The notes under the pieces were generated by a model. The model searched no databases. It had not been told where the DNA came from and saw nothing but the letters and a program-made list of their open reading frames with translations. Of a DNA stretch of 32,935 nucleotides, positions 1-32,935 are shown piece after piece. The position numbers were made by a program, and so were the translations under genes. Every line of letters begins with the position of its first letter. Positions within the stretch are counted from its first letter, which is position 1. Origin of the DNA: an uncultured Bacilli bacterium (GTDB lineage: Bacteria; Bacillota_I; Bacilli_A; RF39; UBA660); assembly GCA_947586655.1 (NCBI GenBank), contig CANPXR010000005.1, forward strand, positions 1-32,935. Reading direction: 5' to 3'.

Positions 1-15
1 TTTTAGTAGACTTTT

Positions 16-873
16 TTAGACTCTTCTATTTTGAATGCTTCCATTATCTAAATTATATAATCTTTTATATTCATCTATTAGTTCTTGCGGAACGTACCTT
101 TCAAGGGCATCAACGTTACCATTTTGAAATTCATTTCTTAAATAATCTTTTTGCCTATCATTTAAGCGTGCATTATTAATTTCACTAATAATCATATTAA
201 TAACGTTATTTAGGTCATTCTTATCTTGATGATCTTTGTTATTTTGATTAGACATCCAACTATTAGCAATCTTTTTCGCATAAACACCAATCGTCGCATC
301 AGGAGGATTTGACGTCATCTTTAACTCGTCTTCCATTTCTTTTAATATCTGTTCTGGAGTTCTTTTTATAACGTAAGACCTAGTACCATTTTTAGAACTA
401 AAAACAAACTCATGATTAGCATAAAAGTAATTATATAATATTATTTCTGCAAATTTAGTTACCGTATCAAGATTTTGATAATGCTCTTTATACTCTTGTT
501 TTTCTTGATAATAAGAAAGCGCTTTTTGCATAACCTCATTAAAAGAAGAAATAGTCTTTACATTATCTTTTTCACTTAACTTACGTTCTTCGTTATACCT
601 ATTAACAACCTCATCCGAAGCATATTCTAATAAGTCATCATCTGATAATAACAAGTCCGCTTTATAATATCGTGCTTTGGCTAGTTCTATAACCTCTTCT
701 TTAACCTTATGAGAACTCGTGGTTGCGGCATATAGTTGAGTTTTAGTATCACCAATATATTTATAGTAAGCCTTAGCAATAAGAAACCTAACATACCCTT
801 TTAATTCTGCTTCTTCCTTTAACGGATAAGCATCCAAATCCATCTTTATAGCATTATATAAACCATTTGACAC
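16..873 (-). CDS. Hypothetical protein, 285 aa, function unknown
   Basis: I do not recognise this protein. The start is a GTG (MSNGLYNAIKMDLD) preceded by GGTGATAAAAA, a strong Shine-Dalgarno match with 6-nt spacing; the same GGTGATAA motif precedes several other genes here. It is soluble, highly charged, rich in Tyr, Asn, Lys and Glu, apparently mostly helical, with no signal peptide or membrane segment and no cysteine. The C-terminal third (about residues 205-285) is Asn/Asp-rich and ends in basic residues. It lies downstream of the flippase gene on the same strand with an 84-nt gap, so it may be the last gene of that transcript or separately transcribed. It is complete: the stop lies 16 nt from the window edge. 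No functional call is justified. Confidence 0.75.
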   Translation of the reverse strand: MSNGLYNAIKMDLDAYPLKEEAELKGYVRFLIAKAYYKYIGDTKTQLYAATTSSHKVKEEVIELAKARYYKADLLLSDDDLLEYASDEVVNRYNEERKLSEKDNVKTISSFNEVMQKALSYYQEKQEYKEHYQNLDTVTKFAEIILYNYFYANHEFVFSSKNGTRSYVIKRTPEQILKEMEDELKMTSNPPDATIGVYAKKIANSWMSNQNNKDHQDKNDLNNVINMIISEINNARLNDRQKDYLRNEFQNGNVDALERYVPQELIDEYKRLYNLDNGSIQNRRV

Positions 874-957
874 TTTTTATCACCTTCTATTTATAGATTA
901 TCATATAATTATAATAACTCAAAAGAGTTGTAAATTATGTTGTAAATAAATAGTAAA

Positions 958-2580
958 CTATTTACCTTTTAGTTTTTTTAAGAAGCCTTCTCCAAAAATA
1001 TCGTTAAATGCTCCATTTTTTATGGTAAGTGCAAAATATATAACTGCCCCTACTAACCCATATAACACTATCGTTATTATAGATCCAAACCTACTTGATA
1101 AATTAAATATAATTACTTTTTTCATTAATACCAACACTAATATCATTATAGCTAAAGGATAAACAAATTTGAACATCTTCTTAAAGAATGCCTTAGTGTC
1201 TAAATGAATCGTTTTATTTATTATAACCAGGTTAGTTACAAATGATACGGTAAGACCAATTAAAGTCGCACTTATTGACCCATAAAAAGGATATAAATTA
1301 AGGCTATTAAATAAAGTCATAAGTGGTATTTGAAGGATTAATTTAGTAACTATTCCTATAACTATACTTAAAAATACGTTTTTAAACTTATTAAGAGATT
1401 GGGTAATCGACACTGAAGTTGTAAAAATACACCTAAATAAAGAAACAAAAATTGAAAAACAAAATACCTTTGGTCCCCAGTTACTTGCTCCATAAAAAGC
1501 ATAGAATACTGGTTGCGCTAAAATACTAAGTCCAAAGGCCATTGGCATGGTAACGTATAGAAGCATCAAAAAAGATTGGTTAACCTTCCTTTTAACATCT
1601 TTTATGTCACGTTTTACAAAGCTTGCGGTTATGTTTGGAACAAGACTCGTCATAAGACCCGTTGAAATTGCAAGAACGACGCTGTTTAATTTGTTACCAG
1701 TAGTATTAATTACCCCCAGTACGCTTTCTGCGTCCTTAGTTTTAAAACCTAAATGAGTAAGGGCATTAATCATCGTTGTCATATCAATGTAATCATATAC
1801 CGAAAGCGCAAGTCCAAATGATATAAACGGAACTGAATAAATAAGAAGTTTCTTTATAATACCCCGGTTGGTAATTTGTTTTTCATCATCCTTTTTATTT
1901 GAGGACGTAACTAGCACCTTTTTATTTTTCTTAATCTTTATAAGTAAATAAATTAGCGCGACAAAAGCTCCTATAGTAGCTCCAAACACAGCAACCCCAA
2001 TAGCATTAGTAACACCAACTTTAAATACTTTAACGCACAAATAACTACCAATTAGGATTACTAAAATCCTAACTAGCTGCTCTATTACCTGACTTACCGA
2101 AGATGGCGTTATTATCTTATGCCCTTGCAAGTAGCCTTTTGTTACACTTAAATATGGTACAACTAATATTGCCGTTGAAATAATCCTAATAACAAACGTT
2201 ATGCTCTGCTTAGAATTTCCACCCGTATTATCTCCCATTATCTGATTAGCAATAAATGGCGCTCCAAAAAACATTATTAAAAATAGTACTATACCCATCC
2301 CTATAAGTAATGTTTTCCCTAATTTATAAGCTCTTTCCTTTGTATTATAATACCCTAAAGTATTATATTCACTTATTAATTTACTCATTGCAGGTGGTAT
2401 TCCAACGGTTGATAAAGCCAAAAACAAATTATATATCGTATAAGCGTAACCATATAACGCAATGTTAGATTCACCTATTATAGCATAAAAAGGAATTACG
2501 TATACTATACCCAAAAACTTAGTTAATACGATTCCTATCGTTGCAATTAAAGCACCATTTATGAAACTATCTTTTTTCAT
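958..2580 (-). CDS. MurJ/SpoVB-type lipid flippase (MOP superfamily polysaccharide biosynthesis protein)
   Basis: Predicted polytopic inner-membrane flippase of the multidrug/oligosaccharidyl-lipid/polysaccharide superfamily, SpoVB/YtgP branch, which in Firmicutes moves lipid II across the membrane for peptidoglycan synthesis. Seen: about 14 hydrophobic segments, an N-terminus of the family type (MKKDSFINGALIATIGIVLTK), early PPAMSKLISE, and the usual length of roughly 540 aa. The start is uncertain: the MKKDS ATG (2580) lies 10 nt after AGGA, but an ATG at 2586 overlaps the cse60-like stop (TGATG), which suggests translational coupling. It follows the cse60-like gene directly. SpoVB proper acts in spore cortex synthesis and YtgP/MurJ in vegetative wall growth; the sequence alone does not decide between them. 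Confidence 0.88.
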   Translation of the reverse strand: MKKDSFINGALIATIGIVLTKFLGIVYVIPFYAIIGESNIALYGYAYTIYNLFLALSTVGIPPAMSKLISEYNTLGYYNTKERAYKLGKTLLIGMGIVLFLIMFFGAPFIANQIMGDNTGGNSKQSITFVIRIISTAILVVPYLSVTKGYLQGHKIITPSSVSQVIEQLVRILVILIGSYLCVKVFKVGVTNAIGVAVFGATIGAFVALIYLLIKIKKNKKVLVTSSNKKDDEKQITNRGIIKKLLIYSVPFISFGLALSVYDYIDMTTMINALTHLGFKTKDAESVLGVINTTGNKLNSVVLAISTGLMTSLVPNITASFVKRDIKDVKRKVNQSFLMLLYVTMPMAFGLSILAQPVFYAFYGASNWGPKVFCFSIFVSLFRCIFTTSVSITQSLNKFKNVFLSIVIGIVTKLILQIPLMTLFNSLNLYPFYGSISATLIGLTVSFVTNLVIINKTIHLDTKAFFKKMFKFVYPLAIMILVLVLMKKVIIFNLSSRFGSIITIVLYGLVGAVIYFALTIKNGAFNDIFGEGFLKKLKGK

Positions 2581-2585
2581 CAACA

Positions 2586-2759
2586 TCAATTCCTATCTAT
2601 ATATATAACCATCGCAGAAAAACAATATATTTGTTCCTCACCATTTATTGCAATTGAGACTTGATACTTAATATCAATTATTTCTTTATCATAAATAAAA
2701 GCATTAATACTTTCCTCAAGATCTTTTTCATGGTCACAATCAAACACTTTAACCTTCAT
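2586..2759 (-). CDS. Cse60-like small protein (57 aa)
   Basis: This short frame begins MKVKVFDCDHEKDLEESINA and continues through DIKYQVSIAINGEEQIYCFSAMVIY to a TGA stop. The pattern (MKVKVF, HEKDLE, INxF, DIKYQVS, EEQIYCFSAMVIY) is that of the small Cse60 family, described in Bacillus as a sporulation-associated protein of unknown biochemical function. The start is preceded by GGGTGATAAT, a good Shine-Dalgarno sequence. Its TGA overlaps an ATG of the downstream flippase gene by one base, so the two are probably co-translated. Family recognition is from memory of the pattern. The role here is unknown, and in a non-spore-former it would need another explanation. Confidence 0.8.
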   Translation of the reverse strand: MKVKVFDCDHEKDLEESINAFIYDKEIIDIKYQVSIAINGEEQIYCFSAMVIYIDRN

Positions 2760-2777
2760 ATTATCACCCGTGATAAT
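2760..2777 (-). promoter_or_regulatory. Inverted repeat containing the cse60-like Shine-Dalgarno sequence
   Basis: A perfect 8-bp inverted repeat (ATTATCAC / GTGATAAT, 2-nt centre) ends immediately before the ATG. In the minus-strand mRNA the 3' arm includes the GGGUGAU ribosome-binding site, so folding would mask it. Whether it forms is inference; the stem is AU-rich and would have to open to a 4-nt loop. Confidence 0.4.
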
Positions 2778-2816
2778 AATATAAAATTAAAACTAATTAA
2801 ATTGTCTTCTTTTATC

Positions 2817-2825
2817 ATTATACCA
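2817..2825 (-). promoter_or_regulatory. Extended -10 promoter candidate for cse60-like/flippase genes
   Basis: On the minus strand TGG-TATAAT is a perfect -10 hexamer with an upstream TG, the extended -10 form. It lies about 60 nt before the cse60-like ATG. A weak TTTAAA sits 16 nt upstream as a possible -35. Confidence 0.5.
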
Positions 2826-2834
2826 AAATATTTT

Positions 2835-3158
2835 TTATTTTAAAACTTTAATATATCCTAAAATACCTTGCTTTATATCTTTTTTTACACCATCATCAAA
2901 TTTTTTATAAAAACTATAAATAAAATCCACATCTTCTTTACATGCAATAACAAAAGAATCCCTATCACATAAACCACTTACATCATACACCTCGTCATTT
3001 ATCAAACAAGCACAATGATCATTATTTTTCTGTAAAACCATTTTACAATCTGGATAAATTGATTCTAATATTTTATAATATTCTAAACAATATCCATTTA
3101 AAAACATGTTATATATATCACAATTAAAATAATCACTTAAAAACTCATTAATTTTCAT
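2835..3158 (-). CDS. Small Cys/His-containing orphan protein (107 aa)
   Basis: No confident family. I chose the internal ATG (MKINEFLSDYF) because a longer reading would run through the terminator hairpin at 3178-3209; the Shine-Dalgarno before it is weak. The protein has six cysteines, a GYC at residues 22-24, DHCAC at 47-51 and NDEVYDVSG at 54-62. The order GxC ... H ... YDxxG resembles small phage or accessory proteins with a transglutaminase/papain-like Cys-His-Asp arrangement (C24, H48, D59 would be the triad). That is a pattern resemblance only. It follows another orphan gene and a terminator, in a patch bounded by transposase and LRR remnants. Its codons are strongly A/T-biased. Function unknown. 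Confidence 0.6.
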   Translation of the reverse strand: MKINEFLSDYFNCDIYNMFLNGYCLEYYKILESIYPDCKMVLQKNNDHCACLINDEVYDVSGLCDRDSFVIACKEDVDFIYSFYKKFDDGVKKDIKQGILGYIKVLK

Positions 3159-3177
3159 GATGGTTAAAAGAACACAC

Positions 3178-3209
3178 AAAAAAATCACCATAGTATTTTA
3201 TGGTGATTT
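3178..3209 (-). terminator. Intrinsic terminator of the 278-aa orphan gene
   Basis: On the minus strand an 11-bp perfect stem (AAATCACCATA / TATGGTGATTT, 6-nt loop) is followed by a run of T. It sits just after the stop at 3230. Confidence 0.85.
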
Positions 3210-3229
3210 CTTATCAGGGTTACAAATAG

Positions 3230-4066
3230 CTATTTCCTTACTTTACTTTTACTAGTAAACTTAGAAAAATTTATATTTAACATGGATTTAAGTTGTTTTC
3301 TATTAAAATTTTTAAGTGCTGTACATGCTAAGGACTCAAATAGTCCTTCATGAAAATCATTAAATAACTCTTTTTGATCTTCAATAAAAGGATAATAATC
3401 ATCATCTAATTCACTAATCAAATCTACAATAGCAATATCATATGGAGTATAGTCATAATTGTATATTTTAACATCTAATGGCTTATATCCAGCAATGTTA
3501 TCAATATTATCAATATTTTCATAGTATTTTTCATCAAAAATTGGTCTTCTAAAATAGTAAATTTGACCATTTTCATTAATTACCTTATTTTCTTGAAGAT
3601 TATTTAAAAAAGTTAATTTATTACTTATATACGTTACTTTTTGCTTACTTTTATAACTCAAAATTTTAAAGGCATTCTTTAAAGTACTAAAATAACATTT
3701 TGAAATAAACGAATCATCTTTATACAAAGATAATTCATTTTCAACTATTATATTATCATATTTAATACCTTTTTGAGTTTGAAACAAACCAATCAACTTA
3801 TCATTTGAATTATTTTTTTTAATAGTATAATTATAACCCGAAGAGTTACCATCATAAAAACTATTAGCGTAAAGATAAGAATTTTCCAAAACAGCATCAA
3901 TAGTAATTTTACCATTACAATAAAAAGCCTCTCCTACTGGATCTAACATTTTATTATATATTATTATTTTTTTGCCTTCATAAAATGATTTTTCTTCTAG
4001 ATTAGAAACAGAAAGTTCAAATAAAGACAAAAATTTATAAAAATTGATAGTAAAAATTTTTTTCAT
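3230..4066 (-). CDS. Orphan protein, 278 aa, function unknown
   Basis: I do not recognise this protein. The start is the ATG of MKKIFTINFYKFL, preceded by GGGTGATTTT; the longer upstream reading lacks a ribosome site. There is no convincing signal peptide or membrane span. The sequence is rich in Asn, Tyr, Lys and Ile, with an N-terminal part that looks beta-rich (residues 25-110, with many short hydrophobic/aromatic strands such as GKKIIIYNKM and NGKITIDAV) and an acidic stretch ISELDDDYYPFIED. The C-terminus is basic. It has its own TTGCTT-17-TATAAT promoter and its own terminator, so it is a stand-alone unit. Next to it are LRR and IS110-type remnants, which supports acquisition as accessory DNA. 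Confidence 0.72.
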   Translation of the reverse strand: MKKIFTINFYKFLSLFELSVSNLEEKSFYEGKKIIIYNKMLDPVGEAFYCNGKITIDAVLENSYLYANSFYDGNSSGYNYTIKKNNSNDKLIGLFQTQKGIKYDNIIVENELSLYKDDSFISKCYFSTLKNAFKILSYKSKQKVTYISNKLTFLNNLQENKVINENGQIYYFRRPIFDEKYYENIDNIDNIAGYKPLDVKIYNYDYTPYDIAIVDLISELDDDYYPFIEDQKELFNDFHEGLFESLACTALKNFNRKQLKSMLNINFSKFTSKSKVRK

Positions 4067-4088
4067 AAAATCACCCTTTTGAATTCCT

Positions 4089-4117
4089 ATTATAAATTTA
4101 ATATTAATAAAAAGCAA
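4089..4117 (-). promoter_or_regulatory. Sigma-A type promoter for the 278-aa orphan gene
   Basis: Minus strand TTGCTT, 17-nt spacer, TATAAT, ending 22 nt before the chosen ATG. An 8-bp inverted repeat (AAGAAAAT / ATTTTCTT) overlaps the -35 side. Confidence 0.6.
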
Positions 4118-4172
4118 GAAAATTTACGTATTTTCTTACTTAATTATGATTATCTTTTATAATCTTTAAATT

Positions 4173-4361
4173 TTATCTATTTTTATTTCCCTTATTACTT
4201 TGATATCGTTCAACGTTTTCGGGAGTTATTTCAAATCCATTCATATGTATCGTATATGTTAATGGCTCTGGGATAATTAAACCATCTGCACTTGTTAAGC
4301 TGCTTAAATATAAATCTCCGCCCATGCTTTGTGGTAACACTAATCCTTCTGAACTTGTTAA
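4173..4361 (-). pseudogene. 3' remnant of a leucine-rich-repeat array gene
   Basis: The minus strand reads in one frame through two LRR units (LTSSEGLVLPQSMGGDLYL, then SSLTSADGLIIPEPLTYTI), then a cap with HMNGFEITPENVERYQSNKG and a TAA stop. The intact LRR gene at the right end of the window ends almost identically (EGLIIPEPLTYTIHMNGFEINPENVEQYRKSKSK), and the DNA is near-identical over the cap. Upstream of 4361 the repeat stops abruptly and transposase-like sequence on the other strand begins, so the 5' part is lost. There is no start codon or ribosome site. It is a decayed copy or a deletion product. Confidence 0.85.
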
Positions 4362-4554
4362 TTGATGTTTATCTTAAACCTTATTTTGTTGAAATTGCTC
4401 ACAATGCTGTTAAAGATAAAACTAACTCTTACTATGTGAGGAAATTTCTAAACGTCGAGGTAAAAAACGTGCCTACATTACAGTTACTAGAAAAATTTTA
4501 GGTGAATCTATAATATATTTTTTATCGTTGAAGTTTGAAATTCAGTTTATTTAG
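4362..4554 (+). pseudogene. IS110-family transposase C-terminal remnant, frameshifted
   Basis: The plus strand encodes DVYLKPYFVEIAHNAVKDK, then TNSYYVRKF in one frame. Around 4445-4449 the homology jumps one frame to SKRRGKKRAYITVTRKILGE and stops at 4552-4554. Joined, this matches the C-terminal region of IS110/IS116/IS902 transposases (LRPYLVQAAHAAVK..NPYF..RY..KRRGKKKAIVAIARKLL). The N-terminal DEDD catalytic part is absent and the 5' break coincides exactly with the break in the LRR remnant. Family assignment rests on motif memory; a profile search would settle it. Non-functional. Confidence 0.72.
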
Positions 4555-4595
4555 CATTTGTTTAAGATATATAATTAGATACACTAAAAATAATT

Positions 4596-6560
4596 TTAAT
4601 CAATCACATATGGATCTTCTGCAAATCCCGTACCAGACGCATATTCAGTATTAGATTTAAGAGAAACCATAGGTCTTACCCCAAGAGAATTTATTGGAGT
4701 AACAGAAACTAGCTCTCCATTACTTCCAACCGACCATACATCTGGATGCTGTGGTGAAATATCACGAGGAGACAGCGTCCAATAACTAGTTCCAGTATAT
4801 AAATAATATGTTGTATTTGACTTACTAGTGCTTCCAAATCCTGCTAACCTGACCTCATCTGCGGTTATCATTCCAACCCGGTATTTTAACATTTTATTGG
4901 CAACAGTAAAACCATAACCACTAGAACACGTTAAAGCATGGTTAAAAGCATTTGGGTTAAACGACATGTAATTTCTTAAAGACCCTATAGTTCCTGAACC
5001 CTCATTAGGAGACCAACCAGCCAAGCCACGGATACCTTTATCATTACACCAAATAGTATCTTCAAGCTTGTCAGTATAGCTAGTCATGTTTTTATAATAC
5101 CACTCATCTTCAATGTAAGTTTTTATTAATGAATCATTTTCATTTGTAAACATTTTTTGTATAACATCATTAATCATTTCTCCATTAGATAAATCGACAT
5201 AATAACAACCAACGATAGTACCACTTTCATCTTGATCACCATCCGAAGTAAAATAGCAATACTTTATCTCATTACATGATGTTTGATTACTACCACAAGT
5301 GAAATGATGATTATTATCAACCGTATTTTGAATATTTTCTAAAGTGTACACACCATCATCATAAGCTATGCTATTTCCAAATAAAAAGTTATTGGAAATA
5401 CGCAAGTATTTTTGTTGATATACATCACCATACTTATATCCTAAATAAGCTGGTGGAATATACTTATTACTCGTATTTAATTGTTCATTGTATTTTTTAG
5501 TATCAATCTGAGATTTATCAGCTGTGTTTACGCATACTTTTTTTCCATCTTCTTCTTTTGGGGAGCCATTAAATATTAACTTTACTCCACCAGTTTCAGT
5601 AGTTCTTACAATTTTCCAACAATAATTAGCAAATAAAACGTTGTTATCATTAACATCACCACGATAATAATACGTTGGGTAACTCTTTTTTTCGGTACCA
5701 GAAAGCAGATAAACACCTTTGCCATTAGTATCAGACGCATTCTCATTAAACTTTATTCCACTACTATCTACAACATATTCACTTTTAATGTTATCTGGGG
5801 TACCCTTCGATGCAATAAGTTCGTAAAGGTTAGGTTTCTTTTCTACTATTAAATCACCCATTACGTTTTTTCTTATAAGAACTCCCTTATCATATGTAAA
5901 ATCTTGTTTCTTAATTAATGCCAAATTATTTTCATATAACAATACATCATAAACATCAAGTCTTACTTCTAAATCATCACCATCAATTATTTCAGTAGGT
6001 AAACTAGTAGTATTTGAAATATTTTTATATGTCACTTTGTGAAATTCCCTAAAATCAAAATCTAATGTAAAAAGATACGTAATCCTATCAGAATTATACA
6101 TTCCATCCCTATATTTTATCGTTATATAGAAATCCTTTTTTACGCCTAATTTACACTTCCCATTATTACAAATTTTATCTTTTAACTCGTACTCTTCAAC
6201 AGAATAATAAAGGTTTTCTGGAAATTTTTCATTTTTTATACTTAAAATTCCCATTTCAACGTTACCAATATTAGTTACTTCTACTTTATACTTCACCATG
6301 GAATTACTATTAGGAAGATTTACACTTCCACTTATACTAGAAACGTTATAATCCTCCCAATTAAAACTTGCGTCATTTGTTGCTTGCGATTCAGATATTG
6401 CAGTCACCCTAATATCTTTTTTAATTCTCACTTCTGATTTGATATCATTAATGTTTAACCCTATGTTAAAAGCCGAATAACCTATTGATATAATTAATAT
6501 TATAGCAACAATAATCGTTAGCATAATTCCTTTTAAATTTCTTTTATTTATTCGTTTCAT
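4596..6560 (-). CDS. Large exported surface protein with SipW-type N-terminus (654 aa)
   Basis: The start is the ATG of MKRINKRNLKG, preceded by GAGG and overlapping the upstream DUF5305 gene by 17 nt, so translation is probably coupled. Residues 10-31 form one hydrophobic segment ending GYSAFN, the shape of SipW-cognate signal segments (compare GFAAFS in the TasA-like protein at 8972-9652). Residues 40-160 look like a beta-sandwich, with YKVEVTNIGNVEMGIL as in TasA/CalY-like folds. The C-terminal half has several Cys pairs, GDVNDNNVLFANYCWKIVRT and a closing part with WTLSPRD ... GVRPMVSL, reminiscent of the DUF6273 type of extracellular domain. No LPXTG motif or C-terminal anchor is seen. 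Inferred role: exported or membrane-tethered surface component processed by the adjacent peptidase. The domain names are tentative. Confidence 0.8.
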   Translation of the reverse strand: MKRINKRNLKGIMLTIIVAIILIISIGYSAFNIGLNINDIKSEVRIKKDIRVTAISESQATNDASFNWEDYNVSSISGSVNLPNSNSMVKYKVEVTNIGNVEMGILSIKNEKFPENLYYSVEEYELKDKICNNGKCKLGVKKDFYITIKYRDGMYNSDRITYLFTLDFDFREFHKVTYKNISNTTSLPTEIIDGDDLEVRLDVYDVLLYENNLALIKKQDFTYDKGVLIRKNVMGDLIVEKKPNLYELIASKGTPDNIKSEYVVDSSGIKFNENASDTNGKGVYLLSGTEKKSYPTYYYRGDVNDNNVLFANYCWKIVRTTETGGVKLIFNGSPKEEDGKKVCVNTADKSQIDTKKYNEQLNTSNKYIPPAYLGYKYGDVYQQKYLRISNNFLFGNSIAYDDGVYTLENIQNTVDNNHHFTCGSNQTSCNEIKYCYFTSDGDQDESGTIVGCYYVDLSNGEMINDVIQKMFTNENDSLIKTYIEDEWYYKNMTSYTDKLEDTIWCNDKGIRGLAGWSPNEGSGTIGSLRNYMSFNPNAFNHALTCSSGYGFTVANKMLKYRVGMITADEVRLAGFGSTSKSNTTYYLYTGTSYWTLSPRDISPQHPDVWSVGSNGELVSVTPINSLGVRPMVSLKSNTEYASGTGFAEDPYVID

Positions 6561-7731
6561 TAGCCTCAGCTTCCATATCAACAGCCTTTACTTTCATAAG
6601 GTAAATATCATTATTTCTTTTAATATAAAAGTAGCATTTTTGATGACTTGCAACATTACAATACATAATAGGAAGTTTTAAATTATCATGAACATCTAAA
6701 AGTTCTTCAAATTTTTCAATATGAACTATATTAAATTTATTAAAATCCAAATCAACTTTAGCTTCTACTATAAGTCTATCATACTCTTTTAAAACTCTGT
6801 CAACAAACGCATCATACTTACTCTTTTTATTGTTTAACAAACTTATTAGCTTAATTAAATTAATAAGACTTACGATAGCTATTGCAAAACTACATATCAT
6901 TACTACTATGTTTCCTAAATTGAAAACTATCTTACTATCTACCATGACGCTATTCGCACTTGATGTGTTTTCGGTATCTAAAGTTATTTCAATGGCTTTT
7001 TCTGATAAAGGTATGTTAATAACACTTTGAAAACTATCATTAATGTTTAAGTCGGATTTTGCTCCGTTTTTTTCAACCTGTAAGTAAACTTTCAAATAAC
7101 TACTAGTATCCACACCATATGAAGACTTAAATACACTAGCTAATTTATTATAATAATCATAATCAATATCTATGTCTTGTGATATTTTGTACGTATTATC
7201 ATTTTTCATTGAACCTTTTTTGCTATCTAATAAAACGTACTCTTTCTCGTAATACCTATTATTACCATTAGGATTTGAAATTATCAAATCACCTATTATC
7301 TTATAATTAAAATCTATTGTTTGTTTATTGCTAATTTCAAATAAATAATCAAAATTAATATTAATTTTATCAATTAAATTAGCAACATAAATCATATTCT
7401 TTCCCAAGAATGGCTCATCATAAAAGTCATTTTTCTTAAGATAAACCCTATAATCAATTGCTTGAGTATCCTTATAATTTATTACCTTTGCATTTCGATA
7501 ACTAAACGACTTAGTAATAGAAACAATAAAAATTAACAATGATATAACAAAAATCAAAGAACATAAAAACAGCCTTAAGTTAAAACTAAAATAAAATTTA
7601 CTCTGTTTATTTTTGTTCTTATTGTCCTTTTCATTCATTTTATTTTTATCTCCTTTATTAATCTTTGTAGATGCAATCCTATCTGCTCTATTATTTTTTT
7701 TCATTGAACTAGTCTTCTTCGTGTCTTTCAT
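6544..7731 (-). CDS. DUF5305 family membrane protein (395 aa)
   Basis: The ATG follows GGAGGTAAAAA. Residues 1-48 are Lys/Asn-rich and cytosolic. A membrane span covers about 52-73, followed by an outside domain (75-265) with IDYRVYLKKNDFYDEPFLGK and MIYVANLIDKININFDY, the signature opening of DUF5305. A second span lies near 270-298, and a cytosolic tail carries KYDAFVDRVLKEYDRLIVEA and a VHIEKFEELLDVHDNLKLPI segment, also typical of the family. DUF5305 proteins have no established activity but often sit beside SipW-type signal peptidases and TasA-like proteins in Firmicutes and archaea. That is the case here: the gene begins 27 nt after the peptidase stop and overlaps the next gene. Inferred role: scaffold or assembly factor for the exported proteins. 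Confidence 0.82.
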   Translation of the reverse strand: MKDTKKTSSMKKNNRADRIASTKINKGDKNKMNEKDNKNKNKQSKFYFSFNLRLFLCSLIFVISLLIFIVSITKSFSYRNAKVINYKDTQAIDYRVYLKKNDFYDEPFLGKNMIYVANLIDKININFDYLFEISNKQTIDFNYKIIGDLIISNPNGNNRYYEKEYVLLDSKKGSMKNDNTYKISQDIDIDYDYYNKLASVFKSSYGVDTSSYLKVYLQVEKNGAKSDLNINDSFQSVINIPLSEKAIEITLDTENTSSANSVMVDSKIVFNLGNIVVMICSFAIAIVSLINLIKLISLLNNKKSKYDAFVDRVLKEYDRLIVEAKVDLDFNKFNIVHIEKFEELLDVHDNLKLPIMYCNVASHQKCYFYIKRNNDIYLMKVKAVDMEAEANETNK

Positions 7732-7758
7732 TTTTTACCTCCATAATTACATAATAAT

Positions 7759-8889
7759 TTATTTTGATAGTTCATTAAACCATACCGTTGGTGCACCAAT
7801 CCAAGGTATTTTTAAACTTACAGTCCCATTAATCATATCTTTTTTTACCACGATATCGTCCTTATCTTCATTCGCGTCACCCTTAGTATAAAAATACCAC
7901 TCATCATCCACTTTAATCTTATCAATAACCCTATGAACTATAGTAATTTTATTAGATTCATACGCTATTACTTGTCCTTCTTTAATGTCTTCTACATTAT
8001 CTACTTTTTCTACTATAACTACGTCACCTTTATGAATAGATGGTACCATACTTCCACTTGCTATCGCTACCGCATAATAGTGAAAATATCCAGATACAAA
8101 GTAAATCAAAATAGTAACAATCAATGAAGAAATAATTAAAGGTACAAAACTACGCTTATTATAGTCCCTGGTTACATCCTCATCTTGCTGTTTTAAGAAA
8201 GATAAATATACCCTATAACCAAAAATAACTGGAACAATTAAGCTAATGATTGCAGTAATATAATTATTTGGATTTGGTACTATTGGTAGTAGGTAAGGAT
8301 ATAATCTCATAACCAGCAAATAGAAAATTACTGGTTTATAACCAACTTTAACACTAACATAAGTACATACAATATTAGTACTGATTGATGGCAACAAACT
8401 TAAAGAGAAAAACATAAACGTATCATAATTAGAACTAAAATTATTATAATATACTGCACCTGTTATATCAATTAAGATAAATAAAACGCAAGTCATAACA
8501 ACAAGTAGCTTACTTCCCTCTGACTTTACTAACATCATATACCTTAAAAATTCTTTTATAATTACTATCAATACTATTGGAATTATATACGTAAAACTAT
8601 TTTTTATATAAAATAAATAGTTAGTTTTGGCAAATCCAAATAATATTCCTAATAGATAATAAATTAAAAAATAAGTTAGTAAAAAGACAATTTCTTCAAT
8701 TATTATATCTTTCGCAAACCTATGTCTATCTTTTTCAAAGCCAAATAAGAACTTAAATAAAAAACATACAAGTAGTAAAAAAGCAATCATACCATAGTCA
8801 CTTAATATACTTGATACAAAACTATTTAAAATAAGAATAATCATAATAATTATTTCAAATATTAATAATCTTTTATAACCTCTTTTCAC
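7759..8889 (-). CDS. sipW: ER/SipW-type signal peptidase I with multi-span N-terminal region (376 aa)
   Basis: Type I signal peptidase of the Ser-His (ER Sec11/SipW) class. The catalytic serine is in SGSMVPS (Ser280), and histidine replaces the bacterial general-base lysine in IVHRV (His319). FYTKGDANEDKDD (Asp338 and following) is the third conserved box. What is odd is the N-terminal 265 residues: about seven or eight hydrophobic segments, where classical SipW is near 190 aa with one or two. The start is GTG, after GAGTGATAA. It lies 82 nt downstream of the TasA-like gene, with a hairpin between, and 27 nt upstream of the DUF5305 gene. Its likely substrates are the TasA-like protein and the 654-aa surface protein. 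Confidence 0.88.
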   Translation of the reverse strand: MKRGYKRLLIFEIIIMIILILNSFVSSILSDYGMIAFLLLVCFLFKFLFGFEKDRHRFAKDIIIEEIVFLLTYFLIYYLLGILFGFAKTNYLFYIKNSFTYIIPIVLIVIIKEFLRYMMLVKSEGSKLLVVMTCVLFILIDITGAVYYNNFSSNYDTFMFFSLSLLPSISTNIVCTYVSVKVGYKPVIFYLLVMRLYPYLLPIVPNPNNYITAIISLIVPVIFGYRVYLSFLKQQDEDVTRDYNKRSFVPLIISSLIVTILIYFVSGYFHYYAVAIASGSMVPSIHKGDVVIVEKVDNVEDIKEGQVIAYESNKITIVHRVIDKIKVDDEWYFYTKGDANEDKDDIVVKKDMINGTVSLKIPWIGAPTVWFNELSK

Positions 8890-8924
8890 TTTCTTATCAC
8901 TCTTTCAAATAATTTTGTGCAAAT

Positions 8925-8961
8925 ATACTAAGAAATTCTAAATTAATAGTATTCCTAGTAT
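8925..8961 (-). promoter_or_regulatory. Intercistronic hairpin between the TasA-like gene and sipW
   Basis: In the minus-strand RNA AUACUAGGAA pairs with UUCUUAGUAU (10 bp including one G-U), 17-nt loop. Only a weak U-rich stretch follows. It could be a partial terminator or a processing/stabilising element giving more TasA-like protein than peptidase. Confidence 0.5.
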
Positions 8962-8971
8962 AATTACTTAA

Positions 8972-9652
8972 TTAATCAGCTGAACTATAAGTTAACTTTA
9001 TATCACCAAACTTAACATCAAAGTCACCATCAGCAAGATTATCATTACTCTCATCAGCTTTGTATTCAATCTTAACGACTACTTTTTCAAATGCCTTTTT
9101 ATCCAAAGCATGGCTTTTTATATCTGATTTAGTAGTAGTTAAATTTTGTAAATCATTATTCTCACCAACACTTATAGATAGTTCAATGCTATCACAAGCT
9201 TTTTTAACCAAAGCCTCAGTCGTACCTTCTTTAGCACTACATTCTTTATTTGAACTTCCATCAGTTACATTGTCAAAAGTAATTGTTTTTAAATATGCTT
9301 TATAATCCCCTTGATTTGTTACGTAAAACGTATAAGTAACAGAATCCCCTGGATCCTTAAAAGTAGCTTTTAAACCTGTTATTGAAGGTGAAGATGCACT
9401 ATCATTATTTATGGATGCACTTTGTGCAGTAGCCTGATTTACACCACTTACTTTTCCTTCTACCTCACTTGTTTGTAACGTATCTTCTGAACTAGAAAAT
9501 AATACTTTAAACCTAGATGCATCTGGGTTTACTTCTGCTGATTGGCTAATTGTTAAAGTACTAGAAAATGCAGCAAAGCCAATTGATAATCCTATTACTC
9601 CAATAACCAAAGCAATAATTGCAATAATTTTTGAACTTCTATCTTTTTCCAT
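8972..9652 (-). CDS. TasA/CalY-like exported protein with SipW-cognate signal peptide (226 aa)
   Basis: Residues 8-29 (KIIAIIALVIGVIGLSIGFA, then AF) are a SipW-cognate type signal peptide, followed by SSTLTISQSAEVNPDASRF. The mature part is beta-rich, acidic and Ser/Asn/Asp-rich, with the TasA/camelysin-like core SVTYTFYVTNQGDYKAYLKT and a closing GDIKLTYSS strand. There are two Cys (in NKECSAK and KKACDS) that may form a disulfide. In Bacillus, TasA is the matrix fibre protein and CalY a related surface protein; neither exact function can be claimed here. It is the first gene of the operon, with a strong AGGAGG site and its own promoter, and is followed by the peptidase expected to process it. 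Size (about 200 aa mature) suits the family. Confidence 0.82.
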   Translation of the reverse strand: MEKDRSSKIIAIIALVIGVIGLSIGFAAFSSTLTISQSAEVNPDASRFKVLFSSSEDTLQTSEVEGKVSGVNQATAQSASINNDSASSPSITGLKATFKDPGDSVTYTFYVTNQGDYKAYLKTITFDNVTDGSSNKECSAKEGTTEALVKKACDSIELSISVGENNDLQNLTTTKSDIKSHALDKKAFEKVVVKIEYKADESNDNLADGDFDVKFGDIKLTYSSAD

Positions 9653-9686
9653 AATACTACCTCCTTTTCAAAATTATTCCATATAA

Positions 9687-9715
9687 ATCATATCAAAATA
9701 ATGCCTATTTTACAA
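9687..9715 (-). promoter_or_regulatory. Promoter of the TasA-like/sipW/DUF5305/surface operon
   Basis: Minus strand TTGTAA, 17-nt spacer, TATGAT, 34 nt before the ATG. Upstream, an inverted repeat AAAAATGT / ACATTTTT (9730-9753) and a second copy of AATGTAAAG near 9879-9887 may be regulator sites. The remaining gene-free stretch to 9973 shows nothing else firm. Confidence 0.6.
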
Positions 9716-9793
9716 CATCAATATACTATAAAAATGTCAGGCTTTACATTTTTACGTAATTAGTGTGTGTATATTATGTTTTTTTATTCTTTT

Positions 9794-9940
9794 TTAATAA
9801 TATTTACATGATGCTATGCATAATACCAACCATATTTGTAACTCTTTATCCCCATCAATATTAAAGCATTGTAAAAAGAATGTAAAGTTACGTTTCACTC
9901 GTAATTTTTTATATTCTTCAAATAAATTAGAGGAATCTTT
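9794..9940 (-). other. Open frame without usable start, possible gene remnant
   Basis: In the 368-nt gap between parC and the TasA-like gene, 49 codons are open on the minus strand (KDSSNLFEEYKKLRVKRNFT ... QIWLVLCIASCKYY) after a TGA. The composition looks protein-like, but the only start is a GTG at 9896-9898 with no Shine-Dalgarno. It may be a decayed gene end or chance. Confidence 0.2.
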
Positions 9941-9973
9941 TCATCTAGAATCTAAAATAATTAAATAACGTAC

Positions 9974-9996
9974 AAAAAAACCACCGTGGTGGTTTT
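9974..9996 (-). terminator. Intrinsic terminator of parE-parC
   Basis: Minus strand stem AAAACCAC / GTGGTTTT with a 4-nt loop (CACG), followed by seven T in all. It lies 25 nt after the parC stop. Confidence 0.85.
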
Positions 9997-10020
9997 ATAA
10001 TTATGTGATTAAATTATACC

Positions 10021-12555
10021 TTAATCAAAATTGTCTAAAAAATCATCTATTGTCATAAATTTATCATCTATTTCTTTTAATGATACCTCTTTCTTTGATT
10101 TAGATTCTTCTTTAGTAACTGGTTTAGATATTTCATTAACTAATTTTATATCATCTTTAGTTAAATTAGCTACTTCATAAACATTATCTATTTTCTTTTT
10201 AGTAATTGAAGAACCAGCGGAATATCTATCCATTATTGGTATTTCAGTAAGTTTAATTTCTTTATCATCATCACCTGCTAATAAAACTATGTTATGTTTA
10301 GCATCTCCAATAAATATTTTTATTATTTCCTGTGGATTACTTTTTACTTCTCTTAAAAGTAATAGTCCTCTTTTAGCACGAGATGTTTTTTCAAATTCTG
10401 ATAACTTAACTCGTTTACCAAGTCCCTTATGAGTAATTATGGTTATATACTCACTATTACCATCAAACACGCAAGCAGATACTACCTCATCTTCTTTTAG
10501 GTTTATCGCTTTAACTCCTGCTGTTTTTAAACCAATAGTTGGTATTTCAGATCTATCATACCATAGACCATAACCTTTTTTAGTTGCAATGAATATTTCA
10601 TTATAAGCACTCATTGAAACATCTATTACCTCATCATTATCCTTTAGTTTTATAAACGTAATTGGCTTAGAATAACGTTGTACAACGAAGTCTGATAAAA
10701 CTGACTTTTTCGTCATACCATTTTTCGTAAACGTTATTATTTCACGCTCATCAAACTTAGATATAGCCATTGCTTTTATTATTTTTTCATCTTGTGCAAT
10801 AGGAATTATGTTACTTATGTGCTTACCAAGTTCTTTCCACTTAAGTTCAGGCAAATCATGAACTGGTACATATAAATAATTACCCTTATTAGTAAATAAT
10901 AAAAGTGTATCAAGGGTATTTTGTTCAAATAACCCAATTACATAGTCATTTTCTTTAACTAAGGTATCCTCGTCTTCTTTAGCAGCGTAAGACTTTTTGG
11001 ATACTCTTTTTACGTAACCCTCATTTGTCACAACAACGATAACATCTTCTTTTGGTATCATTGCTGTTAAATCTATTTTTATTTCTGTTATTTCGTTTTT
11101 AATACTAGTTTTTCTAGGTGTTGCAAACTCTTTTTTTACTTTTCTTAATTCATCCTTCATTACCCTTTTAAGTTCTGATGAATCAGATAAAATAAGTTCG
11201 TATTCTTTTATTGCATCTTGTAAGTTTTTCATCTCGTTTTCAACGTCAGTTATGTCTGTGTTTGTTAAACGATATAGTTGTAACATCACGATTGCCGTTG
11301 CTTGCTTTTCGGTAAACGAAAACTCTTTTACTAAGTTTTCTATTGCGTCCGTTTTATTTTTAGATGCTCTTATTACCCTTATTACTTCATCTAAAATACT
11401 AATAGCCTTAATTAGACCTTCTAAGATATGATATCTTTCTTTAGCATGCTCTAGATCAAACTTAGTTCTTCTTATTAAAACTTCTTTTTTATGTTCGATA
11501 AAAGCGTCTATTATTCCAAGGATACCAACTTGTCTTGGTCTTCTTTGAACTATTGCAATCATGTTAAGACTATAAGATATTTGCATGTCTGTATTCTTAA
11601 GTAAGTAATTGGTAATTAATTCTACGTTAACGTCTTTTTTAAGTTCAATAACGATTCTAAGTTCTCCGCGAGATGTTTCATCCCTTACTTCTAAAATACC
11701 ATCTACTTTTTTATCAATTCTAATGTCGTTCATTTTTTTAACAAGACTTGCTTTGTTAACTTCATATGGTATTTCGGTAATAACGATCATTTGTTTATTT
11801 TTTTCTTTAATAACTTCATACTTAGACTTAACAATTATTTTACCCCTACCGGTTTCATAAGCATTTTTTATTTCGTTAGAACCTTCTATTACTCCTCCGG
11901 TTGGAAAATCAGGACCAGGCATAACTTCTAGGATGGAATCAAGCCTGCAATTTGGTGAATCTATCCTTTTTATGGTAGCGTCAATTACCTCACCTAGGTT
12001 ATGGGTTGGAATGTTCGTTGCGTAACCTGCTGATATACCAGTTGAACCATTTACTAAAAGGTTTGGAAAACCTGCTGGTAAAACCACTGGTTCTTTTAAC
12101 GTATCATCATAGTTAGGAGCCATTTCAACGGTGTCTTTAGTAATATCTTCTAATAGCACGTTACTTATTTTAGATAGTCTTGCCTCGGTATAACGCATTG
12201 CTGCTGGCCCATCACCATCTATTGAACCATTATTACCATGCATGTCTACGTAAGGAGTTTCCATCTTCCAATCCTGGCTCATTCTTACCATCGCATCATA
12301 TATTGAAGAATCTCCATGCGGGTGGTAATTACCCATTATTTCTCCTACCGCTTTAGCACTTTTACGGTACTTTTTATCATAGGTGTTACCACTTTTATAC
12401 ATACCATATAATATTCTTCTTTGAACTGGTTTTAACCCATCTCTTACATCGGGTAAAGCACGGTCTAAAATAATTGTTTTACAATACCTACCAAAACGTT
12501 CACCCATTATTTCTTCAAGTGAATATTCTTCTATTCTTTGTAATACATCTTTCAC
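10021..12555 (-). CDS. parC: DNA topoisomerase IV subunit A (ParC)
   Basis: Breakage-reunion subunit of topoisomerase IV, which decatenates daughter chromosomes as a C2E2 enzyme with ParE. Seen: RDGLKPVQRRILYGMYKSGN, KSAKAVGEIMGNYHPHGDSS, HGNNGSIDGDGPAAMRYTEA with the DNA-linking Tyr (residue 122 from the chosen start), and TGISAGYATNIPTHNLGEVI. ParC rather than GyrA: it reads GNTYDKKYRKSAK and MHGNNGS where GyrA has MTPDKPYKKSAR and GQGNFGS, and the C-terminal region lacks a GyrA box. The start is taken as the GTG of VKDVLQRIEEY, six nt after AAGGTG; the longer reading starts inside that ribosome site. It follows parE by 13 nt. At 844 aa it is slightly longer than usual, with a Lys/Glu-rich tail. 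Confidence 0.93.
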   Translation of the reverse strand: MKDVLQRIEEYSLEEIMGERFGRYCKTIILDRALPDVRDGLKPVQRRILYGMYKSGNTYDKKYRKSAKAVGEIMGNYHPHGDSSIYDAMVRMSQDWKMETPYVDMHGNNGSIDGDGPAAMRYTEARLSKISNVLLEDITKDTVEMAPNYDDTLKEPVVLPAGFPNLLVNGSTGISAGYATNIPTHNLGEVIDATIKRIDSPNCRLDSILEVMPGPDFPTGGVIEGSNEIKNAYETGRGKIIVKSKYEVIKEKNKQMIVITEIPYEVNKASLVKKMNDIRIDKKVDGILEVRDETSRGELRIVIELKKDVNVELITNYLLKNTDMQISYSLNMIAIVQRRPRQVGILGIIDAFIEHKKEVLIRRTKFDLEHAKERYHILEGLIKAISILDEVIRVIRASKNKTDAIENLVKEFSFTEKQATAIVMLQLYRLTNTDITDVENEMKNLQDAIKEYELILSDSSELKRVMKDELRKVKKEFATPRKTSIKNEITEIKIDLTAMIPKEDVIVVVTNEGYVKRVSKKSYAAKEDEDTLVKENDYVIGLFEQNTLDTLLLFTNKGNYLYVPVHDLPELKWKELGKHISNIIPIAQDEKIIKAMAISKFDEREIITFTKNGMTKKSVLSDFVVQRYSKPITFIKLKDNDEVIDVSMSAYNEIFIATKKGYGLWYDRSEIPTIGLKTAGVKAINLKEDEVVSACVFDGNSEYITIITHKGLGKRVKLSEFEKTSRAKRGLLLLREVKSNPQEIIKIFIGDAKHNIVLLAGDDDKEIKLTEIPIMDRYSAGSSITKKKIDNVYEVANLTKDDIKLVNEISKPVTKEESKSKKEVSLKEIDDKFMTIDDFLDNFD

Positions 12556-12568
12556 AAGTAGCACCTTC

Positions 12569-14479
12569 TTACTTTAACATTTCATAATTATCTTCCAAAG
12601 AAAAATCTACGTTTTCTTCTATCCATTCTTTTCTTGGTTCTACGTTATCACCCATTAAAATTGATACTCTTTTTTCGGCTAAAAAAGCATCCGTTATTTT
12701 AACTTTTATTAAGCTTCTTTTTTCTGGATCCATGGTGGTTTCCCATAACTGGGTTGCATCCATTTCTCCCAAACCTTTATACCTTTGCAAATCATCTATT
12801 TTATGCTCATTAGTTATCTGTTTTAATTCATCATCAGAATAAGCGTACACCTCATCTTTTTTACCAAAACTTACTTTATATAACGGTGGGTTTGCAATGT
12901 ATAGCTTACCAGCTTCAATTAAAGGCCTCATGTACCGATAAAAGAAGGTTACTAAAAGAACCTGGATATGACAACCATCATCATCGGCATCGGTCATTAT
13001 AATGATTTTATCATAGTTGCAATCTTCAATGTGAAAATCAGGACCCACTCCTGCTCCTATGGTGTATATTAAGGTGTTAATCTCAGCGTTTTTATAAGCC
13101 TCATCTACACTACACCTTTCGGTGTTTAAAACCTTACCACGAAGTGGTAATATTGCTTGATAACTTCTTTCCCTTCCGGTTTTTGCACTACCTCCTGCTG
13201 AGTCTCCCTCAACTATAAATAATTCGTTTTTAGTTGGGTCTTTTTTAGTAGCAGGAGCAAGCTTATCTGATATGTTCTTTTCTTTTGAGTTTTTAGTTTT
13301 TCCCTTACGGGCTTCTTCTCTTGCTTTTCTTGCGGCTTCCCTTGCGGCTTTTCCTTTTAAAGCCTTATTTATAATATCGGTTGCAATAGCTTTATTTTCT
13401 TCTAAGAAATATTGAATTTTCTCATACACGATTTGTTCAACCACCGTTTTTGCAAGAGGCGTGCCAAGTTTCCCCTTAGTTTGACCCTCAAATTGTAATA
13501 AATCTTCTGGCACTTTTAAAGATAGAATAACGGTTAAACCTTCCCTTACGTCTGAACCCTCGAAATTCTTGTCCTTAGCTTTTAGGTATCCGTTATTTTT
13601 AGCATAATCATTAAAAGCCTTAGTTAATGCACTTTTAAGTCCTACTTCGTGGGAACCCCCATCACTTGTTTTTACGTTATTAACAAATGATACGACGTTT
13701 TCGTTATAGGAATCAGTATACTGAAAAGCACATTCTACTTCTATTTTATTTTTAACGCCATCAAAACCAACCACGTTATGAATCGTTTTTTTGCCTTCGT
13801 TTAGGTACGTTACAAATTCTTCAAGTCCCTTTTCGTAGTGGTAAGAAGCTTCTTTTTCATCTTCTTCATCAATTACGTCAATGGTAAGCCCTTTAATTAA
13901 AAAGGCTGATTCTTGCATTCTTTCACATATCGTGGTGAAAGAAAAAGTAGTCGCTGAAAAAATACTATCATCTGGCATAAATCTTACCGTTGTACCAGTT
14001 CTGTTAGTTGTTCCTACCTTTTTTAAAGGTTCATCTAAGTGTCCACCATCTTTAAATGATATTTCATACTTACCACCATCACGGTTAATACTTACCCTCA
14101 TCCATTTAGATAGTGCGTTAACAACCGATGCTCCAACTCCGTGTAAACCTCCAGATACTTTGTATCCACCTTCCTGGAACTTGCCTCCAGCATGTAAAAC
14201 AGTATAAATAACCTCAGGAGTTGATTTACCTGATTCATGAAGACCTACTGGTACACCACGACCTTCATCTGAAACTGATACAGAACCATCCTTATGGATG
14301 ATTACCTTCAAATGGTTTCCGTAACCATTAATAGCTTCATCAATACCATTATCAACTATTTCCCAAACCAAATGATGTAAACCTCTTTTGTCGGTAGAAC
14401 CTATGTACATACCAGGCCTTTTTCTTACCGCCTCTAAACCCTCTAGTATTTTAATTGATGATTCATCATATTTTGGCAT
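12569..14479 (-). CDS. parE: DNA topoisomerase IV subunit B (ParE)
   Basis: ATPase subunit of topoisomerase IV. GHKL ATP site: EIVDNGIDEA (Glu40, Asn44), DEGRGVPVG, and GGLHGVGASVVNALS as lid (110-124). Transducer domain in the middle. TOPRIM: NELFIVEGDSAGGSAKTGRE (Glu424) and MTDADDDGCHI (Asp residues 497-501), then the ParE/GyrB tail RYKGLGEMDATQLWETTMDP. The 636-aa length is normal for Gram-positive ParE. The pairing with ParC, and DKRGLHHLVWEIVDN in place of the GyrB variant, support ParE. An unusual basic, Ala/Arg/Lys-rich stretch lies at 375-405, just before TOPRIM. The ATG follows GGAGCTGATTTAA. A TTGCAC-18-TATAAT promoter lies just upstream. Confidence 0.94.
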   Translation of the reverse strand: MPKYDESSIKILEGLEAVRKRPGMYIGSTDKRGLHHLVWEIVDNGIDEAINGYGNHLKVIIHKDGSVSVSDEGRGVPVGLHESGKSTPEVIYTVLHAGGKFQEGGYKVSGGLHGVGASVVNALSKWMRVSINRDGGKYEISFKDGGHLDEPLKKVGTTNRTGTTVRFMPDDSIFSATTFSFTTICERMQESAFLIKGLTIDVIDEEDEKEASYHYEKGLEEFVTYLNEGKKTIHNVVGFDGVKNKIEVECAFQYTDSYNENVVSFVNNVKTSDGGSHEVGLKSALTKAFNDYAKNNGYLKAKDKNFEGSDVREGLTVILSLKVPEDLLQFEGQTKGKLGTPLAKTVVEQIVYEKIQYFLEENKAIATDIINKALKGKAAREAARKAREEARKGKTKNSKEKNISDKLAPATKKDPTKNELFIVEGDSAGGSAKTGRERSYQAILPLRGKVLNTERCSVDEAYKNAEINTLIYTIGAGVGPDFHIEDCNYDKIIIMTDADDDGCHIQVLLVTFFYRYMRPLIEAGKLYIANPPLYKVSFGKKDEVYAYSDDELKQITNEHKIDDLQRYKGLGEMDATQLWETTMDPEKRSLIKVKITDAFLAEKRVSILMGDNVEPRKEWIEENVDFSLEDNYEMLK

Positions 14480-14516
14480 TTAAATCAGCTCCTTATTATT
14501 TTCTAACCTATAAAGC

Positions 14517-14546
14517 ATTATAACATAACAACTTAAAAAAGTGCAA
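14517..14546 (-). promoter_or_regulatory. Promoter of parE-parC
   Basis: Minus strand TTGCAC, 18-nt spacer, perfect TATAAT, 37 nt before the parE ATG. The -35 lies in the 3' arm of the adjoining terminator hairpin. Confidence 0.65.
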
Positions 14547-14564
14547 AATTCTTGACACTTTTTT
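14535..14564 (-). terminator. Terminator after the DUF1016 nuclease gene
   Basis: Minus strand AAAAAAGTG / CACTTTTTT, 9-bp perfect stem with a 12-nt loop, closing in T. It lies 27 nt after the nuclease stop, and its 3' arm doubles as part of the parE promoter. Confidence 0.6.
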
Positions 14565-14590
14565 ACGTATACTTAGTATTATCCAACTTA

Positions 14591-15520
14591 TTAATTTACC
14601 TTATTTAACTTATAAGTTGTTATAAAAATATCTAAATTACTTACGTACTCTAACATTAATTTGTTATTTTTTTTCGATATTATTATTCCAATTGTATTAT
14701 TATGATTATACTCTTTTAAGGTTTTATCCGTTAATTTCATATAATTAAGTGTTTGACCAATATCTTTTGCACTTACCTCATGAGTTTTTAATTCTATTAC
14801 TATAAATCTGTTTAGTTTATAATTAAATAATAACAAATCAACGTAAAAATTCTTGTTATTATACGTTATTTTATATTCACTACCTACAAACGTAAAACCA
14901 GTTCCTAATTGTAAAAATACTTGTTCTAACTCTTTTAAAATATACTTTTTTAATGCTTTTTCGCTTAATTTTTCTTCTTCATATACATTTATTATTATTG
15001 GATCAAGAAGCATATCATTTATTCTTAATATGTTATTAGAAGAGTTATCAATTACTAATTTTATATTCTTTTTATCTGCGTATTTTAATCTATTAAATGA
15101 ATCTTTTTTTATTTCGTTTATTAAACCTCTTACTGACAAATTATTTTCTATACATCTATTTATATAATAATTTCTTTCATTTTCATCATCAAACTTTAAC
15201 AAATACTTATAATGAGACCAAGTTAAATTTAATTGTTGCCACGGTGTAGCAACTTTTTTAAATAATACGTAAAATTTTCTCATTCTTGTTAAATTAGTAT
15301 AATCATAAGAAGTTCCATATTCCTTAGATAATTTTACTGACCAATCCTTAATTAAATTATCACCATATTTAGCCCTTTTTTCTCCACCCTGGGCCTTTAT
15401 AAGTAATTTCCCTATTTCATAATAAGTTTTTAAAGTATCATTATTTTCTTCTAAGTTTCTTACTTTGGTATTAATTTCTTTTATTTCTATTAGGTTTTTT
15501 ATTTCGTTATAGTAGTCCAT
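14591..15520 (-). CDS. DUF1016/YhcG-type PDDEXK nuclease-like protein (309 aa)
   Basis: The N-terminal helical half (1-145) has the DUF1016 look: YYEIGKLLIKAQGGEKRAKY, then LSKEYGTSYDYTNLTRMRKF and LTWSHYKYLLKFDDENERNY. The C-terminal half is a PDDEXK endonuclease fold: YVDLLLFN (Asp228), VIELKTHEVSAKDIGQTLNYM (Glu243-x-Lys245, Gln256) and a final strand IFITTYKL. The active-site residues are all present, so it may be catalytic. YhcG-family proteins are linked to Holliday-junction-like DNA processing and to restriction or defence loci; the cellular role is not settled. It stands alone between yneF and parE, with its own terminator. The ATG follows AAAGGAATTATT. At 309 aa it is a little short for the family. 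Confidence 0.85.
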   Translation of the reverse strand: MDYYNEIKNLIEIKEINTKVRNLEENNDTLKTYYEIGKLLIKAQGGEKRAKYGDNLIKDWSVKLSKEYGTSYDYTNLTRMRKFYVLFKKVATPWQQLNLTWSHYKYLLKFDDENERNYYINRCIENNLSVRGLINEIKKDSFNRLKYADKKNIKLVIDNSSNNILRINDMLLDPIIINVYEEEKLSEKALKKYILKELEQVFLQLGTGFTFVGSEYKITYNNKNFYVDLLLFNYKLNRFIVIELKTHEVSAKDIGQTLNYMKLTDKTLKEYNHNNTIGIIISKKNNKLMLEYVSNLDIFITTYKLNKVN

Positions 15521-15583
15521 ATAATAATTCCTTTCTTTTAAGTTGTTATTATATAAACTTTATTTAACATAAATGTCGAAATA

Positions 15584-15604
15584 AAAAAAGCAATAAACTA
15601 TTGC
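15584..15604 (-). terminator. Intrinsic terminator overlapping the yneF stop
   Basis: Minus strand GCAATA-GTT-TATTGC followed by seven T. The yneF TAG lies within the 5' arm. Confidence 0.8.
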
Positions 15605-15807
15605 ACTTTGTTCATTGCTTTCATTACTTGATTAACTTGTTTTTGACTAGGTGTTCTTCCCATTTGTTGCATCATTACCCTTATCATCTTTTCATTTATC
15701 GGTGGATTTTTCTTTAGGTATTTTTTCATGAACGTTTTAGCAACTAAAAATCCTATTACAAGACCAAATACAAGGCCAATTACGCACCATAAAATATTTC
15801 CCCACAT
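15598..15807 (-). CDS. yneF: YneF-like small membrane protein (UPF0154)
   Basis: 69 aa: one N-terminal membrane span (residues 4-25, [20 protein letters not shown]), then a basic amphipathic cytosolic part with [20 protein letters not shown] and [11 protein letters not shown], the UPF0154/YneF signature. The function is unknown. It lies downstream of a sirA-like gene and tkt, the same order as Bacillus subtilis tkt-sirA(yneE)-yneF, which supports the call. The ATG follows GGAAGGTAATATAA. It ends in an intrinsic terminator that overlaps its stop. Confidence 0.92.
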
Positions 15808-15853
15808 TTATATTACCTTCCTTCCTTCTTTAATTTTACTATTATTTTATGTT

Positions 15854-16276
15854 TTATACAAGACTTTTCGTTGATACTTTACTAAGCCAAAAATAATCTT
15901 TGTTAATAAAATCACAAACAAAAACGTTACTTTCCTTTTGTAATATTTTAAAGAATTCAGTTATATTTTTATTTGTTTTAACCTTAATATAAGTATTATA
16001 AACCGTAAGCTTAGTTTTTTCTATTCCGTTATCTAGTATATGCTTATTAAGAGTTTTATAGTAGTTACTATCATAAGAATACTTCCTATATATTTCACTA
16101 TTAATTTCCGTTTTATTAAAGGCTACCGCCATTTGCTCAAACAACCTATATGATATTATGAAATCATTTTTACTAGATAAGGATATTTGCTCTAGCATTT
16201 TGTATAAATAGTAAGTCTTATTATAGTATAGTTTTGAAAAAGAATCATTAATCTTAAATAAATAATATACCCTCAT
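15854..16276 (-). CDS. sirA: SirA-like protein (sporulation inhibitor of replication family)
   Basis: 140 aa from MRVYYLFKIND; I chose this ATG because GAGGTG lies 9 nt upstream and the longer GTG reading starts inside that site. The beginning (YYLFKINDSF) and the end (FVCDFINKDYFWLSKV) match the SirA pattern, whose Bacillus member binds DnaA domain I to block initiation early in sporulation. The middle is divergent. Position is strong support: Bacillus has tkt-sirA-yneF in this order. A perfect 10-bp hairpin sits just before the ribosome site. In an organism without visible sporulation genes it could act as a general regulator of DnaA; that is inference. The family call is moderately sure. 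Confidence 0.7.
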   Translation of the reverse strand: MRVYYLFKINDSFSKLYYNKTYYLYKMLEQISLSSKNDFIISYRLFEQMAVAFNKTEINSEIYRKYSYDSNYYKTLNKHILDNGIEKTKLTVYNTYIKVKTNKNITEFFKILQKESNVFVCDFINKDYFWLSKVSTKSLV

Positions 16277-16291
16277 AATTAAAAACACCTC

Positions 16292-16320
16292 TTTTATAGA
16301 ATATTACTAGTTCTATAAAA
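16292..16320 (-). repeat. Perfect 10-bp inverted repeat before the sirA-like gene
   Basis: TTTTATAGAA / TTCTATAAAA with a 9-nt loop, between the tkt stop and the sirA-like ribosome site (GAGGTG follows the stem directly in the mRNA). No T-run follows on the minus strand, so it is not a classical terminator in that direction. It may stabilise the mRNA or control translation. Confidence 0.55.
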
Positions 16321-16347
16321 AAGATGTCGAAACATGGTTTTACGCAC

Positions 16348-18300
16348 TTATTTAAGCAACTTTTCAATTCTTTTATAAATCGTATCATCATCCAGCTTTA
16401 ATTTTTCTAAAACATCATTTGGTTTTCCAGAATAACCAAACTCATCAATTCCCATTATGTATTTATCATTATAAACGTACTTATGCCAGCCAAACTTAGA
16501 TGCTCTTTCGATTACAAAAGTTTTATAACCAATTGGAAGTATTTCTTCTTGGTAAGACCGAGGTTGTTCGTCAAAAAGCCTTACACAAGGCATAGAAATA
16601 ACCCTAATTTCCATTCCTTTAAGGGATAATTTTTCAGCTATATCAACCGCAAGGGATACTTCCGTTCCGGTTGCTATTATAATGGCAAATAGTTTCTTTT
16701 TTTCTTTTCTTACTATGTAAGCTCCTTTTTTTACGCTAATAGGATCCGTGGTACTTAAGTTTTTACACCTACCACGAGCAACTACTAGAGAAGATGGTTT
16801 ATCGTTATTTAATATTGTCTGCCAACAACCAATTAACTCGTTTGCATCACAAGGTCTATAAACGTAATGATTAGGAATACTTCTTAGCATCGCAAGTTGT
16901 TCTACTGGTTCATGCGTTGGACCATCTTCACCTACCATAACCGAATCGTGAGTAAATATAAAAGTACTAGGTAAATTCATTAAACTAGCCATCCTAATGG
17001 AAGGTTTTAAATAATCAGAAAATGATAAAAAAGTAGCACAAAAAGGTCTTAAACCAGATAATGCCATACCATTAATGAAGGCTCCCATAGCGTGTTCTCT
17101 TACGCCAAACCAAATGTTTTTAGCTCCATAATCTTCAGCACTAAAGTCATTAAAATTATTTAAATACGTCCTAGTACTTGAAGAAACATCAGCGCTACCC
17201 CCTAAAAACGCCGGAAAATTATCGGCGATAACATTAATTACTTTTTGATTTATGTTTCTTAGCTCATCATCGTCAAAAATAGTATCTTTAAATAATCTTG
17301 TAACGTCATACCTTTTATCTTGATTTAGGGATTCTAAAAACCTTTTTGTTTCTTCATCACAAGAATTAACGTAGGCATTATACTTAGTTTCCCATTTTTT
17401 CTTATCATGGTTTACCCGTATTTTAATAAAGGTAGCCATCTCTTTTCTTAAAGTGGTTATGTTCTTAAACAAGTCGGTATCTATTTTTAGTTTATCCTTT
17501 AATTGCCTTATGTCCTCTTTGGTAAGAACGCTACCATGTACTTTATTTGTACCTTCTAACAAAGAACCCTTACCAATGGTGGTTTTAATTTCTATGAATG
17601 ACGGTTTATCTACGATTCTTTTAGCTTTACTTATCGCCATGTCAATTAGTAAGTGATTTTCACCGTCTAAAACAACGTCAGTATGCCAGCCCATGGCTTC
17701 AAACCTTCTTAAAACGTCTTCGTTAAAACTTTTTTTGGCATCACCATCTAAAGTTACGTTGTTAGCATCATATAAAACTATTAGGTTGCCAAGTTTTAGA
17801 GTTCCCGCCAAAGAGCAAGCTTCATAGCTTATACCCTCCATTAAGTCACCTTCACTACATAACACGTAAGTTTTATAATCAATTAATCCATCAAATTTGG
17901 TTTTTAAGAATTTTTGTGAAGCAGCCATACCAGCCGCAAGCGCTACGCCCTGTCCTAATGGCCCGGTAGAAGCATCAACGCCAGGGGTTACAAAAACTTC
18001 TGGATGACCTGGGGTTTTAGAACCTATTTGTCTAAACTCCTTAAGGTCTTTTATACTTATATCAAAACCAGACATATAAAGCGTTGCGTATAAAAGCGCG
18101 GAACCATGTCCAGCGGACATTACGAACCTATCTCTGTTTATCCATTTATCATCTAATGGATCTACGTTCAAATGCTTTGAATACAAAGTATATAAAATTG
18201 GAGCCGCACCAAGGGCTATCCCAGGGTGTCCGCTTTTAGCCTTTGAAATTTGCGCTATTGATAGTGCTTTTATGGCACTTATAATTTTCTCATCATTCAT
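16348..18300 (-). CDS. tkt: Transketolase
   Basis: Thiamine-diphosphate enzyme of the non-oxidative pentose phosphate pathway, exchanging two-carbon ketol units between sugar phosphates in the cytosol. Seen: KAKSGHPGIALGAAPI (GHPG at 24-27), MSAGHGSALLY, TPGVDASTGPLGQG, the ThDP/Mg motif GDLMEG (151-156) with a following DANNVTLDG, and in the Pyr domain WFGVREHAMG and THDSVMVGEDGPTHEPVEQL. The C-terminal transketolase domain is present. The 650-aa length is normal. The ATG follows AAGGAAGGGTTTAA. It has its own TTGATA-17-TATAAT promoter and also lies 64 nt after the SOS-promoter small gene, so it may receive read-through. Gene order matches Bacillus. Confidence 0.96.
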   Translation of the reverse strand: MNDEKIISAIKALSIAQISKAKSGHPGIALGAAPILYTLYSKHLNVDPLDDKWINRDRFVMSAGHGSALLYATLYMSGFDISIKDLKEFRQIGSKTPGHPEVFVTPGVDASTGPLGQGVALAAGMAASQKFLKTKFDGLIDYKTYVLCSEGDLMEGISYEACSLAGTLKLGNLIVLYDANNVTLDGDAKKSFNEDVLRRFEAMGWHTDVVLDGENHLLIDMAISKAKRIVDKPSFIEIKTTIGKGSLLEGTNKVHGSVLTKEDIRQLKDKLKIDTDLFKNITTLRKEMATFIKIRVNHDKKKWETKYNAYVNSCDEETKRFLESLNQDKRYDVTRLFKDTIFDDDELRNINQKVINVIADNFPAFLGGSADVSSSTRTYLNNFNDFSAEDYGAKNIWFGVREHAMGAFINGMALSGLRPFCATFLSFSDYLKPSIRMASLMNLPSTFIFTHDSVMVGEDGPTHEPVEQLAMLRSIPNHYVYRPCDANELIGCWQTILNNDKPSSLVVARGRCKNLSTTDPISVKKGAYIVRKEKKKLFAIIIATGTEVSLAVDIAEKLSLKGMEIRVISMPCVRLFDEQPRSYQEEILPIGYKTFVIERASKFGWHKYVYNDKYIMGIDEFGYSGKPNDVLEKLKLDDDTIYKRIEKLLK

Positions 18301-18328
18301 TTAAACCCTTCCTATCCTTATAACGTAT

Positions 18329-18357
18329 ATTATAAGATAAAAAAGGATTTTTATCAA
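18329..18357 (-). promoter_or_regulatory. Promoter of tkt
   Basis: Minus strand TTGATA, 17-nt spacer, perfect TATAAT, 28 nt before the ATG. The spacer contains an inverted repeat (GATAAAAA / TTTTTATC, 4-nt loop) that could also stop transcripts from the upstream small gene. Confidence 0.65.
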
Positions 18358-18364
18358 TCAAATA

Positions 18365-18508
18365 CTAAGTATTTATAACGACGTTTTTTTCGGTTGAAAC
18401 CTGCTTAACATCACCTGGTTTTTCATATCCTACAATCCATATTGCGTTTATTATCGTTAAAACAACATAAATTAGCAACACTCCCTTATAATCTTTTAAT
18501 AACTTCAT
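18365..18508 (-). CDS. Small single-span membrane protein under SOS control (47 aa)
   Basis: The frame begins MKLLKDYKGVLLIYVVLTII, continues NAIWIVGYEKPGDVKQVSTE and ends KNVVINT. The ATG follows GGAAGTGGTCATA. There is a short basic cytosolic start, one membrane span (residues 10-27) and a hydrophilic tail of about 20 residues, probably outside. Its promoter is TTGACA-17-TAAGAT with a LexA-box-like site inside the spacer, and it is divergent from lexA and upstream of tkt. Bacillus and Listeria place the SOS division inhibitor YneA here, and staphylococci place SosA; both are short single-span proteins. There is no LysM domain (YneA has one), and I cannot claim sequence homology. Inferred role: SOS-induced cell-division inhibitor, to be tested. 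Confidence 0.78.
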   Translation of the reverse strand: MKLLKDYKGVLLIYVVLTIINAIWIVGYEKPGDVKQVSTEKNVVINT

Positions 18509-18546
18509 TATGACCACTTCCTTTTACTTTAACTCTTTACGTTTAA

Positions 18547-18575
18547 ATCTTATCACGAACAAATGTATGTGTCAA
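18547..18575 (-). promoter_or_regulatory. LexA-controlled promoter of the 47-aa membrane protein gene
   Basis: Minus strand TTGACA, 17-nt spacer, TAAGAT, about 38 nt before the ATG. The spacer holds a LexA-box-like site, so repressor binding would block the promoter. Confidence 0.8.
18556..18569. promoter_or_regulatory. LexA box 1 (spacer of the small-gene promoter)
   Basis: CGAACAAATGTATG against the Firmicute LexA/DinR consensus CGAAC-N4-GTTCG: one half-site perfect, the other with two mismatches. It fills most of the 17-nt spacer of the leftward promoter. Confidence 0.72.
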
Positions 18576-18584
18576 TAGAAAATA

Positions 18585-18598
18585 AGAACATTTGTTTG
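18585..18598. promoter_or_regulatory. LexA box 2 (overlaps the lexA -35)
   Basis: AGAACATTTGTTTG matches CGAAC-N4-GTTCG with one mismatch in each half. Its last three bases are the first three of the lexA -35 (TTGACA), the layout expected for lexA autoregulation. It lies 15 nt from box 1. Confidence 0.75.
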
Positions 18599-18624
18599 AC
18601 AATGTAAAGTAATTGTGTTATTAT
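18596..18624 (+). promoter_or_regulatory. Promoter of lexA
   Basis: TTGACA, 17-nt spacer, TATTAT, 25 nt before the lexA ATG, with a LexA box at its upstream edge. Confidence 0.82.
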
Positions 18625-18649
18625 ATTAACGTAGTAAAAAGGAGGAGTT

Positions 18650-19261
18650 ATGGATAAATTAACAAACAGGCAAAAAGACGTATTAGATTACATTAAAAGT
18701 TACGTTGCTAACCATGGATATCCACCTGCCGTAAGGGAAATCGGTAGCGCCTTAGGACTTAATTCACCCGCTACCATTCAATCCCACATAACGGCTTTAG
18801 AAGCAAAAGGATACATTAAAAAAACAAACTCGAAGTATCGTTCTTTGGAAATAATTGGTAACAATGAGTACTTAAACGATAACGTTGTAGAAGTTCCGTT
18901 ATTAGGTAAAATAACCGCTGGTTCACCAATTGAAGCAATCGAAACACCAAATGAGTTTTTTAGCCTTCCAGCTTATTTAATTCCTAATAAAGAAGAAGTG
19001 TTTACCTTAAAGGTAAGCGGAGAAAGTATGATTAACGCTGGTATACTTGACGGAGACATAGTAATAGTTCAAAGGCAAAGCGTTGCAAAAAACAAAGACA
19101 TCGTAGTTGCGATGACGGATGAAAACGAAGTTACGCTAAAAACGTTTTATAAAGAAGCTACGCACGTTAGACTACAACCAGAAAATGATACCATGGCACC
19201 AATTATATTACCTAATTGCACAATACTAGGTAAAGCTATTGGATTATATAGAAAATTTTAG
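18650..19261 (+). CDS. lexA: LexA SOS repressor
   Basis: Transcriptional repressor of the DNA-damage response that cleaves itself when stimulated by RecA filaments. N-terminal winged helix (1-66): LTNRQKDVLDYIKSYVANHG, YPPAVREIGSALGL, SPATIQSHITALEAKGYIK. Cleavage site Ala90-Gly91 in KITAGSP. C-terminal S24 domain with catalytic Ser126 (SGESMINAGILDGD) and Lys164 (VTLKTF). The 203-aa length is normal and every key residue is present. The ATG follows AAAGGAGGAGTT. Two LexA boxes lie upstream: one over its own -35 and one in the divergent promoter. It ends in a strong hairpin terminator. Confidence 0.97.
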   Translation: MDKLTNRQKDVLDYIKSYVANHGYPPAVREIGSALGLNSPATIQSHITALEAKGYIKKTNSKYRSLEIIGNNEYLNDNVVEVPLLGKITAGSPIEAIETPNEFFSLPAYLIPNKEEVFTLKVSGESMINAGILDGDIVIVQRQSVAKNKDIVVAMTDENEVTLKTFYKEATHVRLQPENDTMAPIILPNCTILGKAIGLYRKF

Positions 19262-19275
19262 CAATTAATAAAAAA

Positions 19276-19308
19276 GAGAAACTAAACGTTTCTTTTTTTT
19301 AGTTTCTC
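19276..19308 (+). terminator. Intrinsic terminator of lexA
   Basis: AGAAAC-TAAAC-GTTTCT followed by seven T. An alternative longer pairing, GAGAAACTAAA with TTTAGTTTCTC, encloses the T-run, so two mutually exclusive folds are possible. Confidence 0.85.
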
Positions 19309-19354
19309 AATCTATATAAAAACGCCTTATCATGCATCAGCGTTCTACCATAAT

Positions 19355-19386
19355 ATATGGTTAACAAACCAGTTTGTTAACCATAT
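19355..19386. repeat. Perfect 15-bp inverted repeat between lexA and comEC
   Basis: ATATGGTTAACAAAC, two bases, then GTTTGTTAACCATAT. No T-run follows on either strand. It lies between convergent genes in a 187-nt stretch that otherwise shows nothing. It looks like an operator for a dimeric regulator, or a cruciform/bidirectional end-of-transcript structure. Confidence 0.7.
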
Positions 19387-19495
19387 TTAGCCTAAATACA
19401 ACATTAAAAAACATAATTTATTTTGGCCATTAACATCGCTATATTTTTAATATACCCATTATTTAAAATTTATACTAATTTATATTTTTTAACTT

Positions 19496-21484
19496 CTATG
19501 GTGCATACGTTCTTATTTTAAGTTTATGGTTTAACCTTAACATTATGCTACCATTTAAATCCGTTCTATAAATTTTTGATTTTGATAGTATGTCTAAAAC
19601 GGATTGTTTTGGATGATTATACCTATTATTCTTACCCACTGAAATTACCGAGTATTTCGTATTAATTTGATTAATAAATTCCTTAGAGGAACTTGTGTCC
19701 GATCCGTGGTGCGCAACCTTTAGAAAATCTATGTTATTTAGGTTATATTTTTTTAATATATCTTTTTCTTTTGTTTTTCCAGCATCACCCATAAATAAAA
19801 ACTTATAGTTATTATAATCAAAATAAATTACGTTACTATTATCGTTTTCATTATCATACCTTTTGGTATTTAAAAAATACAGTTTAAAGTTATTAATGTT
19901 TAAATCCTTAACGTTTTTATAATACTTTATGTTTTTTTCTTCTAACTTTTTAATTAATCTTTTCTCTAACTCGTTATAATCGTCATTATTAAATATCACT
20001 TCTTCTACTTTAAAATTATTTATTAAATCAATTGAATCCGCCATGTGATCATAATCTCCATGACTTAAAATTACCATTTTTAGCTTACTTATTCCCCTGG
20101 AGTTAAGGTATGGTATGGTCTTATTATTAACTATGGCACCTTCATTTTTATAAACTCCGCCAGTATCTATTAAAAACGCCTTACCAGAAGGTAATATAAA
20201 AACTATGCTATCTCCTTGCCCTACGTCTAAAAACGTAATTTCAGGACTACTAATAAAAAACCTTGAATTAACGTTTATAATCAAAATAATTAAGAAAAAG
20301 ATGATGAATTTTTTATTCTTCTTAATGGATAAAAATAAAAATACGTAATATAAAATAATAATTATTATGTTTGGTTTTGATACTATAAACGTTAATAGCT
20401 TTATTTTATAAAGGTTTAACACCAACCACTCTAAAATGTTTGTAAGATAATAATACGCTTCATCAAAAATAGGAAAAATAAAAGTAGCCATGGCTAAAGG
20501 AAAGTATAAAAACGAAATAAGTGGTACAAAAATAACGTTATATATTACGGATAATAAGTTTATTTTAAAAAACGAGAAAGCTAAAATTGGAATGGAAGCT
20601 AAAAAACAAATAACAGACATAAAAAAAGTTTTTTTAACATAATTTTTTTGAGTAAGTAAACTACTAGATAAAATTATAAAAAACGTAATAACAATAGAAA
20701 AAATAAAACCAACGTTATAAATTAAGTAAGGATTTAAAAAAACAAGGGCGCAAAAAGTAAGTACGATTAACGTTTCATTTTTAATACCAAATTTAAATCT
20801 TTTATTAATCGATGATAAAAAAAGAAACATAATAACCCTTAATAAAGACTCCGAAAAGTTAGTTAGAAAAAGAAAAAATAAAAGAAATAAAAATATTATT
20901 AAATTTTTATACTTAAATTTTTTTAAAATTTTATTTACGATAAAAAGAAAAATACCAACGTGCATTCCAGAAATTGCAAAAAGATGACTAATTCCAATTT
21001 CCCTATATGCCTGTTTTACTTTTTCGTTTAAACCTGATGTATCACCCAAAATAAAAGTTTTTACGTATTTTTCTGATTTAAAAGAAGAAGCTTTCTTTAT
21101 CATTATGTTTTTTACCTTATAAAAAACGTTGGTATTTTTCTTAATAACCTTAATTTTAGCGTTACTACTTATCATTTTTATTTTCTTAGATAATAAATAC
21201 TTACGGTAATTAAACAAATTAGGGACCGTATTATTATTAGGTTGCGTGAAAGTACCTTTTACGTTAACTACGTCCCCTAAGTTATAATTAACCTTTTTAT
21301 ATAAAGTAACACGGTACTTCCTATTAATATCTATAACTGATTTATTCTCGTTTATTACTAAGTTAGTTATTTTACCAGTTAAATTTTTATCCGTCTTTTT
21401 ATAAGTATTATCATCTAACGCAAGGCTTATAAAAACCCTAACGGACACCATAATAAATATTACGAGAAATATTTTTTTACCCAT
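19496..21484 (-). CDS. comEC: ComEC/Rec2 DNA-uptake channel protein
   Basis: Inner-membrane channel that takes single-stranded DNA into the cytosol during natural transformation. An N-terminal OB-like region (about 30-120) is followed by the competence core with ISHLFAISGMHVGIFLFIVN and many membrane spans, then a C-terminal metallo-beta-lactamase-like domain: EITFLDVGQGDSIVFILPSG, LSHGDYDHMADS, FMGDAGKTKE, VAHHGSDTSSS. All conserved MBL motifs of the ComEC type are present, so the nuclease-like domain may be active. At 662 aa it is compact for the family (about 750). It overlaps comEA by one base (TAATG), so translation is coupled. The reading is intact. Confidence 0.94.
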   Translation of the reverse strand: MGKKIFLVIFIMVSVRVFISLALDDNTYKKTDKNLTGKITNLVINENKSVIDINRKYRVTLYKKVNYNLGDVVNVKGTFTQPNNNTVPNLFNYRKYLLSKKIKMISSNAKIKVIKKNTNVFYKVKNIMIKKASSFKSEKYVKTFILGDTSGLNEKVKQAYREIGISHLFAISGMHVGIFLFIVNKILKKFKYKNLIIFLFLLFFLFLTNFSESLLRVIMFLFLSSINKRFKFGIKNETLIVLTFCALVFLNPYLIYNVGFIFSIVITFFIILSSSLLTQKNYVKKTFFMSVICFLASIPILAFSFFKINLLSVIYNVIFVPLISFLYFPLAMATFIFPIFDEAYYYLTNILEWLVLNLYKIKLLTFIVSKPNIIIIILYYVFLFLSIKKNKKFIIFFLIILIINVNSRFFISSPEITFLDVGQGDSIVFILPSGKAFLIDTGGVYKNEGAIVNNKTIPYLNSRGISKLKMVILSHGDYDHMADSIDLINNFKVEEVIFNNDDYNELEKRLIKKLEEKNIKYYKNVKDLNINNFKLYFLNTKRYDNENDNSNVIYFDYNNYKFLFMGDAGKTKEKDILKKYNLNNIDFLKVAHHGSDTSSSKEFINQINTKYSVISVGKNNRYNHPKQSVLDILSKSKIYRTDLNGSIMLRLNHKLKIRTYAP

Positions 21485-22164
21485 TATAAAATAACGTTAT
21501 CTTTTATTTTTTCATAAAGGGCATCACCAATTCCTGATACGTTTTTAACATCTTCTATACTTTTAAACGCACCATTTTCTTCTCGGTAAGTAATTATAGC
21601 CTTGGCCTTGGATTCTCCGATACCAGGAAGAGTCATTAGTTCATCTTTACTTGCGGTGTTAATTGATACCTTATCACTTGTTTTTTCAGCTTTGTTATTA
21701 TTATCAGCCTTAGATTCTTTTATACATGCGTCGTTATGGGTATCAGGGCACTCACATTCAAATGAAGCACAAACGATTTCCTTACTATTTTCATTACTGT
21801 TTTTATAGTTATATATTTCTTCTTTAGTATAAACAACTATGTACATTTCATCAGTAAGTTTTTTACTTAAGTTAAGATTTATTGTGTCTGCTTTATCAGA
21901 TAAACCACCCGCTAAATTAATCGCGTCAATCACCCTTTTTCCTTCGTCAACTTCATAAACCCCAGGAGCGTTTACCGCACCTTTAACATCAACGAATAAG
22001 GTCGTGCTTTCTTTTTTATCCTCCTTAACTAAAGATAACTTTTTCGCGGTTTGGGTTGAAATGTTATTACTTTTTTCATGGTAAAAAAAGCTTACCGAAA
22101 AAACAACTAAAACCGATAAAGCACAAACTAGATACTTCCAATTTCTTCGTATAAAAACAATCAT
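21484..22164 (-). CDS. comEA: ComEA DNA receptor with Cys-rich linker
   Basis: Membrane-anchored dsDNA-binding protein of competence. Residues 10-28 form one membrane anchor. An SLBB domain (about 55-112; LFVDVKGAVNAPGVYEVDEG) is followed by a linker and paired helix-hairpin-helix motifs (166-225; VSINTASKDELMTLPGIGES, VSGIGDALYEKI) that bind DNA. The linker (130-150) is unusual: four cysteines in VCASFECECPDTHNDACIKE (132, 137, 139, 147). The 226-aa length is typical. The ATG follows GGAGGAAAAAA, and comEC follows with a one-base overlap. Confidence 0.93.
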   Translation of the reverse strand: MIVFIRRNWKYLVCALSVLVVFSVSFFYHEKSNNISTQTAKKLSLVKEDKKESTTLFVDVKGAVNAPGVYEVDEGKRVIDAINLAGGLSDKADTINLNLSKKLTDEMYIVVYTKEEIYNYKNSNENSKEIVCASFECECPDTHNDACIKESKADNNNKAEKTSDKVSINTASKDELMTLPGIGESKAKAIITYREENGAFKSIEDVKNVSGIGDALYEKIKDNVIL

Positions 22165-22224
22165 TTTTTTCCTCCTTTCACTTTAATTATTAAACAAAAG
22201 TTTTAAAAACCCTCTTTTAAAAAT

Positions 22225-22255
22225 AAAAAAAATTAACTTTTTTGTTAATTTTTTT
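22225..22255 (-). terminator. Intrinsic terminator of ftsW
   Basis: Minus strand AAAAAATTAAC, short A-rich loop, GTTAATTTTTTTT. The weak AT stem directly follows the ftsW stop. Confidence 0.65.
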
Positions 22256-22258
22256 TGT

Positions 22259-23401
22259 TTATCTAACCAAATGCTTTTGTTCAAACGTTTTATTTTCAAC
22301 CGATACCCTTTGAACAAAGCCTAAGCATATTAGTAAATTAATCATAAATGAGCCTCCGTACGAGTAAAACGGAAGTGGAACTCCAGTAAGTGGTATTATA
22401 CCTAATACTCCTCCTAAATTAATCATAACGTGAAGGGCGATTAGCGTAGCAACACCATAACATATTATTGTTCCTTGTAAATTATATGACTTTCTACCTA
22501 TTAAAATTATTCTCCAAATCATTATAAAGTACACTAAAATTATAGCAACACCAACAATAAGGCCCATTTCTTCTATTATTATTGCAAAGATAAAGTCCGT
22601 GTGAGCTTCTGGTAAATACAGATATTTTTGCTTACTATTACCATAGCCACTACCAAGTAATCCACCACTATTTATCGCTATATAACCATTACACACCTGA
22701 TAACCAGTTTCCTGTCGGTACCTAGTGCATGGGTCTTTATAGTTAAACCTACTAATTTGGCTGCTAGTTAATCCTTTGCCAGTTACAAGCATTAAAAGCG
22801 CTAAAATAAGAACCGAAATAATGGTAAAAGTTGCCATTATAAACTTAGTTTTATTATCATACGGAACAATCAAAAATATAACCATGGTTATTCCAATTAG
22901 TATCATCATGGTACCAAAATCAGGTTGCTTAAAAACTAATAATACAAATACAAAAGGAACTATGAAAGGTACTAGTTTAGCAACGTTACTAACGTATTTA
23001 ATCTTCATCATTTTCTCAAACGTCAAAGCGAAAAATAAAATTAAAACGGTTTTTGCAAATTCACTAGGCTGAATACCAAATCCACCGATAAATAGCCAAC
23101 CGCTTACTCCGTTCATAACCTTCTCGTTTATAAGAACGTAGACCAAGGCCCCAGCAACTCCAAAAATCGCTAAATATACTAAGGACTTCCACTTTTTAAT
23201 CGGAGTTTTAATAAGCACTAAAAAGCAAGATAACCCTATGATAATAAAGAAAAGCTGTCTTTTAAAATAAAAGTAACTATCTGCTTTAGACATGTAAGCT
23301 TTTAAAGAAGAGGCACTACCTACCATCATTAAACCAAAAACGAGACTTATAACCATTAGTATTAATAATGGTTTATCTATTTTGCTAAAAGTTTTCTTCA
23401 T
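22259..23401 (-). CDS. ftsW: FtsW/RodA/SpoVE family peptidoglycan polymerase, probably FtsW
   Basis: Polytopic SEDS glycosyltransferase that polymerises lipid II, for septal wall synthesis if FtsW. Ten or so spans; conserved GWLFIGGFGIQPSEFAKT (101-118), KQPDFGTMM, the large outer loop ending YLYLPEAHTDFIFAIIIEE (Glu265, catalytic-site Asp269) and PLPFYSYGGSFMI (342-354). The start is the ATG of MKKTFSKIDK, preceded by AGGTGATAAC; the longer reading lacks a ribosome site. 380 aa. The outer loop carries two Cys (225, 237; DPCTRYRQETGYQVCNGYIA) that could form a disulfide. FtsW versus SpoVE or RodA cannot be fully decided, as no penicillin-binding partner gene adjoins. Confidence 0.9.
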   Translation of the reverse strand: MKKTFSKIDKPLLILMVISLVFGLMMVGSASSLKAYMSKADSYFYFKRQLFFIIIGLSCFLVLIKTPIKKWKSLVYLAIFGVAGALVYVLINEKVMNGVSGWLFIGGFGIQPSEFAKTVLILFFALTFEKMMKIKYVSNVAKLVPFIVPFVFVLLVFKQPDFGTMMILIGITMVIFLIVPYDNKTKFIMATFTIISVLILALLMLVTGKGLTSSQISRFNYKDPCTRYRQETGYQVCNGYIAINSGGLLGSGYGNSKQKYLYLPEAHTDFIFAIIIEEMGLIVGVAIILVYFIMIWRIILIGRKSYNLQGTIICYGVATLIALHVMINLGGVLGIIPLTGVPLPFYSYGGSFMINLLICLGFVQRVSVENKTFEQKHLVR

Positions 23402-23474
23402 GTTATCACCTATCATAAATATAATATCATATTTTTTATTTTTTTTATATATAGGTATTTGGTATAACACTTTA

Positions 23475-23503
23475 TTTACGTTTAGAGTAAACTATAGTAG
23501 ATA
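23475..23503 (+). promoter_or_regulatory. Promoter candidate of the YjcZ-like gene
   Basis: TTTACG, 17-nt spacer, TAGATA, 23 nt before the ATG. Neither hexamer is strong; a sporulation-type sigma factor cannot be read from this. Confidence 0.35.
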
Positions 23504-23526
23504 ACATCAAAGGAGGGATACTAATT

Positions 23527-23706
23527 ATGTATTACTATGGTTACCAAGGTGGCTACGGATATAACTCTCCATGCTGTGGTGGCGTTAACGTATATCCATA
23601 CTATGGCCAAAATCAAGGGGGAACAGGATATGGAGCAGCTATTATCTTAGTACTATTTATATTATTAGTTATAGTAATTGGAGCTAGATGGTTAGGAAAT
23701 AACTAG
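23527..23706 (+). CDS. YjcZ-like GY-rich small membrane protein (59 aa)
   Basis: The frame starts MYYYGYQGGYGYNSPCCGGV and ends in one membrane span (37-54) and RWLGNN. The ATG follows AAAGGAGGGATACTAATT. A Gly/Tyr-rich start with a CCGG motif and a final span AAIILVLFILLVIVIGA is the pattern of the YjcZ family of small Bacillus proteins, often annotated as sporulation-linked, without known activity. It is a single gene between ftsW (divergent) and def, with its own terminator. Family call from pattern; function unknown. Confidence 0.8.
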   Translation: MYYYGYQGGYGYNSPCCGGVNVYPYYGQNQGGTGYGAAIILVLFILLVIVIGARWLGNN

Positions 23707-23731
23707 GAAAGTTTTACTTTCCTTTTTTTTT
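23706..23731 (+). terminator. Intrinsic terminator of the YjcZ-like gene
   Basis: GGAAAG-TTTTA-CTTTCC then nine T; the stem begins with the last base of the stop codon. Confidence 0.88.
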
Positions 23732-23763
23732 ATGATAGAATACTCTTGTTTAGAGGTGGCGTT

Positions 23764-24312
23764 ATGTTTAAAAAACTTAAAATATTAGATGAAAAAGATA
23801 AAAGATTAAGAATGATAAGTAAAGAAGTTACTTTTCCACTAGAAGACGATGAAAAACAAATTATAAAAAATGCCATGGAAAACCTAAGACTTAGTCAAAT
23901 TGAAAAATATGCTAAAAAGTATAATTTAAGGGCTGGATGGGGTTTATCAGCAATTCAAATTGGAATTCCAAAAAGATGGTTTGTTATCGTTGATGAACAA
24001 GAAGACGGTAGCTTTAAGGAATACTTCTTTGCAAACCCAAAGATAATAAGTAACAGCGCCGAAAAAATTTACGTTGAGCAAGGAGAAGGATGCCTTAGTG
24101 TTAACCGTGAGGTAGTTGGTATAATCCCTAGGTACGCTAGGGTAACAATTGAGGCTTATGACTTAAACGGAAATAAGTTTCAAATGAGATTAAGAGAAGA
24201 TTTAGCGGTGTGCGTTCAGCATGAAATAGATCACTTACAAGGCATTTTATTCGTTGACCGAATTGATAAGAAAAATCCGTTTAAAGACGCCGAAAAATAT
24301 AGGGCAATTTAA
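23764..24312 (+). CDS. def: Peptide deformylase
   Basis: Metalloenzyme removing the formyl group from the N-terminal methionine of new proteins. The three motifs are complete: GWGLSAIQIG (58-67), EGCLSV with metal ligand Cys110, and QHEIDHLQG with His153, Glu154, His157. Spacing and the longer N-terminal part fit the Gram-positive type 2 enzyme. The start is the ATG of MFKKLKILDE, preceded by GAGGTG; the upstream TTG reading runs through that site. 182 aa. It is a single gene, with a terminator that also faces smc. Confidence 0.95.
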   Translation: MFKKLKILDEKDKRLRMISKEVTFPLEDDEKQIIKNAMENLRLSQIEKYAKKYNLRAGWGLSAIQIGIPKRWFVIVDEQEDGSFKEYFFANPKIISNSAEKIYVEQGEGCLSVNREVVGIIPRYARVTIEAYDLNGNKFQMRLREDLAVCVQHEIDHLQGILFVDRIDKKNPFKDAEKYRAI

Positions 24313-24343
24313 AAGAAACTAAGTTAAATTAGTTTCTTTTTTT
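24312..24343 (+). terminator. Intrinsic terminator of def, possibly bidirectional
   Basis: AAAGAAACTAA-GTTAAA-TTAGTTTCTTT, 11-bp perfect stem, followed by T on the plus strand. On the minus strand it also ends in TTTCTTTT, so it may stop smc transcripts too. Confidence 0.85.
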
Positions 24344-24355
24344 AATATTTAATTA

Positions 24356-27319
24356 TTACCTTTCGCTTTCATCTTCTTTTATGTCCTTTAATTTAACGCT
24401 AACTAACTTAGATACACCAGATTCCTGCATGGTTACACCATATAAAACATCCGCATACTCCATGGTTTTTTTCTTATGGGTAATAACGATAAACTGGGTT
24501 TTACCTTTAAATTCACTTAAAAACTTACCAAAATTATCAACGTTAACCTCATCTAAGGCTGCCTCCACCTCATCTAAAATACAAAATGGAACTGGCCTTG
24601 TTTGTAATATCGCAAATAAAAGAGATATCGCGGTTAGAGTTTTTTCTCCCCCAGAAAGTAAGGATATGTGTTTAAGCGTTTTACCAGGAGGTAATGCCTT
24701 TATGTCAATTCCCGTTTCCAAAACGTTTGATGGATCGGTAAGTCTAAGTTCTGCGTCTCCTCCAGAAAATAACTTCTTAAATACTTCTTTAAATTTTACT
24801 TTAACGTGCTCAAAGGATTCTAAAAATTTTTCCTTCATTATACCATCTAGTTCTTTTATTATTTTCAAAATGGTATCTTCTGCCTTCATTAAATCTTGTC
24901 TTTGAGAAACCAAAAAGTCATATCTTTTCGATACCCTATCGTATTCTTCTATTGCCCCTACGTTTACATCGCCTAGTTTTTTAATTTCTAGTTTACACTT
25001 ATCAACAATATTCCTTGCCTTTTTTTCATCCATTTCAAGGAAGTAATTATTTTTTGCCTTTTCAAAGGTCATACCATAATCTTCAGTTAAAGTAGAAAGC
25101 AAATTATCTAATTTTACGTCCGCACGATTAACTTTTATTTCAAGTTCTTTTAATTCCTGCTGTTTTTTATAAAATTCTTGGTTATTAACCTTATTTTCTT
25201 TTTCCATCGTAGTAATGGTTTGTTTATAATCATCGATTTCACTTTTTAAAGCTTCCATCGATAGGGATAAAGTCTTCTTTTCCTTTTCCTTTTGGTAGTA
25301 ATCTTCTACTATTTGTTCTTCTTCTTTACTTAAGGTACCGTTAATTAACCCATTTATGTTACTTACCTCATCCTTTAACTTTTGTAGTTCTTCTTCAAAT
25401 AAGGTTTGTCTTTCCTTTTCATACCTTAAGGATATTTCTAAATTCGTTTTTTCTTCAATTAGTTCGTTTCTTTGCTCAGTTATAGCCTTATACTTATTAT
25501 CACCAATATTTATTTCTTCTTCTAAGGCCGCCCTTTTAGATTCTAACTGTTTAAGTAAGTTTTCGTTATCCAAAAGTTCATGTTTTTGCGTTATTATGTT
25601 TGATTGATTTTTTTGAGTTCCACCAGTTAAAGAACCACCAACGTGTAACAACTCACCATCTAAAGTAACGATTTTATATTTATAATTTATCTTTCTTGCA
25701 ATATTTCCTGCTACGTCTATATCACTTACAACTATCGTGGTTCCAAGCTGATTTTTAATAACGTTATTATATAACGATTGGTATTCAACTAAATCAGAGG
25801 CGATACCCACAAAACCATTTTCTTGCCTTAAAAGCCTATAAGTTACGTTATCTACTTCTTTTGCTTTAATTATGTTAAGTGGAAAAAAAGTTGCCCTTCC
25901 GTATTTATTTACCTTCAAAAAATTAATCGCTTCTTTAGCCGCAAACTCATCATCGGTTACAACGTAATTTACCGCTGCCATTAACGCGGTGGATACCGCA
26001 ACGGAATATTCCTTTTTTGTTTCTATTAAATTACCAATAGCACCATGAATTCCAGCTAGTTTAGGATTATCTAGTACACTTTTAACCGCGTATGGTAAAC
26101 CAGAACCATTTTCAATGGTATCTTTTAGCATTTCTATTTTATATTTAGTTTCGTTTTCCATCCGGTTTTGCTCGGTTAAACGCTTTTCATTATCATCATG
26201 TAACTTCTTTACCCTAAAAAATTCTTCTTCCTTAGCGTTTAGTTTTAACGTAGCGTCACTTATTTTCTTATTTAGTATTTCAATCGTATTTTTAACCCCA
26301 AAAATCTCATTTTCTTTTCTTAAAATAGATTCTTTTATATTAACTACGTTATCATGAATCTTAGTATCATTGGCGTTATACTTTTGTCTTTCAACGATAA
26401 GATTCTTTTTTCCTAAAAGCTCTTGCGTATCTTTAACGACCTTGGTTAAGGCACTTTGCATACCATATAATTCTTCTTCCTTTTTGGTTTGCATAAGCTT
26501 TAGTTCTTCTATTTTAGATAAATCAACGTTACTATTTTTTTCTAACTTAATGATTTCTTCGCTTAGCTTTTTTACCAAGAGTTTATTACTTTGGTAATCT
26601 CTATTTATTTCGTCTACTTCACTTACGATTAAAGAAACTTCTATATCATCTAACTTCTTTTTATTTTCTAAGTATTTTTTAGCATCCATACTTTGTTTTT
26701 TTAATGGTTCTATGCTGGATTCTAACTCTAGGATTATGTCGTTTATCCTAGCCATGTTATCATGGGTTCTATCTAATTTCCTTAACGCCTCGTCTTTTCT
26801 TTTTTTATATTTAAGGGTTCCAGCGGCAGCCTCAAAAATTATTCTTCTTTCTTCCGGTTTATTTGATAAAATTGCTCCTATGTCACCTTGAGAAATAATG
26901 TTAAAAGATTCTTTTGAAACCCCAGTATCAACGAATAAGTCTTGTACGTCTTTAAGTCTTACCTTCTCATTGTTTAAGTAATATTCGTTTTCCCCAGTTT
27001 TATATATGCACCTTTTTACGCTAACTTCAGTATAATCAGTTGGTAAATACTTATCACTATTATCAAAAATAAGGGTAACACTAGCACTTGATGCTGGTCT
27101 TCTTGACTTACTTCCAGAAAATATTACGTCACTCATGGCTCCTTCACCACGAAGCTGCTTAACTGATTGTTCTCCTAAAACCCATCTTACGGCATCAACT
27201 ATGTTACTTTTACCACTACCATTAGGTCCTACAACACCAGATATACCAGGAGTTAAATCTAGTTTTATTTTTTCCGCAAAAGATTTAAATCCCACCGTTT
27301 TAATTTCTTTTAAATACAT
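24356..27319 (-). CDS. smc: Chromosome partition protein Smc
   Basis: SMC ATPase of the condensin complex, organising and separating sister chromosomes. N-terminal Walker A GPNGSGKSN (31-39) in YLKEIKTVGFKSFAEKIKL-type start. Long coiled coil, hinge about 400-545 (PYAVKSVLDNPKLAGIHGAI, GSLTGGTQK), second coiled coil, then signature LLSGGEKTLTAISLLFA (from about 889) and Walker B CILDEVEAALDEVNV. At 987 aa it is about 200 shorter than Bacillus Smc (1186), with both heads and hinge complete, so the shortening is in the coiled-coil arms. rnc lies 11 nt upstream, the Bacillus order. Confidence 0.96.
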   Translation of the reverse strand: MYLKEIKTVGFKSFAEKIKLDLTPGISGVVGPNGSGKSNIVDAVRWVLGEQSVKQLRGEGAMSDVIFSGSKSRRPASSASVTLIFDNSDKYLPTDYTEVSVKRCIYKTGENEYYLNNEKVRLKDVQDLFVDTGVSKESFNIISQGDIGAILSNKPEERRIIFEAAAGTLKYKKRKDEALRKLDRTHDNMARINDIILELESSIEPLKKQSMDAKKYLENKKKLDDIEVSLIVSEVDEINRDYQSNKLLVKKLSEEIIKLEKNSNVDLSKIEELKLMQTKKEEELYGMQSALTKVVKDTQELLGKKNLIVERQKYNANDTKIHDNVVNIKESILRKENEIFGVKNTIEILNKKISDATLKLNAKEEEFFRVKKLHDDNEKRLTEQNRMENETKYKIEMLKDTIENGSGLPYAVKSVLDNPKLAGIHGAIGNLIETKKEYSVAVSTALMAAVNYVVTDDEFAAKEAINFLKVNKYGRATFFPLNIIKAKEVDNVTYRLLRQENGFVGIASDLVEYQSLYNNVIKNQLGTTIVVSDIDVAGNIARKINYKYKIVTLDGELLHVGGSLTGGTQKNQSNIITQKHELLDNENLLKQLESKRAALEEEINIGDNKYKAITEQRNELIEEKTNLEISLRYEKERQTLFEEELQKLKDEVSNINGLINGTLSKEEEQIVEDYYQKEKEKKTLSLSMEALKSEIDDYKQTITTMEKENKVNNQEFYKKQQELKELEIKVNRADVKLDNLLSTLTEDYGMTFEKAKNNYFLEMDEKKARNIVDKCKLEIKKLGDVNVGAIEEYDRVSKRYDFLVSQRQDLMKAEDTILKIIKELDGIMKEKFLESFEHVKVKFKEVFKKLFSGGDAELRLTDPSNVLETGIDIKALPPGKTLKHISLLSGGEKTLTAISLLFAILQTRPVPFCILDEVEAALDEVNVDNFGKFLSEFKGKTQFIVITHKKKTMEYADVLYGVTMQESGVSKLVSVKLKDIKEDESER

Positions 27320-27330
27320 AAATTCACTTC

Positions 27331-27999
27331 CTAACTAACCTTAGCCTGCTTATCAAGGGCATGTTTAGCGGCCTGTTGTTCAGCTTCTTTTTTTGACTTT
27401 GCAACCCCAGTTGCAAGAATTATTCCCCCAACTAAAACGTTTACCGTAAAGGTCCTATCATGTGATGGCCCTTCTTCTTTTATTACTTCATAACTAACTG
27501 ATTTTTTTGTCGTTTGAACCATTTCTTGTAGTTCTGACTTATAATCCATAAAAAACGTTTCAGGCTTTTCTTTTATGAACGGGATAACTATTTCATATAC
27601 TATTTGTCTTGCCTTTTTATAACCTTGATCTAGGTATACCGCTCCTAAAAAAGATTCAAACATATCCGCAAGGGTTGCTTTTCGGTACCTACCACCTGAT
27701 GCTTCTTCACCTTTTCCTACCTTAACGTACTTTGGAAAATTTAAAAGTAAAGCATACTCATATAAAGCGTTTTCACACACATACATTGATCTTATCTTAG
27801 TCATCTTACCTTCTTCATAGTCGGTTTCATTATAAAGGTAATCACTCATTATTAAATCAAGAACTTTATCTCCCAAAAACTCTAGTCTTTGGTAGTCTTC
27901 CTTTAGGTCATGTTCATTACAATATGATGAGTGTGAAAAGGCTGTATCATAAATATGCATATTATTAGTTTTAATGTTAAACTTATCAAGTAATTCCAT
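27331..27999 (-). CDS. rnc: Ribonuclease III
   Basis: Double-strand-specific endoribonuclease for rRNA and mRNA processing. RNase III signature YQRLEFLGDKVLDL (Glu40, Asp44) and second metal box ATLADMFESFLGAVYLDQGY (Asp112, Glu115). A C-terminal dsRBD (152-220) has DYKSELQEMVQTTKKSVSY and AKSKKEAEQQAAKHAL. The start is the ATG of MELLDKFNIK, with GGGTGATAG upstream; the longer GTG reading begins within that site. 222 aa, normal. First gene of rnc-smc, with an extended -10 promoter. Confidence 0.95.
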   Translation of the reverse strand: MELLDKFNIKTNNMHIYDTAFSHSSYCNEHDLKEDYQRLEFLGDKVLDLIMSDYLYNETDYEEGKMTKIRSMYVCENALYEYALLLNFPKYVKVGKGEEASGGRYRKATLADMFESFLGAVYLDQGYKKARQIVYEIVIPFIKEKPETFFMDYKSELQEMVQTTKKSVSYEVIKEEGPSHDRTFTVNVLVGGIILATGVAKSKKEAEQQAAKHALDKQAKVS

Positions 28000-28015
28000 A
28001 TCTATCACCCATCCA

Positions 28016-28044
28016 ATTATAACAAAAAAACCGAATTTAATCTA
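28016..28044 (-). promoter_or_regulatory. Promoter of rnc-smc
   Basis: Minus strand TAGATT, 17-nt spacer, TATAAT with TGT before it (extended -10), only 16 nt before the rnc ATG, so the leader is very short. Confidence 0.6.
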
Positions 28045-28079
28045 TAATTAGAGGTATTTTTTAAGTTATTAATAAAAAT

Positions 28080-28116
28080 TAAAAAAGAAATTATAAACCT
28101 AAATTCATAATTTCTT
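28080..28116 (-). terminator. Intrinsic terminator of dnaE
   Basis: Minus strand AAGAAATTAT / ATAATTTCTT, 10-bp perfect stem with a 12-nt loop, followed by T-rich sequence, 15 nt after the dnaE stop. Confidence 0.8.
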
Positions 28117-28131
28117 CTTTATGTTTTTAAA

Positions 28132-31005
28132 CTAGTCACATTTTTGCATACTTTGTAATATTATTTGTAACTTAGAAAATCTTTTTTCAACCTTACCAGT
28201 AATTTTATAAACTCCTGGTATAACGATGTTAAAGTAATTTTTATAAACCCGCGGAAACATAACTAATTCAATCATTCCGTATGAATCACTAGCACTTATA
28301 AACATCATTTTTTCCTTGTCCTTCGTATTTATTTCACTTTTTCTTTCAAAGTATAAAACCATGGTAATATTTTTATCAAAATAGTCACCTAGCTTATTAG
28401 TTGTTATGCTATTTTCTAACGTATACTTACTAGTTGGATGATTACTTATATAAAACCCATAAAGTGCTAATTCCTGCTTCGTTAATTCTTCTAAGTCGTA
28501 TTCTTCACATAAATTAAGTTCAGGTTTAACAACTAAGTTCTCGTCTAAATCTTCACAAAGTTCCGCATAATTAATAAAGTCATCTAAGTTTGAAACTAAC
28601 GTTTTTCTCGTGCAACCAAAAAGGTCTAACGCACCGGATAAAATTATGTTTTTAATAACTTCTTTTCCGATTTTATAGTTTCTTTTAACGAAGTTAGCAT
28701 AAGAAGTATACTCACCATTTTTTTCTCTTTCTTGCATTATTTGTCTACACGTTAAGGTCCCAACTTTCTTTATCATTGATAACGGATAAACTAAATTACC
28801 ACCTTCTATTTCATAATTACATGATGCGTTATTAATCGTAGGTTTAACTATGTTTATACCAAGTTTCTTACACTCATTTAAAGTGGTTTTGGTTTTAGTA
28901 GAAACAGAAACAGAATTATTTAATATTTCACACATGAACTCTAGTGGGTAATGAGCCTTTAAATAAGCGAGTTTATAACCAATTATAGCGTAACAAACGG
29001 AATGAGCCTTATTAAAACCATAGTTAGCAAACTTAAGGATTAGTTCATAAACTTCCTTAGCCTCTTTTTCGTCATAACCATTTTTTATGCTGCCCTTTAT
29101 AAAATCTTCTTTTTTTGATAATAAAACTTCCTGTTTTTTCTTACTCATTGCCCTTCTTAACACATCGGCTTCTGCGTAAGAAAACCCAGCCATCTTACTT
29201 GCAATTTGCATTATTTGTTCTTGATAAACGATTATTCCGTAAGTAGGCTCTAATATTTCTTTTAAATCATCATTAACGTACGTTATTTTTTCCTTACCAT
29301 GCTTTCTTGCAACGTAATGAGGAATATTATCAATCGGGCCCGGTCTAAAAAGTGCTACCGCGGCGATTAAATCATTTATGTTATTTGGTTTTAACTCTGA
29401 TACGAAACTTCTCATTCCTTGGGACTCAAATTGAAAGATACCATTTACGTTACCTTCTTTAAATAACTCATAAGTTTTTTTATCATCAAGCGGAATCTCA
29501 TTAAATTTAACATCACCAATTCGCCTTGTTACCTTATCTATTATGCTTAAATTCTTAAGCCCTAAAAAATCCATCTTTAAAAGGCCTAAACTTTCTATGT
29601 AATTCATCGTATAACCACAAATATAATTACCATCGGAGTTAAGCGTTAACGGAACATAATTACTTAAGTCCTTATTAGATATTATGATTCCAGCGGCATG
29701 AATGGAAGTATGCCTTTTAAGGCCCTCTAAGTGTAGTGCAATATCATATATTTTACCTAATAATTTATCTTCTTTTATTAATTTTTTAACGGTTGGATTT
29801 AAAAGTTGTTCCTGCAAGTTTTTTTTATCATCAAAATTACTTAAAAAATTATCAACCTTAAAAACAGGAACCTCAAATATCCTTGATAAATCTCTTATTA
29901 CTTGCTTTGCAAGTAGGTTTGAGAAAGTAATTATGTAACATACTTTTGATGTTCCGTATTTTTTTACTACGTAATTGATTACTAATTCTCTTTTATCAGC
30001 GTCAAAATCAATGTCAATATCGGGCATCGTTACCCTTTGTGGATTTAAAAACCTTTCAAATAGTAAATCATAACGAAGTGGATCAACATCAGTAATTCCA
30101 AGGGAATAAGAAACCAAACTAGATGCCGCAGACCCCCTTCCTGGGCCTACTAAAATTCCATTTTTTTTAGCATATTTTACGTAATCCCAAACAACTAAAA
30201 AATAATTACAAAAACCCATTTTTGATATTACGTTAAGTTCGTATTTAAGCCTTTTAGCATAATTAGGTAAAAGGTTACCATTAAGCCTTTTTTTAAGACC
30301 ATAAACACATAAATCAGTTAAATACTTTTCTTCGTCAAAACCATCTTCATTATTGTAAACTGGTAGCAAATCATTTCTTTTTGGGATCTCTACGTTACAT
30401 AAGTTTGAAAAATAAATGGTATCTTTTTTTATTTGGGCATTTGTTTGATCATCAAAAGTAACATCTTTATTAGAAGTATAATTAACTTCTTTTATTTTAT
30501 ATAAATAAGGTAAATATTCTTCATCTTTTTTTGATAATGTCATGACTTTTTTTATGTATACCTTATTACCATTTATTTTATTTATCTCATCAAAGTTAGA
30601 ATAACCGGTAAAATACTCGTTTAAATTACTAACAAAACCCTCTGCTTTTTTTATGTATTCAAAAGGAATAACAACGTTTAAATCACCTAAATATTCATAA
30701 GTTTTTTCCTCGGTTAATTCACCCTTATTTTTAAGGGTGTCTATCTTACATAACGCTTGGTATCCTTCGTAATTTTTAGCATACAATAAAACTGGAAAAT
30801 CAAAGTTTAGTTCCAAACCAATAATTGGTTTAATGTTATTTTTTTTACACTTAGTATAAAACTCCATTGCTCCAAACAAATTATCATCACATATCGCACA
30901 AGAAGTAATGTTAAGAGAAATTAGTTTATCAATTAAATCATCTATTTTTATAAGACTAGATAATAAAGAATAATCAGTCTTTACCCAAAGTGGTACGTAA
31001 TTCAT
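28132..31005 (-). CDS. dnaE: DNA polymerase III alpha subunit DnaE, compact
   Basis: C-family replicative polymerase. Order: PHP domain (1-200), palm with GPGRGSAASSLVSYSLGITD (287-306) and catalytic Asp in PDIDIDFDADKRE (328-340), then AALFRPGPIDNIPHYVARKH and the thumb/fingers region with SKKKQEVLL and ANYGFNKAHSVCYAIIGYKL, a helix-hairpin-helix region and a short C-terminal OB-like part. The PHP start reads VPLWVKTDYSLLSS where metal-binding members have a HxH (HLHTHYS) motif, so this domain is probably inactive. At 957 aa it is shorter than Bacillus DnaE (about 1115). It is DnaE and not PolC, as no inserted exonuclease is present. The ATG follows GAGAGGTTATTTT. Confidence 0.95.
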   Translation of the reverse strand: MNYVPLWVKTDYSLLSSLIKIDDLIDKLISLNITSCAICDDNLFGAMEFYTKCKKNNIKPIIGLELNFDFPVLLYAKNYEGYQALCKIDTLKNKGELTEEKTYEYLGDLNVVIPFEYIKKAEGFVSNLNEYFTGYSNFDEINKINGNKVYIKKVMTLSKKDEEYLPYLYKIKEVNYTSNKDVTFDDQTNAQIKKDTIYFSNLCNVEIPKRNDLLPVYNNEDGFDEEKYLTDLCVYGLKKRLNGNLLPNYAKRLKYELNVISKMGFCNYFLVVWDYVKYAKKNGILVGPGRGSAASSLVSYSLGITDVDPLRYDLLFERFLNPQRVTMPDIDIDFDADKRELVINYVVKKYGTSKVCYIITFSNLLAKQVIRDLSRIFEVPVFKVDNFLSNFDDKKNLQEQLLNPTVKKLIKEDKLLGKIYDIALHLEGLKRHTSIHAAGIIISNKDLSNYVPLTLNSDGNYICGYTMNYIESLGLLKMDFLGLKNLSIIDKVTRRIGDVKFNEIPLDDKKTYELFKEGNVNGIFQFESQGMRSFVSELKPNNINDLIAAVALFRPGPIDNIPHYVARKHGKEKITYVNDDLKEILEPTYGIIVYQEQIMQIASKMAGFSYAEADVLRRAMSKKKQEVLLSKKEDFIKGSIKNGYDEKEAKEVYELILKFANYGFNKAHSVCYAIIGYKLAYLKAHYPLEFMCEILNNSVSVSTKTKTTLNECKKLGINIVKPTINNASCNYEIEGGNLVYPLSMIKKVGTLTCRQIMQEREKNGEYTSYANFVKRNYKIGKEVIKNIILSGALDLFGCTRKTLVSNLDDFINYAELCEDLDENLVVKPELNLCEEYDLEELTKQELALYGFYISNHPTSKYTLENSITTNKLGDYFDKNITMVLYFERKSEINTKDKEKMMFISASDSYGMIELVMFPRVYKNYFNIVIPGVYKITGKVEKRFSKLQIILQSMQKCD

Positions 31006-31065
31006 AAAATAACCTCTCTTTCTAATAATATTTTACTACAAATGATAATTTTTTCATATTTTAAT

Positions 31066-31094
31066 TTGACTAATTAGTAATTATATGGTAAAGT
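31066..31094 (+). promoter_or_regulatory. Promoter of rpmB
   Basis: TTGACT, 17-nt spacer, TAAAGT, 35 nt before the rpmB ATG. Confidence 0.6.
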
Positions 31095-31129
31095 TATTAG
31101 GCAAACACGTATTTAAGGAGGAATTAAAT

Positions 31130-31297
31130 ATGGCTAAGAAAGTATCTACTAGAAAAGGATTACACGGAAATAATCGTTCACATGCTTTAAACGCAACTAA
31201 AAAAGTACAAAAAGTAAACATGCAAAAAGTAACGGTTGATGGAAAGACCGTTATAATGAGCGCTAGAGAAGCTAAAAAGCAAAAGAAAGCAGCATAG
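31130..31297 (+). CDS. rpmB: Ribosomal protein bL28
   Basis: Large-subunit ribosomal protein. MAKKVSTRKGLHGNNRSHAL, NATKKVQKVNMQKVTVDGKT and VIMSAREAKKQ match bL28 (GNNRSHAxNATKR, NLQKV, SARALK). 55 aa, Lys-rich. The start is the ATG after AAGGAGGAATTAAAT; the longer frame reads through that site. The N-terminal Cys residue of many bL28 proteins is missing, so this is a Cys-less form. Single gene, divergent from dnaE, with a strong terminator. Confidence 0.93.
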   Translation: MAKKVSTRKGLHGNNRSHALNATKKVQKVNMQKVTVDGKTVIMSAREAKKQKKAA

Positions 31298-31300
31298 CAA

Positions 31301-31331
31301 AAAACACTTAAAATTATTTTTTAAGTGTTTT
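31301..31331. terminator. Bidirectional terminator between rpmB and the pilin gene
   Basis: AAAACACTTAAAA / TTTTAAGTGTTTT with a short loop; it ends in T on the plus strand and in six T on the minus strand, serving both convergent genes. Confidence 0.85.
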
Positions 31332-31335
31332 TATT

Positions 31336-31740
31336 TTATTTACAATTACCATCTAATCCATACCAATACCCATCAAATTCATAACCATTATAATTGACTT
31401 CATATTTATTTTGATTTTCTGATGAGTAATTCCCCTTACAAACAACTTGACTAAGTCCTTGTCCTTGCGTTAACAAATCATTTTTTCCAGTTTCTGGATT
31501 AGTTGCATCTTTTTCTAAGTATTCGCTTAAATCAGAAATTGTAGCTGATGTTTTATCACCATTAACAGCAAAATAAGCTTCTGCTATTTGAACAATTTCT
31601 TTTGCTGCGATATATTTAGCTTTAGCTCTAGAATCATTTATGTTCTTTATTACGCTTGAGGTTGCAATAACAAGTATTATAGAAAGCACTACTATTACCG
31701 CTAATAACTCGATTAAAGTAAATCCATTTTTTCTTTCCAT
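31336..31740 (-). CDS. Prepilin-like protein (type IV pilin/ComGC-like)
   Basis: The start is the ATG of MERKNGFTLIELLAVIVVLS, which follows AGGTGATAAT; the longer reading is not supported. Class III signal peptide with cleavage expected after Gly6 (KNG|FTLIE) and the conserved Glu5 of the mature protein. One N-terminal helix (7-30) then a small soluble domain with two Cys (in VVCKGN and DGNCK near the end) that may form a disulfide loop. 134 aa. Likely a pseudopilin or pilin exported by a type IV pilus/Com system, whose assembly genes are not here. It sits alone, with its own promoter and terminator. It is not one of the operonic comG pilins by context. Confidence 0.85.
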   Translation of the reverse strand: MERKNGFTLIELLAVIVVLSIILVIATSSVIKNINDSRAKAKYIAAKEIVQIAEAYFAVNGDKTSATISDLSEYLEKDATNPETGKNDLLTQGQGLSQVVCKGNYSSENQNKYEVNYNGYEFDGYWYGLDGNCK

Positions 31741-31750
31741 ATTATCACCT

Positions 31751-31775
31751 ATCATCATAATATCATTATGATGAT
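31751..31775. repeat. Inverted repeat over the pilin promoter
   Basis: Perfect 11-bp arms ATCATCATAAT / ATTATGATGAT with a 3-nt centre, covering the -10 and most of the spacer of the pilin promoter. A likely operator for a dimeric regulator. Confidence 0.6.
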
Positions 31776-31785
31776 TCTTAGTCAA
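31757..31785 (-). promoter_or_regulatory. Promoter of the prepilin-like gene
   Basis: Minus strand TTGACT, 17-nt spacer, TATTAT, 16 nt before the ATG. Confidence 0.65.
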
Positions 31786-31798
31786 TTTTATACTTACT

Positions 31799-31824
31799 AA
31801 AAAAAGAAACTTTTACGTTTCTTT
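31799..31824 (-). terminator. Intrinsic terminator downstream of the LRR gene
   Basis: Minus strand AAAGAAAC, 6-nt loop, GTTTCTTT and a T-run. It lies 128 nt after the LRR stop, before the pilin promoter. Confidence 0.7.
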
Positions 31825-31951
31825 ACTTTTAATATATATAATTTTTAGTAGGTATCTAAAAAATAGTTACATACGCTATAGCTTAAAATCCATTTAAATT
31901 ACAATTTAAATAAAAATTTCGTTAACTAATTTCATTTTAAACTACTAAATC

Positions 31952-32935
31952 TTATTTACTTTTGCTTTTTCTATATTGTTCAACGTTTTCTGGATTTATT
32001 TCAAATCCATTCATATGTATCGTATATGTTAATGGCTCTGGAATAATTAAACCCTCGGCACTTGTTAAGCTCTTTAAAAATAAATCCCCGCCTATACTTT
32101 GTGGTAACACTAATCCTTCCGCACTTGTTAAGCTGTTTAAACCTAAATCACCATCTATTCTCTGGGGCAACTCTAATCTTTCTGCATTAGTTAAGCTGTT
32201 TAAATCTAAATCTCCACCTATTCTTTGTGGGAATTTTAATCCTTCAGCATTGGCTAAATCACTCAAAATTATATCACCACCTATGTTTTGTGGTAACTCT
32301 AATTCTTCGGCATTAGTTAAGCTGTTTAAATCTAAATATCCATCTATTCTTTGTGGTAACACTAACCCTTTGGCGCTAGTTAAGCTGCCTAAATCTAAAT
32401 TTCCACCTACCCTTTGCGGTAATATTAATCCTTCCGCACTTGTTAAGCTGCTTAAATTTAAATCATTGTCTATGATTTGTGGCAACATTAATCCTTTGGC
32501 ACTAATTAAGCTATTTAAATCTAAATCTCCACCTATTCTTTGTGGTAACTCTAATCCTTTGGCATTAGTTAATCTGTTTAAATATAAAGAGCCTCCTATG
32601 CTTTGTGGGAATACCAATCCTTCCGCACTTGTTAGGCTGCTTAAATATAAAGAGCCTCCTATGCTTTGTGGGAATACCAATCCTTCCTCACTTGTTAAGC
32701 TACTTAAATATAAAGAGCCTCCTATGCTTTGTGGAAATTCTAATCCTTTGGCACTTGTTAAGCTGCCTAAATTTAAACCCCCTATACTTTGTGGTAACAC
32801 TAATCCTTTTGCATTAGTTAAGTTGTTTAAATCTAAATATCCACCTATATTTTGTGGCAATACCAATCCTTCGGCACTTGTTAGGCTGCTTAAATCTAAA
32901 AAGCCTCCTATGCTTTGTGGTAATACTAATCCTTC
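31952..32935 (-). CDS. Leucine-rich-repeat array protein, 3' part, running off the right edge
   Basis: Partial: the frame stays open to the window end, so any start inside the window is false. The visible 327 codons are 14 tandem 21-residue units of the form EGLVLPQSIGGDLDLNSLTSA (one unit lacks a residue), then a non-repeat cap of about 35 residues (EGLIIPEPLTYTIHMNGFEI, NPENVEQYRKSKSK). The period is 63 nt in DNA. Leu/Ile spacing implies an LRR-like solenoid with the GG turn in each unit. There is no membrane span, LPXTG or export anchor at this end, so location is unknown; the N-terminus outside the window would tell. Function unknown; repeat proteins of this kind commonly bind protein ligands. 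The cap is nearly the same as the remnant at 4173-4361. Confidence 0.85.
   Translation of the reverse strand, partial: EGLVLPQSIGGFLDLSSLTSAEGLVLPQNIGGYLDLNNLTNAKGLVLPQSIGGLNLGSLTSAKGLEFPQSIGGSLYLSSLTSEEGLVFPQSIGGSLYLSSLTSAEGLVFPQSIGGSLYLNRLTNAKGLELPQRIGGDLDLNSLISAKGLMLPQIIDNDLNLSSLTSAEGLILPQRVGGNLDLGSLTSAKGLVLPQRIDGYLDLNSLTNAEELELPQNIGGDIILSDLANAEGLKFPQRIGGDLDLNSLTNAERLELPQRIDGDLGLNSLTSAEGLVLPQSIGGDLFLKSLTSAEGLIIPEPLTYTIHMNGFEINPENVEQYRKSKSK

What the first reader, a model, noticed from the sequence alone, without database searches (positions are those of the whole stretch)
7759..8889. Signal peptidase with about seven or eight extra membrane segments before the catalytic domain
The catalytic part (Ser280, His319, GDAN box) follows about 265 residues of membrane segments, whereas classical SipW is about 190 aa in total. 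The added region may select substrates, dock DUF5305 or place the peptidase in a fixed assembly site.
Basis: seen in the sequence. Interest (0 to 1): 0.5.

Follow-up and report, generated by a model that had tools for sequence, protein, structure and literature searches.

The report
Signal peptidase fused to membrane domain
In a family of uncultured bacteria, the enzyme that trims secreted fibre-like proteins carries an extra, strongly conserved eight-pass membrane domain that looks like a defunct CAAX-type protease and nearly always sits beside one uncharacterised partner gene (DUF5305), suggesting a dedicated bacterial signal-peptidase complex that nobody seems to have described.

Summary
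Observation confirmed. Window 8889-7759 (minus strand) encodes a 376-aa protein. Residues ~249-374 are an ER/archaeal-type (S26B, SEC11-like) signal peptidase. Residues 1-236 hold eight further membrane segments with no Pfam or NCBIfam match. This is no chance fusion: 82 distinct full-length relatives (359-419 aa) occur in 65 of 145 sampled genomes of the same family, plus one genome in each of two other families. In the added region G81, E113, R116, P202 and P205 are 96-100% conserved, as strongly as the catalytic residues. No stand-alone copy was found.

Profile-profile comparison relates the added domain to the CAAX-protease/Rce1 (CPBP) superfamily (local P 9e-5, global 2e-6; above all 60 segment-shuffled decoys and a reversed control). 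Catalytic positions are replaced, so it is probably a non-proteolytic CPBP-like domain, comparable to APH-1 or LnsB. DUF5305 lies immediately downstream in 74 of 82 cases. In one genome, two truncated copies lacking the added domain also lack an adjacent DUF5305.

Best explanation: a two-gene, SEC11-type signal-peptidase complex devoted to TasA-like secreted proteins, in which the added domain forms the membrane part and docks DUF5305. Function is inferred; the CPBP assignment needs a structure. New variant of a known kind.

The parts
7759..8889 (-). Long signal peptidase gene, 376 aa, GTG start
   Evidence: C-terminus TIGR02228 E 1.1e-22 over cut-off; 82 full-length relatives
8182..8889 (-). 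Added N-terminal domain, residues 1-236, eight membrane segments, CPBP/Rce1-like
   Evidence: hydropathy and loop charges in 82 members; profile comparison and decoys; no Pfam/NCBIfam match
8542..8553 (-). ExxR motif (E113, R116) at the cytosolic end of membrane segment 4; aligned with the EExxxR motif of CPBP proteins
   Evidence: 98% conserved each in 82 members; aligned
8083..8145 (-). Signal-peptidase anchor, membrane segment 9 (residues 249-269)
7768..8082 (-). Extracytoplasmic S26B catalytic domain (S280, H319, D344; GDAN 337-340)
   Evidence: SEC11A E 8.9e-21 with the family profile versus 4e-4 for the best bacterial-type signal peptidase; Pfam S26/S24
6544..7731 (-). DUF5305 membrane protein, 395 aa, directly downstream; proposed partner subunit
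   Evidence: PF17231 E 3e-14; immediately downstream of 74 of 82 long forms
8972..9652 (-). TasA-like secreted protein, 226 aa, directly upstream; proposed substrate
   Evidence: N-terminal hydrophobic segment ending GFAAFS; TasA-like ORF within 1.5 kb upstream in 64 of 82 loci
4596..6581 (-). 661-aa secreted protein, TasA-like N-terminus, weak DUF6273 match at the C-terminus; proposed second substrate
   Evidence: DUF6273 E 0.002, below cut-off

Best explanation
The gene encodes a dedicated, SEC11-type signal peptidase for the neighbouring TasA-like secreted (probably fibre) proteins. Its catalytic domain was fused long ago to an eight-pass, CPBP/Rce1-like domain that has lost the catalytic histidines. 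Shown here: the fusion, its conservation, its topology, and the near-obligate DUF5305 neighbour. Inferred: the added domain is not a protease; it forms the membrane part of a complex, docks DUF5305 (whose outer domain is modelled as a beta-sandwich at low confidence), and receives or holds the signal-peptide helix of the fibre protein so that cleavage and hand-over to the growing fibre occur at one place. It would do in one chain what SPC12 and SPC25 do around SEC11 in eukaryotes, or what APH-1 does beside presenilin.
For: S26B catalytic domain. Conservation of the added domain as strong as that of the active site. Topology of eight passes plus anchor, catalytic domain outside. CPBP relationship: N-terminal profile versus CPBP profile P 8.9e-5 local, 2.4e-6 global; reversed control P 0.28/0.25; TauE and A24 prepilin-peptidase profiles no match; 60 membrane-segment-shuffled decoys scored at most 27.5 local and 22.6 global against 37.4 and 33.8. 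The accepted pair CPBP-PrsW scores similarly in the same set-up (73%, P 3e-5). Loss of catalytic residues: the first Glu is mostly not kept, the FxxxH histidine position is D/E in 66 of 82, and the HxxxN histidine position is mostly R/K. DUF5305 coupling. TasA-like neighbours. Precedents: APH-1 and its EExxR/QExxR motif (PMC6588880), LnsB (PMC7387801), SPC membrane window (PMC13385932), SipW dependence of BsaA secretion (PMC7395162).
Against: No direct biochemical data. The AlphaFold model of the protein had only two aligned sequences and failed for the membrane region (pLDDT about 40), so the fold is not confirmed. Sequence-profile search of the PDB with the added domain found nothing at E up to 10, and none of 32 members scanned matches PF02517. 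CPBP evidence weakens when the CPBP set is split (P 0.003-0.014), and one control pair (A24-PrsW) reached P 1e-4 through a short local match at the end of the PrsW profile. DUF5305 also occurs away from any long signal peptidase. Neighbour and co-divergence evidence cannot separate binding from shared operon history.
Confidence: 0.55

Rival explanations
1. The added domain is a membrane anchor or spacer of unrelated fold that only localises or stabilises the peptidase and takes no part in substrate handling; DUF5305 is co-transcribed for other reasons.
For: Structure prediction failed, there is no PDB or Pfam sequence match, and two natural copies without the domain persist in one genome.
Against: Invariant polar residues inside or at the edge of the membrane (E113, R116, acidic 141, N172) are not expected of a passive anchor. 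No stand-alone or swapped anchors were seen, and DUF5305 linkage is very high.
Confidence: 0.25
2. The added domain is itself an active intramembrane enzyme of CPBP type (a second protease or a transferase), giving a bifunctional enzyme that cleaves or modifies the leftover signal peptide or the fibre protein.
For: CPBP-like profile match and conserved polar residues E113, R116, D/E141 and N172 in the membrane part; CPBP-fold proteins can have non-protease roles such as LnsB (PMC7387801).
Against: The CPBP catalytic histidines and the first Glu of EExxxR are not conserved.
Confidence: 0.12
3. The protein is a general signal peptidase of this lineage, not dedicated to TasA-like proteins.
For: It belongs to TIGR02228.
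Against: The genome encodes another signal-peptidase-like gene on C29, many family genomes lack the long form altogether, and long forms lie beside TasA-like genes.
Confidence: 0.08

Closest known systems
SipW (Bacillus TasA operon; C. perfringens SipW-BsaA)
   Same: ER/archaeal-type S26B signal peptidase next to TasA-like fibre proteins
   Different: SipW is about 190 aa and lacks the eight-pass domain; the window protein scores 62 bits against a SipW cut-off of 190; DUF5305 is not named among the genes of the described sipW operons (PMC7395162, PMC13082335)
Eukaryotic signal peptidase complex (SEC11 with SPC12, SPC25, SPC22/23)
   Same: Catalytic domain closest to SEC11A/C among solved structures; a multi-pass membrane part around one catalytic anchor is proposed
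   Different: Membrane part is fused in one chain; no homology to SPC12/25 was tested or claimed; partner is DUF5305
CPBP / Rce1 (type II CAAX protease) superfamily, including APH-1 and LnsB
   Same: Eight membrane segments in the same order, ExxR motif aligned with EExxxR
   Different: Catalytic histidines not conserved; fused to a signal peptidase; similarity visible only by profile comparison
DUF5305 (PF17231)
   Same: Downstream neighbour is a member
   Different: Function unknown; no paper mentioning it was found in the library

Membership tests
S26B signal peptidase (TIGR02228) | Score over the curated cut-off | tested here: met
   80.5 bits versus cut-off 51.85
S26B signal peptidase (TIGR02228) | Ser-His-Asp catalytic residues (His in place of the bacterial Lys) | tested here: met
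   S280, H319, D344 96% conserved each, aligned to SEC11A
S26B signal peptidase (TIGR02228) | Cleaves signal peptides | not testable with these tools
   needs an assay
SipW (NF046067 equivalog) | Score over the curated cut-off of 190 bits | tested here: not met
   62 bits
SipW (NF046067 equivalog) | About 190 aa, short anchor(s) only | tested here: not met
   376 aa with eight added segments
CPBP / Rce1 superfamily | Detectable homology by profile-profile comparison over the membrane core | tested here: met
   P 8.9e-5 local, 2.4e-6 global, better than 60 of 60 shuffled decoys; probability only 60-77%, so tentative
CPBP / Rce1 superfamily | EExxxR (or EExxR/QExxR) motif | tested here: inconclusive
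   ExxR 98% conserved and aligned with it, but the preceding residue is E or Q in only 19 of 82
CPBP / Rce1 superfamily | Two catalytic histidines in later membrane segments | tested here: not met
   positions hold mostly D/E and R/K; hence CPBP-like, not an active CPBP protease
CPBP / Rce1 superfamily | PF02517 match over cut-off | tested here: not met
   none of 32 members matches
CPBP / Rce1 superfamily | Rce1-like fold | tested here: inconclusive
   structure prediction failed for lack of alignment depth

The most novel reading that the evidence does not exclude
A minimal bacterial counterpart of the ER signal peptidase complex: a SEC11-type catalytic domain fused to a CPBP-derived, APH-1-like pseudoprotease that forms the membrane window and presents substrate, plus a DUF5305 subunit with an outer beta-sandwich, which together cut TasA-like subunits and pass them directly into a fibre.
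Probability: 0.3. Interest if true: 0.75.

Novelty: new variant of a known kind. Interest (0 to 1): 0.55.

Why it matters
Bacterial signal peptidases are usually thought of as small, single-protein enzymes. A conserved fusion to a multi-pass domain with its own invariant intramembrane residues, tied to one partner gene, would make a bacterial signal-peptidase complex directly testable. It would add a second case, after APH-1, of a CPBP-type domain working inside another protease, and would suggest a function for DUF5305, which has none.

Tried and rejected
PrsW (PF13367) and YhfC (PF10086) as closest relatives of the added domain, suggested by their EExxK/EExxRY motifs: no co-linear match (P 0.01 or worse). 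TauE/SafE, which one member hit weakly in Pfam (E 0.001), and A24 prepilin peptidase: rejected. Viral and plasmid homologues: none for the added domain; phage hits covered only the catalytic part. AlphaFold of the whole protein with two sequences failed in the membrane region. The structure tool admits only window sequences and loci from certain searches, so the deep alignment was not submitted. AlphaFold of DUF5305 gave a low-confidence beta-sandwich with generic Ig-like matches (best E 8e-4); not used as evidence for SPC22/23 homology. A strict two-way dependence between DUF5305 and the long form was rejected because DUF5305 genes without a long form exist.

Full report
What is there. The gene runs on the minus strand from 8889 to 7759 and encodes 376 residues. 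The C-terminal part matches the ER/archaeal-type signal peptidase model TIGR02228 (80.5 bits, cut-off 51.85) and Pfam S26/S24; it scores far below the SipW cut-off. A profile of 32 relatives hits human SEC11A at 8.9e-21 but bacterial-type signal peptidases only at 4e-4 or worse. Residues 1-236 match no family.

Topology. Averaged over 82 relatives, residues 1-236 hold eight hydrophobic stretches, each present in 78-82 members, followed by the usual anchor at 249-269. K+R counts of successive loops are 2.8, 0.5, 3.9, 1.1, 2.5, 0.5, 1.1, 0.1 and 5.6: the positive-inside pattern of an N-in, nine-pass protein with its catalytic domain outside.

It is a family, not an accident. A search of 145 genomes of the same family (nearly one per genus) gave full-length matches in 65 of them (counted by reading that table), including a second copy in the same genome on contig C66 (L002) inside a parallel cluster of TasA-like genes, long peptidase and DUF5305. 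Eighty-two distinct full-length proteins of 359-419 aa were collected. A named record with 58% identity is an uncultured Bacilli bacterium (L006). A profile of the added domain alone, run over 395 genomes of the class, found strong matches only in this family and in one genome each of two other families (L180, 410 aa; L181, 441 aa). Both of those are also fused and followed by a DUF5305-like gene, judged by eye from its position, length and sequence. No stand-alone copy was seen. Sampling outside this class was not possible.

Conservation. In 82 members G81 is invariant, E113, R116 and P202 are 98% and P205 is 96% conserved, comparable with S280, H319 and D344 at 96%. N172 is 83% conserved, and position 141 is acidic in 66 of 82. 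These are polar residues within or at the edge of the membrane, with E113 and R116 at the cytosolic end of segment 4.

What the added domain is. HHalign of the N-terminal profile against CPBP/Rce1-like proteins from the same class gave 19% (P 0.0012) with 32 sequences, 56% (P 1e-4) with 82, and 60% local / 77% global (P 9e-5 / 2.4e-6) with deeper profiles. The alignment covers all eight segments in order and places E113xxR116 on the EExxxR motif. Controls: the reversed profile P 0.28; MurJ, RodA and ComEC sequences P 0.07 or worse; TauE and A24 profiles P 0.017 or worse in the main comparison; PrsW and YhfC P 0.01 or worse. In 60 decoys with the membrane segments shuffled, the best scores were 27.5 local and 22.6 global against 37.4 and 33.8 for the real order. 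The accepted pair CPBP-PrsW scores 73% in the same set-up. Two cautions: halving the CPBP set drops the match to P 0.003-0.014, and one control pair (A24-PrsW) also reached P 1e-4, through a short stretch at the end of the PrsW profile. The position of the CPBP FxxxH histidine is D/E, and that of the HxxxN histidine is mostly R/K, so an active CAAX-type protease is unlikely. PMC6588880 describes EExxR/QExxR motifs in the PrsW and APH-1 relatives of CPBP; PMC7387801 discusses LnsB and APH-1 as CPBP-fold proteins without the catalytic residues.

Partner gene. DUF5305 is the next gene, usually within about 35 bp, in 74 of 82 loci, nearby in 3 and not detected in 5. By genome (counts read), 64 of 65 long-form genomes have a PF17231 hit, and the 65th (G135) has one by our own profile. 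Of 80 genomes without the long form, 9 have a PF17231 hit, 4 of them below the cut-off. DUF5305 genes away from a long form do exist, so the dependence is one-way. In genome G050 two 143-146-aa peptidases nest among the long forms in the tree (SH-aLRT 82, weak) but lack the added domain, and neither has DUF5305 beside it. Divergence of the added domain tracks DUF5305 better than the catalytic domain does (partial r 0.52 vs 0.21; 0.45 vs 0.28 with equal column numbers). This fits contact but can also come from shared operon history.

Substrates. A crude motif scan finds TasA-like ORFs within 1.5 kb upstream of 64 of 82 long forms, against 12 of 118 background ORFs. In Bacillus and C. perfringens, SipW-type peptidases are needed for secretion and polymerisation of TasA/BsaA (PMC7395162, PMC13082335). 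That the window's 226-aa and 661-aa proteins are the substrates is inference.

Mechanism. In the human complex, membrane helices around SEC11 form a thinned window that holds short signal-peptide h-regions (PMC13385932). I propose that the eight-pass domain plays such a role here, fused to the enzyme, and that DUF5305 is its outer subunit. Steps beyond fusion, topology, conservation and gene order are inferred.

Known or new. The catalytic domain is ordinary S26B. The added domain and its pairing with DUF5305 were not found described; the library holds no paper naming DUF5305, and searches on SipW with extra segments found none. The library lacks most subscription papers, so this is not proof of novelty. 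I file it as a new variant of SipW/SEC11-type signal peptidases.

Noticed in passing
window 31952-32935, minus strand: Fourteen 63-bp tandem repeats (21-aa units such as GLVFPQSIGGSLYLSSLTSAE) form most of a 304-aa ORF; a repetitive, probably beta-rich protein with no credible Pfam match.
   Followed up: partly
window 31336-31785, minus strand: 149-aa protein with a type IV pilin N-methylation motif (PF07963); an A24 prepilin peptidase is encoded elsewhere in the same genome (C48).
   Followed up: no
L002 (contig C66 of the same genome): A second cluster with three TasA-like genes, a long signal peptidase (34% identical) and DUF5305.
   Followed up: yes
L293, L294, L313, L314 (genome G050): Signal peptidases of the long-form clade that have lost the eight-pass domain and the adjacent DUF5305: a natural domain deletion.
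   Followed up: yes
L310 289-1533, plus strand (genome G123): A different 415-aa S26B peptidase with a long charged, non-membrane N-terminal extension rather than the eight-pass domain.
   Followed up: no
window 2835-3191, minus strand: 118-aa protein matching the phage YunG-like family PF24591 (E 6e-11).
   Followed up: no
DUF5305, window residues 310-390 (about 6802-6562): The C-terminal cytosolic part of DUF5305 is modelled with the best confidence (pLDDT about 65-85) and contains a strongly conserved FEELLDVHDNLKLPIMY stretch; its function is unknown.
   Followed up: partly
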